In this document: positions 1 to 64,000 of the stretch, in pieces
Layout: the number at the start of each line of letters is the position of its first letter
Numbering within the stretch: the stretch's first letter is position 1
Source of the DNA: Sphingobacterium deserti
Lineage (GTDB): Bacteria > Bacteroidota > Bacteroidia > Sphingobacteriales > Sphingobacteriaceae
Direction of reading: 5' to 3'
DNA length: 64,000 nucleotides
Assembly: GCF_000757725.1 (NCBI RefSeq)
Contig: NZ_JJMU01000014.1
Location: 124,001 to 188,000, forward strand
Position numbers and translations under genes: made by a program
Notes under the pieces: generated by a model
What the model was told of the DNA's origin: nothing
Database searches by the model: none
The model's input: the letters and a program-made list of their open reading frames with translations, nothing else

Positions 1-1
1 C

Positions 2-973
2 TACCAAGCGATGCGGAATAGTGCGTTTCAAGAAATCCGCGAAGTTCCGGCTTATATAGAATATGGTTATGTTCCGCAGGATGTCAATGGCGGAAGCGTT
101 ACCAAAACATTGGAATATGCCTTCGACGATTATTGTATTGCACTAGTAGCAAAAAAACTGGGTAAAAAAGAGGATTACGAATTATTCAGTAAGCGGGCGA
201 AGAGTTACGTCAACCACTTCGATCCGAAGACGGGCTTTATGCGCGCCAAGTTTAAAAATGGAAAATTTGTAGAGCCATTTGATCCATTTTATTCAGAGCA
301 CGACTTTGATAAAAGCCAATACATCGAGGGAAATGCTTGGCAACATTCATTTTTTGTGCCACACGATGTACGTGGATTAGCGAAATTGTTCCCAAAGAAA
401 AATGGGCTAAGCCTTATGCTGGATACACTATTTAAAGCACCATCGCATATGACGGGCGAAAACCAATCGCCAGATGCCAGTGGTTTCATCGGGCAGTATG
501 CGCACGGGAATGAGCCTAGTCATCATATCGCGTATATGTATGCCTATATTGGTGAAGCTTGGAAAACACAGGAAAAGATTCGTCATATTGTGGATTCCAT
601 GTACCATGACCGTCCAGATGGTTATGCAGGTAATGAAGATGCCGGACAGATGAGTGCCTGGGCGGTGTGGTCTATGATGGGATTGTACCCTGCTTCGCCA
701 GTGGGGGGTGAATATGTTTTTGGAAGTCCTAGCTTAGACAAAGCGGCCATCACGATGCCAAATGGCAAGACATTCACCATTATTGCAAAGAACAACAGCA
801 AAAAGAATGTATACATCAAATCGGTTAAACTAAACGGGAAGGCATACAACAAAGTGTACATTAAGCACAACGATATGCTTCTTGGCGGCGAGCTCGTTTT
901 TGAGATGGCGGATAAGCCAAATAAAAAGTTTGGTAAGCAAAAGAACAGCTGGCCAACATCAATGGAAAACTAG
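2..973 (+). CDS. GH92 alpha-mannosidase, C-terminal part (gene cut by window edge)
   Basis: The reading frame is open from base 2, so the gene begins outside the window and the first ATG at 11 is internal. The visible 320 or so residues match the C-terminal half of GH92 exo-alpha-mannosidases: EGNAWQHSFFVPHD, then SGFIGQYAHGNEPSHH, then GNEDAGQMSAWAVWSMMGLYP, in the order seen in the complete GH92 at 26388-28667. GH92 enzymes are calcium-dependent inverting mannosidases that trim alpha-1,2/1,3/1,6-mannose from N-glycans or yeast mannan; the GNED segment lies in the active-site region. It ends KNSWPTSMEN, close to the tail of the second GH92. Location is probably periplasm or outer membrane, but the signal peptide is not visible. 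The family call is secure; linkage specificity is not readable. Confidence 0.93.
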   Translation, partial: YQAMRNSAFQEIREVPAYIEYGYVPQDVNGGSVTKTLEYAFDDYCIALVAKKLGKKEDYELFSKRAKSYVNHFDPKTGFMRAKFKNGKFVEPFDPFYSEHDFDKSQYIEGNAWQHSFFVPHDVRGLAKLFPKKNGLSLMLDTLFKAPSHMTGENQSPDASGFIGQYAHGNEPSHHIAYMYAYIGEAWKTQEKIRHIVDSMYHDRPDGYAGNEDAGQMSAWAVWSMMGLYPASPVGGEYVFGSPSLDKAAITMPNGKTFTIIAKNNSKKNVYIKSVKLNGKAYNKVYIKHNDMLLGGELVFEMADKPNKKFGKQKNSWPTSMEN

Positions 974-1050
974 CAGGAAATAAGAGACAAAAAGACAGCT
1001 ATTATATTGGGTATAATTATTGGAGTATACTGCCGGAAGGAGAACAATAA

Positions 1051-1380
1051 ATGACTGATTTTAGTAAATTAAATATCCAGGATTTGCCGGATAATGAAGG
1101 CAACAACCAAACAGATTTTTACGATAATTTTCGCGTGAAATTAAATACGGTCGAACAATTCCCAAGCTTATACACATTTAAGTTCATCGTAAAGGCTGAT
1201 GCGGAGAAGCTGAGCGAGGTAAAGAGCATCTTCATCCATCCCAGCACAAAGTTCGCCGAAAAGGAATCGTCAGGCGGAAAATATAAGTCCATCACGGTAG
1301 AGACTTTTGTCAATAACGCGGAAGATGTGATTGATTATTACAAGAAAGTATCGCAAATAGAATCGGTAATAATGTTGTAA
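1051..1380 (+). CDS. DUF493 (YbeD-like) small protein
   Basis: The 109-residue protein matches the DUF493/YbeD family. The FPSLYTFKFIVKA stretch (about residues 38-50), the SGGKYKSITVETFV stretch and the final IESVIML correspond to the beta strands of the E. coli YbeD ferredoxin-like fold. It has about 20 extra N-terminal residues. The biochemical function of the family is not established; it is cytoplasmic and has been called a lipoate-regulatory protein only by genome context. There is an unusually clear purine-rich AGGAG about 8 bases before the ATG, rare in this phylum. It follows the GH92 gene by 77 bases and is closed by a perfect inverted repeat at 1391-1437. Confidence 0.8.
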   Translation: MTDFSKLNIQDLPDNEGNNQTDFYDNFRVKLNTVEQFPSLYTFKFIVKADAEKLSEVKSIFIHPSTKFAEKESSGGKYKSITVETFVNNAEDVIDYYKKVSQIESVIML

Positions 1381-1390
1381 TAATGAAATC

Positions 1391-1437
1391 GCTTAAACAA
1401 GAAACGCTGTCAATATGACAGCGTTTCTTGTTTAAGC
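1391..1437. terminator. perfect 22-bp inverted repeat between convergent genes
   Basis: Arms at 1391-1412 and 1416-1437 are perfectly complementary around a 3-base loop. It lies between the convergent DUF493 gene and the secreted-protein gene, so it probably ends transcription from both sides, although neither side has a long T tract. Confidence 0.65.
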
Positions 1438-1490
1438 AATAAGTGCTAAAACAGTCTTAGTAAATTTCGAAAACTTTAAGAGTTGATTGA

Positions 1491-2411
1491 CTAATCAATA
1501 TAAAACAGATATCGGCTTGACCCACTATCACTATGTAATAAATCCTTTTCTATTTGGGAGTAATTTACATAAATCCAGTCCATCAGTCTCTTCGCTTTCG
1601 CGCCTTCATTGCTATGTACTGCCACGTCGGAGAGCTGCCCAATCGAGGCGTCATATATAAAAGATACGGCTATACTTTTTTTACTATCTAGAACCCCGGA
1701 CCAGTCTGGATCAAATTTTAACACCTGACCTTCAAAACGGTCTTTAATAAAGTAAGCTACTTCGGTGTACTGAATAGATTCCTTATCAAGGGAACGGTCT
1801 GGTCGAACTTTCACTGTGGTTACACTGTTTACGGGTTGCCCATAGTAAATTGCCTGTTTCCATTTAGGTTTTAATCCCGCATACAAGCTTTTGGAAAGAA
1901 GATCATCTCCAGTGAATTCAACTTCACCTGATTTATGAATAAGTATATCCACCTGCTTGACATTCTCAAATAAATTAGGGTCTCGTATTATTGCGGCCCA
2001 GTCTTGTAATAAAGAGTCTCTAAAGTCATAAAAGCCCCGAGCCACCGACGCATAAACAACCACCGGACCAAAAAGCTGTCTCCCACAGGTAAACTCTTGA
2101 AAATTTACAATCTTCCGCAAAGTTATCGGATCCGTAAACACATAGAGGTGGTAACATTTCTCTTTCGTAAAAAATCGATTGTAGCTCGATAGCAAAGGTT
2201 GAACGTACTGATTTAATACACGCCCGTAATCGAATAGAGGTACGGTAGTATCCGCAGAGAAGCTGAAATGTACTCGTTCATGCCTATTTAAATGTAACGT
2301 ATCCGGCAATCTTGTAGAGATTAGCTGCGCTAACGACTGCAGATCTGTTGGTTCTTGGCTAAATCCAAAAGCGGATAGAAGAAAAAATAAATAGGTTAGA
2401 TAAATGCGCAT
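1491..2411 (-). CDS. secreted hypothetical protein
   Basis: I do not recognise this 306-residue protein. It begins with a signal peptide (MRIYLTYLFFLLSAFGFSQ, cleavage likely after FS-Q), so it is exported. The rest is mixed alpha/beta with no transmembrane segment. The stretch from about residue 190 (SVTTVKVRPDRS ... VLDSKKSIAVSFIYDASIGQLSDVAVHSNEG) loosely recalls the C-terminal domain of TonB-like proteins, in which a strand pair is followed by a variable tail, but the match is too weak to use as an annotation. It is convergent with DUF493 and its 5' end faces the pnp terminator at 2484-2515. Confidence 0.6.
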   Translation of the reverse strand: MRIYLTYLFFLLSAFGFSQEPTDLQSLAQLISTRLPDTLHLNRHERVHFSFSADTTVPLFDYGRVLNQYVQPLLSSYNRFFTKEKCYHLYVFTDPITLRKIVNFQEFTCGRQLFGPVVVYASVARGFYDFRDSLLQDWAAIIRDPNLFENVKQVDILIHKSGEVEFTGDDLLSKSLYAGLKPKWKQAIYYGQPVNSVTTVKVRPDRSLDKESIQYTEVAYFIKDRFEGQVLKFDPDWSGVLDSKKSIAVSFIYDASIGQLSDVAVHSNEGAKAKRLMDWIYVNYSQIEKDLLHSDSGSSRYLFYID

Positions 2412-2483
2412 ATAAAAAAGTCGTTAGCTTACCACACGTCGTTTGCTTCCTATGGATAGGATGACTATTTTCTACTTTTTCCA

Positions 2484-2515
2484 TAAAAAAAGCTGCACCA
2501 TAAGGATGCAGCTTT
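2484..2515 (-). terminator. rho-independent terminator of pnp
   Basis: On the minus strand AAAGCTGCA and TGCAGCTTT pair around a 9-base loop and run into seven T residues, 20 bases after the pnp stop codon. Confidence 0.85.
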
Positions 2516-2533
2516 AAATTATGCGTCTCAAAC

Positions 2534-4711
2534 TTACGCTTTAGGCGCGTCGTTTGCCGGCTTTTGTTCTTGCTTTGGCTTGTCTTCGCGTGGTGGGCGA
2601 GGCAACAACACTTTACGCGAAAGTTTCATCTTACCTTGCTTATCGATATCCAATAATTTCACGCTAACCATATCACCTTCTTTGAACACACCGTCCATCG
2701 TTTCTAAACGTGTCCAGTCGATTTCAGAAATATGCAATAACCCATCCTTACCTGGCATAATCTCCACGAAAGCACCAAATGGCATAATAGATTTCACTTT
2801 CCCTTCATAAATTTCACCAATCTCTGGCTTCGCAACGATTGCTCTGATGCGGGAAACCGCAGCATCAATAGCCGCCTTGTTGTCGGCAAAAACCTGAACG
2901 ATACCTTTTCCATCCACTTCTTCGATAGAGATGGTCGAAACTGTTTCGCGTTGCATTTCTTGGATAATTTTACCGCCTGGCCCGATAATAGCACCAATAA
3001 ATTCTTTATCGATTGTCATGGAGATGATGCGTGGAGCATGTGGTTTGTAATCTTCACGAGGCGCATCGATTGTTTTCTTCATCTCGTTTAAGATGTGTAA
3101 ACGCGCTTCTTTTGCTTGATCCAAAGCTTGTGTCAACACTTCCCACTTCAATCCATTTATCTTCAAGTCCATCTGGCAAGCTACAATACCTTTTTCAGTA
3201 CCTGTCACTTTAAAGTCCATGTCACCTAAATGATCTTCATCACCCAAGATATCCGATAGAATAGCATACTTACCACTTTTCTCGTCTGTAATCAGCCCCA
3301 TTGCAATACCAGAAACCGGCGCTTTCAATTTCACACCCGCATCCAATAAAGCTAAGGTCCCTGCACAAACAGTTGCCATAGATGAGGATCCATTTGATTC
3401 CAAGATATCAGACACCACACGGATAGTGTATGGATTTTCTGTTCCTTCTGGAAGAACCTGTTTCAAGGAACGCATAGCCAAGTTACCGTGTCCGACTTCG
3501 CGCCGACCAGGGCCACGGTTAGGTCGTACCTCACCTACCGAAAACGAAGGGAAGTTATAATGCAATATAAATTTATTGTATCCATGGATAAATGCGCCAT
3601 CGATCATTTGCTCATCATCTTTAGCACCTAACGTTACAGACGTCAACGATTGTGTTTCACCACGTGTAAACACCGCTGATCCATGTGCTGCTGGCAAATA
3701 ATCAACTTCTGACCAAATCGGACGTACTGTACGTACATCACGGCCATCCAAACGAACACCTTCATCTAATACCAAGTTACGAACAGCGTCATACTGTACG
3801 TCATGGTAATATTTCTTCGCTAAGAATGTTGTTTCTTCATCAATCTCCTCACCTAAGGTTTCAAAGAATGCTTTTCCGATCTCTGAAAACTTCTCCGCAC
3901 GTTCGTGTTTTGTAGAACCTGATTTTGCAATTGCATAAACCTGATCGTATGTCGCTGCAAAAACAGCATCACGTAGTTCTAGATTAGATGGCTCATGATT
4001 GAACTCACGCTTCACGCTAGATCCAACTAAATTCGCTAGCTCTATTTGCGCAGCAACTTGCTTTTTGATCGCGTCATGTGCGAAAGCAATTGCTTCTACC
4101 ATTTCAGCTTCTGAAATCTCTTTCGACTCACCCTCAACCATCACGATATCCTGTGCAGAACCCGCAACGATGTATTCTAAACTAGCTTGCTCTAATTGAG
4201 AAAGCGTTGGGTTAAGAACTAATTGTCCGTCGATTTTAGCAACGCGAACTTCAGAGATTGGACCGTTGAAAGGAATATCAGAAACAGCTAATGCTGCTGA
4301 TGCTGCCAAACCTGCCAATGCATCCGGCATAATATCTTTATCTGCAGAGATCAACGAGATCATAACCTGTGTGTCTGCATGATAAGTTTCTGGGAATAAC
4401 GGGCGCAATGCTCTATCCACTAAACGTGAAATTAAGACTTCATAATCCGACAGACGTGCTTCTCTACGTAAGAAACCACCTGGGATACGTCCTGTAGAAG
4501 CATACTTCTCTTGGTAATCAACAGATAGTGGGAGGAAATCAACGCCTGGTTTTGCTTCACGCGCGGAAACAACCGTTGCCAATAACATGGTATCTCCTTG
4601 CTTTAACACTACTGATCCGTCCGCTTGTTTAGCTAACTTACCTGTAGATAACTCGATCGGGGCTAATCCGTTGCCCAAGTCGATCGAAACTTTTTTTTCG
4701 TTATAACTCAT
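2534..4711 (-). CDS. pnp: polyribonucleotide nucleotidyltransferase (PNPase)
   Basis: PNPase degrades RNA 3' to 5' by phosphorolysis and can add tails with NDPs; it works as a trimer in the cytoplasm. The 725 residues contain the first RNase PH domain ([22 protein letters not shown] near residue 60), the alpha-helical linker, the catalytic second RNase PH domain (FTRGETQSL, then FPSFSVGE, then [10 protein letters not shown]), a KH domain with the GPGGK loop near residue 570, and an S1 domain ([20 protein letters not shown]) before a lysine- and proline-rich tail. Length and domain order are normal. The ATG at 4711 gives the conserved N-terminus. rpsO lies upstream on the same strand, the usual rpsO-pnp neighbourhood, but a terminator separates the two and pnp has its own -7 box. 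Confidence 0.98.
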
Positions 4712-4782
4712 TTGTAATTCATTTCGACATACGTTACATCTTTTACGTATGTCCTCTTATTTATAGACCTTTAAAAATCATA

Positions 4783-4790
4783 CAAAGTTA
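4783..4790 (-). promoter_or_regulatory. -7 box upstream of pnp
   Basis: The minus strand reads TAACTTTG, a perfect match to the Bacteroidota -7 consensus TAnnTTTG, 71 bases before the pnp start. No TTG sits at the expected -33 position. Confidence 0.4.
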
Positions 4791-4873
4791 AGTAAAATTT
4801 ACACGTTATGATGTAGCATGTGAAAAAACAATATTGCACAGTGCTATAGATTTTTAAACCGATTGCTCCAAAA

Positions 4874-4907
4874 CAAAAAAACCACCTACGTTCTGTAGAT
4901 GGTTTTT
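4874..4907 (-). terminator. rho-independent terminator of rpsO
   Basis: On the minus strand AAACCATCTAC and GTAGGTGGTTT form a stem with one wobble around AGAAC, followed by a T run. It sits 20 bases after the rpsO stop. Confidence 0.82.
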
Positions 4908-4926
4908 ATTTTTTACTTCTAAAAGC

Positions 4927-5205
4927 TTATTTGATGATATCACGTAAACCTAATGCTTTGATAATAGCACGGTAACGGTTGATGTCTTTTTTGTACAGGT
5001 AAGCTAATAATGAACGGCGTTTACCTACTAGCATTTGCAGGGAACGTTGCGTGTTAAAATCTTTTCTGTTTTTTTTCAAATGCTCTGTTAAGTGAGCGAT
5101 TCTTTTAGTGAATAAAGCTACTTGTCCTTCTGTAGAACCTGTGTTTTCTGCTGCACCTGCAAATTCTGCGAAGATATCAGCTTTGTACTCTTTACTTAAA
5201 TACAT
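4927..5205 (-). CDS. rpsO: 30S ribosomal protein S15
   Basis: S15 binds the central domain of 16S rRNA early in assembly of the small subunit. The 92-residue sequence has the family signatures TGSTEGQVALFTKRIAHLTEHLKK and RSLQMLVGKRRSLLAYLYKKD, ending in ALGLRDIIK. Length is usual. The region just upstream holds a complete promoter (5249-5279) whose -33 TTG comes from a long heptamer repeat tract. Confidence 0.98.
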   Translation of the reverse strand: MYLSKEYKADIFAEFAGAAENTGSTEGQVALFTKRIAHLTEHLKKNRKDFNTQRSLQMLVGKRRSLLAYLYKKDINRYRAIIKALGLRDIIK

Positions 5206-5248
5206 TCTTGAATAATATTAAAGCGTTAAAAATTTAATGAATTGCCTG

Positions 5249-5279
5249 CAAATGTAGAAATTAAAAAGTAAAAAGTCAA
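5249..5279 (-). promoter_or_regulatory. rpsO promoter (-33 TTG, N20, -7 TACATTTG)
   Basis: The minus strand carries TTG at 5279-5277 and TACATTTG at 5256-5249, with exactly 20 bases between. This fits the Bacteroidota consensus fully. The expected start of transcription is about 37 bases before the rpsO ATG. The TTG is part of a TTTTGACTTTT repeat unit. Confidence 0.65.
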
Positions 5280-5397
5280 AATTAAAAAGTAAAAAAAGTG
5301 GGAAGTCAAAAGTTAGAAGTTAGAAGTCAAAAGTGGGAAGTCAAAAGTTAGAAATCAAAAGTGATAAGTCAAAAGTTAGAAGTCAAAAGTGAGAAGT
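5258..5397 (-). repeat. heptamer repeat tract upstream of rpsO
   Basis: About 140 bases of degenerate 7-base units. Read on the coding strand of rpsO they are ACTTTTT, ACTTTTG, ACTTCTA and similar. Related tracts lie at 43170-43202, 45655-45838, 48870-48945 and 50471-50620, each directly upstream of a gene and in the same orientation to it. Confidence 0.85.
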
Positions 5398-5443
5398 GAT
5401 GTCACGCATTGCTCACTACAAACTACTCATTACTAAGTGCACA
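5398..5443 (-). repeat. AGTAATG-type short repeat
   Basis: On the minus strand this stretch, just after the stop of the BNR gene, is built from GTAATG, AGTAATGAGTAG and GTAGTGAGCAATGCG. The same words recur at 47030-47085 after the methionine sulfoxide reductase gene and at 51293-51319 before hisH. Confidence 0.55.
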
Positions 5444-6484
5444 TTACTCCCTCCTCCTCAACAGCACATGCTTAATATTTTTGCGGTTATGCGTGTAAAC
5501 GATATGGATTAATCCTTTTGCATCCTGCATGATCGTTGGATAGCTGAATTCACCTTTTTCCTCGTCTTCCAGATGTAGGACATCTGACCAATGCATACCG
5601 TCCGTTGATGTGGCCATACGTAGTTTCGCGCGCCCCTCCCACCAATCCTTTCCAGGCAGTGCCGGATTGTAAACGATGTAGAATCGATTCCCAACACAAA
5701 TAGCATCTGTTCCGGAATTTGGGTTGATAAGGTCAGTCTTTTCCAATGTCGACCAGCTTTTGCCGCCATCAGTAGACCAGGCCGTTGCCACCACCCCCTC
5801 TTTACTTCTACAAAGTACCTGCAGCCGGCCATCTGCATGCTCCACGATACTGGGTTGAATAACATTCATCTTCCCATTGTGATCTATCGGATGAACTTGC
5901 CAAGTCTGCTGCTGATCGTCACTACGTTCCACATGGGCCATCCAGCGATCTTCATTAATTTCCACACTAGATGGAGAAAGTATGGTGCCATCGGCTAAAG
6001 CTAAAGGCTTATTCTTTATTGGCCCTAGGATGCCCGGCGGTAAACGTTTTGCTATCGACCAGCTTTTACCTCCATCATGAGATGTTTTGACCATCCCCCA
6101 CCATTCGCGCGGATTTGGCCCCACTTTATAGTAAAGATACATTAGGCTTTCTTTTGCTGCGCGAAAAAGAACAGGGTTCCAGCATGGCTGTTGCGTGCCG
6201 TCCGAAAGCTGGCCATCGGCCCAAACCTGTGGATCGGTCCATTTGCCATTTTCGTAGCGCGCCCCCCAGACCCGTACATCGCTGCTCCCCTCGTGTGTGC
6301 CCGCGAACCAACTGGCCAACAAAACACCATCAGCGGTTTCTTCAATGGTGGAGGCATGACACTGTGCGAAGAATTTGCCCGTTTCAAATAAGAACTCACT
6401 ATGTTTCACTTCCACCATGCCTTCCTGCGCGCAAAGAGGGGCAAGCTGGTATGCACAAGCCAATAGCAATACAATTAATTTCAT
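5444..6484 (-). CDS. secreted sialidase-fold (BNR/Asp-box) glycoside hydrolase-like protein
   Basis: The 346-residue protein starts with a signal peptide (MKLIVLLLACAYQLAPLCAQ) and folds as a six-bladed sialidase-type propeller. Three Asp-boxes are visible: SHDGGKSW at 135-142, STDGGKSW at 237-244 and STDGMHW at 293-299. The family is the BNR_2 (PF13088) group often annotated exo-alpha-sialidase. Members of this group also act on other sugars, so sialic acid specificity should not be assumed. Its start lies 12 bases after the stop of the upstream GH29 gene, so both are one operon. Location is periplasmic or surface. Confidence 0.85.
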   Translation of the reverse strand: MKLIVLLLACAYQLAPLCAQEGMVEVKHSEFLFETGKFFAQCHASTIEETADGVLLASWFAGTHEGSSDVRVWGARYENGKWTDPQVWADGQLSDGTQQPCWNPVLFRAAKESLMYLYYKVGPNPREWWGMVKTSHDGGKSWSIAKRLPPGILGPIKNKPLALADGTILSPSSVEINEDRWMAHVERSDDQQQTWQVHPIDHNGKMNVIQPSIVEHADGRLQVLCRSKEGVVATAWSTDGGKSWSTLEKTDLINPNSGTDAICVGNRFYIVYNPALPGKDWWEGRAKLRMATSTDGMHWSDVLHLEDEEKGEFSYPTIMQDAKGLIHIVYTHNRKNIKHVLLRRRE

Positions 6485-6496
6485 TGTTACCGGTTT

Positions 6497-7933
6497 TTAT
6501 TTACTATCCAATTGGATTGCCGTAGCGTATTTCAGTGCTTCTTTCGGCTTTTGCACCGTTATTTTATCCCCTTTTTGCGACCATTTCACTTTGCCTTTAA
6601 CCCCCAATACACGTAGCTGTTTCACAGAAAATCCAGCTGGTACCGTAAATTCAAACGTAGATGGTGCCACGTAGTTTGTTTCGCCGGAAAGATGGAAAAC
6701 ATTCAGTTGCTTGGCATCTTTACTTTTCGTATAGTAGTAATCTCCTTCATGGTAAGGCGCAACGGCACGTGTAGCGAATACTGCTGAGCCATTCGTATCC
6801 ATCCAAGATGAAAGCTCTTTCAGACGATCATAGGCTGCTTGATCGAAATCGCCATTCGGTCCAGGCGCAATATTTAGCAAATAGTTCCCGCCACGCGAGA
6901 TAATCTGCACCAAGGTTTCGACAAGCTTTTTGGTTGGTTTGTAACGATCATTAGGTATATAGGAGAAAGAATCGCCCATCGTGATACAACTTTCCCAAGG
7001 AATGTCTAACGGATGTTCGGGGATAGCTTGCTCAGGTGTCACGTAGTTTTCCCAATTGCCAGGCACCGTTCTATCGACGACGATAATACCAGGTTGGTTT
7101 TTGCGGGCCATCGCACCAATACGATCCATATCAATATCCTGCTCGACCTTAATCGTGCGCTGCCATTCCACGGTTGGATCAATCGTTTTGAACGGACGAA
7201 CCCAGCCGCCATCCAACCAAAGGATATCCACTTTGCCGTAGTTTGACGTCAATTCATTGATTTGATTAAACGTAAATTGCTTGTATTTTTCCCAACGTTC
7301 TGGATATTTCTCGGGATCATAGTTTACATTTCTATCTTTCGGCGGGAAATAAGGCCACCAGTAATACTCAGTATGCCAGTCCGGCTTTGAAAAATAAGCA
7401 CCTATTTTAAATCCTTCCTGTCGAAAGCTGTTAAAGATCTCTTTCGTTACATCGGCTTTCGGGTTGCTGGAAAACGGCGATTTGGAAGAGGTAATTTTAT
7501 AATCAGATTCCTTCGTGTCAAACATGGCGAACCCATCGTGATGTTTTGTCGTAAAAACCACATACTTCATACCAGCCGCTTTAGCCGCATCAGCCCACTT
7601 CTCAGGGTTAAAGGCTGTCGGATTAAATGTCGTTTGCAGGTTTTCGTAATTCTTCACATACTCGTTGTAAGTTACGCCATGTTCGGGCTTGCGTTGCGTC
7701 CAACCCTCATCTTCCGGACATAGGCTCCAACTTTCAACGATTCCCCATTGGCTGTATGTCCCCCAATGCATAAAAAGACCGAATTTCATATCCTGCCACT
7801 GTTCGAGGTTTTCGATAACCTGCGGGTCAGTCGGCTTTTGGTACCCTGATGATACATTATGAGCTTGGGAAAAAGCAGCGCCAGCCGTAAAAGACAAGGC
7901 TAAGGCTAAAACGTTTTTATAAATTGAACGCAT
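6497..7933 (-). CDS. GH29 alpha-L-fucosidase
   Basis: GH29 enzymes remove alpha-linked L-fucose with retention of configuration. The 478-residue protein has a signal peptide (residues 1-22, AFSQ), FGLFMHWGTYS at 51-61, TKHHDGF at 129-135 and ILWLDGGW, in which Asp241 is the expected catalytic nucleophile. The catalytic barrel ends near residue 380, followed by a beta-sandwich domain. It is the first gene of a two-gene operon with the BNR protein. A second, quite different GH29 is at 28934-30712, so the two probably split fucose linkages between them. Confidence 0.95.
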   Translation of the reverse strand: MRSIYKNVLALALSFTAGAAFSQAHNVSSGYQKPTDPQVIENLEQWQDMKFGLFMHWGTYSQWGIVESWSLCPEDEGWTQRKPEHGVTYNEYVKNYENLQTTFNPTAFNPEKWADAAKAAGMKYVVFTTKHHDGFAMFDTKESDYKITSSKSPFSSNPKADVTKEIFNSFRQEGFKIGAYFSKPDWHTEYYWWPYFPPKDRNVNYDPEKYPERWEKYKQFTFNQINELTSNYGKVDILWLDGGWVRPFKTIDPTVEWQRTIKVEQDIDMDRIGAMARKNQPGIIVVDRTVPGNWENYVTPEQAIPEHPLDIPWESCITMGDSFSYIPNDRYKPTKKLVETLVQIISRGGNYLLNIAPGPNGDFDQAAYDRLKELSSWMDTNGSAVFATRAVAPYHEGDYYYTKSKDAKQLNVFHLSGETNYVAPSTFEFTVPAGFSVKQLRVLGVKGKVKWSQKGDKITVQKPKEALKYATAIQLDSK

Positions 7934-8642
7934 GCGTATTGATTAAATTAGCTAATTAATATTCGAATAGCCAATATACGGTTTATAAGGAAGATGAGCA
8001 AGTTGAAAGAACCTGTATAACGGCATTCGCCGCTTAATAATTAAATATTCCTTTTCTAGCCCTGTCATATCGAATTCCATGATTTCTTTTGCCATTGATA
8101 ACGATGTCCGACAGTTTCACACTAAACAGATAACACATCGCTATAATAGATTGTGAAAATCATGAGAGAACAACTAATATCGAACGAATATAGCTTTCAT
8201 CAGCAACGGCAACATTAAGTGAATGCCTAACGACATTAACATGTTTCATTTGACTAAATTGGAAGACATCGACTCAAACATACTTTATTTCGCTAAAATT
8301 ATAGTCCTTTTATTTGCATATTAAATTCTATAACTATATATTTGAATTTCCCTAGGATTAACGGTCATTTAACCAAAATAGAGTTTTTAAATTAGGTAGC
8401 CTTAATTAATATACATGGGCGATATTTACAACTTTATTAAACCATTTTTTATGACATCTATCTTCCTGGCGCTAACACGAACAAATCTTATATCGAAAGA
8501 TGTTATTGCCTGTTGCAATTTCTTTTCATCTATTGATTATATTAATGCACGGAATTTTTTCGTTTTTCTTTGCTATAACGACTGCGCTTATCCTATTTTT
8601 ACAGCCGACCAATCCCCCCTTTAATTTTAAAAAACCGAAATT
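7934..8642. other. gene-poor 709-base intergenic region between divergent genes
   Basis: AT-rich DNA between GH29 (minus) and the DUF1648-like gene (plus). A palindromic ATTCGAAT near 7961-7968 lies close to the GH29 start; a similar ATATTCGAA is found in the ROK promoter at 22288-22296. A 69-codon frame at 8415-8624 shows no recognisable protein features. I see no RNA gene or terminator. Confidence 0.5.
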
Positions 8643-9086
8643 ATGTCAAAAAAGTTAATCTATTTGTATGTTATTGCGGTACTAATATTGATCTTTAGCG
8701 TCTTGCTTTTAGCGCGCCATCACGATGCAATTTCAAGTCCTGTCACTACGCATATAAACCTTGTTGGCGAGGTGGATAAAATTGGGGATAAAGTCCATTT
8801 AATTTACGCGCTATGTGCGAATGGAGGCCTCTTATTGATCAGTCTGTTTTTCGTATTAAAACCACAATATGCGAATTACCCCTTTGAAATCACAGACGAG
8901 AATAGAGCGTCCAGCTATCAAAAGATGCGATTTTTCCTATTGATCCTTTGTATTATCACGTCCATTTCATTCAACTACATGATTCTTAAAGCCATAAACG
9001 CAAGCCACCTATTTATATATGTTATTTCATCTACCGCCTTCTTTGCTTTTATGGTATCACGGTATTGCGGAACAGTACGAAGCTAG
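8643..9086 (+). CDS. DUF1648-like four-helix membrane protein
   Basis: The 147-residue protein has four predicted transmembrane helices (about residues 5-24, 55-75, 95-115 and 120-140). Between helices 1 and 2 is VTTHINLVGEVDKIGDKVHLIYAL, which resembles the DUF1648 motif (P.H.N..G..D..GSK) found in SdpI-type immunity proteins and other small membrane proteins. The second half is less conserved and too short for SdpI. The function is unknown. It stands alone, with no obvious partner. Confidence 0.6.
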   Translation: MSKKLIYLYVIAVLILIFSVLLLARHHDAISSPVTTHINLVGEVDKIGDKVHLIYALCANGGLLLISLFFVLKPQYANYPFEITDENRASSYQKMRFFLLILCIITSISFNYMILKAINASHLFIYVISSTAFFAFMVSRYCGTVRS

Positions 9087-9385
9087 TCGGCCGTAACTAT
9101 TTAATCTGTCATCAAGTTTATATTAGTAAGGCCAAACCTATCTGCTTTTTCATAATCGAAAATAACATGTCATTTTTTTCTTTCGAGCTGTCTTTTGAAA
9201 AACGTATTGATTCAGATTCTTGATTAGAAAGCTCATCTTTTCGACACGTTATAGATCCAGTTCTTCGTTTATAAATACTCGTCTCACATTACGTTTTCCG
9301 ATAGGGCGTTCTGAAACATTTATAATCAGCAGACTAGCCGAGCAGCAAGCTGTGCGGGCTTTTTATTTATTTAATATTAGTTACA
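9087..9385. other. 299-base region without a supported gene
   Basis: This gap separates the DUF1648-like gene from the terminator of the first SusCD unit. An imperfect GC-rich stem, AGCCGAGCAGCAAGCTGTGCGGGCT at about 9337-9361 with a following TTTTTATTTATTT, may stop plus-strand transcription. Nothing else was seen. Confidence 0.4.
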
Positions 9386-9420
9386 GTAAAAAGCCTGCAT
9401 CACGATCGTGATGCAGGCTT
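9386..9420 (-). terminator. terminator after SusD (unit 1)
   Basis: Bases 9391-9420 are a perfect 30-base palindrome (stem of AAGCCTGCATCACGA with its complement). On the minus strand it runs into TTTTT. It lies 22 bases after the SusD stop. Confidence 0.85.
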
Positions 9421-9442
9421 AATAAAAATATGAAGACAACGT

Positions 9443-11026
9443 TTACTTTACATCCCAGAAGATCTTCGTATCGCGGGTGTCTTTCGCTTGAACAGCACTG
9501 TAGTTATCGCTATTGTTAGTTACTTCAGAAGAAGGGTACAACAAACGTACAGGCGGGCGTTCAAAACCATTTAAATCGTCTACCGGAAATGCTGGAAGGA
9601 CAGGATATTTTGTTCTGCGGTATTCCGACCAAGCTTGTTCACCTTGCAACCAACCAAAATGTAACCATTTTTGCGTACCGATCAATTGCAATTTGTTTGC
9701 CGGAGTACCGGTGTAAGCGATATTAGAATTAGTTACAAATGCGGTAATCACCGAATCCACAGGAGTCGACACTTTAGTTGCGTGCGTACTAGTAGTATTT
9801 AGATAATAGTGAAAACTGATCGACTGTCTAACAGCAGTTTCGTAAGCCACTTTTGCATCCGCCGTGCTTCCCCAACGCTCTTGTGCCTCAGCTTTGATAA
9901 AGTTCACCTCCGATGCTGTCATCAAAACACCAGGCAATTTATTGTTAATCCATGCTGTTGCCGAATCAACTACAGCGTAGTCTTGGAATTGCTGCTCTGA
10001 CTCTACTTGCGTGAACGTTATAGGCATGGCTCTATATGTCGGATTCTGGACAAATGCGTTATTTACCGTTTTACCAAATTTATCAAATAGCACAGGTATC
10101 CGTGGATCGTTCGATGTATTAAGCACCGTGTTAAGCATGTAGTCTGGCGCATAATGGCTCGGAAGCTCTCTCAGCGCATCTAATAAACTTGACGTATACG
10201 TGCTTAATGGAGCTAACAAAACATCAGAAGAAGGCGTGTAATTACCTAAATTATCACCGTCTATTAGAGGGTAATCAGCAGGATTGTTCAACATTTCCAT
10301 AATTTCTGTTCTTGCAGTACTCTCATTCACATTGGACGTACGCATGAGCAATCTCAGACGTAAAGAGTTAGCATATTTCTGCCATTTCAAAGCAACTCCA
10401 CCATTTAAAATATCCGCCCTAGTGAAATCACTGGTAGGACTGTAGCCTTTAAAAAAGGTTGATGCGTTTTCAAGCCCCTCTATAAATACTGCATAAAGCT
10501 CTGTCTGCGAATCAAACTTAGCTAAACTAATTTGATCAGTCATTGGAAGACTCCCTGCTTCAGAAAAAGGAATATCACCAAAGTTGTCCACAAGCTTGGA
10601 TGCCTGATCATAAAGCACTACGCGCGCCGCATACATAAATGGATCAAGATCCGCTTTCTCGGTGTCACTCAAATCTGCGTAGGCTCTTTCCATCGCTCTA
10701 TAAACACCCAGTAAACCTGGACCGTAAAAATCATTCCAGTAACCATTGATATAAGAATCATTTTGCTGATACATTCCATTCGCATTTGTAAAGAATGTCG
10801 TTTGGGTGTAACGTGCTTGGTGCTGTAGTATGAAAGTACGGTAATGCCAATATTCCGATCTGAATCTTGAATTTGTCAACATCTGCGATAAGAATGCACG
10901 GATGTTTGGTGTCGCTGTCTGTTCCGGATCTAAGTATTTATCTTCTAGCTGGGATTTACAAGAGGTTGCACTTCCTAGCACGAATACCATGGAGATGGCG
11001 ATTAATATATTTTTTATCTTTTTCAT
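9443..11026 (-). CDS. SusD/RagB-like glycan-binding lipoprotein (unit 1)
   Basis: SusD proteins sit on the cell surface as lids of SusC transporters and capture oligosaccharides. I start the gene at the ATG at 11026, giving MKKIKNILIAISMVFVLGSATSCKS with a lipobox ending ATSC; the reading frame is open further upstream but that overlaps susC and destroys the signal peptide. The 527-residue protein belongs to the SusD-like 2 group (DUF4843/SusD_RagB): YANSLRLRLLMRTSN near the middle, NFIKAEAQERWG, and the closing AWSEYRRTKYPVLP ... RPPVRLLYPSSEVTNNSDNY. It follows susC by 26 bases and ends at a strong terminator. The substrate cannot be read from the sequence. Confidence 0.93.
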   Translation of the reverse strand: MKKIKNILIAISMVFVLGSATSCKSQLEDKYLDPEQTATPNIRAFLSQMLTNSRFRSEYWHYRTFILQHQARYTQTTFFTNANGMYQQNDSYINGYWNDFYGPGLLGVYRAMERAYADLSDTEKADLDPFMYAARVVLYDQASKLVDNFGDIPFSEAGSLPMTDQISLAKFDSQTELYAVFIEGLENASTFFKGYSPTSDFTRADILNGGVALKWQKYANSLRLRLLMRTSNVNESTARTEIMEMLNNPADYPLIDGDNLGNYTPSSDVLLAPLSTYTSSLLDALRELPSHYAPDYMLNTVLNTSNDPRIPVLFDKFGKTVNNAFVQNPTYRAMPITFTQVESEQQFQDYAVVDSATAWINNKLPGVLMTASEVNFIKAEAQERWGSTADAKVAYETAVRQSISFHYYLNTTSTHATKVSTPVDSVITAFVTNSNIAYTGTPANKLQLIGTQKWLHFGWLQGEQAWSEYRRTKYPVLPAFPVDDLNGFERPPVRLLYPSSEVTNNSDNYSAVQAKDTRDTKIFWDVK

Positions 11027-11052
11027 TGTTTTACTATTTGATAAGTGAACGA

Positions 11053-14000
11053 TTAGAAGTTCGCATTTAAAGAGAATCCAAAACTTCTTGTTGCTGCGTT
11101 CGAACCAATATCTACGCCTTGTGAATACCATTGTGTACCAACTGGCGCTTCTGGATCAATGTCTTTAATCGAACGGTAAAAGTAGAATAAGTTACGACCG
11201 ATCAACGACACACGAAGATTGTTAATTTTCACTTTTTGTGTGAAAGAATCTGGAATTCTGTAACTAATTACCGCCTCACGAAGCTTGATAAAGTTATTAT
11301 CCAATACGGCTGCCTTTTCATTCCAAGCGTTGTTACCCCATCCGAAAGTGTTTAAGTAATATTGTGCTGCGGATAGATTAACATCATTTACCGCACCAGA
11401 ATTTTCATTTACACCTTCCAGCGTAATTCCGGTTTCTCTGTAATCCAGTGTACTTTCTAAACGGCCTGCTGCGTAGGCGTATTTATGAGGTGCAGAAACC
11501 ATCTGCCCGCCAAAACGGTAATCTGCAGTGAAGTCTAAGCTAAAGTTTTTGTAAACGAAAGTATTACTTAAACCGCCGATCGCCTTAGGCATAATGTTGC
11601 CTACTTTTTCGTAACGTGATTTATCAATAACATAATAACCTGTATTGGTTATCAAGAATTCACCGTTTTCATTAGTTGCTCTCGGATGCACATAAATATT
11701 GCCCAATTCTTCACCCGGTCTAGCCTCTAAACGAAGGGAGCTTTGATCCATTTCATAGAAAACAAGCCTAGAGATACCCTCCCGAAGCGAGTTCAACTTC
11801 GACCTGTTGTTTGAAAAGTTTAGACGAGCGTTCCAACGAAAGTTTTCGCTTTGAATTGGCGTTCCTGTTAATGATAATTCCCAACCTCTATTTGCTATTT
11901 CGCCTACATTCACGATTTGGTTCAGCGCGCCTGTAGAAGCAGCAGTCGTTAAAGGCATAATTTGATCTTCGATACGGTTGGTATAGTAACTCGCATCCAA
12001 ACCTAAACGGCTATTTAAGAACTTCAATTCTAACCCGACTTCCGTTTCATATTTACGTTCTGGTCTTAAATCTAAGTTACCATAGCTGCTATTTACGTTC
12101 AACGCTGTCACGGGGTTAGTCGGCGTAATTAATGCGGACTGTCTAAATGCGACATTCGAAACATACATCGGCGCATCATTACCTACGACACCGTATGATG
12201 CACGTAATTTTCCGTAATTGAAGAACTCAGGCAATTTGAATGCATCGCTGAATACAAATCCTGTATTCACAGAGTAGTAATTGTATGTATTGTTTTGAAC
12301 AGGAAGTGTCGACGATGATTCACGTCTCGCTGTACCTTCTAAGAATAAATAGTTCTTATATCCCAAATTCATTAGTCCGAGATAAGCATACTTCAGCATC
12401 GATTTACGGGCATGCGTGGTAACAGCTTGACCGAAGCTATTGGTAATACTGAACCAGTTTTCAGAGACTAATCCACCTTCTGTTCTAGACATCTGGTCGT
12501 CGTAGTTTTCTGTTCTCGATTGAAAACCTCCACTTAGACTGAAATCAAAATCTTCCGAAAATTTATCTGCGTAAGTCAACAAGGCGTCACCATACACGAT
12601 GGAGTAGATTCCCTTAGAAACTTCATATTTACCCGTGCTGTTAGTTTCATTGAATCTTATAGAAGCTTCGTTGTGCTCTTTATTTTCAATATTTAGGGAA
12701 GTCACATCTGTACCAATACGTCCTCGTAGACTTAATTTATCGATAATTCTATAACTTAATGTTGCGCTAGATAAAAAGCGATTCTCTTCCTCCTCATAAA
12801 TATTCCGTTTCTGTTGCCAGAAGTAGTTTAGCAAATTAGTGCCATTGAAAGACAATGGAAATTCACCAGGTCTATTTGCGCCCCTGTTTTGAAACTTATA
12901 TCCTTCAGCAGTTTGATAAAGTTCATTCTTCATCTTCGCAACATCTTCAGCACCACTGAAGAAACCAGCATTGGATCCAAGTACATCACCCATCAGTCCT
13001 GGTCTGTTCTTCGTTCTTGTATTCACATAGTTCGCCACTACATCTAAATCAACTCGGTCAGACACCTTCACTGTACTATTTAAGTTGAAAGAGCTTCTAT
13101 TTTGTCTACTGCCCGGCGCTATAGCTTTATAGTCCATATTGGACGCAGATAAGCGGTAATTGATCTTTTCTGTCTGATTTGACAAACTCACATTGAAGTT
13201 ACTATTATGTCCTGTATCGAAGATATCGGCATAGTTTCCTCTGTTAGCACTATACGAGCGAACAGAGCCATCCCACCATCTCACATCACCCCCGTCATAC
13301 CGAGGTCCAAATTGCGCGTATGTATTATAGCGCAAAAGGCGTTCACCAGGATAACGCGGATCGGTTAACCATCCTTCTTCTGTCGCCCCAGCCGCCAAGT
13401 TACTGGTTGCTGTAGATCCGGGACCAAATTCATATTGCAGGTTTGGAAGAAATGCAGCCGACTCAATCGTCCCCGAATAGTTGAAATCAATCCCCAATCC
13501 TCTGCCTTTTGTACCTTTTTTCGTCGTGATTACAATCACACCACTTGCCGCATCCGAACCGTATAACGCGGTAGCACTAGCTCCCTTTAATACAGTCAAT
13601 GATTCAATATCGGCAGGATTAATATCTAACATACCGTTACCACGGATACGGTTATCTTGCCATATCGCCTGTCCACCTGGATCAGTTACACCCCCAGAGT
13701 TGTTCGTACCGCGCGCGCCAGCTTGTTGGTCATTCCGAATCATTACACCATCCACAACATAAAGCGGCTGACGGTTATAATTTAAGGAGTTGATACCACG
13801 AATCTGCACGTTTACCGCGCTGGATGCACCTCCAGGTGCGGTTGAAATGCGTACCCCTGGTGCCTTACCATAAAGTGCGGAACCGATATTCGTGTTTCCG
13901 GCTTCCGTAAGTTCCTTTGCAGAAATTGTAGACGCGGCATACCCCAACGCCTTTGTTTCCCTTTTGATACCTAATGCCGTAACAACCACTTCATCTAAGG

Positions 14001-14298
14001 CACCGGCATCCTCTTTAAGATTAACGTTTAACCGGTTTCCGGAAACAGTCAACTCTTGCGTCAAATAGCCCACCATCGTGAAGCGTAGCTTCGATCCCGC
14101 AGGAGCCTGAATCGAATAGTTACCGTCCACATCCGTTTGTGTGCCATTTGTCGTTCCCGATACCGACACCGTGACGCCTGGTAGAGCGCCGTTGGCATCC
14201 GTCACTTTTCCGGTGACGGTTTGCTGTGCAAATAACGCACTGATGCTGAATAGCATCAGCAGCGTTAAACTGCAACACTTTTTGTAAATTTTGCTCAT
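11053..14298 (-). CDS. SusC/RagA-like TonB-dependent transporter (unit 1)
   Basis: An outer-membrane importer that takes up oligosaccharides with its SusD lid, powered by TonB. The 1081 residues comprise a signal peptide (ending ALFAQ), a carboxypeptidase-regulatory-like domain (about 27-105, VTGKVTDANGALPGVTVSVSG), the plug (ALDEVVVTALGIKRETKALGY; NPADIESLTVLKGASATALYGSDAASGVIVITTKKG) and a 22-strand barrel ending SFGFSLNANF. The ATG overlaps the TGA stop of the upstream ROK gene as ATGA, so translation is probably coupled. Closely resembles the second SusC in its N-terminal 120 residues, indicating tandem duplication. Confidence 0.96.
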   Translation of the reverse strand: MSKIYKKCCSLTLLMLFSISALFAQQTVTGKVTDANGALPGVTVSVSGTTNGTQTDVDGNYSIQAPAGSKLRFTMVGYLTQELTVSGNRLNVNLKEDAGALDEVVVTALGIKRETKALGYAASTISAKELTEAGNTNIGSALYGKAPGVRISTAPGGASSAVNVQIRGINSLNYNRQPLYVVDGVMIRNDQQAGARGTNNSGGVTDPGGQAIWQDNRIRGNGMLDINPADIESLTVLKGASATALYGSDAASGVIVITTKKGTKGRGLGIDFNYSGTIESAAFLPNLQYEFGPGSTATSNLAAGATEEGWLTDPRYPGERLLRYNTYAQFGPRYDGGDVRWWDGSVRSYSANRGNYADIFDTGHNSNFNVSLSNQTEKINYRLSASNMDYKAIAPGSRQNRSSFNLNSTVKVSDRVDLDVVANYVNTRTKNRPGLMGDVLGSNAGFFSGAEDVAKMKNELYQTAEGYKFQNRGANRPGEFPLSFNGTNLLNYFWQQKRNIYEEEENRFLSSATLSYRIIDKLSLRGRIGTDVTSLNIENKEHNEASIRFNETNSTGKYEVSKGIYSIVYGDALLTYADKFSEDFDFSLSGGFQSRTENYDDQMSRTEGGLVSENWFSITNSFGQAVTTHARKSMLKYAYLGLMNLGYKNYLFLEGTARRESSSTLPVQNNTYNYYSVNTGFVFSDAFKLPEFFNYGKLRASYGVVGNDAPMYVSNVAFRQSALITPTNPVTALNVNSSYGNLDLRPERKYETEVGLELKFLNSRLGLDASYYTNRIEDQIMPLTTAASTGALNQIVNVGEIANRGWELSLTGTPIQSENFRWNARLNFSNNRSKLNSLREGISRLVFYEMDQSSLRLEARPGEELGNIYVHPRATNENGEFLITNTGYYVIDKSRYEKVGNIMPKAIGGLSNTFVYKNFSLDFTADYRFGGQMVSAPHKYAYAAGRLESTLDYRETGITLEGVNENSGAVNDVNLSAAQYYLNTFGWGNNAWNEKAAVLDNNFIKLREAVISYRIPDSFTQKVKINNLRVSLIGRNLFYFYRSIKDIDPEAPVGTQWYSQGVDIGSNAATRSFGFSLNANF

Positions 14299-15488
14299 TG
14301 TTGTTGTAATTTGTTGTGTTTTAGTTTTGGGTATATTATGTTAGGTTGTTGCATCGCTATGCAAGCGCTTGCAATAGTTTGTACGTTTTTTAAATCCGAC
14401 ACGACAATATCCGTTAGCCGAGATAATCTGGGTATACAATATTCCTGAATAGATGAACGAAGTGCTGGTAATAGATCATCCCCAAACCGCTCCCCTTTTC
14501 CGCTCACGATGATACGCTCTGGATTCATTATATGGATTAAGGTGGATATCCCTTTTCCAAGCATGTGTATGATGTTTTTAACTGCTCTGAGCGTTACTTG
14601 ATCGCCATGCGCAAATGCATGAATTAAGTCAGAGAGTGCTACCTCATTTCCTTCTTCAGTTATTCGTTGTAAGTGGGAAGCTTCCCCAGCAAGCAAAGCA
14701 ACCTTTACGGAATCAAAAAGGCTAACAAGCGAGGCTTCAACTTCTAAACAGCCTTTCTTTCCACAGGAACATAATTTTTGGCTATTTGCCAACGGAATAT
14801 GGCTAAACTCCCCGGCATAACCACTATGCCCTTTATAAATCTTATTTCCGATAATCATCCCTAGCCCCACGCCCCAGTTGAAGTTGATAACTAAAATATC
14901 CTGACTGCCTTTGCCTTTCCCAAATTTATGTTCAGCCACAGCAATAGCACTGGAGTCGTTAGCAACGGCGGTAGGATAACCTAATTCTGCCTCAACATGC
15001 TGTCTTACTTTGAAGAATAATGATTCCGATGGGAACGAATGATTCAAGCCACGCTCGCTATCGACAAACCCGGGCATTGTTAACCCTACTAGGCAATGTT
15101 CTGGCTTGTTGACGCTTTCTAATACTTCTTGAGCGGCGGCGATTATTACAGCAAAAGCTTGTTCGTCTTCATATATGCGTACCGGAAACGTTCGTATAGG
15201 AATCAGTAACGTATTCCTGATATCCATGACGCCGATGGATGTATAAAACTGATCAATAGCTATAGTGACAATGATTGGTAAGTTAGATATGGATAAAGAG
15301 TACCGCATAGCACGCCTCCCACCTGTAGAGGCCGCAAATCCATCTTCCAGCAAAAGACCTTTACTCAATAATTTCGTAACCTCCCCCGCTATTTTAGGAA
15401 TGCTTTTCCCGGTGCAGGCACTCAATTCCGATACTGATAAACAGTCTGAATAGTAGAGATGCTTAATTATTTCGTTCGTCAAATTCAT
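14295..15488 (-). CDS. ROK-family transcriptional regulator or sugar kinase (unit 1)
   Basis: The 397-residue protein has an N-terminal winged helix (residues about 1-60, SVSELSACTGKSIPKIAGEVTKLLSKGLLLE, then TGGRRAM) and a C-terminal ROK sugar-kinase fold with the zinc motif GHSGYAGEFSHIPLANSQKL followed by CSCGKKGCLEVE. The presence of both domains argues for a NagC/Mlc/XylR-type repressor that responds to a sugar or sugar phosphate; the ND of VANDSSAIAVAE keeps the catalytic aspartate, so kinase activity is not excluded. It is the first gene of a ROK-susC-susD operon and its stop codon overlaps the susC start. In most Bacteroidota loci SusCD is controlled by sigma/anti-sigma or hybrid two-component systems instead. 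Confidence 0.92.
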   Translation of the reverse strand: MNLTNEIIKHLYYSDCLSVSELSACTGKSIPKIAGEVTKLLSKGLLLEDGFAASTGGRRAMRYSLSISNLPIIVTIAIDQFYTSIGVMDIRNTLLIPIRTFPVRIYEDEQAFAVIIAAAQEVLESVNKPEHCLVGLTMPGFVDSERGLNHSFPSESLFFKVRQHVEAELGYPTAVANDSSAIAVAEHKFGKGKGSQDILVINFNWGVGLGMIIGNKIYKGHSGYAGEFSHIPLANSQKLCSCGKKGCLEVEASLVSLFDSVKVALLAGEASHLQRITEEGNEVALSDLIHAFAHGDQVTLRAVKNIIHMLGKGISTLIHIMNPERIIVSGKGERFGDDLLPALRSSIQEYCIPRLSRLTDIVVSDLKNVQTIASACIAMQQPNIIYPKLKHNKLQQQ

Positions 15489-15733
15489 TGTAGCTTTTCG
15501 GCTATCGATTAGTTTGTTATCATAACTGGCGGTGAAAATAAAAAAAGTTTTTTGAAATGGCCAACTTTTTAAAATAATTAATAAGTGATGGCTAATTTTT
15601 AAAAACTAAGAATTTATCCGGTGCATTTACATCACATGTTTTTATAGTTAATATTTACCAATATAATCCTTGCGCGTTTTTTTCGAATCCCTCATTTTTC
15701 AGGCAGTACTAGAAGACGTTAAAAAGACATATT
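15489..15733. other. control region upstream of ROK unit 1
   Basis: AT-rich intergenic DNA. It contains two direct copies of ATGGCyAAyTTTTTAAAA at 15557-15574 and 15588-15605, 31 bp apart (three helical turns). The word CAACTTTTTAAAATA at 15562-15576 also occurs, inverted, upstream of the second ROK gene. No consensus -7 box was found here. Confidence 0.5.
15557..15605. promoter_or_regulatory. direct-repeat operator candidate for ROK unit 1
   Basis: ATGGCCAACTTTTTAAAA and ATGGCTAATTTTTAAAAA are repeated with 31-bp spacing, about 70-120 bases before the ROK start. AT-rich sites of this sort fit the family of NagC/Mlc operators, but binding is inferred only. Confidence 0.4.
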
Positions 15734-15763
15734 AAAAAAAAGGGGACGCCAAATGACGTCCCC
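15734..15763 (-). terminator. terminator after SusD (unit 2)
   Basis: On the minus strand GGGGACG and CGTCCCC pair around an 8-base loop and lead into eight T residues. Confidence 0.88.
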
Positions 15764-15813
15764 AGTTATCAAACTTAGTTAAAAGTACTCAATCAATAGG
15801 TTTGACTATTACA

Positions 15814-17418
15814 CTAATTTACATCCCAAAATATCTTTGCATCGATTCTATCCTTTGCTCTGACCGCCTCATAATTAGTTGGATTATAAGTACGCTCATT
15901 TTCCGGATACAATAAACGAGAAGGCGGAAGACTTTGTGAAGATGAATTGTCATTCGCAAAAATTAACGTTGGATAATTGGTTCTGCGATACTCTGCCCAT
16001 GCTTGATGAGCAAGTATTACAGAAAAATTCGCCCAATTTTGAGTAGCAATCTTCTCCAATTTCTGCTGCTGAGTACCTGAATAATTGACTTTCGCGCTAG
16101 ACAAAAGGCTTATTATTTCTACTTCTGTAGCGGGTGTCTCTGGTCTGTAAGCGGTACCGTCAGCGTTATCATTCAAAGCATTTATATAAAACCAATACTC
16201 AATAGACTGTCGAATTCCTTTCTCATATTCATCCTTCGCAGCACTCCCAACGCCCCAACGCTCGTTTGCTTCAGCCTTTAAAAAGCTTATTTCTGCAGGG
16301 GTAAAAATTATACCCGGAAATTTATCATTCCTACTAAACGTTGCAGAGTCAACGCGCGAAATTAAGTTATTACTGATCTGATCTTCCTGCACCGTCGGAT
16401 CTAAATTTGGATCAAGACCTAAATAATCTCCGTTAGCATTTTTTGAAAAGAATACGCGTAGACGAGGGTCGTTAGAAGGCTTCATCAAATCATTAATTAA
16501 AAAACCTGGGGCATAATTAAACCCCCCGCTTTCGAATGAGTTTCTTATTCCGTCTACACCGACTACACTGCGCAACTCTGCACCCCTAGAATCTATTTTG
16601 ATAGAGTTTGCTATCGTTGTAACGAGAGGATACAAGGTCGGGTTTCCCAATATTTCAGTGACTACAGTTCTTGCCTTTGCTTCGTCTGCATATGATATCC
16701 TCATAGCAAGTCTCAATCTCAAGGAATTCGCGTATATTTTCCATTTTTCAAGACTCCCTTGATTAATGATATCAGCTTTGTCGAACATTGGTTTATAAAA
16801 CGAATTGGTTTGATAAGCATTTAAATAGTCCGCTACTACTTTCAGATCATCGATAAATTTGTAGTATAGCTCCTTTTGATCATCATACTTTGCATTTTGA
16901 ATAAGGCCACTTGAGGTAAGTATATGCCCAGCTTCACTAAATGGTATATCGCCCCACATATCAATCATTTGCGCAGTCTGATCATATAGAAATATTTTAC
17001 TAATCTGCATGAACAAATCATATCCAGCCTTCTCTTCGCTGCTTGACAAATTATTATAAAGCTTCATCATTTCCGTATAGGATGAAAAAGGTCCAGTATA
17101 ATAGTATTGCCAACGGCTTTGCGTATAAGCAGTTTGTTGCTCATATCGTCCATTAGTCGCGGTATAACCAAATAACTGGCTATATTTTCCAGGCATCGGT
17201 AGGTGAAAAACATAAAGATTCCAATACCGTGGCATTATTGTATTAGCGCTCGCCTTGCTTTGATTAAACAGTAGCCCAGAGAACAATCGAGGAATGTCTG
17301 CCTCCACGGAGGATTCTGGGTTATAATAGTTTTCGTCGAAACTATCTTGACTACAGGAACTCGCTATTAGACCGAGTATAAAGCCAATATATATTACATT
17401 CTTTTTAATACTTTTCAT
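15814..17418 (-). CDS. SusD/RagB-like glycan-binding lipoprotein (unit 2)
   Basis: A 534-residue paralogue of the first SusD. I prefer the ATG at 17418 (MKSIKKNVIYIGFILGLIAS then SCSQ, a lipoprotein signal with cysteine near residue 22). An ATG at 17439 directly follows the susC TAA and would add seven residues. Shared landmarks with unit 1 are YANSLRLRLAMRISYADEA, SFLKAEANERWGVG, AWAEYRRTNYPTL and the final SRLLYPENERTYNPTNYEAVRAKDRIDAKIFWDVN, whose last words (AKDxxDxKIFWDV) are the same as in unit 1. Surface-exposed partner of the SusC at 17440-20802. Confidence 0.93.
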   Translation of the reverse strand: MKSIKKNVIYIGFILGLIASSCSQDSFDENYYNPESSVEADIPRLFSGLLFNQSKASANTIMPRYWNLYVFHLPMPGKYSQLFGYTATNGRYEQQTAYTQSRWQYYYTGPFSSYTEMMKLYNNLSSSEEKAGYDLFMQISKIFLYDQTAQMIDMWGDIPFSEAGHILTSSGLIQNAKYDDQKELYYKFIDDLKVVADYLNAYQTNSFYKPMFDKADIINQGSLEKWKIYANSLRLRLAMRISYADEAKARTVVTEILGNPTLYPLVTTIANSIKIDSRGAELRSVVGVDGIRNSFESGGFNYAPGFLINDLMKPSNDPRLRVFFSKNANGDYLGLDPNLDPTVQEDQISNNLISRVDSATFSRNDKFPGIIFTPAEISFLKAEANERWGVGSAAKDEYEKGIRQSIEYWFYINALNDNADGTAYRPETPATEVEIISLLSSAKVNYSGTQQQKLEKIATQNWANFSVILAHQAWAEYRRTNYPTLIFANDNSSSQSLPPSRLLYPENERTYNPTNYEAVRAKDRIDAKIFWDVN

Positions 17419-17439
17419 AATTTTCAAAATTAACTTCAT

Positions 17440-20400
17440 TTAAAACGATGCTCTTAATGATAGCCCAAAAGAACGTGGAACAACTCCAGCATTTCCTATG
17501 TTCGCTCTCGATATCCAATTTGTGCCCCGAGTTGCTTCTGGATCTAAATGTGGAATTGTTTTATGAATGAAAAATAAATTTCTGCCATAAGCTGATACCA
17601 CCACATTCTTTGCTTTTATTCGATTTGCTAAAGTAGCTGGCAATGTATAAGCAAAAGATATTTCCCGCATTCTAATGAAATCATTATCAAAAACGGCAGA
17701 CTTGTAGGTACCTGTTCTTGCTGCACCAGGATAGCTACCCCAATAGTTAGACAATCTATAGTATTCGCCGGCTTCTATCACGCTTGTGTTCGTTGAACCA
17801 TCTGCATTTTTCCCTTCTAACACGATCCCATCGTGAAAAATGGTGGCGCCTGAAGGAGCTCCATTTCGAGCATCGACAAATCTACCATCTGTAGCCACAT
17901 AGTATGGAATACCGCCAGTCTGTTCATCGCGACCGAAAAGTGTTTCCTTATACATCCCCGCACTTCTTCCATACTGAATCGACGGGGAATACACTTGACC
18001 ACCAAAGCGAAAATCGATAACTGTATTAATTAGGAAAGATTTGTATTGGAAACCATTAATAAACCCACCCACTGTTTTTGGCTGAATGTTCCCCGCAACT
18101 ATTAAATTATCATAATCCGGTATATAGAAACCTCGGCTATCAACTAATAGGTCGCCATCTGCATTCTTCTTTAAATCATAAGTATAAATATCTCCGGCAG
18201 CTTTACCAACCTCAGAGCGGACATAAAGCGAACCATTGTCAACGTTAGTATGCTCGAGCATTTCAAGATTTTCAGCAAGCTTTGTTAATTTATTACGATT
18301 GAAAGCAAAATTTATTCTGGAATCCCATGAAAAATTTTGATTTTTAATTGGTGTAAAATTCAAACCAATTTCCAATCCATAATTCCGCATGTTTCCCACG
18401 TTCTGCATAATCTTGGATGTTCCTGTAGAGAAGGCGACATCCAAAGGAACGATCATATCAACAATTTGGTTGTTGTAATATGTTAAATCTAATCCTAGTC
18501 GATTGTTTAGAAAATTGTTTTCCAAACCTATTTCAAATTCTCTCTTAGTCTCGTTTTGCAGATTATCATTTCCATATGTATTAGGTAACACTAATGTTGG
18601 TGTACCAGATACAGATCGAGCGTCGTATACGACGTTAGCAGTATACGGATCAGGAGGATTTCCTACAACGCCAAAAGATGCTCGCAACTTACTGTAGCTA
18701 ATGAATGTTGGCATTTTCAACAAATTGCTTAACTCCAAAGCACTACTGATAGACGGGTAATAGAATACATTATTACCTGACGATAATGTCGAAGTTCGCT
18801 CCTGTCTAATAGATCCTTCTACGAATAGGTAGTTATTAAATTCAAGTCCCGCTACACCAAAAAGACCATCTTTGACAAGATTTCTTCTACGCGCATACCC
18901 GCGTGTTGCACTGTTTGAGGCATTCATGGAAAACCAATTTCTCTGAGAGAGACCGCCTTCTGTATTAGCTGACGAATAGTTATAGGTTTCTTCCCTTCCT
19001 TGGTAACCCGCTTGGAAATTTAGAGCTGTCTTTTCTGAAAGCTTGAGGTTATATGATAATAGGATATCACCATATAAAATATTGTATCTATTGTTTTCGA
19101 CACTGTAATGTCCGGAAGTTCCTATGTGCAAAGGAATTGTGTTGGGCTCCTTGTTCTCTGAATGAAAACTAGTAAAGTCGGTCCCTAACGTACCACGTAA
19201 ACTTAAATTATCTAGAATTTTATAGTTTATTTTACCTGTAGCCATCAAACGGTTGTTATACTCATCATATTGTCTTTCCCTTTGTGTCCAAAGGTAGTCC
19301 ATGTAATCTCCTCCACCAACGCTTAATAGGAAAGCCTCCTCCGGATTCTGCGTTCTGTCGGCCGCGGTCACATATTTATATCCTTGACTAGTCTTATAGT
19401 ACTTCTCGAACCAATCGATATTGTTAACGGCACTTAAAAACCCGGTGTAGTTATTCGTCATACGATCTATCATATAAGGCCTATTGTTAATATGCTCGTT
19501 GACATAATTTGCTATAACACTAACATCTAGCTTTGGCGTGATATGGTACGTAGAGTTAAGGTTAAAAGTGTTTTTATTTTGGGGGCCACTTTCCATAACG
19601 CCTTGATAGCTATTCCGCGTATAAGATAATCTGTAGTTCGACTTTTCATTGGCATTATAAATAGCGACATTGTATATGCCGCTGCGACCGTCTTGATAGA
19701 ATTTCTTATAGTTGTCCTTATAAGCTACATAATTTCGGATCTGCCCATCCCAAAAAATAGCTTCCTGTCCGTTAAATCGTGGACCAAACTGCCCCCAAGC
19801 ACTAAATCGAGGCTGCAAAACAATATCTCCCTCGTTGTACTGCCCCGGAGCAGCTATGTTCAACGTTGATGCTTGATTCGGAGTTCCAAACCAAATTCTA
19901 CCATTGGACACCGTACGATGAATAAAACCGTCATTTTGTACCCCCCCTACAGATCTCGCATATCCTGGACCAAAATCATATTGATAATCCGGCAACATTG
20001 CTACTTGCTCAATACCTTGGGAAAGACTGAAATCCACGCCAAATCCTTGCGATCCTTTCCCACTTTTTGTAGTAATAACAACTACTCCGGCGGCGGCATC
20101 AGAACCATATAAGGCAGATGCCGCTGCCCCCTTAAGGATGTTGATACTTTCGATATTTTCTGGATTTATATCTAAAATACCGTTCCCTCTTATGCGTTGA
20201 TCGTCCCAAAAGCTTTGGTTATTAACTTCCTCATTTCTTGTAATAACTCCATCCACTACGATTAGAGGTTGCCTTTGAAAGCTGATGGAATTCATGTTCC
20301 CCCGAATATCAATACTCACAGCAGAATTTCCACCACCAGCATTCGTATTAATTGAAACTCCTGTAGCTTTTCCATACAAAGCTGAAGCAAAATTGGTCGG

Positions 20401-20802
20401 TGAAGACTTGACAATATCTTCACCTTTTACGGTAGAAATTGCATATCCAAGTTTTCTTTGTTCTACTGTCCTACCCATTGCCGTAACGACAACTTCATCC
20501 AGCGCGCCGGAATCTTCTTGCAAAGTAATGTTCACTGTTTGCCCGGTCACTTCAATTTCTTGAGCGACATAGCCCACTGTTGAAAAGCGTAATTTTTCGC
20601 CCCTAGCCACCTGAATGCTAAAGCTCCCCTGCGCATCGGTTTGGGTACTTCGGTTGGTTCCGGGAACGACGACGGTAACACCCGCGAGCGCTCCGTTTGC
20701 ATCTGTTACTCTCCCCGTAACAGATTGTTGTGCAAATAACGTGCTGATGCTGATTAGCATCAACAACGATAAGATGCAACCTTTTTTGTAAAGTTTGCTC
20801 AT
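17440..20802 (-). CDS. SusC/RagA-like TonB-dependent transporter (unit 2)
   Basis: A 1120-residue outer-membrane importer with signal peptide (ending TLFAQ), regulatory-like domain (VTGRVTDANGALAGVTVVVPG), plug (ALDEVVVTAMGRTVEQRKLGY; NPENIESINILKGAAASALY) and a barrel ending RSFGLSLRASF. The N-terminus is nearly the same as that of unit 1, while the barrel and loops differ, as expected for duplicated importers that took on different glycans. Its stop TAA touches the first possible ATG of susD. The ROK gene is 248 bases upstream, so unlike unit 1 it is not translationally coupled to it. Confidence 0.96.
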   Translation of the reverse strand: MSKLYKKGCILSLLMLISISTLFAQQSVTGRVTDANGALAGVTVVVPGTNRSTQTDAQGSFSIQVARGEKLRFSTVGYVAQEIEVTGQTVNITLQEDSGALDEVVVTAMGRTVEQRKLGYAISTVKGEDIVKSSPTNFASALYGKATGVSINTNAGGGNSAVSIDIRGNMNSISFQRQPLIVVDGVITRNEEVNNQSFWDDQRIRGNGILDINPENIESINILKGAAASALYGSDAAAGVVVITTKSGKGSQGFGVDFSLSQGIEQVAMLPDYQYDFGPGYARSVGGVQNDGFIHRTVSNGRIWFGTPNQASTLNIAAPGQYNEGDIVLQPRFSAWGQFGPRFNGQEAIFWDGQIRNYVAYKDNYKKFYQDGRSGIYNVAIYNANEKSNYRLSYTRNSYQGVMESGPQNKNTFNLNSTYHITPKLDVSVIANYVNEHINNRPYMIDRMTNNYTGFLSAVNNIDWFEKYYKTSQGYKYVTAADRTQNPEEAFLLSVGGGDYMDYLWTQRERQYDEYNNRLMATGKINYKILDNLSLRGTLGTDFTSFHSENKEPNTIPLHIGTSGHYSVENNRYNILYGDILLSYNLKLSEKTALNFQAGYQGREETYNYSSANTEGGLSQRNWFSMNASNSATRGYARRRNLVKDGLFGVAGLEFNNYLFVEGSIRQERTSTLSSGNNVFYYPSISSALELSNLLKMPTFISYSKLRASFGVVGNPPDPYTANVVYDARSVSGTPTLVLPNTYGNDNLQNETKREFEIGLENNFLNNRLGLDLTYYNNQIVDMIVPLDVAFSTGTSKIMQNVGNMRNYGLEIGLNFTPIKNQNFSWDSRINFAFNRNKLTKLAENLEMLEHTNVDNGSLYVRSEVGKAAGDIYTYDLKKNADGDLLVDSRGFYIPDYDNLIVAGNIQPKTVGGFINGFQYKSFLINTVIDFRFGGQVYSPSIQYGRSAGMYKETLFGRDEQTGGIPYYVATDGRFVDARNGAPSGATIFHDGIVLEGKNADGSTNTSVIEAGEYYRLSNYWGSYPGAARTGTYKSAVFDNDFIRMREISFAYTLPATLANRIKAKNVVVSAYGRNLFFIHKTIPHLDPEATRGTNWISRANIGNAGVVPRSFGLSLRASF

Positions 20803-21050
20803 TTTCGATTAGTTTATTCGTGTTGTAATAATTTGGTCTTAACGCGTCATCACGACGGGTAACGGCTCTAATTGTTCTGATTAGTTTTGTTAATACATTA
20901 TTTCTGTTAATTATCGGTAATTGTACTTTAGACTACGGCACACACAACTAAAGTAGTCTTCGCATAAATTTTAAAAATTAGGTTAGTGCATTAAAGGTTG
21001 TTTACTTAGCCGAAATGCAGTTGAATTTCTATAGCCAGTAAAGAAACCTA

Positions 21051-22247
21051 TTAAGCGGTTTTATCCGTCAGTTGATTTTTAACTTTCTTATTCCATTCCA
21101 ATTGCTGTATTGCGATGCAGGCAGAGGCGAAAAGCTGGACATCAGTCATTTCGGATATCTCCAGTTTCGTTTGTCGCGCTAACCGTGGGATACAATATTC
21201 CTGCACAGCGGACAAGATCTGCGGCACGAGAGCCTCCCCGAAAGCAGCTCCGCGACCACTCACAATAATCTTTTGCGGATTTAAAATATGAATCAATGTG
21301 GCAATTCCTTTGCCCAACATATGCGCGATCTTCTTAATGGCGCGAATGGTTAATTGGTCACCTTTTTCATACGCTGTAAGCAAATGTTCGAATTGGATGC
21401 CCTTCTCTTGCGAGAAAATGTCTTCCAAGTATGACCGCTCGCCATTGGCCAACGACTCCTGAATATCATCGATTGCGCAGTGCAACGAAGCCTCCACTTC
21501 CAGACAGCCCTTTTTCCCACAGGAGCACAATCGGTTCTCATCCGCTAACGGAATATGGCTAAACTCACCTGCAAAACCGCTATGCCCGCGAAATAGGCCA
21601 CCCTGAATAACCATACCTAATCCCACACCCCAGTTCAGGTTTATTACCAATGCCTCGGAAACGAACCGCGCTGCACCGAAGTATTTTTCGGCAATAGCAA
21701 TTGCTGACGAATCATTCTCAATATATGTCGGAATATGGAAGTGCTTGCGGATATTATCACGCAGCGAATACAATGATGAAACCGGGTTGTAGGAGTTATT
21801 TACCCCTGTTTGCGGATCGACAAAGCCAGGTAGCGTAATACCAATAGCCAATACTGCGCGGTCGTTAATATCGCCAATGACCACCTCGATCATACCGACG
21901 ATGATCGCATAGACTTCTTCCTCCTGCTTCAGCTCAATGGCTTTTTTTACCACGGAGGTAATTGGCTTATTTTCGAGATCAAATGCCGTGACGCTAACAG
22001 AATATTGGTCAACTGCAACGGCGAGTAGGCATCCATGTGCTGCCGTATTGAGCGCGAAATTCATGGCCCGTCGCCCACCCGTGGATGCTCGTAAGCCAAC
22101 CTCCGCAATGAGGTCGTCATGCATCAGTTCATTGATTGCCCGGGTGATAAGTGGAATGCTCTTACCGATTCCATCACTGACCTCTGCAATGGATTGTGTA
22201 CTGTTAAAGTACAGATGCTTCAATATCGATGATTTTAGGCTATCCAC
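21051..22247 (-). CDS. ROK-family transcriptional regulator or sugar kinase (unit 2)
   Basis: A 398-residue paralogue of the ROK at 14295. It starts with GTG (MDSLKSSILKHLYFNSTQSI), keeps the winged helix and TGGRRAM, and has the ROK zinc motif (GHSGFAGEFSHIPLADENRL, then CSCGKKGCLEVEAS) and ENDSSAIAIAEKYFG. About 57 of the first 60 positions around the zinc site are alike in type between the two proteins. A full consensus promoter lies at 22281-22311, with an AT-rich perfect inverted repeat just upstream of the -33 box, a likely autoregulatory operator. Confidence 0.92.
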   Translation of the reverse strand: MDSLKSSILKHLYFNSTQSIAEVSDGIGKSIPLITRAINELMHDDLIAEVGLRASTGGRRAMNFALNTAAHGCLLAVAVDQYSVSVTAFDLENKPITSVVKKAIELKQEEEVYAIIVGMIEVVIGDINDRAVLAIGITLPGFVDPQTGVNNSYNPVSSLYSLRDNIRKHFHIPTYIENDSSAIAIAEKYFGAARFVSEALVINLNWGVGLGMVIQGGLFRGHSGFAGEFSHIPLADENRLCSCGKKGCLEVEASLHCAIDDIQESLANGERSYLEDIFSQEKGIQFEHLLTAYEKGDQLTIRAIKKIAHMLGKGIATLIHILNPQKIIVSGRGAAFGEALVPQILSAVQEYCIPRLARQTKLEISEMTDVQLFASACIAIQQLEWNKKVKNQLTDKTA

Positions 22248-22280
22248 AATTTCCGTGATTAGTTAGTTAATTAGTTAAGG

Positions 22281-22311
22281 CAAATATATATTCGAAAAGA
22301 ATATCTTCCAA
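22281..22311 (-). promoter_or_regulatory. promoter of ROK unit 2 (-33 TTG, N20, -7 TATATTTG)
   Basis: The minus strand has TTG at 22311-22309 and TATATTTG at 22288-22281 with exactly 20 bases between. The expected start of transcription is about 27 bases before the GTG start. Confidence 0.65.
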
Positions 22312-22313
22312 AT

Positions 22314-22336
22314 ACTTTTTAAATATTTTAAAAAGT
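22314..22336. promoter_or_regulatory. inverted-repeat operator candidate at the ROK unit 2 promoter
   Basis: ACTTTTTAAA (22314-22323) and TTTAAAAAGT (22327-22336) are perfect inverted repeats around TAT, directly upstream of the -33 box. The related word CAACTTTTTAAAATA is present upstream of ROK unit 1. Confidence 0.5.
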
Positions 22337-22607
22337 TGTAACATATTTCTTACTTTAAATAATCCGATATCAGACATCGGATATGTAAACTCCGTAGCCT
22401 TAATTAATTTCGAGAGAATGAAAAAACAATTTAGCACAGCTGAAATCGAATATTCAGGGCACCTGAAACTGCACTAAAAAGTGAATAATAACGTTGATTA
22501 TTTCTAGCATAATTGAATAAAAAAATCGAAATTTTTTATTCCACTATCTTTTATTTTTAAATAATCTGCCAAATTGTAACTTTACAGCACACCTAACACC
22601 GGCCAAA
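22337..22607. other. divergent intergenic region before the NagX-like gene
   Basis: AT-rich DNA. A near-consensus -7 box TAACTTTA at 22577-22584 lies 24 bases before the NagX-like start. No other feature was seen. Confidence 0.4.
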
Positions 22608-23834
22608 ATGAGAACTGAAAAGACAAGCATGCGCTATTATTCCCTTGATGTATTTAGAGGTGCTACTGTAGCATTGATGATTATGGTCAATAATCCCGGT
22701 TCGTGGAGCCATATTTTCGCACCATTCAAACATGCTCCATGGCATGGTTGTACCCCAACGGATCTCGTCTTCCCGTTCTTCCTTTTCGCAGTAGGTAACG
22801 CGATGTCCTTTGTGATTCCACGATTGCAGGAGGCCGGTGATGCCGTTTTCTGGAGGAAAATCGTTAAACGCACCGTCTTGATCTTCGCTATCGGTTTGCT
22901 GTTAAATTGGTGGCCCTTCGTGGAATGGATAGATGATAGTCTACAGTTCAAAGGCTGGGTTAATGCTGTCAATCCTGAACGCGGGATCCGTATCCTTGGT
23001 GTTTTACAGCGGATAGCTATCGCCTATTTCTTTGCATCTATACTGGCGTTCTATGTAAAACCGAAAACGCTAATCCTCCTGTCTGCTGCCTTATTATTTG
23101 CCTATTGGGGAGTTACGGCGTATTTGGGTGGCGAAGATCCATACTCGCTAGCCGGCTGGTTTGGCACAGACATCGACAAAGCGGTTTTGGGAGTCCCGCA
23201 TATGTACAAAGGAGAAGGGGTGCCTTTCGACCCTGAAGGATTGGCCAGTACACTTCCGGCTATCGTCCAAGTTGTATTCGGTTACCTGGCAGGTGTGTTC
23301 ATAAAGCAACAGGGACAGGTCAATTGGCTTTGGACAAAAATACCACAAAGCAACGAACCGCACTTTAAGCTGCTTGCAGGCCTTACCGTCACTGGCTTTA
23401 TGCTGATCGTGCTAGGCTGGATATGGTCTTTAGGATTTCCAATTAATAAAAAGATATGGACTAGTTCTTATGTACTTTATACGACGGGATTGGGCACACT
23501 GACTATCGGAACTATGATTTGGTATATTGAGGTGCAAGGCATCAGGAACAGCCTGACGAAATTTTTCGATGTCTTTGGTAAAAATCCATTGTTCATTTTC
23601 GTACTTAGCGGACTTCTACCGCGCTTCTTGGGATTATTTCGTATTCCTGACGGTCTTGCGGAGGACGGATCTACCCAATATACGCAAGCGCTGGCATGGT
23701 TTTACAAGTATATATGTGCGCAGATCCCCGGCCCGCCAGAAGTAGGATCGTTTGCTTATTCGCTTTGCTTTTTAGCGCTGATGTGGGTTATTTGCTACCT
23801 GTTAGATAAAAAGAAAATTTATGTGAAGGTTTAG
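22608..23834 (+). CDS. DUF5009 / NagX-like membrane acyltransferase
   Basis: The 408-residue protein is a multi-spanning membrane protein related to heparan-alpha-glucosaminide N-acetyltransferase and bacterial NagX. Typical parts are YYSLDVFRGATVALMIMVNN at the N-terminus, HAPWHGCTPTDLVFPFFLFAVG (the conserved H..W.G.T..D..FP segment), GVLQRIAIAYFFAS and GKNPLFIFVLSG. About ten transmembrane helices can be counted. NagX proteins are tied by context to N-acetylglucosamine use; the exact reaction here is unknown. It is single and divergent from the ROK-SusCD unit, and so may be controlled by the same sugar signal. Translation could also start at the second ATG, seven codons on. Confidence 0.85.
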   Translation: MRTEKTSMRYYSLDVFRGATVALMIMVNNPGSWSHIFAPFKHAPWHGCTPTDLVFPFFLFAVGNAMSFVIPRLQEAGDAVFWRKIVKRTVLIFAIGLLLNWWPFVEWIDDSLQFKGWVNAVNPERGIRILGVLQRIAIAYFFASILAFYVKPKTLILLSAALLFAYWGVTAYLGGEDPYSLAGWFGTDIDKAVLGVPHMYKGEGVPFDPEGLASTLPAIVQVVFGYLAGVFIKQQGQVNWLWTKIPQSNEPHFKLLAGLTVTGFMLIVLGWIWSLGFPINKKIWTSSYVLYTTGLGTLTIGTMIWYIEVQGIRNSLTKFFDVFGKNPLFIFVLSGLLPRFLGLFRIPDGLAEDGSTQYTQALAWFYKYICAQIPGPPEVGSFAYSLCFLALMWVICYLLDKKKIYVKV

Positions 23835-23870
23835 TCGTTCGAAGTAAAGCGTAGTGCTACGATAGGCTCT

Positions 23871-23909
23871 ATAAAAAAGCCCTGTATGTGGGTTGAAACA
23901 TACAGGGCT
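23871..23909 (-). terminator. terminator of the GH92-GH3 operon
   Basis: GCCCTGTATGT (23879-23889) and ACATACAGGGC (23898-23908) form a perfect 11-bp stem; on the minus strand it is followed by six T residues. It may also slow plus-strand transcription from the NagX-like gene. Confidence 0.85.
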
Positions 23910-23931
23910 ACAAAAATCAACTAGACGTAGA

Positions 23932-26304
23932 CTACAAGGAATAATCTTTCGTCAGCGTAAATCCGTCGGTCAACCTGATATCATCAGAAGCTGCTCCTAC
24001 TAACAGGGTGAATTTTCCCTTCTCTGTTTTCCATTTTTTATCCAAGCCCCACAGTTTAAGATCTTCTTTGGAAAGATGGAATAAAAGCTCGCGCGTTTCG
24101 CCCTTTTTAATGGCTTGTCGTGAAAACTTTTTAAGCTGTTTTACAGGCGTGACGACACTGCTTACTTCATCGACCACATATAACTGCACCACTTCTTCGC
24201 CATCCCGCGCCCCGGTATTTTTAACATTTAAGCGAACGGTACACTCGAAATCATCTGCTTGCTCAGCCAGTGTCACCTCGAGATCGCTGTAAGCAAATTT
24301 TGTATAGCTCAGCCCATAACCAAAGGCATATAGCGGCTTCGCATCAAACTCCACATAGTCGTGGTGTTTCGGTTTCGTATGGTTATAGTGCACGGGAAGC
24401 TGGCCAACAGATCGCGCAATAGAAATAGGCAATCTTCCAGCAGGATTGTAATCACCAAACAGAACATCAGCAATGGCCATACCGCCTTCCTGCCCGGGAT
24501 ACCAGGCATTGACGATCGCCGGCACATGCGCCGCTGCCCAGTTCAAATTTAATGGCCGCCCCATGATCGTTACCAAAACTACGGGCTTTCCTGTGGCTTG
24601 AAGCGCTTTCAGCAGCGCCAGTTGGTTGCCCAATAGATCCAAGCTTGCGCGGTCAAATCCTTCTCCGCTCTCCATGTCGCTTAACGCACTTGCGCCACTT
24701 TCAATATTCGCGGCACCAGTTGCTTGATAAGATGTCTTGAAGTCGCGCGCACTCGACCCGCCAAGCACCAGAATCGTTACATCTGCTTTAGAAGCCGCCT
24801 GTACCGCCGCCGCGATGTCGGAAGCACTGGTATCTCGAATGGCGCAGCCTTTGACGTACTCTACTTTTGTATCTTTCGACACGGCCGCTCGAACGCCCGT
24901 TAATACCGTTTTCACCTTCTCATCAGGTTGCGGTGCCGTGTAATCCCCCAACTGGTTGTACATATTATCGGCATTAGGCCCGATCACAGCAATCCGTTTA
25001 AGCGATTTACTGAGGGGCAAAAGATTGTGCTCATTTTTCAACAAAACTAACGCCTCACGCGCTACTCTTCTAGCAATATCAATGTGTTCCTTTGTTGCTA
25101 CTTTCTTGTCAACAACTCTTTCATCCACATAAGGCTGATCAAACAACCCCAACGCAAACTTCTGGTGAAGCACACGTGCCACTGCCCTATCCAACGTTTG
25201 TTGATCTACACGGCCTGTTTTCACGGCGTCCAATAGATTTTGATTGTACCCAGATCCACTTAAGTCTACGTCAAGACCAGCATTGAGGCTTTGTTGCGCA
25301 GCGTCGACTGCATCCGCCGCTGTAGCATGACCGCCATTGAGTCCAGATATGCTTAATAAGTCAGATACCACAAAACCATTGAACCCCCACTGTTTACGTA
25401 AAATTTCGTTTAGGAGCCAAGGGTTTGAAGAACAAGGTACACCATCGATCGAGTTATACGCTGTCATCACTGATCCAGCACCCGCTTTAACCGCAGCCTC
25501 AAAAGGAGGTAAAAAATTCTGTAACAGCGATCGTTCGCCTATACTTACACTTCCACCGTTATGCCCCCCTTCAGGAACAGCATAAGCAACGAAGTGCTTG
25601 AGCGTAGAAATAATTTTATCCGTTTGCCCAATTTTTTCACCCTGAAATCCTTTCACCATGGCCTGCCCCATTTGCGCGATCAAGTAAGGATCTTCCCCAT
25701 AGGTTTCTTCCGTTCTAGACCAGCGTGGGTCACGTGCCAAATCCAGCACTGGGCCGTAGCCATTTTTACCACCTACGGCGTATGTTTCACGTGCAATTGC
25801 GCTCGCCATTGTTTGGATTAATGTCGGGTTCCAAGTGCTTGCTTGCCCGATAGCTGTCGGAAAAACCGTGGCACCAATCGCCATGTGTCCATGTGGCGCT
25901 TCCTCTGAAAGTAATAATGGAATTCCCAAACGCGTGCTATCCACCATAAAGCGCTGGATAGCGTTAGTCGCTCTCGCAGCCTCCTGAGGGCTTAAACCGT
26001 TGGTCAATGTTTTTTGTGTCCATGGATCAGCACGTAACGTTGCCCACAATAAACCTATATGCTGTTGCTTCACCACATCTTTTAATTTTTGACTGGCACG
26101 CACGTTGTTTCCCGATTTCTCATACATTTCCCACCCCAACAACTTGGAGAGTTGCCCCACTTTTTCTTCTACCGTCATGCGGCCAATCAAATCTTCAACA
26201 CGATCCGCGATCGGGAGCTTGCTATTTTTGTAAGGCAAAACCTGAGCTTGTCCGGTTAAGAACAAACCCGTCATGCCTAAAATAAGTACATGTTTAATTT
26301 TCAT
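23932..26304 (-). CDS. GH3 beta-glycosidase
   Basis: A 790-residue GH3 enzyme (beta-glucosidase or beta-xylosidase type), retaining mechanism. The ATG at 26304 gives a proper signal peptide (MKIKHVLILGMTGLFLTGQAQ); an upstream TTG is less likely. Landmarks are RIxDLxGRMTVEEKVGQ-type opening, YGPVLDLARDPRWSRTEETYGEDPYL, KHFVAY and GFVVSD, where Asp315 is the expected nucleophile. The C-terminal alpha/beta sandwich and a fibronectin-III-like domain follow (ARDGEEVVQLYV). GH92 lies 83 bases upstream in the same operon. Substrate specificity within GH3 cannot be decided from sequence. Confidence 0.95.
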   Translation of the reverse strand: MKIKHVLILGMTGLFLTGQAQVLPYKNSKLPIADRVEDLIGRMTVEEKVGQLSKLLGWEMYEKSGNNVRASQKLKDVVKQQHIGLLWATLRADPWTQKTLTNGLSPQEAARATNAIQRFMVDSTRLGIPLLLSEEAPHGHMAIGATVFPTAIGQASTWNPTLIQTMASAIARETYAVGGKNGYGPVLDLARDPRWSRTEETYGEDPYLIAQMGQAMVKGFQGEKIGQTDKIISTLKHFVAYAVPEGGHNGGSVSIGERSLLQNFLPPFEAAVKAGAGSVMTAYNSIDGVPCSSNPWLLNEILRKQWGFNGFVVSDLLSISGLNGGHATAADAVDAAQQSLNAGLDVDLSGSGYNQNLLDAVKTGRVDQQTLDRAVARVLHQKFALGLFDQPYVDERVVDKKVATKEHIDIARRVAREALVLLKNEHNLLPLSKSLKRIAVIGPNADNMYNQLGDYTAPQPDEKVKTVLTGVRAAVSKDTKVEYVKGCAIRDTSASDIAAAVQAASKADVTILVLGGSSARDFKTSYQATGAANIESGASALSDMESGEGFDRASLDLLGNQLALLKALQATGKPVVLVTIMGRPLNLNWAAAHVPAIVNAWYPGQEGGMAIADVLFGDYNPAGRLPISIARSVGQLPVHYNHTKPKHHDYVEFDAKPLYAFGYGLSYTKFAYSDLEVTLAEQADDFECTVRLNVKNTGARDGEEVVQLYVVDEVSSVVTPVKQLKKFSRQAIKKGETRELLFHLSKEDLKLWGLDKKWKTEKGKFTLLVGAASDDIRLTDGFTLTKDYSL

Positions 26305-26387
26305 TCGTTGTATATGCTTCAATAAAGATGACGCCTATTGGCGCGATACTTTAGTCTGAATAATTTACTCTTCTACCAGGCAAGCTC

Positions 26388-28667
26388 TTATTGTACGGAA
26401 GTTGGTCTAGCCTCTTTCGCAACGCCAAATGTTGTCGACGGCGTGGTCCCCATTTCAAACGTTAACTCACCACCTTGCATAAGGTCGGCATAGCTAATGT
26501 ATGATTTCTCATAGGCCTTACCATTCAACTTTACGGACTGTATATACTTCGCTTCTTTACTGTTGTTATGGGCAACGATCGTCAAGGACTTTCCAGCATC
26601 CAACGCTAAGGTTACTTTATCGAAAAGCGGGCTTCCGAATATAAATGGACCACCAGCAGGTGAAACTTGATAAAATCCTAAGGCGGACATGACGTACCAA
26701 GCCGACATTTGTCCTACATCCTCATTTCCCGACAGACCATCCACTTTGTCCGTATATAGCGTAGCTAATGTTTGGCGTACGCGATCCGCTGCCTTCCATG
26801 GCTGCCCTGCAAAAGGATACATATAAATGACGTGGTGACTCGGCTCGTTGCCATGCGCATATTGCCCAATCAAGCCACTGATGTCCGGTGAAGCTTCTTC
26901 TCCTAGATCACCTTCAACGACGAAAAGGGAATCCAATTTATTGATAAACTTCTCCTCACTACCAAACAAATTTATAAATCCATTTACATCGTGCGGCACC
27001 AACCAGGTATATTGCCATGCATTACCCTCCGTGTAGTCATTCGCTAAATGCGCAGAATGAAACGGATCAAATTTTCCAGGTCTGAATTTTCCTTTTGAAT
27101 CCTTGCCGCGCAAAAACTGAAGATCCTTATCAAAATAATGTTTATAGGCTTGACTTCGCGCGCTAAAATAGCGGTAATCTTCGTCTGCGCCGCGCAGTTT
27201 TGCCACCTGTGCCAAGCTCCAGTCCGCAATCGCAAATTCTAAACCTTTTGCTACCGATTCTACTTTTTCTTTATCATAGGGCACATAACCATACTTTTTA
27301 TAGGATGCCAACCCGCGATCGTCTTTCATCGCTGATACCTTCATTGCTTCATAAGCAAGATCCTTATCAAACCCTTCTACACCTTTCAAGTAAGCATCAG
27401 CCACGACAATAATTCCCGGATTGCCCACCATACAGTCGGTTTCGTTGCCCACCAAATGCCATACAGGAAGTTTGCCCTGCTCTTGGTAAATGCGCAGCAT
27501 CGTATTCACCATATCCGGCAAACGATCACGGTGAATAATACTCATCAAAGGATGTGCAGCGCGATAGGTATCCCATAGGGAAAAGGTCGTATAGTTATTT
27601 CCAGACTCCAAACGATGCGGCTTAAAGTCAGAACCCATATAATCACCATTCACATCATTGAAGAGTGAGGGCGCGATCATCGTATGGTAAAGCGCTGTAT
27701 AGAAGATTTTACGTGCTATGGTATCTTTTGTTTCTACATGCACTTTTGAAAGCTCGTTGTTCCAAGCTTGATCAGCAGCTTTTTTTGTTGCGTCGAAATC
27801 CCATCCAGAAAGCTCATCCTGCATATTTAGTTTTGCATTTGCGATGCTGACAGGCGAAACAGCGACTTTTACCAACAAGGGTTTACCTCCATCATTTTTC
27901 GCAAAACTTAGCTCGCCATAGGCCCGCTTTACACGGATACTGTCGCCCGGCTGTACAGCGGTGCTATCTGCTAAACGGATACTGACAACCGGTTGCGAAA
28001 AGCTGGCGGTGAAATATATCTTTTGATTTTTAGCCCAGCCCATCGAATATCTGTAGCCAGAAACAACGGAGTCATTTTCTAAAACAATATGTCCTTCCTT
28101 CTCACCTTCCCAACCTATTCCAGCATCAAGATTTATTAAAACTTTAGGCGTTTCTTCCTTAGGAAAAACATATTTATGAAAACCCACGCGTGCGGTCGCC
28201 GTTAATTCCGCATCCACGTTAAATCGGTCCAAATGGACGGCATAATAGCCTGGACGAACTGTTTCGCTATCGCGGTTGAAGACAGAATAAGCGCCACTTT
28301 TTTGATCACCGGCCTCGCCGCGGTCGAAACGTACCTCACCAGTAAAAGGTAGAAAGACGATGTCACCTAAATCACCAATACCTGTACCGCTCAAATGCTG
28401 ATGGGAAAAGCCCATAATGGTAGAATCAGAAATATGGTAGCCCGACACCCAGTCCCAACCCGTCGATATATTAGAAGGACCAAGCTGAACGGCGCCATAG
28501 GGTACATTCGCACCTACAAAAACATGGCCGTGTCCGCCCGTGCCAATATACGGATCTACATATTGTGTAAGCTCTTCCGCGCTTGGAAGGTCAGATTGAA
28601 CACCGCATGCGTTAAACGCAAAAATGGGCGCACTAAAAAGAACGAGTTTCTTAACGAAACCTTTCAT
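26388..28667 (-). CDS. GH92 alpha-mannosidase lipoprotein
   Basis: A 759-residue GH92 exo-mannosidase. The ATG at 28667 gives MKGFVKKLVLFSAPIFAFNAC with a lipobox cysteine at residue 21, so the enzyme is membrane-anchored; longer forms would have to use a TTG. Family landmarks are YVDPYIGTGGHGHVFVGANV, PYGAVQLGPSN, GFSHQHLSGTG, EGNAWQYTWLVPHDV, LIGQYAHGNEPSHH and LSGNEDVGQMSAWYVM. It heads an operon with GH3 and is divergent from the GH29 at 28934, with 266 bases shared between them for control. It resembles the truncated GH92 at the left edge of the window. Confidence 0.95.
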   Translation of the reverse strand: MKGFVKKLVLFSAPIFAFNACGVQSDLPSAEELTQYVDPYIGTGGHGHVFVGANVPYGAVQLGPSNISTGWDWVSGYHISDSTIMGFSHQHLSGTGIGDLGDIVFLPFTGEVRFDRGEAGDQKSGAYSVFNRDSETVRPGYYAVHLDRFNVDAELTATARVGFHKYVFPKEETPKVLINLDAGIGWEGEKEGHIVLENDSVVSGYRYSMGWAKNQKIYFTASFSQPVVSIRLADSTAVQPGDSIRVKRAYGELSFAKNDGGKPLLVKVAVSPVSIANAKLNMQDELSGWDFDATKKAADQAWNNELSKVHVETKDTIARKIFYTALYHTMIAPSLFNDVNGDYMGSDFKPHRLESGNNYTTFSLWDTYRAAHPLMSIIHRDRLPDMVNTMLRIYQEQGKLPVWHLVGNETDCMVGNPGIIVVADAYLKGVEGFDKDLAYEAMKVSAMKDDRGLASYKKYGYVPYDKEKVESVAKGLEFAIADWSLAQVAKLRGADEDYRYFSARSQAYKHYFDKDLQFLRGKDSKGKFRPGKFDPFHSAHLANDYTEGNAWQYTWLVPHDVNGFINLFGSEEKFINKLDSLFVVEGDLGEEASPDISGLIGQYAHGNEPSHHVIYMYPFAGQPWKAADRVRQTLATLYTDKVDGLSGNEDVGQMSAWYVMSALGFYQVSPAGGPFIFGSPLFDKVTLALDAGKSLTIVAHNNSKEAKYIQSVKLNGKAYEKSYISYADLMQGGELTFEMGTTPSTTFGVAKEARPTSVQ

Positions 28668-28933
28668 TACGATCATAAACAAGAAACTATATAGTTTATA
28701 TAAAATGTAAACACACAAAGTAAAGATGGCGATTTTTCAACAATCCCTACCCAACCAACTGACTAAATTAACGTTTTAGCACATAAAAAAAATATTATCC
28801 TCGGATTTTTACATAATTGACCCTTCAATACCCAATCGCATACTGCAGTCTAAATTTTAAAAAATATAATTACCTTGGTCACATTATTGCGCCAGACATA
28901 AGCACAGGCGTAGCCATTGCCAAAAACGCTAAC

Positions 28934-30712
28934 ATGAAGAAAATTTATATCCTTGTCGCATTGATTCTTTCTTACCAATGCTTTTTCGCTTTGCAGAATG
29001 CGCAAGCCCAATCTTCCCGAAGCTCCTGGTTTGAAGAAGCGCGCTACGGCATGTTTATACACTGGGGATTATACAGTGCCGCCGAAGGCATGTGGAAAGG
29101 AGAGCAACTACGCTACTTGAATAATTATGCGGAATGGTTACGGTATAGGAATCGTATATCAAAAGAGGAATATGGCAAACTCGCAGAGCGCTTTGTTTGG
29201 GATCGGATTGATCCGGAAGAATGGGTACTGGCAGCAAAAAAGTCTGGCATGAAGTACATCATCATGACCGCCAAACACCATGATGGGGTAGCGCTATGGA
29301 ACACGCAAGTGGGCGACTATTCGTTGCCGAAATTGTCTGGAAGCAATCGCGACGTCATCAAAGAACTAGCAGAAGCCTGTAGAAAGCACGATATGAAGCT
29401 CGGCTTTTACTACTCGCACTGGATAGATTGGGAGCATCCCTACGCGTGGGATCATAATCAGGAACTGACGGGACATGTTACGGACGCACAATTTGATCAA
29501 TATTGGCAGGAAAAAGCTATACCGCAGCTGCGTGAACTGTTAACCAATTACGGAGACATCGCGGTGATGTGGTTTGACATGTGGATACCCTACCAGCGTT
29601 CGATCTTTAAAAAGGAACAGCTCGAACAGGCAGCCTCTCTTATCAGATCCTTGCAACCGAACTGTCTTATTAATTCGCGGCTTGGTTTGGATACCAATAG
29701 TGAATTTGTAGACTTTGAAACTTTGGGCGATAATCAGTTCGGCACAACCTATACAGAGCATGCTTGGGAAACTCCGGGAACAATCGCACATTCGTGGGGC
29801 TACAACGGACAGGAGAAAGAGTGGAAATCAACTGCTCAGTTATTTGAATCACTGATCAGCAACGTGGCATTGAACGGTAGTTTTACATTGAACATCGGCC
29901 CTCGCGCTGATGGCTCAATACCTTTCGAAAGTACATCGCGGTTGAACGATATCGGGCATTGGTTACAAAATTATGGGGAGTCAGTATACGGAAATACCGG
30001 GCTTGAATTCAACTCGAACCGACATGATTGGGGTAAACTGACGCGCAAAAAAGGTGAGAACATTATCTATCTACATGTTTTCAACTGGCCTTTGGATCGT
30101 ATCCTTCGCGTAACAGGATTAAACAGTAAGCCGGAAAAAATAGAATTGCTCGCAAACAATCAAACGCAACCCTGTTCATTTGATAAGTATGGCCCGCTAT
30201 TGCATATACAGTTACCAAAACAACAGCCTGATCCCTTTGTTTCCATACTTAAACTTACGTTTCAAACCATTGAGTTAGACAAAGACGTTGTTACCGAATC
30301 AACCTTTGGCGGATTTGCGTTGACGGGAATGAATGCTAAAGATGCAAACAACGTGAAGCTGGTTAAGTATGATGGGAAGCGTCCTGCGCACCTGATTATG
30401 GGTGATGAAAAGATAAGCTGGTCTGTATATCTGCCTGAAGCGGGTCAGTACAGCATCGATTTATCGGCCCATAATCCAAATGATGAAGGTCTACCCGTCC
30501 GCATCACCCTAGCAGGTCAAACAGCAGAAGCCGTGGTAACACCTGATGGAAAAGTCGTGGTGGAACCCAATGAAAAAAACTATGTCGAAGAGTTTGCTGA
30601 TCGAAGATTGGGTGAAATTACAATCACGCAACCCGGGAAGTACACATTGGAATTTCAATCGCTAAACCGGCGGCCATTGTGGTTAAATAGACTTTGGATC
30701 ATAAAGAAGTAG
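28934..30712 (+). CDS. GH29 alpha-L-fucosidase (second type)
   Basis: A 592-residue GH29 protein. The ATG at 28934 gives a signal peptide (MKKIYILVALILSYQCFFAL... AQAQ); the frame is open upstream only from a TTG. Landmarks are ARYGMFIHWGLYSAAEG, MTAKHHDGVALW and IAVMWFDMW, where the Asp of WFDMW is the predicted nucleophile. A long C-terminal part (about 150 residues, FGGFALTGMNAKDANNVKLVKYDGKRPAHL onward) forms an extra beta-sandwich, perhaps carbohydrate-binding, absent from the GH29 at 6497. It ends at a strong terminator and is divergent from GH92-GH3. Confidence 0.93.
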   Translation: MKKIYILVALILSYQCFFALQNAQAQSSRSSWFEEARYGMFIHWGLYSAAEGMWKGEQLRYLNNYAEWLRYRNRISKEEYGKLAERFVWDRIDPEEWVLAAKKSGMKYIIMTAKHHDGVALWNTQVGDYSLPKLSGSNRDVIKELAEACRKHDMKLGFYYSHWIDWEHPYAWDHNQELTGHVTDAQFDQYWQEKAIPQLRELLTNYGDIAVMWFDMWIPYQRSIFKKEQLEQAASLIRSLQPNCLINSRLGLDTNSEFVDFETLGDNQFGTTYTEHAWETPGTIAHSWGYNGQEKEWKSTAQLFESLISNVALNGSFTLNIGPRADGSIPFESTSRLNDIGHWLQNYGESVYGNTGLEFNSNRHDWGKLTRKKGENIIYLHVFNWPLDRILRVTGLNSKPEKIELLANNQTQPCSFDKYGPLLHIQLPKQQPDPFVSILKLTFQTIELDKDVVTESTFGGFALTGMNAKDANNVKLVKYDGKRPAHLIMGDEKISWSVYLPEAGQYSIDLSAHNPNDEGLPVRITLAGQTAEAVVTPDGKVVVEPNEKNYVEEFADRRLGEITITQPGKYTLEFQSLNRRPLWLNRLWIIKK

Positions 30713-30731
30713 ATTTGATGAAAAACAACAT

Positions 30732-30766
30732 AGCCCTGTTGGAAAGCTCCAAAAGGGCTTTTTTAT
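30732..30766 (+). terminator. terminator of the second GH29 gene
   Basis: GCCCT-TTGGA pairs with TCCAA-AGGGC, one mismatch inside, followed by six T residues. Confidence 0.85.
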
Positions 30767-30829
30767 TTCTATGATGCCTGATAAGTTTTAGATTCTCATT
30801 GTAACATTTAAAAAAAATCTCCAAAAGAC

Positions 30830-30860
30830 TTGCACCTTAGAAGCGAGACATATACCTTTG
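30830..30860 (+). promoter_or_regulatory. promoter of the TonB receptor-DUF4374 operon
   Basis: TTG at 30830-30832 and TACCTTTG at 30853-30860 are separated by exactly 20 bases, a full Bacteroidota consensus. It predicts a transcript start near 30867 and so a 5' leader of about 224 bases. Confidence 0.65.
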
Positions 30861-30866
30861 CGTTGT

Positions 30867-31090
30867 TTATATTAAATCTAAATAAATAAGTGATTAGGCA
30901 ATCATTTTGATATTTAGGCTAGAAGACAAGGACGCAACTACATCGCATAACTTATGAATTCATCATAAAAAAGTAGCGCCATACCGAACGGCAATTCGAG
31001 CATGGCGCTAAGAGCGGGCCTAACGGCAATCAGACCCGCATTTATCTGCGTTTTCAACGCAGGCACCTTCTAACGCATTACCATTAAAAG
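30867..31090 (+). promoter_or_regulatory. structured 5' leader with two hairpins sharing one loop sequence
   Basis: Hairpin 1 (30974-31010) has arms TAGCGCCAT and ATGGCGCTA. Hairpin 2 (31014-31039) has arms GCGGG and CCCGC. Both present the same apical word AACGGCAAT (30987-30995 and 31022-31030), closed in each by two further pairs. Hairpin 3 (31046-31062) is CTGCGTT, TTC, AACGCAG and lies 28 bases before the ATG. A riboswitch or protein-bound leader is possible; it matches no class I know. Confidence 0.55.
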
Positions 31091-33457
31091 ATGAAACAAA
31101 ATAGTACTTTTTTACTAACTATTTGTATGCTGCTGTCATTTTTTTCGACAATAGCACAACAACAAAAACAAACCTTTACAGCTCGTGTCCTAGCGGGTGG
31201 AGAAGCTGTACCATCGGCAACAGCTCGCATCAACAACCAAGTCATACACAGCAATGACAACGGTATCTTTACATTTACTGGCATCTCCGGAACAACAATT
31301 AAAATAGAAATTTCCGCTGTTGGCTTAAAGCCCCTTAAGAATCAAGTCAAGTTACCTACAGCAAATAAAGATGTGCTTGTCTTCAATCTTGAGCAAGAAG
31401 ATAAAGAGATAGAAGAAGTAAATGTTCTGGGAAGAACAGAAAGCCAAGATGTGAATAGACAAGCCTATAACGTAGTGGCAATTGACGCGAAAGCTCTTCA
31501 TAACACAACGCTTGACCTATCGCATGCATTAGATCGCGTATCTGGTGTTCGGGTGCGCGAAACAGGGGGCGTGGGCTCTGCCTTTAACTTTTCTTTGAAT
31601 GGGTTCACTGGCAATCAGGTGAAGTTTTTTATCGATGGGATCCCGATGGATAATTTCGGATCATCCTTTCAAATCAACAATATTCCTATTAACCTCGCGG
31701 AAAGACTGGAGGTTTACAAAGGTGTGGTACCTGTTTGGCTAGGGTCGGATGCTTTAGGTGGCGCTGTAAACATTGTGACTGGAAATGGCAAGCCCAATTA
31801 TTTGGATGTATCCTATTCTTATGGATCTTTTAACACGCACCGCACTACTATCAATAGTGCTTTCACTACACCTTCTGGCTGGACATTCCAATTGAATGCG
31901 TACCAAAACTATTCAGACAATAATTATTGGGTCAATGCAGCAGTTTCAGATTTGGAAACGAGGCAATACTACGCTGATGCACGCGTACGTCGATTCCATG
32001 ATACCTACCGCAACGAAACGGTAATCGGACAGTTTGGTGTAGTCGGAAAGTCTTTTGCAGACGCCTTGTTAATTGGGATAAATCTCGGTCAAAACCGCGC
32101 TGATATTCAGACCGGCGCCACAATGGAAACGGTCTTTGGTGACTGGTTTCGGCGAGGAAGTATCGTAATGCCCACATTAAAGTACCGAAAAAAAGACATC
32201 GTAAAAGGATTAGATGTTTATGTCAACGCAAACTACAACCTAGGATATGAGCAAAATATCGATACGGTAGCGCGTCTGTACAATTGGTTAGGCCAACACA
32301 TTGATCGCACGGCCCCTGCAGGCGAGAGAAGCTATTCCATGTACAAGTTCCGGAATAATATGGGAGTTGGAGCCGCAGGGGTAAATTATCGAATCAACGA
32401 ACAAAACACCCTAAGCCTAAATAATACAGTGAGTACATTTAATCGTCAAGGCTCCGATGAATTGGCTCCATTTAACGAAGCCTATGAGCAGCCTCGAAAA
32501 TCGATAAAAAACGTATTGGGCTTAAGTTACCAGTACAGCCGAGATCGTTGGAACGCGACAGTATTTGCGAAGGACTTGCGTCAAAACGTTAGGTTTGCGG
32601 AAGCATTCACCCCCGGAGGCGATGCAAGTCAACCACTGCAATACCGTCAAATGGACACCAAATTTTCTGCTTTTGGCTATGGATTGGCAGGTACGTATTT
32701 TATCCAACCTTCATTACAGGCTAAAGTTTCCTTCGAACGTTCTTACCGACTGCCAGACCCTTACGAATTATTTGGAGATCTAATCAATACACAGGGAAAT
32801 GTAGCCCTGAAACCAGAGTCCAGTAATAACATAAACCTAGGCCTATCTTATGTCAAGACAATCGCAAAAATGCATCATGTGCACGGCGATGTCAATTTTT
32901 TGCTCCGTGAAGCTAAAGATTTCATTCGCCCAGATTTAAATCCAAATGGTACGCAGCAAGTGATGCGAAACCTTTTGGATGTTTCTAACCGCGGCGTTGA
33001 CTTCAGCCTGCGATATGGATACCATAATAATTTCACGATCGGACTTAGCGGGACTTATCAGAACCTACGTAACGAAGTAGAATTTGAACCCGGTAGTTCA
33101 AGGGTTAGTCCGGTTTACAAAGATCGTATCCCCAATATACCATACTTCTATGGTAATGGAGATGCTTCCTATTTTATACATGATTTGGCCGGCAGTGGAA
33201 ATCATTTAACCATCACATACAATTTACTGTATGTACATGAATTCTATTTGGCATGGCCTTCACAAGGTGGTTTAAAGAATCAAATCCCTGAACAGTTTGC
33301 ACATGACCTATCCGCTACCTATTCATTGAAGGATGGTCGATACAACATTGGATTAGCCTGTCGAAATCTGTTCGATAACAGGCTATATGACAATTTCATG
33401 CTGCAAAAGCCAAGTCGCGCATTCAGCGTTAAACTACGTTACTTCATCAATAAATAA
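31091..33457 (+). CDS. TonB-dependent receptor, XusA-like
   Basis: A 788-residue outer-membrane receptor for metal chelates rather than a SusC. It has a signal peptide (ending STIAQ), a carboxypeptidase-like domain (about 28-110), a TonB box (EIEEVNVLG), a plug (LDLSHALDRVSGVRVRETGG; FFIDGIPMDNF; ERLEVYKGVVPVWLGSDALG) and a barrel ending AFSVKLRYFINK. Its length, and the DUF4374 lipoprotein 14 bases downstream, fit the XusA-XusB pair that takes up foreign siderophores in Bacteroides; heme or cobalamin remain possible substrates. It is behind a consensus promoter and a structured leader. Confidence 0.9.
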   Translation: MKQNSTFLLTICMLLSFFSTIAQQQKQTFTARVLAGGEAVPSATARINNQVIHSNDNGIFTFTGISGTTIKIEISAVGLKPLKNQVKLPTANKDVLVFNLEQEDKEIEEVNVLGRTESQDVNRQAYNVVAIDAKALHNTTLDLSHALDRVSGVRVRETGGVGSAFNFSLNGFTGNQVKFFIDGIPMDNFGSSFQINNIPINLAERLEVYKGVVPVWLGSDALGGAVNIVTGNGKPNYLDVSYSYGSFNTHRTTINSAFTTPSGWTFQLNAYQNYSDNNYWVNAAVSDLETRQYYADARVRRFHDTYRNETVIGQFGVVGKSFADALLIGINLGQNRADIQTGATMETVFGDWFRRGSIVMPTLKYRKKDIVKGLDVYVNANYNLGYEQNIDTVARLYNWLGQHIDRTAPAGERSYSMYKFRNNMGVGAAGVNYRINEQNTLSLNNTVSTFNRQGSDELAPFNEAYEQPRKSIKNVLGLSYQYSRDRWNATVFAKDLRQNVRFAEAFTPGGDASQPLQYRQMDTKFSAFGYGLAGTYFIQPSLQAKVSFERSYRLPDPYELFGDLINTQGNVALKPESSNNINLGLSYVKTIAKMHHVHGDVNFLLREAKDFIRPDLNPNGTQQVMRNLLDVSNRGVDFSLRYGYHNNFTIGLSGTYQNLRNEVEFEPGSSRVSPVYKDRIPNIPYFYGNGDASYFIHDLAGSGNHLTITYNLLYVHEFYLAWPSQGGLKNQIPEQFAHDLSATYSLKDGRYNIGLACRNLFDNRLYDNFMLQKPSRAFSVKLRYFINK

Positions 33458-33471
33458 AAAAACATACGAAA

Positions 33472-34677
33472 ATGAGAACAATCAATACATTATCTCTTTT
33501 TGCTGGTCTGGGATTAGCATTAAGCAGTTGTAGCAAATCAGACGGGCCAACACAGGTAGAGACCCCAGGATCTTACGTCATTGCCGCGGCTACGTTAAGT
33601 AGTACGAATAGCACAGATTACTTGTTGACTGCGCCATCTTTACAGGAAGGATCCATCACTACCACAGGGACTGGCGTTGAGCAATTGGGCTATCGCACCT
33701 ACGTCCAAGCGGCAGACCGTATCTTCAGCTTCCGCTACGGACAGGGAAATCCCGGATCAATCACCTCTTATACTCTAGCTGAAGGTAATTTGTCTGCTGG
33801 GCAAAGTTTACAAGGAGAAAGTACAGATGTCAACGCACTTGTAGGCGATGATGTGTTAATGATTCGTAACAATCCGCGTTTCAATATCCCCAATATTATT
33901 TTTACGTTGATTGATGGAAAGAACGTAGCAGTAAAAGGTACTGCCAGTATAAGTAATAAAGATTTAGCGGGCAACGGAGAAGTGGCGTCCTTAAGCACTA
34001 CGCCAATTTTACTTGCAAATAATAAAGTTTTGGCTCCATTCTATACGGTAGTAGATGGTACCGGTCGCTCAGAGTTTTTGACGAACTACCTAGATGAAAG
34101 TCGTTTTGCGGTCTTTTCGTACCCTTCAATGACCTTAGAAAAAACGTTCCTTGATAAAAGGACAGGAATTCTAACTTCGGGCGTACACCAAACTAGAAAC
34201 GGCGATGTATATGCATTTGCTGGTGCCGGTCATCCGAACTATTGGTCGACGACGACTACGTACCCACTTTCAAAGAACCCATCTGGTATACTAAAGATCA
34301 ATGCGAATACATTGGAAACTGATGCCACTTATTTCTTTGATCTGACTGCTGCATCAGGAGGACACCGTGTCAGAGCATCAAAATATATTGCAGATAACCT
34401 ATTTTTCTTAGCCATGTATGGCGATGCGAATGCTGCACGTGGTGCTAAAACACGCTACGCTATAGTTGACGTTGCAAGCAAACAATTCAAATGGGTAACA
34501 GGTTTGCCATCAACTATCAACGAGTCTGGCTTCCCTGTCTATGTTGAAAACGGCACCGTATCTGTCGGTGTAAATGGAGAAAGTGAAAACATCGTTTACC
34601 AGGTTAATGCACAAACTGCGGTAGCAACGAAAGGCTTAAAAGTAGATGGTTTGATTAAATCTATCATGAAACTTTAG
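33472..34677 (+). CDS. DUF4374 lipoprotein, XusB-like
   Basis: A 401-residue lipoprotein: MRTINTLSLFAGLGLALSS then CSKSD gives a signal peptidase II site with cysteine at residue 20. The remainder (YVIAAATLSSTNSTDYLLTA ... NLFFLAMYGDANAARGAKTRYAIVDV) is a predicted beta-propeller of the DUF4374 family. In Bacteroides thetaiotaomicron the DUF4374 protein XusB binds siderophores at the cell surface and delivers them to XusA. The third partner, PepSY-domain XusC, is not here: transcription ends at the hairpin at 34802-34841. Confidence 0.88.
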   Translation: MRTINTLSLFAGLGLALSSCSKSDGPTQVETPGSYVIAAATLSSTNSTDYLLTAPSLQEGSITTTGTGVEQLGYRTYVQAADRIFSFRYGQGNPGSITSYTLAEGNLSAGQSLQGESTDVNALVGDDVLMIRNNPRFNIPNIIFTLIDGKNVAVKGTASISNKDLAGNGEVASLSTTPILLANNKVLAPFYTVVDGTGRSEFLTNYLDESRFAVFSYPSMTLEKTFLDKRTGILTSGVHQTRNGDVYAFAGAGHPNYWSTTTTYPLSKNPSGILKINANTLETDATYFFDLTAASGGHRVRASKYIADNLFFLAMYGDANAARGAKTRYAIVDVASKQFKWVTGLPSTINESGFPVYVENGTVSVGVNGESENIVYQVNAQTAVATKGLKVDGLIKSIMKL

Positions 34678-34801
34678 GATTAAAGATCTTCGAGTAACCT
34701 ATAGTCTTCAAAAAACCCGCAGGGCAACATAAACGCTATTCTTTTCAAGAATAACCTGTGTAAACTGCCGTATCGCGTGTAGACTAAAGGCTCGATTTTA
34801 T

Positions 34802-34841
34802 AAAAAAGCATGAGCGCCGACGAGCGTTCATGCTTTTTTTA
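34802..34841. terminator. bidirectional terminator between xus-like operon and the Cas12f-like gene
   Basis: GCATGAGCGC (34808-34817) pairs with GCGTTCATGC (34824-34833), one wobble. Seven T residues follow on the plus strand and six on the minus strand, so it serves both convergent genes. Confidence 0.9.
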
Positions 34842-34874
34842 ATCTATCGGGAAAGACGACCTCTTACGTAAGCC

Positions 34875-35969
34875 CTATTCCACGATAACCTCAATCCCTG
34901 CCATCTCTGCTTTATACTTTATCTTTTGTATAAGCCCATAGTAACTCCAGTTTCGCAGCACAAATCGCTCTTCTGCCGCGCGTTCTTCCCTAGCCGTTTG
35001 GTTTGTCAAGAGCAAGGTGCCGGCCCCCGCTTTAATACAGATATCAATCAACTTCCGGCTGTAATTATGGAGTCGATTTTCTACGTAGCGCTTTTCCTTA
35101 TCGTCAAAATTCGTCAGTCCTTTCGTCTTTCGCTTGCGGCCATGCCCGCCTCTTGCAAACGAAGCTGCCTTTTGCAGTCGGTTTCTCGCCGCCTGAATGG
35201 CGAGTCGTTGATATAAAAACTCTTCTTTGGTTCCGATACGATAATTATCCCTATCGATCAGTACGGTAATAGGATACTCCAGGGAAAGCGAAGCTTCTGC
35301 AATAACGTATGGCTCAAGAGCATGTTGTATCTTAGGCATTTCTAAGCTGAGCAATAAGAAAATTTTACCCTTCAGAATTTGAAGTGAACTTCCGCAAATT
35401 TTGATTTGTCCTGATGTGGCTTTTTCCAGAAGTTTTCGTTTGCTCCCACGGTCCTTACCCAAATACGTTCGGAAGGGAATTTTAAAAAGCGTAAATTTAA
35501 ATTCCTTTGAATCAGCGTCTCTTCTGAATTTCATATCAAACCCTGAAAACGGTATGGGGACATCTCGTTTCGAGGTAGACAACGACCGCTCACCTTTCCA
35601 ATACGCCACACGATGCTGATTGAAACACTTGACGGCGCTGACGTTCAAACTGGTCAATATTTTCGCTGGAACCTGCCCTTTAAAATAGTGAGACAACAAT
35701 TGATAGGTCGTATTTAAGCGGGAGGTGGTGAATATTCCCTGCTCATCTTTTTTGCGGCTGGACAGCTTCAAGCGGATATCATCTTGCAAATAAATGAAAT
35801 CGCAAATTCGCTCTTGCACATACTGATGAGTAAAGACTAAGTTAGACCCTCTAAACACTAGTGACTGCCATTCGAACAGCGTGCTGTAATACGCCCTGCG
35901 TTGTTCCGTATTATCGCAATCTATGTACAATTGAATTTTTCGCACCAAGATATGAGTCTGCTTTTCCAT
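34875..35969 (-). CDS. nuclease-dead Cas12f/TnpB-like protein
   Basis: The 364-residue protein belongs to the Cas12f/TnpB superfamily. Seen: an N-terminal wedge/REC-type region (KIQLYI near 11; YWKGERSLSTSKRDVPIPF at 123-141, the Cas12f G-E-xSLPSYK-x-D-xPI motif); FARGGHGRKRKTKGL at 271-285, the arginine-rich bridge-like segment; and LRNWSYYGLIQKIKYKAEMA at 338-357, a hallmark of the RuvC region. The RuvC-I aspartate is replaced (IAEASLSLEYPI near 223-234 aligns with G-V-D-L-G-I-N-x-P, leaving Ala225 at the Asp position). The RuvC-II glutamate is Thr322 (GTLLLTNQT at 317-325). The protein stops right after the GIEV strand, so zinc ribbon and RuvC-III are absent. It should bind a guide RNA and DNA but not cut, like TldR and dCas12f regulators. 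There is no tnpA beside it. The alignments are by eye. Confidence 0.85.
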   Translation of the reverse strand: MEKQTHILVRKIQLYIDCDNTEQRRAYYSTLFEWQSLVFRGSNLVFTHQYVQERICDFIYLQDDIRLKLSSRKKDEQGIFTTSRLNTTYQLLSHYFKGQVPAKILTSLNVSAVKCFNQHRVAYWKGERSLSTSKRDVPIPFSGFDMKFRRDADSKEFKFTLFKIPFRTYLGKDRGSKRKLLEKATSGQIKICGSSLQILKGKIFLLLSLEMPKIQHALEPYVIAEASLSLEYPITVLIDRDNYRIGTKEEFLYQRLAIQAARNRLQKAASFARGGHGRKRKTKGLTNFDDKEKRYVENRLHNYSRKLIDICIKAGAGTLLLTNQTAREERAAEERFVLRNWSYYGLIQKIKYKAEMAGIEVIVE

Positions 35970-36142
35970 ATCAATCCATTATGTTATTTACATGCAAACG
36001 TCGTCCATACACAACCTCGTTCATGCAAAGCGCTGGTCAATAGCATTGAATGAACTATCAAATGTCGCCAAGGGACTATGATATTCCGGCTCTGTACTGC
36101 AAAGTCAAATTACCGCAGCAAATCCTCTATCCCGCCTTCTTC

Positions 36143-36167
36143 CAATAGGGGCCTATTGATTTTTTTT
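36143..36167 (+). terminator. plus-strand terminator in a gene-free region
   Basis: CAATAGG and CCTATTG form a hairpin followed by a run of eight T residues within AT, on the plus strand only. No gene on that strand ends here, so it may close a small RNA antisense to the leader of the Cas12f-like gene. Confidence 0.55.
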
Positions 36168-36176
36168 CATTTTTTG

Positions 36177-36287
36177 CTATAAACACATGTCGTAAATAGT
36201 ATTTCCAGCAATGTCGTCCCACCCCTTAAAGAGAGCAATTAAACGAATTTTTGACAGCGATATATCCGTAAGACTTTGCTTTGACAT
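36177..36287 (-). CDS. possible 36-codon upstream ORF
   Basis: Frame MSKQSLTDISLSKIRLIALF continuing GWDDIAGN and ending at TAG, inside the leader of the Cas12f-like gene. A GAGG lies 7 bases before the ATG. The composition looks protein-like and amphipathic, but a chance frame is just as likely. Confidence 0.2.
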   Translation of the reverse strand: MSKQSLTDISLSKIRLIALFKGWDDIAGNTIYDMCL

Positions 36288-36601
36288 ATTGACCTCGTAC
36301 AATCGCATGGAATCATTATGTTTAGAATTAGTTGTGTATACTTCCCAAAAATGTATAAGCCGTAACGGCTGTTGTTAGTATTCAGTGAGTGACCAGCGTC
36401 CTCACCCTACGGCGCCACAAGGAGCCTCTAAGTTTCGTTTTAAAACAATAGTACGCGTTGCCACACTATCAAAATACGCGATATACCTGTATTCGCATGA
36501 TGCTTTTAAATGCGGTAAATAATTCAAAGAACCTTATACATCTATATCAATAAAACCGTTTAAACATCTCTGTGAAAGTTATTTGGCCAATCCTTATAAA
36601 G

Positions 36602-36632
36602 CAAATATAGTAAACTTATATATTTTGCGCAA
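36602..36632 (-). promoter_or_regulatory. minus-strand promoter toward the Cas12f-like gene
   Basis: The minus strand has TTG at 36632-36630 and TATATTTG at 36609-36602 with exactly 20 bases between. The TTG is inside the 20-bp palindrome at 36619-36638, so a protein bound there would block RNA polymerase. Confidence 0.65.
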
Positions 36633-36638
36633 AATATA
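36619..36638. promoter_or_regulatory. 20-bp palindromic operator 1 (TTGCGCAA core)
   Basis: A perfect palindrome, TATATTTTGCGCAAAATATA, over the -33 box of the minus-strand promoter. The neighbouring XRE protein is the likely ligand. Confidence 0.6.
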
Positions 36639-36649
36639 AAATAAATATA

Positions 36650-36657
36650 TTGCGCAA
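36650..36657. promoter_or_regulatory. operator 2 (TTGCGCAA) in the XRE promoter
   Basis: Second TTGCGCAA, centred 25 bp from the first. Its TTG (36650-36652) stands 21 bases before TAAATGTA (36674-36681), a 6 of 8 match to the -7 box of the XRE gene. Confidence 0.5.
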
Positions 36658-36715
36658 AGTTATTATACAAAAATAAATGTATTAAAATTAGACCTGTTTT
36701 TATTTTATTTGGCTT

Positions 36716-37186
36716 GTGAGTGGAATAAATAAAGGTATTTTAAAAGAAATTGGTCTAAAAATTAGAGCGCGTCGAGAGGAATTATCCTACTCTCAAAAAG
36801 ACGTTTCTAATATGACTGGGCTAACGGTAAACATGATTTCAACATTTGAAAACGGGAAGGGTTCCACGCTAAACAATTTCTTATTAATCTGCCGTGCATT
36901 GCAAATACAACCAAAGGATGTGCTTGTTGATGATATTGACTTACGACCTCTTTACGATTTGCCTCCCGAGTCTAGGAGAAGACTGGAAATTACGCAAAAG
37001 CTAGATGATCTCGTGTACAACAGCGATTTCTTCAAGCAGCCTAAGCGTGTAGCAGAGGTCATCAAAGAGCTCGATTCAGATAAACGAGATAGTAACAAGT
37101 TTTCCGTGTATTTGACGAGCTACTGCAAGGAAGGCGAGCTGGAATACGTTAAAGAAGGGAACATAAAGAAATATAGAAGACCCTAA
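36716..37186 (+). CDS. XRE-family helix-turn-helix regulator
   Basis: A 156-residue protein with GTG start. Residues about 8-68 are a Cro/CI-type helix-turn-helix (GLKIRARREELSYSQKDVSN, then TGLTVNMISTFENGKGSTLN). The C-terminal 85 residues (LPPESRRRLEITQKLDDLVY ... YCKEGELEYVKEGNIKKYRR) are a small domain I have seen only in Bacteroidota XRE proteins, of unknown role. It is divergent from the Cas12f-like gene and separated by a promoter region in which both -33 boxes sit in TTGCGCAA palindromes. Autoregulation and control of the Cas12f-like transcript are likely. Confidence 0.9.
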   Translation: MSGINKGILKEIGLKIRARREELSYSQKDVSNMTGLTVNMISTFENGKGSTLNNFLLICRALQIQPKDVLVDDIDLRPLYDLPPESRRRLEITQKLDDLVYNSDFFKQPKRVAEVIKELDSDKRDSNKFSVYLTSYCKEGELEYVKEGNIKKYRRP

Positions 37187-37267
37187 GTGAAGCGCGTAGT
37201 CTAAACGCTTGCAAGGACATTTAAAACAACAGGGCTGTCTAAATGATAATTGACTAACTTCAAATTG

Positions 37268-37366
37268 CGTCATTGCGAGGAAGTATGACGACCTCCCAAG
37301 GAAACCAATCTGCATTGTTGTTTTGCTAAGATTGCTTCGTCGTCGTTCCTCCTTCTCGCAATGACG
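37268..37366. repeat. 99-bp palindromic repeat element, copy 1
   Basis: Perfect 12-bp terminal inverted repeats CGTCATTGCGAG and CTCGCAATGACG, with interior AAGTATGACGAC and CGTCGTCGTTCCTCC that also partly pair. A related copy is at 45532-45626. No coding sequence; it looks like a MITE or REP-type element. It lies between the convergent XRE and GH20 genes. Confidence 0.75.
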
Positions 37367-37405
37367 AAAATCATCACTTTTTAGACCCCTTCATTGGGTT
37401 TTCTA

Positions 37406-39652
37406 TTAGTCGAGCGTGATTTCATCAACAAACAGCCAACTATCTGTTCCTTCAAGCGGGTTTCCCGCGGCGATTTTCCCACTGCTTTTCACCACGAACT
37501 TAACGTAACGTGCTTTTTGCGGCGTAATAGCCAACTTAACAAAACCGTCCGCCTTGCGGATCTCTTCAACCATTAGCGTTTTCACGGTTCGAAATGTTTG
37601 GTTATCTGTCGATGTAAGCACAGTTATAGATGCTGGATAATGTGCGCCAATCCCTTTATTCTCTAATACCGATACACCTACGCTCGCTATTGTGTCCACG
37701 TTCTGCAAATCTATAGTGGCCTCTACGTCCTTCCTAATAAAACCGAGCCAATGCTTCTTGTGCACAGCTCGAGAACCTAAAATACCATCTACCAATGCTG
37801 CTGCACCGCCTTCCGCGTAATTTGCATGTGGCGCTTCGGCAAGCTGTATTGGTTTGCCAGTTGCTTTCGAATGTACAAAATGCTGATTAATGGTATGGCT
37901 GATTTTCTTTCCATTTTCGAAATAGGCGGCTTTAATAAGTGTTGCGTCGCCAACGTTTATCACGTCTTTGTAAACAAAAGATTTCTCTTGGGGTTCGCTA
38001 CCATCACGGGTGTAGCGTATAGATAAGGGATCTTTTCGCGTGCTTAGTGTATAATTTAACTTATCCGCATCTCGAGAGGCCTCACCCACAACTTCAAAAA
38101 TAGCTTTGCTGTAATGGATATTTTTCCGATCCAATAGCTTGAACTGGCTGACGACTCTATCTTCAAAAGACTTATAAGAGGTGGGATTGGATGTACCCCA
38201 AGCGACTTCTGCTAAGGCCATCAACCGTGGAAAAAGCATATATTCCACCTGTTTAAAATTAGGTATATATTCGGTCCACATATTTGCTTGGGTGCCCAAA
38301 ATATGTTTCGCCTCTTCGTCTGTCAATGCTTCCGGAATAGGGTTGTAGCTGTATACCTGCTCCAAAGGTAAATCAGCGGAGAATGCCAACGGTTCTGTTT
38401 GCGGGTTTCCCTGATAATAGTCAAAATAAACGTGTGAGGCCGGCGTCATAATAGCATCGTGACCCGATTTGGCAGCCTGAATGCCCCCTTCAATCCCTGT
38501 CCAGCTCATCACCGTAGCATTTGGTGCCAGTCCACCTTCCAAAATCTCATCCCAACCAATGATCTTCTTCCCTTTAGAATTGATGTATTTTTCCATCCGC
38601 GTAATGAAGTAGCTCTGCAATTCATGCTCATCCTTCAATTCTTCTTTCTTAATCAATGCCTGGCAATGCGCACAGGCCTTCCAGCGATCTTTGGGTGCTT
38701 CATCACCCCCGATATGAATATATGAACTCGGGAAAAGAGGTATTATCTCGTCAATAACATCTTCCAGCAAAGCGAATGTTTCTTCCTTCGGACAAAAAAT
38801 ATCTTTCATAACGCCCCAATTAACGCCAACAGAAAATGGCCCTCCGGTGCAGGACAATTCTGGATACGCTGCTAAAGCTGCCTGCGCATGCCCAGGCATC
38901 TCGATCTCTGGAATTACTTCTATATGCAGGCTTGCAGCATAAGCTACTACATCCCTGATCTGATCCTGCGTGTAGAACCCACCGTAAACTGTTGAATCAG
39001 CCGTTTTTTGTGCATCGCCATCAAATGGCTTTCGCTCACGAAAAGCCCCGATTCGGGTTAGTTTCGGATGGGATTTAATTTCTATCCGCCAGCCTTGGTC
39101 ATCCGTTAGGTGCCAATGAAATTTATTGATTTTATAGGCTGCAATATAATCCAAAAAATGCTTCACTTCCTCCACGCTGAAGAAATGCCTGCAAACGTCG
39201 AGATGCATCCCTCGATAGCCAAATCGCGGATAATCTGTGATTTCTAAATATGGCAGGGAGGCTTCATGCCTATGTTCCTCCAAAAGTTGCAATAAGGTTT
39301 GGACACCATAAAAAACTCCAGTGCTGCTGCTGGATCTTATCTCCACACCACCTGCGTGGACCAGCAACTTATAAGCCTCAGGATGATCTCCCTTACTAGG
39401 TTCAAGAAGTAGCTTGACAGTACCCTTACCATCCCCGCGGGAAGGTTTTTTCTCCAAAATCGACCGCCATTGCGTTTCCAGATAATGAGCCTCATTGGTT
39501 TTATCCCCGCCAGCGAGAGATAATTTATCAAAAGGAAAGGCTCCCGGACGCACCTCCATCTTTTGTGGACGGGGAATTAGCGTTTCTTGCGCACGTACAG
39601 TGCTCGACAGGCAACAAAAGGCCAGCAGAGCAATTATTACTATTCTCGACAT
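37406..39652 (-). CDS. GH20 beta-N-acetylhexosaminidase
   Basis: A 748-residue exported hexosaminidase (signal peptide ending TVRAQ) that removes terminal GlcNAc or GalNAc by substrate-assisted catalysis. It has an N-terminal GH20b domain, then RGMHLDVCRHFFSVEEVKHF, KFHWHLTDDQGWRIEIK and YIHIGGDEAP, with Asp317-Glu318 the catalytic pair. After the barrel come a chitobiase-type C-terminal domain (YTRDGSEPQEKSF) and a discoidin-like domain (from about residue 615). It starts 4 bases after the stop of the aminopeptidase P gene. It fits the glycan-degrading enzymes at 5444-30712. Confidence 0.96.
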   Translation of the reverse strand: MSRIVIIALLAFCCLSSTVRAQETLIPRPQKMEVRPGAFPFDKLSLAGGDKTNEAHYLETQWRSILEKKPSRGDGKGTVKLLLEPSKGDHPEAYKLLVHAGGVEIRSSSSTGVFYGVQTLLQLLEEHRHEASLPYLEITDYPRFGYRGMHLDVCRHFFSVEEVKHFLDYIAAYKINKFHWHLTDDQGWRIEIKSHPKLTRIGAFRERKPFDGDAQKTADSTVYGGFYTQDQIRDVVAYAASLHIEVIPEIEMPGHAQAALAAYPELSCTGGPFSVGVNWGVMKDIFCPKEETFALLEDVIDEIIPLFPSSYIHIGGDEAPKDRWKACAHCQALIKKEELKDEHELQSYFITRMEKYINSKGKKIIGWDEILEGGLAPNATVMSWTGIEGGIQAAKSGHDAIMTPASHVYFDYYQGNPQTEPLAFSADLPLEQVYSYNPIPEALTDEEAKHILGTQANMWTEYIPNFKQVEYMLFPRLMALAEVAWGTSNPTSYKSFEDRVVSQFKLLDRKNIHYSKAIFEVVGEASRDADKLNYTLSTRKDPLSIRYTRDGSEPQEKSFVYKDVINVGDATLIKAAYFENGKKISHTINQHFVHSKATGKPIQLAEAPHANYAEGGAAALVDGILGSRAVHKKHWLGFIRKDVEATIDLQNVDTIASVGVSVLENKGIGAHYPASITVLTSTDNQTFRTVKTLMVEEIRKADGFVKLAITPQKARYVKFVVKSSGKIAAGNPLEGTDSWLFVDEITLD

Positions 39653-39656
39653 GGTA

Positions 39657-41441
39657 TTAAATTGCGCGTGTTTTATTCTCCAACCAAGCAGCTTCTTCCG
39701 TCGTCAAATGTTCGGCTAGCGACTTAAATACCCAGGCATTATATGCATTTAACCAGTCGATATGCTTACTGTCTAACAATGATTTTTCAACCAGGTCTGT
39801 GGCGATATAACATAAGGTAAGAGTTTCAAAATGCATGAATTCACCAAATTGATTGGTTTCCAAGGCCCGGCTCAGCACAAGGTTTTCGATACGGATACCG
39901 TATTCACCTTCACGGTACAGCCCCGGCTCGATAGAGGTTATCATCCCCTCTTCAACCGGGATATCAACATTGGAAGGGTTGAATGTATGCGGCCCTTCGT
40001 GTACATTCAGAAAGAAGCCCACGCCATGTCCCGTCCCATGCCCATAGTTGCGCAACGTTTCCCAGATAGGGCGGCGCGTAATGGCATCGATTTGATAACC
40101 GCGCGTTCCTGAAGGAAAAATGGCAAGACTGCCTTCAATGGTTCCTTTCAATACGATGGTGTAATCCGCCTTTTCGCGTTCTGTAGGCTGGCCTAAAGAC
40201 ACAACGCGTGTGATGTCCGTAGTACCGTCTTTATATTGCCCGCCCGAATCTACAAGCAGCAAACCTTTGGGCGCAAGGATTGCATTACTTTCTTCTGTAG
40301 CTTTGTAGTGGGGCAATGCACCATGTTCCAGATAGCCCGCAATGGTGTCAAAAGATATATCCACAAAGTCGTCGCCGGCCGCCCGAAATTCCTGCAACTG
40401 TTCTGCAATAGCGAGCTCGCTCAACTTTCCATGTGAAACTTCCTCTTCTACCCATTTAAAAAACCGAGTCATCGCGACACCATCTTTCAACATGGCGTTT
40501 CGCGTATGCGCAATTTCCACGGCATTTTTCACCGCTTTTAAACGGGTGGAGGGATTGATATCTTCTATGATTTTTGTCGTCGCTGGCACACTATCATACA
40601 TGGCGAAGCAGGTACGTTTCGGATCAATCAGTATAGATTTTGCGTCTAGGCTCGCTACCGCTGCGAACGCTTCTTCATAACGACGTATTTCCACGTCCGA
40701 CTGCTTTAAGCGTTCACGATCGCTTTCACTCAATTTGGCACCGTCTATAAAAAGGGTGGTTTTGCTTTCATCAATCAGGAAAAAACCAAGCACTACGGGA
40801 TTACATTTTACATCGCTACCGCGGATATTCAGTAACCAAGCTAAATCGTCTAGGGTTGACACGATATGTGCAGCTGCATGCTTCTCCTTTAGTTTAGCTT
40901 TTACACGGGCAATTTTATCCATTGTAGATTCCCCTGTTTGCTGATTATTTAAAAGGTATGCTTTTTCAACGGGCAAGTTGGGACGCCCTTCCCATACTGT
41001 TTCCAACAAATCGACGTGACCGTCCACGCGGATATCTACTGGCGCTAAAGCCTCTTCTACCGCTTGTGCAACAGACAAAGACGCCAAATTTCCGTCAAAT
41101 GCCACCGTGCTCCCCGCTGGCAGCGTATCAGCCAACCACGAAGCATACTCCGCGGCACCCTGTGCTTTTAGCTTGACCAGTTCAAAACCTGTTCCCGCTA
41201 GCTGCTCATTCGCCTGTACAAAATAGCGCGAATCTGTCCATAATCCGGCAAAATCTTTCGTGATAGCCAAAGTTCCCGCAGATCCGGTGAAGCCTGATGT
41301 CCAAGCAATGCATCTGTAACGCTCTGGCAAGTATTCGCTAATATGTGGATCTGATGAGGGTATAATATACGCGTCGATTCCACGGTCGGCCATCGCAGCC
41401 CGGATGGCGTTTAAACGTGCTATATGTGTCATGTTGTTCAT
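39657..41441 (-). CDS. pepP: Xaa-Pro aminopeptidase (aminopeptidase P, M24B)
   Basis: A 594-residue cytoplasmic metallopeptidase that releases N-terminal residues preceding proline. I start at ATG 41441 (MNNMTHIARLNAIRAAMADR); the ATG at 41432 is equally possible. Long three-domain form: two creatinase N-terminal domains (IIPSSDPHISEYLPERYRCI; TSGFTGSAG; DSRYF) and a pita-bread domain with metal ligands in LVDSGGQYKDGTTDITRV, GHGTGHGVGFFLNVHEGP, SIEPGLY and GIRIENLVL. It forms an operon with GH20, though the jobs seem unrelated. Confidence 0.95.
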   Translation of the reverse strand: MNNMTHIARLNAIRAAMADRGIDAYIIPSSDPHISEYLPERYRCIAWTSGFTGSAGTLAITKDFAGLWTDSRYFVQANEQLAGTGFELVKLKAQGAAEYASWLADTLPAGSTVAFDGNLASLSVAQAVEEALAPVDIRVDGHVDLLETVWEGRPNLPVEKAYLLNNQQTGESTMDKIARVKAKLKEKHAAAHIVSTLDDLAWLLNIRGSDVKCNPVVLGFFLIDESKTTLFIDGAKLSESDRERLKQSDVEIRRYEEAFAAVASLDAKSILIDPKRTCFAMYDSVPATTKIIEDINPSTRLKAVKNAVEIAHTRNAMLKDGVAMTRFFKWVEEEVSHGKLSELAIAEQLQEFRAAGDDFVDISFDTIAGYLEHGALPHYKATEESNAILAPKGLLLVDSGGQYKDGTTDITRVVSLGQPTEREKADYTIVLKGTIEGSLAIFPSGTRGYQIDAITRRPIWETLRNYGHGTGHGVGFFLNVHEGPHTFNPSNVDIPVEEGMITSIEPGLYREGEYGIRIENLVLSRALETNQFGEFMHFETLTLCYIATDLVEKSLLDSKHIDWLNAYNAWVFKSLAEHLTTEEAAWLENKTRAI

Positions 41442-41574
41442 TTTTCTGGTGTGCGTGCAAGTTAAAGAATATGTCATAGACTTGGTAACGGCCAAGTTTA
41501 TTTACCAGGTAATAATTTCGGGATGAAAGGATGAACACTGCTTTTATTTTCAGTGAAATGAAACTAAAATTCGA

Positions 41575-41582
41575 TATGTTTG
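41575..41582 (+). promoter_or_regulatory. -7 box upstream of dacB
   Basis: TATGTTTG matches TAnnTTTG and lies only 11 bases before the dacB ATG, predicting a very short 5' end. No TTG at the -33 position. Confidence 0.35.
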
Positions 41583-41593
41583 TCTAAAAGAAT

Positions 41594-43009
41594 ATGCGTA
41601 TGAATACACTTATAATTTCAATATTGACCCTGTCCGCGGGCCTGTTTACCAGCACATATTCCATAGCACAATCTAAAAAGGAAAAGATCGCTACTGCTTA
41701 TCAAACGTTTAGCAAGTCTTCAAAACTAACAAATGGTTTAGCATCCTTTACCGTGCTGGATGGCCAAACTGGCGAAATTGTTTTTTCCGATAATGGAATG
41801 ACTGGACTGCCAACAGCCTCCACACTGAAGGTTATCACGTCGGTTACGGCATTGGACATTTTAGGACCTAATTATACATACAAAACACAATTGAGCTACA
41901 CCGGCTCCATTGACAGTTTGGGCGTTCTCCAGGGTGATATCATCGTGAGCGGCACCGGCGATCCTACGCTGGGCAGTGATCGTTATCCACAGGCTAACGG
42001 CGAAACGCTATTAAATAAATGGATTTACACCATCAAAAATGCCGGCATCAAAGCCATCCATGGGCGCATTATTGGTGATGATCTTTTTTACAATGGGAAT
42101 GATGTTCCAGGTGGTTGGAGCTGGAACGATATTGGTAATTATTATGGCGCTGGCATTTCTGGTCTTAATTGGCGCGAAAACAAATTCGGATTAAACTTCG
42201 TAGCAGGTGCAGTCGGACAGCCAGCTAAGCTTCGCGATGAAATCAAACAAGGCCACGTCACCATTGTAAACGAGGTGACGACAGGTACTGCTGGCTCAGG
42301 CGATAACGTCTATGCTTACTCTTCCCCCTATAGTACATTAATCTACCTGCGCGGTACGTATGGCAAAGACTTGAATAAAAAGATTGAAGCATCTATGCCC
42401 GACCCTGCCCTACACCTTGCCAGCGAGCTTTTGCAGGCTTTGAACGATCAGGATATATTAGTAGATAGTATAGCGACCACAAGCAAACGCATGATGAATC
42501 AAGGGGAACGACTAACCTCGTCGAAAACGGCATTAGATACGCATACATCTCCCCCCCTTAAAGAAATTGTTCATTGGTTCAATCAGAAGAGCATAAACTT
42601 GTACGGCGAAGCATTGCTGAAAAGCTTTGGCCAGCTTAGCGGCAATAAATCTGATACCCAACAAGCTGCGAAGCTTCTAGCCAAATATTGGGAGCAAAAG
42701 CTAAAAATTTCTTCGAGCGAACTTCATATTGAAGATGGCTCAGGCCTTTCTCCGCAGAATCGCGTCACGACCATGGCGATCGCTAAAATAATGCACTATG
42801 CTAAAGGACGCCCTTGGTTTAATGACTTTCGGAAAAGCTTGCCTAACATTAACGGTATGACGATGAAAAGCGGCACGATAGGTGGCGTTTTGGGCTACAC
42901 CGGATATCAAGAAGCTGCATTCACCTTCTCGCTCTTGATAAACAACTATTCTGGAAGCAGTGCGGCCATGCGGCAAGATATGTTTAAGCTATTGGATAAT
43001 CTGAAATAA
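41594..43009 (+). CDS. dacB: D-alanyl-D-alanine carboxypeptidase/endopeptidase (PBP4)
   Basis: A 471-residue periplasmic low-molecular-mass PBP of class C type-4 (family S13) that trims or cuts peptidoglycan peptides. Signal peptide ends IAQS. The active-site motifs are STLK at 76-79, with serine 76 the nucleophile, and KSGT at 425-428; the middle SxN motif lies in the region DGSGLSPQNRVT. The insert between STLK and the second half is typical of PBP4 (GDIIVSGTGDPTLGS; GRIIGDDLFY). A second ATG two codons on could be the true start. Divergent from pepP. Confidence 0.95.
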   Translation: MRMNTLIISILTLSAGLFTSTYSIAQSKKEKIATAYQTFSKSSKLTNGLASFTVLDGQTGEIVFSDNGMTGLPTASTLKVITSVTALDILGPNYTYKTQLSYTGSIDSLGVLQGDIIVSGTGDPTLGSDRYPQANGETLLNKWIYTIKNAGIKAIHGRIIGDDLFYNGNDVPGGWSWNDIGNYYGAGISGLNWRENKFGLNFVAGAVGQPAKLRDEIKQGHVTIVNEVTTGTAGSGDNVYAYSSPYSTLIYLRGTYGKDLNKKIEASMPDPALHLASELLQALNDQDILVDSIATTSKRMMNQGERLTSSKTALDTHTSPPLKEIVHWFNQKSINLYGEALLKSFGQLSGNKSDTQQAAKLLAKYWEQKLKISSSELHIEDGSGLSPQNRVTTMAIAKIMHYAKGRPWFNDFRKSLPNINGMTMKSGTIGGVLGYTGYQEAAFTFSLLINNYSGSSAAMRQDMFKLLDNLK

Positions 43010-43042
43010 TCTCAAAAATTAGTTAATTCACCTTTGATGTTT

Positions 43043-43050
43043 TAGCTTTG
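43043..43050 (+). promoter_or_regulatory. -7 box upstream of maeB
   Basis: TAGCTTTG fits TAnnTTTG, 154 bases before the maeB ATG. The leader would include an imperfect hairpin at about 43097-43120 (ATCAAGGTT with AACCCTGAT). Confidence 0.35.
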
Positions 43051-43169
43051 TAACCTGACATTTAATATTTATTGTTAGTAAAGATACCAGAAGGAATCAA
43101 GGTTAACTGCAACCCTGATCTTGGCAATACTGCTGAATTCAGGGAAATTAAAGCTATCCAAAGTTCCGT

Positions 43170-43202
43170 CTTTTATTTTTACTTTTTATTTTTTACTTAG
43201 AA
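43170..43202 (+). repeat. short heptamer repeat tract upstream of maeB
   Basis: CTTTTATTTTTACTTTTTAT and following TTTTTACTT, ending 3 bases before the maeB start. Same composition and orientation as the longer tracts upstream of rpsO, ruvA, hisIE and hisA. Confidence 0.6.
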
Positions 43203-43204
43203 AA

Positions 43205-45481
43205 ATGAGTAACAACAGAAAAAAAGACGCGCTGGATTACCATGCAATGGGGAGACCCGGAAAAATTGCTGTCGTGCCTACCAAACCGCACAATTCGCAA
43301 CGGGATTTATCATTAGCATATTCACCGGGAGTAGCCGAGCCGTGTCTGGCAATCGCCGAGAACCCAGAGGATGCTTACAAATATACGTCAAAAGGTAATT
43401 TGGTTGCGGTGATTAGTAATGGTACTGCGGTACTTGGGCTTGGAGATATTGGTGCACAAGCAGGTAAGCCTGTTATGGAAGGGAAAGGCTTGCTATTTAA
43501 AATCTTTGCAGATATCGACGTTTTCGATATCGAATTGGACACTAAAAACGTCGACGAATTTGTTAATATAGTGAAGGCTTTAGAGCCCACTTTTGGTGGC
43601 GTCAATCTGGAAGATATTAAAGCGCCTGAATGCTTCGAAATAGAACGACGCTTGAAAGCGGAGATGAATATACCGGTTATGCACGATGATCAGCATGGTA
43701 CGGCCATCATCTCAGGCGCTGCACTAATTAATGCCTGCGAGTTGATCGGCAAAGACATCAGCGAAATCAAAATTGTCGTCAACGGAGCAGGTGCTGCCGC
43801 CATTTCTTGTACGGGCATGTATATGTCTGTAGGTGCAAAGAAAGAAAACATTGTGATGCTTGACAGTAAAGGTGTCATTCGCACGGATCGCGAGAACTTA
43901 GATAAAACAAAAGCTGAGTTCGCAACAGACCGTGACATCCGTACATTGGAAGAAGCGGTCCAAGGATCCGATGTATTCATTGGACTGTCTGCTGCCGACG
44001 TCTTAACCCCGGACATGTTGCTTTCTATGAATCCGCGCCCAATTGTGTTGGCGATGGCAAATCCTAACCCAGAAATAGCCTATGATCTTGCTGTCGCGAC
44101 ACGTGATGATGTGATTATGGGTACTGGACGTTCTGATTTTCCAAACCAGGTAAACAATGTTTTAGGCTTCCCTTACATTTTCCGCGGGGCACTAGATGTT
44201 CGCGCAACCGGAATTAATGAAGACATGAAAATTGCCGCCGTACAAGCTTTGGCAGCATTGGCAAAACAACCTGTACCGGAAGAGGTGAACCAAGCCTACG
44301 ACACCAGCAACTTAAAATTCGGTCCAGACTATATTATACCCAAACCAACAGATCCTCGGCTAATTACCGAAGTGTCCGTTGCGGTAGCAAAAGCGGCGAT
44401 AGCTTCAGGTGTGGCTCGCGTGGAGATAACTGACTGGGATAAATACAGGGATGATTTGCGGAAGCGTCTTGGTAAGGATGATGGCATTATGCGCAACCTG
44501 ACAACGAAAGCAAAACTTAACCCGAAACGAGTTGTATTTGCTGAAGCGGATAACTACAAAACGTTACGTGCAGCACAAATCGTTAACGAAGAAAAGATCG
44601 CTTTCCCGATATTATTGGGGAACAAGCAAAAGATAGAAAATCTGATCAAGGAATATGATTTTGATTTAGCTGGGGTTCCGGTTATCGATCCAAATGAAGA
44701 GACTGAAACAGAGCGTTTCAACAAATTTGCACAACACCTATACAAAAAAAGACAGCGCAGAGGTATTTCGGAGAAAGATGCAAGGAAGTTATTAATTAAT
44801 CGCAATTACTTTGCGGCGTCGATGGTGCAGTTTGGTGAAGCAGATACCTTGATTTCCGGACTGACCAGAAACTACGGGGCTACCATCAAACCTGCCTTGC
44901 AGGTTATCGGAGCAAAGCCGAATAGTCGTGTAGCTGGAATGTACATGATGCTAACAACGAAAGGACCTATATTTTTCGGAGATACGACGGTAAATGAAGA
45001 TCCTAATCCACAAGAGTTAGCCGAAATAACCATGCTGTTGGAAGATGCTATCAAGCGATTCAATATTAAACCGAGAATTGCTTTATTGTCTTATTCTAAC
45101 TTTGGCTCAAACGACGGTCGAGTTGCTACCAAAGTACGCGAAACAGCCAAAATTCTCCGTGAAAAAGCGCCAGACATTATTGTAGATGGCGACATACAGG
45201 CGAATTTTGCCCTGAATAGCGAACTGCTAAAAGCGAACTTCCCTTTCAGCGTATTAAACGGACAGGCAGCAAATACATTGGTTTTCCCTAACTTGGAATC
45301 TGGAAACATCGCCTACAAGCTTTTACAAGAAGTAGGCAACGCAGAAGCCGTAGGTCCTATTCTTTTAGGAATGAACAAACCCGTACACGTGCTTCAATTA
45401 GACAGTTCGGTACGCGAAATTGTTAACATGGTGACAATTGCAGTTGTGGATGTTCAGGAGCACGAAAAATCCGCCAACTAA
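43205..45481 (+). CDS. maeB: NADP-dependent malic enzyme with phosphotransacetylase-like domain
   Basis: A 758-residue enzyme that decarboxylates malate to pyruvate with NADP. The ATG at 43205 ([20 protein letters not shown]) is supported by the conserved N-terminus; the open frame upstream is repeat sequence. Malic enzyme part about 1-420: [40 protein letters not shown], and a Rossmann NADP site [10 protein letters not shown]. From about 430 a phosphotransacetylase-like domain follows ([20 protein letters not shown] ... [10 protein letters not shown] ... [12 protein letters not shown]), which usually has no transacetylase activity and acts in regulation, for example by acetyl-CoA. Length is standard for the MaeB hybrid type. 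Confidence 0.96.
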
Positions 45482-45531
45482 ACGCGCGTAAAAGCATTGC
45501 AAAAAGAGCCCGCGTAAAAAGCGGGCACCAA
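45482..45531. terminator. GC-rich hairpin after maeB
   Basis: GCCCGC (45508-45513) and GCGGGC (45521-45526) around GTAAAAA. There is no T run on the plus strand, so terminator function is uncertain. Confidence 0.4.
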
Positions 45532-45626
45532 GCCATTGCGAGATAGAGGAAGTACGACGAAGCATCTTAGGTGCTAAAATTTTAAATTTGCTGCCTTAGG
45601 CAGTCGTCATACTTCCTCGCAATGGC
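45532..45626. repeat. 95-bp palindromic repeat element, copy 2
   Basis: Terminal inverted repeats GCCATTGCGAG and CTCGCAATGGC; internal GAGGAAGTACGACGA and TCGTCATACTTCCTC pair as well. Related to 37268-37366, so a small dispersed family is present in this genome. Confidence 0.75.
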
Positions 45627-45654
45627 GCATTTTTCAGCGTTGGCCATTAAGATT

Positions 45655-45838
45655 TGATTTGTGATTTTTCACTTTCTAATTTTAACTTTTTATTTTATCA
45701 CTTTTTAATTTTTACTTTTTAATTTGTCACTTTTGACTTCTCATTTTTGACTTTTTAATTTTTACTTTTTACTTTTTAATTTGTCACTTTTGACTTCTCA
45801 CTTTTGACTTTTTAATTTTTACTTTTTACTTTTTAACC
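45655..45838 (+). repeat. long heptamer repeat tract upstream of ruvA
   Basis: About 180 bases of pyrimidine-rich 7-base units (ACTTTTT, ACTTTTG, ACTTCTC, AATTTTT) ending 9 bases before the ruvA start. It holds TTG at 45804-45806, 20 bases, then TACTTTTT at 45827-45834, a 7 of 8 match to the -7 box, so the repeat itself can supply the ruvA promoter. Confidence 0.85.
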
Positions 45839-45847
45839 CCCCTTTAA

Positions 45848-46432
45848 ATGTACGATTATTTCAGTGGTAAACTCGTGTTTAAGGCTCCAACACATGTTAT
45901 CCTAGATGTTTCCGGCATCGGCTATCATGTGCATATCTCGCTGACAACTTTTTCACAGATCAAGGATTTGGAGCAGTGTAAGCTATACATTTCCTTTCAA
46001 GTGCGGGAGGATGCGCATACGCTTTATGGCTTCGCCACCGAAGGCGAACGGCAGCTCTTCAACCACCTGATTTCGGTTTCCGGCATCGGTCCAAATACCG
46101 GGAGAATGATGCTTTCCTCAATTTCACCAGAAGAAATACAGAGCGCTATCGTCAACGGGCAGGTGCAAGTGATCCAGAAGATAAAAGGTATTGGGCCTAA
46201 ATCTGCTCAGCGCGTGATTTTAGAACTTCAGGATAAATTGAAAAAACAAGGCCCTGATGCGTTGATTCCGCTGCCGGCCGCCAAGCTATCTATCAGTGAA
46301 GAAGCACTGACAGCACTGGTGATGCTGGGTTTTGGAAAGCCGCAAGCGGAGAAGGTATTAAACAGCTTGGTGACCGCAGATCCTACGCTTTCTGTTGAAG
46401 CGTTGATAAAAGCTGCATTAAAGCGTTTGTAA
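45848..46432 (+). CDS. ruvA: Holliday junction branch migration protein RuvA
   Basis: A 194-residue protein that binds four-way DNA junctions as a tetramer and loads the RuvB motor. The three domains are seen: an OB fold (MYDYFSGKLVFKAPTHVILD ... IGYHVHISL), paired helix-hairpin-helix motifs (LISVSGIGPNTGRMMLSS and QKIKGIGPKSAQRVILEL) and the C-terminal RuvB-binding domain (ISEEALTALVMLGFGKPQAE). The length is normal and ruvB is not adjacent. Its 5' end is the heptamer tract. Confidence 0.97.
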   Translation: MYDYFSGKLVFKAPTHVILDVSGIGYHVHISLTTFSQIKDLEQCKLYISFQVREDAHTLYGFATEGERQLFNHLISVSGIGPNTGRMMLSSISPEEIQSAIVNGQVQVIQKIKGIGPKSAQRVILELQDKLKKQGPDALIPLPAAKLSISEEALTALVMLGFGKPQAEKVLNSLVTADPTLSVEALIKAALKRL

Positions 46433-46529
46433 GAATTTCCGCAAACCCCTTCGTATATCTCCCGAATGATGAAGCGCTCCCCGCACTACATCTTAACTGC
46501 GTCATGACATCTATTTGCACTCGAACGCC

Positions 46530-46537
46530 TATCTTTG
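46530..46537 (+). promoter_or_regulatory. -7 box upstream of the methionine sulfoxide reductase gene
   Basis: TATCTTTG fits TAnnTTTG, 24 bases before the ATG at 46562. The -33 TTG is not at the usual distance. Confidence 0.4.
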
Positions 46538-46561
46538 TATAACATAAAACGCACACACAAT

Positions 46562-47041
46562 ATGGCTGAAGACTTAACCATTGCAAAGGGCTCCAAAAAA
46601 GAACAGTATGAATTGCTGACAAAACAGATCAGCGCACTACTGCAAGGCGAAGACGATATCATTGCAAATATGGCTAATGTCTCTGCTGCCCTTAAAGAGC
46701 AGTTTAATTTTTGGTGGGTAGGCTTCTACCTTGTTAAAGGCGAACAGCTTGTTTTAGGTCCATTTCAAGGACCGGTAGCCTGTACACGAATAGCTTACGG
46801 AAAAGGTGTATGTGGTGGCGCCTGGAAACGTCAGGAAACGATCATCGTTCCTGATGTGGATGCATTCCCGGGTCATATCGCCTGTAGCTCGCTCTCCAGA
46901 TCGGAAATTGTCGTTCCGGTTTTTAAAGATAAGGAGTGTATAGCGGTGCTAGATGTGGATAGCGAATACATTAACCATTTTGATGAAGTAGATCAGCAAC
47001 ACCTGGTAGAAATAGCGAAATTGGTAGTGGGTAATGTGTAG
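46562..47041 (+). CDS. msrC: free methionine-(R)-sulfoxide reductase (GAF domain)
   Basis: A 159-residue GAF-fold enzyme that repairs free L-methionine-(R)-sulfoxide with thioredoxin. The three redox cysteines are C74, C84 and C108 (ACTRIAYGKGVCGGAW; HIACSSLSRSEIVVPV), spaced exactly as in E. coli YebR (84, 94, 118). ILxxDxDSE near the end, here VLDVDSEYINHF, completes the family pattern. ATG 46562 gives the normal N-terminus. Confidence 0.95.
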   Translation: MAEDLTIAKGSKKEQYELLTKQISALLQGEDDIIANMANVSAALKEQFNFWWVGFYLVKGEQLVLGPFQGPVACTRIAYGKGVCGGAWKRQETIIVPDVDAFPGHIACSSLSRSEIVVPVFKDKECIAVLDVDSEYINHFDEVDQQHLVEIAKLVVGNV

Positions 47042-47085
47042 TGCGTAGTGAGTATTGGGTAATGAGTGATGCGTAGTAAGGATCT
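47030..47085 (+). repeat. AGTAATG-type short repeat after msrC
   Basis: GTAATGTGTAGTGCGTAGTGAG, GGGTAATGAGTGATGCGTAG: the same words as at 5398-5443 and 51293-51319. The first bases encode the last codons of msrC. Confidence 0.5.
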
Positions 47086-47212
47086 ACATTGAGCTCAAAA
47101 CAAATGCACCTGCCCCTTATTGAGCGATATGTCGCATCGAAAGCTTTGCAATATGTTGAAATTTGCCAAAGCACTTCCCCGCCCTGCAAAGGTTTCAAGC
47201 GACGGGGTTTTG

Positions 47213-47238
47213 CGTACCTTTTGCCCCTCAAAAGTACG
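47213..47238. repeat. hairpin of a probable dispersed intergenic element
   Basis: CGTAC-C-TTTTG and CAAAAGTACG pair with one bulged C around CCCCT, in a 270-base gene-free stretch (47042-47310). The surrounding text (GGGGTTTTGCGTACCTTTTG) looks like a GTACxTTTTG repeat that I believe is common between genes in this group. Confidence 0.4.
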
Positions 47239-47310
47239 GCCATGTCCTGGCGAAGGAACGAAGGAATGTGGGTTGGACAATCCCTCTAAAAACCACAAGA
47301 TAACAAGCAG

Positions 47311-48225
47311 CTACTTACTTATTAAGGAAACGTCCCAAACTTTAAGAAGCTTATCATCTCCCGCTGTGACTAACTTATCCTCGATCCACATCGCTGTATT
47401 GATAGAAAGTCGGTGGCTGTCATATCCTCTTTCCAAACTAATATTTTTAAGTAGAGCTAAACTTGTGCTGTCCCATATTTTTATCGACTTATCCCGGCTT
47501 ACAGTCGCAATAATAGGCAAATGCGGATGAGGTAGAATGCTATATACAGTAAAGAGGTGGGGAGTTAACTCACGAACTACGCTCAGATCTTTCTGTTGCA
47601 ATTGGTAAAGCTTTGCATCTCGACCTCCTGTATACAGGTGTAAATCACTGACGGCTACAGCCGTGACAGGCATATGATGAATCTTACGCTTTTCAATTTG
47701 TTTAAAATCCGCTACATCATATAAATAGATATACCCATCCTTATCGCCGAAAACAAGTTGTTTATTATTTCGATAAGGTTGTATGGTACGTACCGTAGTG
47801 TTCGACACCGTGAAACGATACAACAGATCAAAGCTATCTAATGACCACACATAGGCCACGCCTTCCTCGCCAATAGCAATAATCTCGCGCTTCTCTGTCA
47901 GCGTGCTTATGGCGAAGATGGCGCCACGCTCCACATTCATTTTTTTAATGAGTTGCTGTCTTACCACATCAACGCACCAAATCTCGCCGTTACGCATCCC
48001 GACCAGTAGCAGGGATAATTCTGGCACAAGGTGTAAGCAATATACCGATGCGGGCACGGCACATACTATTCGCTTAAAAACTCCTGTTTCCAAATCCCAT
48101 TCAACGACACCCTTGTCGTTACCAGCGCTAAAAATACTTGATGCATCCAAACCTTCTGAAAGCGCAAAAATAGGATTCTGATGCCCGGATAATGTCGTTT
48201 TTAAAGAGATATCTATCGTATACAT
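47311..48225 (-). CDS. WD40-repeat protein
   Basis: A 304-residue cytoplasmic beta-propeller without a signal peptide. At least six WD-type blades can be seen, for example SAGNDKGVVEWDLETG, AIGEEGVAYVWSLDSF, VFGDKDGYIYLYDVADF, YTGGRDAKLYQL, ATVSRDKSIKIWDSTS and TAGDDKLLKVWDVS. WD40 proteins are scaffolds; the partner is unknown. The ATG at 48225 directly follows the T run of the his operon terminator, so either it is expressed by read-through or its own promoter lies within the hisIE end. Slightly longer forms would need a TTG. Confidence 0.85.
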   Translation of the reverse strand: MYTIDISLKTTLSGHQNPIFALSEGLDASSIFSAGNDKGVVEWDLETGVFKRIVCAVPASVYCLHLVPELSLLLVGMRNGEIWCVDVVRQQLIKKMNVERGAIFAISTLTEKREIIAIGEEGVAYVWSLDSFDLLYRFTVSNTTVRTIQPYRNNKQLVFGDKDGYIYLYDVADFKQIEKRKIHHMPVTAVAVSDLHLYTGGRDAKLYQLQQKDLSVVRELTPHLFTVYSILPHPHLPIIATVSRDKSIKIWDSTSLALLKNISLERGYDSHRLSINTAMWIEDKLVTAGDDKLLKVWDVSLISK

Positions 48226-48256
48226 AAAAAAAGTGCTGCACAAATATACAGCACTT
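48226..48256 (-). terminator. terminator of the his operon
   Basis: On the minus strand AAGTGCTG and CAGCACTT pair around a 10-base loop, then seven T residues that end at the ATG of the WD40 gene. Confidence 0.8.
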
Positions 48257-48281
48257 CGATAGGTTTTATGTCATTAGAAAG

Positions 48282-48866
48282 CTATTGATGACGGCTTTCC
48301 AGGTTTTTCGCCAAAGTATTTAGGTCAAGCCCTTTTTCACGTATCAAGACCAATAAATGGAACAACAGATCCGATGATTCGTTAATGAAATCATGCTCTG
48401 TTTCTGCAAGCGCTGCGATGACAGTCTCTACAGCTTCTTCCCCTACCTTTTGGGCTATTTTGTTAATTCCTTTGTTGCGCAGACTGTTGACGTAAGACGT
48501 TTCCGACGGAATGTCGTAGCGCTTCTGGACTATACCTTCTAACGCTAAGATAAAGTTTTGGTTGTATTCGGTTTGGAAACAACTACGTGCGCCGGTATGA
48601 CAAGTAGGACCAGCTGGCACCACCTTAAGTAGAAGTGTATCTTGGTCGCAATCGACATGGTAAGAAACGAGATCTAGAAAATTTCCGCTCTCCTCTCCTT
48701 TTGTCCACAACCTGTTTTTGCTTCGAGAGTAAAACGTTACGCGTTTCTCTTGTTGGGTTTTTTCCCACGCTTCTTCATTCATGTAGCCAAGCATCAGCAC
48801 TTCCAATGTTTGATTATCCTGAACAACTACGGGAACTAATCCGTCTCCCTTTCCAAAATCTAGCAT
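48282..48866 (-). CDS. hisIE: bifunctional phosphoribosyl-AMP cyclohydrolase / phosphoribosyl-ATP pyrophosphatase
   Basis: Carries out steps 2 and 3 of histidine synthesis. The 194-residue protein has HisI at 1-110 (LVPVVVQDNQTLEVLMLGYM; TFYSRSKNRLWTKGEESGN; VDCDQDTLLLKVVPAGPTCH TGARSCF with the zinc ligands) and HisE from about 115 (INKIAQKVGEEAVETVIAAL; FINESSDLLFHLLVLI). It is the last gene of the operon. The 97 bases from hisF include a heptamer tract directly before its ATG. Confidence 0.97.
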   Translation of the reverse strand: MLDFGKGDGLVPVVVQDNQTLEVLMLGYMNEEAWEKTQQEKRVTFYSRSKNRLWTKGEESGNFLDLVSYHVDCDQDTLLLKVVPAGPTCHTGARSCFQTEYNQNFILALEGIVQKRYDIPSETSYVNSLRNKGINKIAQKVGEEAVETVIAALAETEHDFINESSDLLFHLLVLIREKGLDLNTLAKNLESRHQ

Positions 48867-48869
48867 GTT

Positions 48870-48945
48870 AAAAAGTAAAATTCAAAAGTAAAAAGTAAAA
48901 ATTCAAAAGTTAGAAGTGCGAAGTTAGAAGTGAGAATATAATTCG
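48870..48945 (-). repeat. heptamer repeat tract upstream of hisIE
   Basis: On the coding strand: ACTTTTGAATTTTTACTTTT and TACTTTTGAATTTTACTTTT, ending 4 bases before the hisIE ATG. It contains TACTTTTG, a perfect -7 box, but no TTG 20 bases before it. Confidence 0.8.
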
Positions 48946-48963
48946 ATACGACATAATACTACG

Positions 48964-49716
48964 TTATCTAACCACGATGCCTTCTTCGTACAACACGCGT
49001 TTTAGATTAGGAATCAAGATCTCGCCGTAATGAAATACGGAAGCAGCCAGTGCCGCATCTACGTTAGCCTGTTGAAATGTGTCGACAAAGTGTTGTACAC
49101 TGCCTGCGCCCCCAGATGCTATTAGAGGGATATGAATTTGGTCGTTTATTGTCTTCAAAAATCCGTTATCAAAACCATTCTTTGTACCATCATGATCCAT
49201 TGATGTCAATAAAATTTCCCCGGCGCCCCGATCCTCTGCCTCTCGTATCCATGTAGCCGTATCAATCTCCGTTTTATCGCGTCCACCACGTAGATGTACA
49301 AAATTCCCACCGTCAACATAACGCGTATCTACGGCAATAACGACAAACTGCCTACCGAAAGCACTTGCCAGCTCGTTGATCAACTCTGGACGCCGTACAG
49401 CAGCAGAGTTTATCGAAATCTTATCCGCGCCGGCGTTTAGCAAAATTTCAGCGTCTCGAAGTTCGTTGATACCACCACCTATTGTGAAAGGAATATTGAC
49501 TTGACGTGCTACGGCCTTTACCAGCTCTATCGTGGTTTTTCGCTTTTCGTGCGTAGCCGTTATATCCAAAAAAACAAGCTCATCCGCCCCTTGCTGGGAA
49601 TATTGCCAAGCAAGTTCGACAGGGTCACCTGCATCGCGCAGATCCACAAAGTTTACCCCTTTCACCGTACGCCCATCTTTGACATCAAGGCATGGGATGA
49701 TACGCTTAGCTAACAT
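48964..49716 (-). CDS. hisF: imidazole glycerol phosphate synthase, cyclase subunit
   Basis: A 250-residue TIM barrel that with HisH makes IGP and AICAR from PRFAR. Key parts: [17 protein letters not shown] with the catalytic Asp11-type residue, [19 protein letters not shown] with the second catalytic aspartate, [12 protein letters not shown] and ASGGAGS. It starts one base after the hisA stop. Confidence 0.97.
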
Positions 49717-49717
49717 A

Positions 49718-50470
49718 TTAAAAATTAATGAGCGATTTTAAGTTCCAATCCTTGATTTCTTCTATCGTGATCTTGTTCTCATAGATCGCTTTTCCTACAA
49801 CACAGGATTCCATCCTTCCAAGGTCCTTCAATACGCGAATATCGTCCATAGAACTTATGCCTCCGGAACCAATCAACTTAATAATTGGCGAATGATCCAA
49901 TAATTTCTGATAGAGCTCTACACCAGCACCGCCCAACTTTCCATCCTTACTAATGTCTGTACATAAAAACCGGAAAAAACCTAAAGCCAAGCATTTATCG
50001 ATGTATTCAATAAGCTTTATTGGCGAACTCTCTAACCAACCAGAGTACTTTATTACCTCATCCAGCACATCGATAGCAATCACAATGTGGTCGGCATATT
50101 TAACACGGCCTTCGTTAAGCTTGCTTAAATCTTCCAAAAATGTAGGATTGGTAATGGCTTGCGTGCCCACGATAACCCGATAGATACCTGCATCGACAAG
50201 TTCTTTTACCTTATCTATACTTCGTACGCCACCGCCATACTGCACTTTCATATCCGTCTTCTGAATAATTTCAAACAGATATTCTTGATTACTAAAATCT
50301 CCCTTTGCACCATTCAAATCAATGATGTGCACAATTTCGGTACCGTTGGCATGGTATTTCTCGATCTGTTCTTCCAACGAAATTGCATACGTGGTGACAT
50401 CGTCATAATTACCTTCTCTTAAACGGACAACCTTCTTGTCCAAAACATCAATTGCAGGTATGATATACAT
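49718..50470 (-). CDS. hisA: ProFAR isomerase
   Basis: A 250-residue half-barrel-duplicated TIM barrel, step 4 of histidine synthesis. [21 protein letters not shown] holds the catalytic base aspartate (Asp8) and a phosphate site; [29 protein letters not shown] with the second catalytic Asp and GSGGISS complete the family pattern. A heptamer repeat tract fills the space just upstream of its ATG. Confidence 0.97.
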
Positions 50471-50620
50471 AGTTAAGTAATAAGTTAAAAGTCAAAAGTT
50501 AAAAGTCAAAAGTTAAAAGTCAAAAAAGTAATAAGTTAAAAGTGACAAATCGAAAGCTTAAAAAATGACAACTTAAAAGTCGAAATACTAAAAACGTAAT
50601 ACATTAACGAGCTAAAACTT
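50471..50620 (-). repeat. heptamer repeat tract upstream of hisA
   Basis: On the coding strand: alternating ACTTTTA and ACTTTTG units, for example ACTTTTGACTTTTAACTTTT, in the 226-base gap between hisH and hisA, ending next to the hisA ATG. The gap would be unusually long for an uninterrupted operon. Confidence 0.85.
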
Positions 50621-50696
50621 AAAAAATTATAAACAACAAAGGTCAGTATTTAAATTAAAATACAGCCTCTAAAGATATTAAAAACAAATCATATAC

Positions 50697-51287
50697 TTAT
50701 AGCTTGGCAAAATTTAAGAGCAATTGCTCGCCCACTTTACCGGATTTTTCCGGATGAAATTGGACGCCGAAAAAATTATCTCGTTGTATTGCGGCCGAGA
50801 AATCTATGCCGTAATGGCATTGAGCAGCCGAAAACACAGGGTCTGATTCGATAAAGTAAGAATGTACAAAATACACATAGCTGCCGTCTGGAATATTATG
50901 AAATAGCGGACTATCGCCGCTTGGTGAAATGCTATTCCAACCCATATGTGGAACTTTCCCCTCGATACGTTGATCAAAATGCAACGTATTTAACGGAATT
51001 AAGTCTAGAAGGTTTGCATTTCCTTCTTCAGAATATGCTGTCAATAATTGCATCCCTACACAGATCCCTAAAACAGGCTTCTTAAGTGCCACAATATGAT
51101 CTACCAAACCAGATTCTTTTAATTTCTGCATGGCCGCTCCCGCATGGCCCACTCCGGGAATGATAATATGATCATACCTATGGAAATCTTGCTCTTCGTT
51201 AATCATTCCATACAGCAGCCCAACGCGATCCAAAGCCGCAGTTAAGGAGAATATATTCCCGGCACCGTAATTAACTATTCCTATCAT
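50697..51287 (-). CDS. hisH: imidazole glycerol phosphate synthase, glutaminase subunit
   Basis: A 196-residue class I glutamine amidotransferase feeding ammonia to HisF. I start at ATG 51287 (MIGIVNYGAGNIFSLTAALD); an ATG at 51317 would add ten residues encoded by an AGTAATG-type repeat. The nucleophile elbow is GICVGMQLL, and FGVQFHPEKSG carries the His-Glu pair. Confidence 0.97.
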   Translation of the reverse strand: MIGIVNYGAGNIFSLTAALDRVGLLYGMINEEQDFHRYDHIIIPGVGHAGAAMQKLKESGLVDHIVALKKPVLGICVGMQLLTAYSEEGNANLLDLIPLNTLHFDQRIEGKVPHMGWNSISPSGDSPLFHNIPDGSYVYFVHSYFIESDPVFSAAQCHYGIDFSAAIQRDNFFGVQFHPEKSGKVGEQLLLNFAKL

Positions 51288-51292
51288 GTTAT

Positions 51293-51319
51293 TCGTATTG
51301 CGTAGTGAGTAATGCATTT
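51293..51319. repeat. AGTAATG-type short repeat before hisH
   Basis: TATTGCGTAGTGAGTAATGC on the plus strand, the same words as 47030-47085; on the minus strand it could be translated as a false N-terminal extension of HisH. Confidence 0.45.
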
Positions 51320-51415
51320 GGGATTTTAATGCTGGTTCTCTAGCTATTTATCCCTATTATTTGTCTGCTCCTCGTGTCATAGCCTCCATAGAGTTTGTTA
51401 GGGGCACACAGCGCA

Positions 51416-52555
51416 TTATAAAACACCTTTAGTGCTTGGCAACTGCATGTTTTCTGCATCCCGCCTCACAGCCTTCTTGATAGATTTTGCAAACGCCTTG
51501 AAAATGGCTTCTATCTTATGATGTTCATTATCCCCTTCGGCTTTAATATTTAAGTTTGTCTTAGATGCATCAGAGAAAGATTTGAAGAAATGAAAAAACA
51601 TCTCGGTAGGCATGTCGCCGATCTTCTCTCTTTTAAACGCTGCGTCCCAAACGATCCAGCTTCTGCCACCAAAATCTATTGCGACCTGCGCTAGGCAGTC
51701 GTCCATGGGCAACGTGTAGGCATAGCGTTCGATGCCGCGCTTATCCCCTAGAACTTTCAAAAATATTTCACCGAGTGCTATGCCCGTATCTTCAATCGTA
51801 TGATGTTCATCGATGTGAAGATCGCCTTTGGCCTGCACGGTCAGGTCTATGGCGCCGTGTCTCGCAATCTGATCCAACATATGATCAAAAAATGGCAAGC
51901 CCGTATCTATAGAAGATTTCCCGGAACCATCAAGGTTTAATGCTATAAAAATATCTGTTTCGTTTGTTTTACGACGATGTTCACCCGTTCTGGTCTCCAG
52001 CTTCAAAAACTCATAAATAGATTTCCAATCGCCACTTTCTAGTGCTACCACATCGGCATTATGCATCAAATTCTCCGCCTTTCCCAGCTCGTCATTATTA
52101 CGCAACCATATCGCACGCGCACCAAGGTTTTCCGCTAATTTCACATCGTTCAACCGATCGCCTATAACGAAAGATTCGGCCAAATTATAACGTTCTGTAT
52201 CGAAATATTCTTGCAACATGCCAATGCCCGGCTTCCGTGTTAACGCGTTTTCATGAGGAAAGGTTCGGTCAATATGTTCTTTCGCAAATGTCACGCCCTC
52301 GCCCGCAAAGGTATCGACGATAAAATTATGTACCGGCCAAAAATTTGCTTCGGGATGGGAATCAGTGCCCAATCCATCTTGATTGGAAACGAGAATTAAT
52401 TCAAAATCCAACTCTTTGGCAATGCGCGGAAGATACTGCAAAGCGCCAGGATAAAACTTTAGCTTCGCAAAAGAATCGATCTGCTCATCTTCCGGCTCGG
52501 TGATCAAAGTCCCATCTCGATCAATAAATAAAACGCGTTTTAATAGTTCAGACAT
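51416..52555 (-). CDS. hisB: bifunctional histidinol-phosphatase / IGP dehydratase
   Basis: A 379-residue fusion. Residues 1-165 are a HAD phosphatase ([12 protein letters not shown] with the catalytic Asp pair; [30 protein letters not shown]), removing phosphate from histidinol phosphate. Residues about 190-379 are IGP dehydratase ([68 protein letters not shown]) with the two metal-binding HHxxE sets. The fusion is usual in Bacteroidota and enteric bacteria. Confidence 0.97.
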
Positions 52556-52576
52556 ACAAGTTATCAGGTATTAAAC

Positions 52577-52601
52577 AGCCCTCGTTTATTCAAAGAGGGC
52601 T
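52577..52601. terminator. hairpin between hisC and hisB
   Basis: AGCCCTC (52577-52583) and GAGGGCT (52595-52601). The T run (TTTATTTTTTT) is on the plus strand, opposite to the his genes; for the operon it would be only a weak pause or processing hairpin. Confidence 0.5.
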
Positions 52602-52609
52602 TTATTTTT

Positions 52610-53677
52610 TTAATCTATATTATTATAAAATTCACAAACGGACTGGTAAATCAAAGCATTTTCATCCGGTGTACCTATTGTAAAACGCAGACAGCCTTCA
52701 CACAATTCTACTTTCGAACGATCCCGTACGATGATTCCTCGACCCACCAAATAATTATAGAGGCTACGTGGCTCCTGAAGTTTCACTAAAATAAAGTTGG
52801 CATCAGAAGGCGTTACATGCTCAACTTGGGGAAGTTCAGCTAACAAGGCTGAAAGCTCATCACGTTCGACAACAATATTTTTGATCCATCCGTTTACCTG
52901 TTCTATGCCCGATAAAGCCTCGAGAACGATCTCTTGAGTCGCTTGGTTGATGTTGTATGGTGGTTTTATTTTATTAAAAACAGTAATAATTTCTTTGCTA
53001 GCGAAGGCCATCCCTAAACGTAATGCTGCAAGCCCCCAAGCCTTTGACAGCGTCTGTAAAACAACCATGTTTGGAAACTCATGGAGTGCCTGCGCAAAGG
53101 ATGGCTGTTTTGAAAAGTTAATATAAGCTTCATCAATCACTACAATGCCATCAAAGTTCACCAGTATCGTTTCGATATCATGCCGATTAATGCTATTTCC
53201 CGTCGGATTATTTGGCGAACAGATAAATATCAATTTAGTGTACGCATCTATTGCTGCGGCAATACCATCGAGGTCCAGTTGGTAGGACGCTGTTAAGTTA
53301 ACCTTCTTGTAAGCAACATTGTTGATATTTGCTGACACCTCATACATGCCATATGTCGGCGGCACCAAGATCACGTTGTCCCTGCCTGGCTCACAGAAAG
53401 CGCGAAACAAAATGTCGATAGCCTCGTCGCTACCATTTCCCAGGAAAGTATGCTCCGCAGGAATCCCTTTTATTTGATAGAGTTTTTCTTTCAGATGATG
53501 CTGGAGTGGGTCGGGATAGCGGTTGTAGTTCTTGGAGTAAGGAGAGCCAAAAGCATTCTCGTTAGCATCCAGTAAAACAGATGCCTCACCTTTAAATTCA
53601 TCGCGCGCAGATGAATAAGGTACTAATTTTTTAATGTTATCCCTCAGTAGAGCGTCCAGGTTGAAAGACTCTTTCAT
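52610..53677 (-). CDS. hisC: histidinol-phosphate aminotransferase
   Basis: A 355-residue PLP enzyme of fold type I. Seen: LDANENAFGSP at the N-terminus, NGSDEAIDIL, SPNNPTGN, DEAYINF and TLSKAWGLAALRLG with the PLP lysine at 212, then DRSKVELCEGCLRFTIGTPDEN with the substrate arginine. It is the first his gene in this cluster; hisG and hisD, which usually come before it, are not in the window. Confidence 0.97.
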   Translation of the reverse strand: MKESFNLDALLRDNIKKLVPYSSARDEFKGEASVLLDANENAFGSPYSKNYNRYPDPLQHHLKEKLYQIKGIPAEHTFLGNGSDEAIDILFRAFCEPGRDNVILVPPTYGMYEVSANINNVAYKKVNLTASYQLDLDGIAAAIDAYTKLIFICSPNNPTGNSINRHDIETILVNFDGIVVIDEAYINFSKQPSFAQALHEFPNMVVLQTLSKAWGLAALRLGMAFASKEIITVFNKIKPPYNINQATQEIVLEALSGIEQVNGWIKNIVVERDELSALLAELPQVEHVTPSDANFILVKLQEPRSLYNYLVGRGIIVRDRSKVELCEGCLRFTIGTPDENALIYQSVCEFYNNID

Positions 53678-53723
53678 AATTATTTTGTTGAGGGTGTAAA
53701 CATAGATAATTTGTTCAGGTCTA

Positions 53724-53731
53724 CAAAATTA
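53724..53731 (-). promoter_or_regulatory. -7 box upstream of hisC
   Basis: The minus strand reads TAATTTTG, matching TAnnTTTG, 46 bases before the hisC ATG. No TTG at the -33 position. It supports a separate promoter for the hisCBHAF-IE operon. Confidence 0.4.
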
Positions 53732-53920
53732 ATATGTTGATGAAAAACGAATTTTTCTATGCGCTATCTTAATAATGCCTTTAAGTGGGGGAATGATACT
53801 ATCATCCGCTTGTTTTGCATTTTCTTCTAGTAGTCAGAGATATTGTTGCTAGATAGTTTGCTTTTAAAAATTAATACCGACAATCTCCCTCTTGAGAAGC
53901 ATAGGTGTGCGGTGCACAAC

Positions 53921-54835
53921 TTATATAGCGAACCATTTCCCCTCTTCAGAAAGCGTCGTGTTTGGAAAAACAGCACGACTCTCGTCCAACAGAGGTTGCA
54001 AATCACGATATCGTGCAGAGTAATGTCCTAGAAGCAGTTGTTTCGCGTTTACCGCTTTTGCAACTTCGGCAGCCTCTCTACTGGTTGTATGAAACGTTTC
54101 TTTAGCACGATCGACCATATCATGCAAAAAAGTAGATTCATGATACAGAAGATTTACATCTTGTATAGCTTCAAAATAAGCATCACTCATGATTGTATCA
54201 GAGCAAAACGCATAACTGCGCGGCTTATCACCTGGCAACGTTAATTCGGCTGCTTTGTAAACTATTCCTTTTTTATCCACGCAATCAACGCCTCTTTTTA
54301 GCAGCTTCAAAAATGCTGTGGGTACCTTTTGTCGTTCTACTTCCTCGACGTTTAACGTCGCCGGACGCACCCCTTCTTCAAATCGAAATCCGGTACAGGC
54401 GATGCGATGTTGCAGGGGAAAGGTGCTTACCTTAAGGCTTGGAAGATCTAAGATAACGGCTCTTTCATTTGGATTTGTAGGATGGAAAATGAGGTTGTAA
54501 CGCAATCTTGTATCGGAGTGCTTAAATTGCAAATCTAGAATTTCCTTAAGAGGAGCTGGTCCGTAGAGATGAAGATCAGACTGCCGCCCCATCAAATGCT
54601 GTGAAGATAAGAGGCCTACTAATCCCAAATAATGATCGCCATGTAAATGGCTAATAAAGATATGGCTAATCCGTGTACTGCGGATTCCATAGCGAAAAAG
54701 TTGCATCTGCGTTCCTTCCCCACAATCAATCAACAAAAGCTGCTCATTGAAATTGAGAATTTGGGACGTCGGATGGCGACCATACATCGGTGTTGCCGAG
54801 CTATTGCCCAAAATCAAAACTTCAAACCTCACCAT
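53921..54835 (-). CDS. rnz: ribonuclease Z
   Basis: A 304-residue metallo-beta-lactamase-fold enzyme that cuts the 3' trailer of tRNA precursors. Zinc ligands are in SHLHGDHYLG (His63, His65, Asp67, His68), further HRIACTGFRF, CSDTIMSD and LLGHYSARY. LDLQFKHSDTRLRYN and following residues form the exosite arm region. Length is normal. Its start is 2 bases after the stop of the STAS gene, so both are co-translated. Confidence 0.96.
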   Translation of the reverse strand: MVRFEVLILGNSSATPMYGRHPTSQILNFNEQLLLIDCGEGTQMQLFRYGIRSTRISHIFISHLHGDHYLGLVGLLSSQHLMGRQSDLHLYGPAPLKEILDLQFKHSDTRLRYNLIFHPTNPNERAVILDLPSLKVSTFPLQHRIACTGFRFEEGVRPATLNVEEVERQKVPTAFLKLLKRGVDCVDKKGIVYKAAELTLPGDKPRSYAFCSDTIMSDAYFEAIQDVNLLYHESTFLHDMVDRAKETFHTTSREAAEVAKAVNAKQLLLGHYSARYRDLQPLLDESRAVFPNTTLSEEGKWFAI

Positions 54836-54837
54836 CG

Positions 54838-55209
54838 CTATTCTCCTCTTAAATCTAGTCTGATTTCGTTGCCAAAAATCATGTCTTCAGCCTTCGTAAC
54901 TGTAGACGCTATTTTAAAATAGCCTTCTAAATTCGTGATCTTTAAGAGGTCTGTTAGCCTTTTGTTCAATCCTGTCAGAATGAACAGACCACCAGACGCC
55001 TTACACAATCTGCGAGCCAGCAAGCCCATTCGAATACCATCTTCATCAGCATCTTGTACATGACAAAGGTTGAGCACAATATTTCGCTGTCCGCCGGTAT
55101 TTCGCAGCATAAACTCTCCTTTCAACTTTACGGCTGCCTCCCCATTTAGGAAGTCAGTCAATGGCTCAATAACGACATAACGTTCATGTTTATCAACTGT
55201 AAACTTCAT
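54838..55209 (-). CDS. STAS-domain protein (anti-sigma antagonist-like) with acidic phospho-site
   Basis: A 123-residue single STAS domain. Strands and helices are recognisable: RYVVIEPLTDFLNGEAAVKL, RNIVLNLCHVQDADEDGIRM, GLLARRLCKASGGLFILTGL and LLKITNLEGYFKIASTVTKA. In SpoIIAA-type antagonists the loop after strand 3 is D-S-S/A-G-L, with the serine phosphorylated by an anti-sigma kinase. Here it is DADEDGI, with no serine. The protein either does not switch or mimics the phosphorylated state. It shares an operon with rnz. Confidence 0.85.
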   Translation of the reverse strand: MKFTVDKHERYVVIEPLTDFLNGEAAVKLKGEFMLRNTGGQRNIVLNLCHVQDADEDGIRMGLLARRLCKASGGLFILTGLNKRLTDLLKITNLEGYFKIASTVTKAEDMIFGNEIRLDLRGE

Positions 55210-55277
55210 ATTATATATCCAATTTAATTAGACGTGCATTTTCAACGTAATTTCAAAATGCCGTAACAAAGATTAGA

Positions 55278-55309
55278 AGTCCTCGTGCCATTGCGATAGC
55301 ACGAGGACT
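55278..55309 (-). terminator. terminator after purC
   Basis: AGTCCTCGTGC and GCACGAGGACT form a perfect 11-bp stem, 37 bases after the purC stop on the minus strand. The following T tract is weak. Confidence 0.6.
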
Positions 55310-55346
55310 TTAACTATTTTATTTGGTCTAACGCAGACCTTTACTA

Positions 55347-56294
55347 TTAAACAATCCGTTGCAAAGCCTGCTGTACGTTGTTCTCGACGCGCATCAGCAC
55401 CTCGCCGGCTTCCGGATAAATAAATTTCTCCCCGGCGATATGTTCGTAAAGCTCAATATATCTTTCTGATATTGAATTTACTATCTCATCGGTCATTTCC
55501 GGTACATGTTGCCCATCCTTGCCTTGAAAGCCGTTTTCAATTAACCATTGACGCACGAATTCCTTAGACAACTGCTTCTGCGGTTTTTCCTGTGCTTGCC
55601 GTTCTTCGTAACCTTCAGCATAGAAATAACGTGAAGAGTCTGGCGTATGTATTTCATCCATCAAACAGATATCGCCATCCTTTTTCCCAAATTCATACTT
55701 GGTATCGACCAAAATTAACCCTCTTTCCGCCGCTATTTCCGTTCCACGTTTATAAAGAGCTTGCGTATACGCTTCCAGCTGTACGTAATCTTCCTCGCTA
55801 ACGATTCCTTGCGCAATTATCTCTTCGCGTGAAATATCTTCATCATGCCCTACAGCAGCCTTTGTGGTTGGTGTGATAATAGGCTCCGGTAATTTATCAT
55901 TTTCACGAAGGCCTTCAGGCAGTGAAACGCCGCATAGCTCCCTGCCACCCTCTCTGTAGGTACGCCAAGCATGTCCGGCCAAATATCCACGGATAACCAT
56001 CTCCACTTTAAATGGCTCACACTTCTTTCCTATTGTTACGCTAGGATCCGGAACGGATACTACCCAATTCGGTAAAATATCTGCGGTAGCTTCTAAGAAT
56101 TTAGCAGCGATTTGGTTCAAGACCTGTCCTTTATAGGGAATGGCCCGAGGAAGAACCACATCGAAAGCCGATATACGATCCGACGCAACCATTACCAAAT
56201 ATTCATCCGCGATGGTATATACATCACGAACCTTCCCTCTGTAAAAGGCTGTTTGCCCTTTAAAATTAAAATTTGTCTCGTTTATTGCATTCAT
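55347..56294 (-). CDS. purC: SAICAR synthetase
   Basis: A 315-residue purine-pathway enzyme that joins CAIR and aspartate using ATP. Seen: [63 protein letters not shown] and [20 protein letters not shown]. It is longer than the E. coli enzyme (237 residues), as usual for the yeast-like PurC found in Bacteroidota. It follows phoH by 36 bases. Confidence 0.97.
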
Positions 56295-56330
56295 ATTTAT
56301 TCGTGCGATGCACGTTTTTCATTGTATTCT

Positions 56331-57287
56331 TTAAATATCTCCGTAAGCTTCCAAAATCCGTCTTACAAGCTTGTGCCTAACGACATCTGCTCCGCTTAGA
56401 TGAATGATCTCAATACCTTCAATACTATCCAAAAGCTTCACGGCTGTAGCTAGTCCTGATTGTGTCTTTTTAGGTAAATCAATCTGCGTCAAATCACCTG
56501 TTACAATAAATTTAGCTGTTGGCCCCATACGCGTCAAAAACATCTTCAACTGCATGTCGGTCGCATTTTGCGCCTCATCTAAAATCACAAAACAGTTATC
56601 CAAGGTACGTCCACGCATAAAAGCAAGTGGCGCTACCTCAATTACCCGCCTTTCGAGATAATCTTTAAGCTTGTCAGCTGGAATCATATCATCCAATGCA
56701 TCATACAAAGGTCGTAAATATGGATCGACTTTTTCTTTCAAATCTCCGGGTAGAAAGCCTAGGTTTTCTCCAGCTTCTACGGCAGGCCGGGTTAAAATGA
56801 TACGTTTTATTTCTTTATTACGTAATGCGCGTACCGCTAGCGCTACAGCTGTGTAGGTTTTTCCAGTACCCGCAGGACCTATCGCAAAAAGGATATCGTT
56901 TTTTACGATGCTATCCACCATGCGACGTTGGTTCGCCGTTCTTGCCCGAACGATGAGACCGTTAGGCCCATATACAATCGGCTCGCCACGAAAACCCGTA
57001 GGCTCCGCCACATCCTTTTTCTCCAGCTTCCCGTTAGGTACACCAACCAAGTCTTCCAAAGCATTGGCGTTTAATGATTGGAATTGTTCGATATGGCTCA
57101 GAATACGTTGAAAAACCTCCTTGAAACGCGCTTGCTCTGACTCCTCTCCCAGCACTTTTAGTTCGTTTCCCCTAGCCACCAAGCGAAGTTTCGGAAAGCC
57201 TTTCTTCACCAGTTCGAAGTGTTCGTTCTGGGCGCCCCATAACGTCATTAAATTGACGTCATCCAATTGTATTAATACTTCGTTCAA
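56331..57287 (-). CDS. phoH: PhoH-family ATPase
   Basis: A 318-residue PhoH/YbeZ-like P-loop NTPase linked in other bacteria to RNA handling with YbeY. Walker A GPAGTGKT at 137-144, Walker B FVILDEAQNAT, and sensor GDLTQIDLP. The N-terminal region (about 1-75) holds a KH-like domain. The start is a TTG at 57287, since the conserved N-terminal strands begin there; an ATG at 57248 would remove 13 conserved residues. Confidence 0.93.
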   Translation of the reverse strand: MNEVLIQLDDVNLMTLWGAQNEHFELVKKGFPKLRLVARGNELKVLGEESEQARFKEVFQRILSHIEQFQSLNANALEDLVGVPNGKLEKKDVAEPTGFRGEPIVYGPNGLIVRARTANQRRMVDSIVKNDILFAIGPAGTGKTYTAVALAVRALRNKEIKRIILTRPAVEAGENLGFLPGDLKEKVDPYLRPLYDALDDMIPADKLKDYLERRVIEVAPLAFMRGRTLDNCFVILDEAQNATDMQLKMFLTRMGPTAKFIVTGDLTQIDLPKKTQSGLATAVKLLDSIEGIEIIHLSGADVVRHKLVRRILEAYGDI

Positions 57288-57488
57288 ATTTAGTTCGTTT
57301 TAAATTTCTGTAATAAATATAACTGTTTTCCACGGGAAACGTACAACCTCTACACACAACTTTTTATAATCAGCTGGATTGGAACCTTTTAATAGATCAA
57401 AAATACAAACTATTATTATCGGTTCACCTGAGGCACGAAAAAAAGGACAAATTACAATCTTTAAAAACTTTATTGCACTTTCTTTTAT

Positions 57489-57496
57489 TACTTTTG
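57489..57496 (+). promoter_or_regulatory. -7 box upstream of the SAM hydroxide adenosyltransferase gene
   Basis: TACTTTTG fits TAnnTTTG, 71 bases before the ATG at 57568; no matching TTG. Confidence 0.35.
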
Positions 57497-57567
57497 TAGT
57501 CCCTTTTTTGGCAGAAGGGAATTCACCATTTTTCTTTAACTTTTTTAGTATCTTTAAGAGGTACACT

Positions 57568-58362
57568 ATGGGAGTAATAACGCTAACAACAGATCTTGGA
57601 CACCGCGACTTCTATCAGGCAGCCTTGAAAGGCAGTATCATATCGCAATTGCCTGATGTACGTTTGGTGGATATCACACACGAAATTCCTTCGTTCGATA
57701 TCCAACGCGCGGCGGTCGTGTTGCGGAACGCCTTTCATTATTTCCCGAATGGCACTGTACACCTCATTGGCATTGACACCGTTTTTCAGGAAGGCTCACA
57801 TTACACCATGATGAAATTCGAAAACCACTTTTTTGTGGGTGCCGATAATGGTATTTTTTCAATTATCTTGGGCGATAAAAGTCCGCAGGAACTGTTTGAG
57901 ATTGACATCATGCAAGATCTGCGCTACCTACATTTCCCGCTGGCAGACATATTAACGAAGGCCGCTTGCCACATTGCCAAAGGCGGCGACCTCTCAGCAA
58001 TAGGCCAACCCATCGAAAGGCCATTAAAGAAAGTGATGATCCAACCTTTGGTGGATCATAGTACCATCAAGGGCCATGTATCTTATATCGACTCTTTCGG
58101 GAATGTGATCAGCAATATCAGCAAAGAATTATTTAACGATGTGCAAAACGGACGCAGCTTTAAGCTGCACTTCAAACGCAACGAAACGATAAACCGCCTC
58201 AGCTGGCACTACAATGAAGTACCTGAAGGTGAAAAACTTTGCCTTTTTGGCATCAGTAACTTTCTGGAAATCGCAATAAACAAGGGGCATGCCAGCCGCC
58301 TGCTTGGTCTGCATCAAGACGAAATAATCATGATCGAATTTTTGGACAATCAACGCCGTTAA
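57568..58362 (+). CDS. SAM hydroxide adenosyltransferase (DUF62)
   Basis: A 264-residue member of the family that includes fluorinase and chlorinase; non-halogenating members hydrolyse SAM to adenosine and methionine. ATG 57568 gives the family start MGVITLTTDLGHRDFYQAAL KG, in which the Asp of TDLG binds the ribose. Later parts are DITHEIPSFDIQRAAVVLRN, GTVHLIGIDTVF, VGADNGIFS and SYIDSFGNVISNI. The frame is open far upstream, but the extra residues are hydrophobic nonsense. Divergent from phoH. Confidence 0.9.
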   Translation: MGVITLTTDLGHRDFYQAALKGSIISQLPDVRLVDITHEIPSFDIQRAAVVLRNAFHYFPNGTVHLIGIDTVFQEGSHYTMMKFENHFFVGADNGIFSIILGDKSPQELFEIDIMQDLRYLHFPLADILTKAACHIAKGGDLSAIGQPIERPLKKVMIQPLVDHSTIKGHVSYIDSFGNVISNISKELFNDVQNGRSFKLHFKRNETINRLSWHYNEVPEGEKLCLFGISNFLEIAINKGHASRLLGLHQDEIIMIEFLDNQRR

Positions 58363-58420
58363 TCGCTTGAACGGAAGTCGTTCCGCCAGTCTGGTTTTGC
58401 ATGATATAATGCTAAATAAA

Positions 58421-58972
58421 ATGAAGAAAATAGCAAAATTTATATTCTTAATGGCTTTGCAAGTGCATACGCTATCACTGCTTGCACAAACTAATAGTGA
58501 CTCCGTAAATTATGAACAGCAACGGCTGCGTGTGAACCAGCTCCTAGATCAAAGAAGTGCCCGATTTGGGGAGTATGACGAGAGTATCACAAAAAAGACC
58601 GGAATCTTTGGGATCTTCAAAACAAAGAAAGATATGCAAAAGTCCATTGACATTTTGAAAGAAATCGTCATTACGGATAATAATATCTTTGTTGAAACCA
58701 AACGTTTGCTCGATTTAAAAGATTATGAAAGCGACCGACACGCCGCGCTAGCCAGCGAATATGATAAGCAGGTATCGGCTTACATGAGAACCATCACTAA
58801 GCTACAGGATGAAAATGACAAGCTCCGCCAAGAGGTCGGGACAATGGGTGAAAGTGACCAAAAGAGCAACTTTTTTGTCTACCTGTTAGGTGTGATCGTC
58901 TTAGGCCTTTTATTTGTTGTCTATTCGCTCTACAAACGAGTTGGGAAGACCAAAAATTTGACGCAACACTGA
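58421..58972 (+). CDS. membrane-anchored coiled-coil protein of unknown function
   Basis: I do not recognise this 183-residue protein. The ATG at 58421 gives a signal peptide (MKKIAKFIFLMALQVHTLSL LAQ). The central 110 residues are charged and helical (YEQQRLRVNQLLDQRSARFG; KLQDENDKLRQEVGTM), a likely coiled coil. A C-terminal transmembrane helix (FFVYLLGVIVLGLLFVVYSL) is followed by a basic tail, so the protein probably faces the periplasm and is anchored in the inner membrane. It is followed by the ABC exporter 52 bases on. Confidence 0.7.
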   Translation: MKKIAKFIFLMALQVHTLSLLAQTNSDSVNYEQQRLRVNQLLDQRSARFGEYDESITKKTGIFGIFKTKKDMQKSIDILKEIVITDNNIFVETKRLLDLKDYESDRHAALASEYDKQVSAYMRTITKLQDENDKLRQEVGTMGESDQKSNFFVYLLGVIVLGLLFVVYSLYKRVGKTKNLTQH

Positions 58973-58994
58973 TAAGCCCCTATAAAGAATAACG

Positions 58995-59002
58995 TACTTT
59001 TG
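58995..59002 (+). promoter_or_regulatory. -7 box upstream of the ABC exporter
   Basis: TACTTTTG fits TAnnTTTG, 22 bases before the ABC exporter ATG. Confidence 0.4.
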
Positions 59003-59024
59003 TTGGCAAAATTCAAGTAAAAGG

Positions 59025-60860
59025 ATGGCCAGAGCGCGATTGAACAGTGGGAATACCCAATCGGAAGATTTACCCAAACCCAAGCTAAACAAGGATTTAC
59101 TGAAAAAAGCTTTAAAAATTTTCTCTTACCTTCGCCCTTATCGTGGTAAATTTGTGTTGGGAATGATCTTTTTGACCCTATCAAGCTTGACCATGCTGAC
59201 CTTTCCTGCTCTTTTGGGCGCCATGATAGATGCCGCGCAAGGTCGGCAAACCTATCCCTGGTTGCCATCAGACGTATTGCATATTGGAGCAATTTCCATG
59301 GTTATCTTGCTCTTCCAATCCATTGTTTCTTTTGGCCGTATTCGCTTGTTCGTAGAGATTGCTGAAAAAGCACTCTCGAACATCCGTAAAGACACTTATC
59401 ATAAACTGATTACTTTACCCATCGAATTTTTTTCCAACAGACGTGTAGGTGAATTAAACAGTCGTTTGTCTGCAGATTTAGCGCAAATTCAGGACACGTT
59501 AACCACCACCTTGGCCGAGGTTTTACGCCAAACTATTAGCCTTTCTTTCGGTGTATGTTTACTTGTTTTTGTATCTCCAAAGCTGGCATTGATGAATCTT
59601 TGTATTCTGCCGATCATTGTTGTTACAGCAATAATATTTGGCCGGTTCATCCGCAATCTATCTCGACAGGCGCAGGATCAGCTTGCTGATTCCAATAGCA
59701 TAGTACAGGAAACCCTATTAGGAATTAGCAATGTAAAGGCATTTGTTAATGAATATTACGAAACCAAGCGCTATGCGAGTAAGCTGGATGCTGTGGTAAG
59801 CTTGGCGGTGCGTGGCGCTACATACCGAGGGATGTTTGCATCTTTCATTATTTTCTGCATTTTCGGCGCTGTCATTGCCGTCATCTGGTACGGCGCATCC
59901 CTCGTCGCTCTACACGAAATTACCGTGGGTGATCTCACGACATATATTCTTTACTCGATGTTTGTTGCAGGGTCCATGGGCAGCTTTCCTGAATTGTATG
60001 CAAACATTCAGCGCTCCTTAGGTGCGAGTGAGCGTGTGCTTGAAATCCTTGATGAAGAAAAAGAAGCGATTAATATTTCCGACCATAACAAAGAGATTGA
60101 AAATAAAATTTACGGTTCATTAACTTTCAGTCACGTAGGCTTTAATTACCCTTCCCGACCAGACAGCACCATTTTGAAAGACATTTCCTTCCACGTCGAA
60201 GCAGGAAAAAAACTGGCCCTAGTAGGGCCTAGCGGTGCCGGAAAATCTACCATTGCATCGCTCATACTGCAATTCTATAAGGCATCGGCGGGTAAAATTG
60301 CCTATGACGGACGCGATGCTCACGAATTTTCACTTACGGACATCCGTAATCAAGTTGCTATTGTCCCGCAAGATGTGCTGCTATTTGGCGGCACCATTCG
60401 TGAAAATATTGGCTACGGCCGTCTTGATGCAGATGCAGAAGAAATCGTTGAAGCGGCAAAGCGCGCTAATGCCCATAACTTCATTATGGCTTTTCCGCAA
60501 GGATATGACACACTGGTTGGTGAACGTGGAGTCAAATTATCGGGCGGACAACGGCAGCGAATTGCGATTGCGCGTGCGCTTTTGAAAGATCCTGCTATTC
60601 TTATTTTGGACGAAGCGACCTCTTCACTGGATTCAGAATCAGAGCGCTTAGTGCAGCTCGCGCTGGAAGAGTTGATGCGTGACCGCACGTCGATAATCAT
60701 TGCACACCGCTTGAGTACGATAAAAGATGCAGATCAAATCGCTGTCGTGGAAAACGGATGTGTATCAGAAATTGGCAACCATGTTGAGCTGATGTCAAAA
60801 GGTAGTGGGCTCTATCATCACCTTTATTCTCTTCAGTCTGCGCAAAAGATCATTAGTTAA
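59025..60860 (+). CDS. MsbA/BmrA-type ABC exporter, fused membrane and ATPase domains
   Basis: A 611-residue half-transporter that works as a homodimer. Residues about 35-330 hold six transmembrane helices (the FVLGMIFLTLSSLTMLTFPA start and the IIFCIFGAVIAVIWYGASLV pair). The ATPase follows with GPSGAGKST near 405, Q-loop IVPQDVLLFGG, LSGGQRQRIAIARALLKDP, LILDEATSSLDSES and the switch histidine in IIIAHRLST. Close relatives export lipids or drugs; the substrate cannot be told from sequence. Confidence 0.93.
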   Translation: MARARLNSGNTQSEDLPKPKLNKDLLKKALKIFSYLRPYRGKFVLGMIFLTLSSLTMLTFPALLGAMIDAAQGRQTYPWLPSDVLHIGAISMVILLFQSIVSFGRIRLFVEIAEKALSNIRKDTYHKLITLPIEFFSNRRVGELNSRLSADLAQIQDTLTTTLAEVLRQTISLSFGVCLLVFVSPKLALMNLCILPIIVVTAIIFGRFIRNLSRQAQDQLADSNSIVQETLLGISNVKAFVNEYYETKRYASKLDAVVSLAVRGATYRGMFASFIIFCIFGAVIAVIWYGASLVALHEITVGDLTTYILYSMFVAGSMGSFPELYANIQRSLGASERVLEILDEEKEAINISDHNKEIENKIYGSLTFSHVGFNYPSRPDSTILKDISFHVEAGKKLALVGPSGAGKSTIASLILQFYKASAGKIAYDGRDAHEFSLTDIRNQVAIVPQDVLLFGGTIRENIGYGRLDADAEEIVEAAKRANAHNFIMAFPQGYDTLVGERGVKLSGGQRQRIAIARALLKDPAILILDEATSSLDSESERLVQLALEELMRDRTSIIIAHRLSTIKDADQIAVVENGCVSEIGNHVELMSKGSGLYHHLYSLQSAQKIIS

Positions 60861-60953
60861 AAATGTGTTAAATACGATTTTACTAAAACCTTTTCAGGAT
60901 ATGCTTGTTTTTCTATACAAAATAGGTTATAGAAATTATAAAAACGATGTATC

Positions 60954-61331
60954 ATGGAAAAAAATAAGAACGGATTAGTCGCATTTGCACTTTTAGGTTT
61001 GGCAGCAGGAACAGCAGCATACTATTTGTTAGGTACTGAAGATGGAAAGCGTCAGCTTGATCGTGCTAACGAAGGTGTAAAAAGCTTAACAAAATCAATT
61101 AAAGATCTTTCTAAGAAAGAGGCTAAACGTGCTGCTAAGTTTGCTAAATCAGCAAAAGAAGATTTAGAAAATCTAAAAGATAAAGCGAAAGAAGCAGGCA
61201 AACAAGCATTAGATTCTGCATCTGATAAAGCGCAACAGTGGTCGAATAGAGCATCAGAAGCGGCAAACCAAGCTGGAAATAAAGCAGATGATGTGATCGC
61301 GGAAGCAAAATCAGAAATCAATAAAGCATAA
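60954..61331 (+). CDS. YtxH-domain protein
   Basis: A 125-residue protein with one N-terminal membrane helix (GLVAFALLGLAAGTAAYYLL) and a long, lysine- and alanine-rich amphipathic helix (KDLSKKEAKRAAKFAKSAKE; KAQQWSNRASEAANQAGNKA) like those of YtxH and LEA-type stress proteins. Role unknown; often general-stress induced in other bacteria. Confidence 0.85.
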   Translation: MEKNKNGLVAFALLGLAAGTAAYYLLGTEDGKRQLDRANEGVKSLTKSIKDLSKKEAKRAAKFAKSAKEDLENLKDKAKEAGKQALDSASDKAQQWSNRASEAANQAGNKADDVIAEAKSEINKA

Positions 61332-61376
61332 GTGCTGAATTTGGACTAGAACGCGGTTTTCGACGTGAAGTATTTG

Positions 61377-61384
61377 TATCTTTG
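61377..61384 (+). promoter_or_regulatory. -7 box upstream of ccmB
   Basis: TATCTTTG fits TAnnTTTG and lies only 8 bases before the ccmB ATG, predicting an almost leaderless message. Confidence 0.4.
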
Positions 61385-61392
61385 CGCTGTCG

Positions 61393-62052
61393 ATGAACAC
61401 GTTCCAGCAAATAAAAACATTAGTTTATAAAGATATCGTCCTTGAATGGCGCTCCAAATACGCCATCAACGGTATATTATTATACGTAGTATCTACAGTA
61501 TTCGTTTGCTACCAAGCATTCAAATCTGTAGATACTTTCGTTTGGAATGCATTGTTTTGGATTATCTTACTCTTCGCTAGCATTAACGCTATTAGTCGCA
61601 GCTTTGTCCAAGAGAGTTCCTACCGACAGCTTTATTACCACACGTTGGTCAGTCCAAGAGCTGTAATTTTATCTAAAATTATTTATAATACCATAGTGAT
61701 GTTGGTGCTTTCCATCATAGCCTATGCAGTGTATGCCATTACCTTTAAGCAATCCATCGGCGATCCACTATTATTTACATCTGCAGTACTTCTGGGAAGC
61801 ATGAGTTTCGCATCGGTTTTCACCATGATATCGGGGATAAGTGCCAAGGCGGGCAATAACAGTACGCTGATGGCTGTACTGGGTTTCCCGATTATTATTC
61901 CACTTATTATTGTGCTTATTAAACTTTCTAACAATGCCCTGACGGGGCTAGATCGCGGCATTAGCAGTGGCGAAATCGTGGTCCTTTTAGCGATTAATGT
62001 AATTACAATTACAATTTCTTTGTTGTTATTTCCTTACCTTTGGCGTGATTAA
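61393..62052 (+). CDS. ccmB: heme exporter membrane protein CcmB
   Basis: A 219-residue integral membrane protein with six predicted helices, matching the CcmB family of cytochrome c maturation system I: FQQIKTLVYKDIVLEWRSKY at the N-terminus, then FVQESSYRQLYYHTLVSPRA and PIIIPLIIVLIKLS. With CcmA and CcmC it loads heme on CcmE. ccmA is not adjacent, as often in this phylum. ccmC starts 16 bases downstream. Confidence 0.92.
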   Translation: MNTFQQIKTLVYKDIVLEWRSKYAINGILLYVVSTVFVCYQAFKSVDTFVWNALFWIILLFASINAISRSFVQESSYRQLYYHTLVSPRAVILSKIIYNTIVMLVLSIIAYAVYAITFKQSIGDPLLFTSAVLLGSMSFASVFTMISGISAKAGNNSTLMAVLGFPIIIPLIIVLIKLSNNALTGLDRGISSGEIVVLLAINVITITISLLLFPYLWRD

Positions 62053-62068
62053 TTTTCAAATTTCTGAC

Positions 62069-62734
62069 ATGAGAAAATCTTGGTGGAAAATATTAGGACT
62101 TGTGATGGTTGCATCTGCCATTGTAGCAGGATTGCTCGGCCCAGTCCCTGTTTTACCTATCCTTCACGAAACAATAAGAAACGTTTATTTTCACGTACCG
62201 ATGTGGTTTGCTATGGTAACGTTGTACTTGATTTCTGTCATTTACAGCGTGAAATACCTGAGCTCGGGAAAAACGTCGCACGATTTAATGGCTGTTGAGG
62301 CGGTGAATACTGGTATTATATTTTGCGCTATAGGACTGCTCACCGGTATGCTTTGGGCAAACATTACCTGGGGGGAGCCTTGGCCTAATGACCCGAAGTT
62401 AAATGGCTCCGCAATAGCCACTTTAATGTATTTGGCTTATCTAGTACTGCGAAACGCGCTGGAAGAAGAGCAAAAGAGAGCAAAGATATCTGCCGTATAC
62501 AACATATTCGCATTCCCGGTAATGATTGTTCTGTTGTACATTTTGCCAAAAATGACAGACTCCCTGCATCCTGGTAGTGGTGGGAATGGTACCTTCCGTG
62601 ACTTGGATATGAATAGCCAAATGCGTCCCATATTCTATATTTCTGTAATTGGATGGATACTGATCGGCATATGGATCTTTACATTGCGCTATAGATTGCG
62701 GCTTCTGGAAAATCGTAAAAACCAAATAGACTAG
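62069..62734 (+). CDS. ccmC: heme handling protein CcmC
   Basis: A 221-residue membrane protein of the heme-handling family. ATG 62069 is chosen; a GTG at 62045 would overlap ccmB. Typical segments: IRNVYFHVPMWFAMVTLYLI with the first heme-ligand histidine, the tryptophan-rich loop GMLWANITWGEPWPNDPKLN and KMTDSLHPGSGG with the second histidine region. It presents heme to CcmE. Confidence 0.94.
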   Translation: MRKSWWKILGLVMVASAIVAGLLGPVPVLPILHETIRNVYFHVPMWFAMVTLYLISVIYSVKYLSSGKTSHDLMAVEAVNTGIIFCAIGLLTGMLWANITWGEPWPNDPKLNGSAIATLMYLAYLVLRNALEEEQKRAKISAVYNIFAFPVMIVLLYILPKMTDSLHPGSGGNGTFRDLDMNSQMRPIFYISVIGWILIGIWIFTLRYRLRLLENRKNQID

Positions 62735-62786
62735 TTACTTATTTAACATGTACCGCTGGAAAAACTAGCGTAAAAAAAACTCAACA

Positions 62787-62984
62787 ATGAAAAATAGCCT
62801 TGCTGCAGTATTCCTTCTTTTATTTAATACGACACTCTTTGCACAAAGCGAAATCGACATGGCAACAGGCTTACGTAGCTCTGGTAAGATATACGTAGTC
62901 GTGCTTGTTTTATTAACGATTTTTGTGGTTTTGGGGGTGTTTTTATTTCTGCTAGACAGACGTATCAAAAAACTGGAAAAATAG
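62787..62984 (+). CDS. ccmD: CcmD-family small membrane protein
   Basis: A 65-residue protein: signal-like N-terminus (MKNSLAAVFLLLFNTTLFAQ), one transmembrane helix (IYVVVLVLLTIFVVLGVFLF) and a basic end (LDRRIKKLEK). Size, topology and position directly after ccmC fit Bacteroidota CcmD. Confidence 0.85.
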   Translation: MKNSLAAVFLLLFNTTLFAQSEIDMATGLRSSGKIYVVVLVLLTIFVVLGVFLFLLDRRIKKLEK

Positions 62985-63003
62985 CCCTTTAAAAAAACCG
63001 TTA

Positions 63004-63987
63004 ATGATCATCCGCCAACATCGAAAGTTTACGCCATTCAATATTGTATCGGTATCGATCGTTGGCTTAGCCCTATGCCTTGGGGTGTTCTTACACCTTC
63101 CGGATAAAATTACACCTATCCTATTTGAACCGGCAATCAATAACCTTATTGGTATAACACTAGGCGACAACCTGCGGCCCGGCGAAAACGTTTTTATCAC
63201 ATTGCTGTTGACGCTGCTACAGGCTTTCTTCCTGAATAGGATTGTGAGCCATTTTAATTTCATGGGCAAGCCAAATTTCCTTACAGCGTTGATGTATATG
63301 ACGTTAGTAAGCCTTTTTGCACCATTTTTGGTACTTTCGCCGCCGCTTATCTGTAATTTTATCGCGATATGGATGCTCGGAAAGCTTTTCAATATCTACA
63401 AGCAAACCGACGTAAAAGGGCTGATGTTTGACCTGGGGATGATTGTTGCAGCGGGCAGCTTGATCTACTTTCCGTTTATGCTGATGATGCTTCTTCTATG
63501 GATCAGTCTAATCATCTTTCGAGCATTCAATTGGCGTGAAATTGTTACGCCGCTTCTTGGATTTACGACGATTTATTTTCTACTAGGAGTAATCTACTAC
63601 TGGCTAGGCCGACTGAAAGAATTTTACGCAATTTTTGAACCTCTGGCTTACCCTTTTCCGAAGGAGCTATCGCTAAATGTTTACGATTACCTCGTGATTG
63701 TTCCTATCATTATTGCATTACTATTCTTCCTTGTAGTGCTTAAAGATCAATTTTTTCGGAGTGTAGTTCATCTGCGGAAAGCTTTCCAACTGTTGTTCTT
63801 TATGATTTTATTGACGCTAGGATCATTCTATCTTAATGAGCACATTACGATTAACCACTTTCTACTATGCGCACCGCCGCTAGCGATCTACCTTGCGTAC
63901 TATTTTACACATTCAAAATCCAAATGGATCTACGAGACGCTCTACTTCGTGATCATTGTAACGATATTGTATTTCCAGTTTTTTTAA
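63004..63987 (+). CDS. DUF6427-like polytopic membrane protein
   Basis: A 327-residue protein with about nine to ten transmembrane helices and short loops. The parts PNFLTALMYMTLVSLFAPFL, LSPPLICNFIAIWMLGKLFN and SLIYFPFMLMMLLLWISLII recall the DUF6427 family of Bacteroidota, whose function is unknown. It begins 19 bases after ccmD, where ccmE is often found, so it may be co-transcribed with the ccm genes. The full gene ends 13 bases before the window edge. Confidence 0.75.
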   Translation: MIIRQHRKFTPFNIVSVSIVGLALCLGVFLHLPDKITPILFEPAINNLIGITLGDNLRPGENVFITLLLTLLQAFFLNRIVSHFNFMGKPNFLTALMYMTLVSLFAPFLVLSPPLICNFIAIWMLGKLFNIYKQTDVKGLMFDLGMIVAAGSLIYFPFMLMMLLLWISLIIFRAFNWREIVTPLLGFTTIYFLLGVIYYWLGRLKEFYAIFEPLAYPFPKELSLNVYDYLVIVPIIIALLFFLVVLKDQFFRSVVHLRKAFQLLFFMILLTLGSFYLNEHITINHFLLCAPPLAIYLAYYFTHSKSKWIYETLYFVIIVTILYFQFF

Positions 63988-64000
63988 ACAACATTTGCAT

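What the first reader, a model, noticed from the sequence alone, without database searches (positions are those of the whole stretch)
34875..35969. Nuclease-dead Cas12f/TnpB-like protein in a chromosomal locus without transposase
The protein shares family words that are hard to explain otherwise: GERSLSTSKRDVPIPF, RGGHGRKRKTKGL and LRNWSYYGLIQKIKYKAEMA. By-eye alignment puts alanine at the RuvC-I aspartate and threonine (residue 322) at the RuvC-II glutamate. Known relatives with dead RuvC sites (TldR repressors; dCas12f proteins reported to work with ECF sigma factors in Bacteroidota) are RNA-guided transcription regulators. This copy has no ECF sigma gene beside it but has an XRE regulator, which would be a different arrangement.
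Basis: partly seen in the sequence, partly recalled or inferred. Interest (0 to 1): 0.92.

Follow-up and report, generated by a model that had tools for sequence, protein, structure and literature searches.

The report
RNA-guided regulator with distant sigma partner
A Sphingobacterium genome carries a CRISPR-like protein that has lost its DNA-cutting site and sits beside its own guide-RNA gene; it probably switches genes on together with a sigma factor whose gene, normally next door, lies elsewhere in the genome.

Summary
The 364-aa gene at 34875-35969(-) is a nuclease-dead Cas12f, closest among solved structures to the dCas12f of 9n9c/9n9m (51% identity, model Z 29.8). By alignment RuvC-I Asp is Ser227 and RuvC-II Glu is Thr322; the chain stops before RuvC-III.

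The interpretation needs correcting. An XRE gene is the usual neighbour (38 of 50 genus loci examined). The oddity is the missing sigma gene, which adjoins dCas12f in 45 of those 50. But this genome does encode the cognate sigma, full length, on another contig; its only PDB match is 9n9q_C, an RpoE solved with dCas12f. Its flanking genes are those that surround intact sigma-dCas12f operons in other species. A sister species has the same split, and dCas12f is well conserved between the two (dN/dS about 0.045).

I also found the guide RNA (scaffold 36363-36432, guide 36311-36330, minus strand). Its target is unresolved: a leader of a thioredoxin-SusC-SusD operon and one other promoter region are the leading candidates.

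Verdict: a split-gene variant of the dCas12f-sigma RNA-guided transcription system. Three other lineages keep dCas12f and guide RNA with no such sigma found.

The parts
34875..35969 (-). nuclease-dead Cas12f (dCas12f), 364 aa
   Evidence: dN/dS about 0.045 against its G040 orthologue
36363..36432 (-). guide-RNA scaffold core (two short helices)
   Evidence: covariance model R1, built from 62 copies without the window or G040: 65.1 bits, E 6.1e-21; E 1.4e-19 genome-wide
36331..36341 (-). 3' end of scaffold, GTATACACAAC
   Evidence: the motif GTATAYACAA recurs at the end of many of the 110 scaffold copies found by regex
36311..36330 (-). putative guide TAATTCTAAACATAATGATT
   Evidence: follows the scaffold; window and G040 stay alignable for about 27 nt here and not beyond; exact place
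36519..36533 (-). GGTTCTTTGAATTAT, promoter-like stretch about 90 nt upstream of the scaffold core (inferred)
   Evidence: kept in G040; TTCTTTGACNTATTG-like strings precede many copies
36624..36658 (.). inverted repeat with TTGCGCAA arms upstream of the XRE gene, possible operator (inferred)
36716..37186 (+). XRE-family regulator, divergent to the guide RNA and dCas12f
   Evidence: HTH_3 E 1.4e-8; 94% identical in G040; same cluster in other loci

Best explanation
This is a dCas12f-sigma RNA-guided transcription system whose genes have been split. The XRE-guide RNA-dCas12f module lies here; its sigma (RpoE-type, 268 aa) is encoded at G000:C12 about 96.4-97.3 kb, at least about 51 kb away. dCas12f with its guide RNA binds a guide-matched site without cutting it, recruits this sigma in trans, and the sigma brings RNA polymerase to start transcription of the downstream gene. 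Shown: the dead Cas12f fold, the guide-RNA scaffold, a full-length cognate sigma elsewhere, the same split in a sister species, purifying selection. Inferred: the interaction of the two proteins, activation, and the target.
For: Sigma profile hits G000:C12:96455-97249 at E 6.1e-101 (338 bits) and G040:C2:308439-309233 at 2.2e-98; the next ECF genes of G000 score 42 bits or less. The sigma's only PDB match at E<=0.001 is 9n9q_C RpoE, E 7.8e-30; 9n9q also holds the dCas12f chain of 9n9c. It keeps 43 of 45 columns that are invariant among linked sigmas and groups with the G040 copy at 100/100, as dCas12f does at 100/99. Its neighbours (ABC ATPase 90-94%, next gene 80-87%) are those flanking intact sigma-dCas12f operons in L053, L054, L057, L059, L060, L061 and L068. 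The dCas12f neighbours are shared with G040, so the split predates the two species; dN 0.118, dS 2.64 since then. Guide RNA.
Against: No binding or transcription data. Pfam finds only the sigma's region 4, at about the cut-off. dS is near saturation, so dN/dS is rough, and the sigma's dS could not be computed. Unlinked genes may have ceased to interact. The guide has no perfect target in the genome at 3 mismatches or fewer in 20 nt except itself. Three other lineages keep dCas12f and guide RNA without any such sigma, so dCas12f can persist without it.
Confidence: 0.6

Rival explanations
1. Sigma-independent repressor: dCas12f and its guide RNA bind a promoter or leader and block polymerase, as TldR does; the C12 sigma now serves other promoters or is a bystander.
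For: No sigma beside dCas12f; dCas12f and guide RNA persist in G067, G039 and G063, where only generic ECF genes were found; TldR shows that a dead nuclease can repress (passages of PMC13418256).
Against: Both G000 and G040 keep a full-length sigma of exactly this family with 43 of 45 invariant columns, while two dCas12f-free genomes tested, G012 and G035, have none.
Confidence: 0.22
2. Decaying relic of a duplicated locus, with no function left.
For: Guide has no perfect target; broken or partial dCas12f genes occur in the genus (G004:C32, G055, G051 and others); L073 and L075 have long branches and 9 and 16 departures at linked-conserved columns.
Against: Intact ORF; dN/dS about 0.045 after the split; scaffold and guide conserved while flanking DNA is not; window branch short, 0.084.
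Confidence: 0.13
3. Active RNA-guided nuclease, CRISPR Cas12f or transposon TnpB.
For: Fold and homology.
Against: RuvC-I and RuvC-II acidic residues replaced and C-terminus missing; no CRISPR array in the stretches searched beside the gene, 34650-34900 and 35950-36760.
Confidence: 0.02

Closest known systems
dCas12f-RpoE RNA-guided transcription system (PDB 9n9c, 9n9m, 9n9q)
   Same: Full-length homology and fold of dCas12f; sigma of the same family in the genome; guide RNA encoded upstream of dCas12f.
   Different: Sigma gene not adjacent but at least about 51 kb away; only one guide RNA here, against up to six in linked loci. The biology of the known system is recalled (a preprint that is not held).
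TldR (TnpB-like nuclease-dead repressors)
   Same: Dead RuvC, guide RNA beside the gene, non-transposon context (TldR from passages of PMC13418256).
   Different: Sequence is of Cas12f rather than TnpB type (PADLOC Cas12f 183 bits, NCBIfam TnpB 62 bits below cut-off), with a cognate sigma in the genome.
CRISPR-Cas12f (type V-F)
   Same: Fold, RNA scaffold followed by a guide.
   Different: Catalytic residues lost, shorter, no array seen beside it.

Membership tests
dCas12f-sigma system | full-length Cas12f homologue with inactivated RuvC | tested here: met
dCas12f-sigma system | cognate RpoE-type sigma encoded in the genome | tested here: met
   G000:C12:96455-97249, E 6.1e-101; only PDB match 9n9q_C
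dCas12f-sigma system | sigma gene adjacent to dCas12f (usual, 45 of 50 loci; I do not treat it as functionally defining) | tested here: not met
dCas12f-sigma system | family-specific guide RNA upstream | tested here: met
dCas12f-sigma system | guide matching a promoter-proximal target | tested here: inconclusive
   only imperfect sites
dCas12f-sigma system | guide-dependent transcription start | not testable with these tools
   needs RNA-seq or ChIP-seq
TldR | descends from transposon TnpB | tested here: not met
   best full-length matches are Cas12f and dCas12f; no formal tree with TnpB was made
TldR | RNA-guided repression | not testable with these tools
   -
CRISPR-Cas12f nuclease | intact Asp-Glu-Asp site | tested here: not met
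   Ser227, Thr322, chain ends at 364

The most novel reading that the evidence does not exclude
Nuclease-dead Cas12f and its guide RNA have become free-standing: here they work with a sigma supplied in trans, and in three other Sphingobacterium lineages (G067, G039, G063) they work with no sigma of this family at all, as natural RNA-guided regulators of another mode.
Probability: 0.3. Interest if true: 0.78.

Novelty: new variant of a known kind. Interest (0 to 1): 0.56.

Why it matters
If a dCas12f can recruit its sigma from a separate locus, the two need not be made together, and the pair could act as a network: one sigma, several guides, perhaps several loci. Sister species with linked, split and sigma-free versions give a natural series for asking what dCas12f does without its sigma. 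It also warns that surveys which look only for linked dCas12f-sigma pairs would miss such systems.

Tried and rejected
Sigma remnant beside dCas12f: tblastn gave E 0.011 at window 36122-36364, but a profile search of the gap scored 0.1 bits there against up to 3.5 bits in 200 shuffles, and the hit overlaps the guide RNA. Rejected.

Departures at conserved dCas12f columns as a sign of lost sigma binding: window 6, G040 7 of 108, but equally diverged linked proteins show 6-14. Not informative.

Local targets: 11 partial matches of 15-nt guides within the fetched 20-kb loci against 4 for reversed guides; the count includes copies of a guide in neighbouring guide-RNA units. No clear local target.

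Target of the window guide: a first pattern had a wrong last base, taken from an alignment with columns trimmed; corrected. The SusCD-leader site (C49:31224) matches 16 of the first 18 but only 16 of 20, so it does not appear in the corrected search at 3 mismatches, where C37 (18 of 20) and C67 (17 of 20) do; both lie in long open frames. Three other orthologous site pairs exist. The site before a kinase-like gene (C6:19645, 15 of the first 18, preceded by G, intergenic) is a serious competitor.

Guide AAAGGACTTTTATACTTATC of L052/L067: no perfect target in its two genomes beyond itself.

Literature: the paper on dCas12f and sigma that I recall is not held. Searches listed no paper on dCas12f with sigma or on Cas12f in Sphingobacterium; what is in print on split systems therefore remains unknown to me.

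Full report
What it is. The ORF at 34875-35969(-) encodes 364 aa. It matches PADLOC Cas12f at E 2.4e-54 and, over its full length, the PDB chain 'Nuclease-deactivated Cas12f' 9n9c_A at E 2e-115. An AlphaFold model from 44 homologues (pLDDT 83.3) superposes best on 9n9m_A, titled dCas12f-gRNA-DNA complex (Z 29.8, 363 residues, 51% identity), then on active Cas12f proteins. By the HMMER alignment the RuvC-I Asp is Ser227 and the RuvC-II Glu is Thr322; the protein ends where active Cas12f chains continue. One homologue of 44 (L074) keeps Asp at column 227.

Where it sits. Of 93 genus genomes searched, 55 have a match. The genus is Sphingobacterium, inferred from named loci that coincide in contig length and place with G043, G017 and G034. 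I fetched neighbourhoods for 50 of the 59 near-full-length matches, plus three partial ones. By ORF clustering, 45 of the 50 have a sigma gene directly upstream of dCas12f; in three of those (L055, L057, L064) my ORF caller saw a shortened sigma, and one (L048) has a broken dCas12f. Pfam finds sigma-70 regions 2 and 4 in this cluster, partly below cut-off. A divergent gene of two XRE-like clusters lies upstream in 38 of 50 (one cluster is confirmed by Pfam through the window member, the other was read by eye). So XRE is part of the common layout, and the window departs from it only by lacking the sigma. The five without an adjacent sigma are the window, G040, G067, G039 and G063; on the dCas12f tree they need four changes, window and G040 being sisters at 100/99.

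The sigma is elsewhere. A profile of 21 linked sigmas against nine genomes found a full-length relative in the window's genome on another contig, G000:C12:96455-97249 (E 6.1e-101), and in G040 at C2:308439-309233 (2.2e-98), about 203 kb from its dCas12f. G067, G039 and G063 gave only generic ECF scores (best E 8e-12 to 5e-16), like the dCas12f-free G012 and G035. From the contig ends, sigma and dCas12f in G000 are at least about 51 kb apart. The only PDB match of the G000 sigma is 9n9q_C, RpoE (E 7.8e-30); the same entry holds the dCas12f chain. The C12 sigma keeps 43 of 45 invariant columns. Pfam sees only region 4 in it, near the cut-off. Identities of the C12 sigma and of the window dCas12f to their counterparts in 44 loci rise and fall together (Spearman 0.74); this is what shared descent gives, and it does not show interaction.

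History. The genes around the C12 sigma (permeases upstream, an ABC ATPase 90-94% identical and the following gene downstream) are those around intact sigma-dCas12f operons in L053, L054, L057, L059, L060, L061 and L068, and around the sigma-free dCas12f of L073. So the sigma seems to stand at an old site of the operon while the XRE-guide RNA-dCas12f module stands at another. Either the module moved, or two full loci lost complementary halves; several genomes do hold two loci. The window's neighbours are shared with G040 (55-94% identity), so the split predates their divergence. Since then dCas12f shows dN 0.118 and dS 2.64, ratio about 0.045, within the 0.017-0.060 seen for the linked pairs whose dS could be computed in the printed part of that output. 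dS is near saturation, so the ratio is rough.

The guide RNA. A repeated non-coding element lies upstream of sigma in most loci, found by regex in 46 of 50 with one to six copies each. A covariance model built from 62 copies, without the window and G040, has 12 pairs, five of them with at least one two-sided change, and finds the window copy at 36363-36432(-) with 65.1 bits, E 6.1e-21. Genome-wide it is the only strong match in G000 and in G040; the next in G000 has E 0.28. G067, G039 and G063 also keep the element. The scaffold ends GTATACACAAC, followed by the putative guide at 36311-36330. Between window and G040, scaffold and about 27 nt of guide are alignable; from there to dCas12f nothing is.

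Do such guides have targets? One control worked: guide AGCGTCCGCAGATTTT of the L080/L081 lineage has a second, distant 16 of 16 match in G013 and G016, 15 of 16 in G044, and 14 of 16 in G070 at the corresponding place, all about 50 bp upstream of a TetR-like ORF (TetR_N below cut-off). One did not: the shared guide of L052/L067 has no perfect second site. Guide GTTCTTGACGGTACCAC (exact in L039 and L041, one mismatch in L055 and L058) matches exactly one site each in G000 and G040, inside a conserved element before a thioredoxin-like, TonB-plug, SusD operon, and with one mismatch in G062; in G089 and G018, which carry the guide, that element was not found.

The window guide's target is open. 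A site 123 nt downstream of the start of that GTTCTTG sequence (C49:31224) matches 16 of the first 18 positions, and the orthologous site in G040 is the only non-self match there within 3 of 20. Against it: a mismatch at position 5 in both species, a preceding A rather than the G that I recall as TAM, 16 of 20 overall in G000, and two other G000 sites that score better over 20 nt. Shuffled guides reach 16 of 18 in this 0.9-kb region in 3 of 20,000 trials, but the region was picked after the match. Four orthologous site pairs exist in all, one of them 95 bp before a kinase-like gene (read by eye) with a preceding G and a single mismatch in the first 15 positions in G000.

Mechanism and standing. 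The best reading is an RNA-guided, sigma-dependent activator with its sigma supplied in trans. The known system's mechanism is recalled, not read (not held); from calls come only the PDB entries and the TldR passages of PMC13418256. The rival of a sigma-free repressor stays open, most of all for G067, G039 and G063. A search of plasmids gave only distant TnpB-like matches (6 records, below 30% identity).

Noticed in passing
L137:8972-9150 (G000:C49:30971-31149); 50 places in 41 of 93 genus genomes: A conserved, probably structured non-coding element of about 180 nt before a thioredoxin-SusC-SusD operon, with no convincing Rfam match (two matches at E 0.14 and 0.61 elsewhere in the loci). In 15 of 30 aligned copies a minus-strand ORF of 100 aa or more starts 108-138 bp before it; the C49 one is a shorter HTH_3 protein.
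   Followed up: partly
L072 (G067), L073 (G039), L075 (G063): Three further dCas12f loci with guide RNA but no adjacent sigma and no sigma of the family found in the genome.
   Followed up: partly
L039, L041, L055, L058 guide RNAs: Four guides with the sequence GTTCTTGACGGTACCAC or one mismatch from it, which equals the conserved core of the element above.
   Followed up: partly
L074 (G022): The one homologue of 44 that still has Asp at the RuvC-I column.
   Followed up: no
window 36624-36658: Inverted repeat with TTGCGCAA arms before the XRE gene, kept in G040: a possible operator.
   Followed up: no
window 37270-37370: Repeat-like stretch with CGTCATTGCGAGGAAGTATGACGA, read by eye as a REP-like element; similar strings follow some guide-RNA scaffolds (L043, L044, L047).
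   Followed up: no
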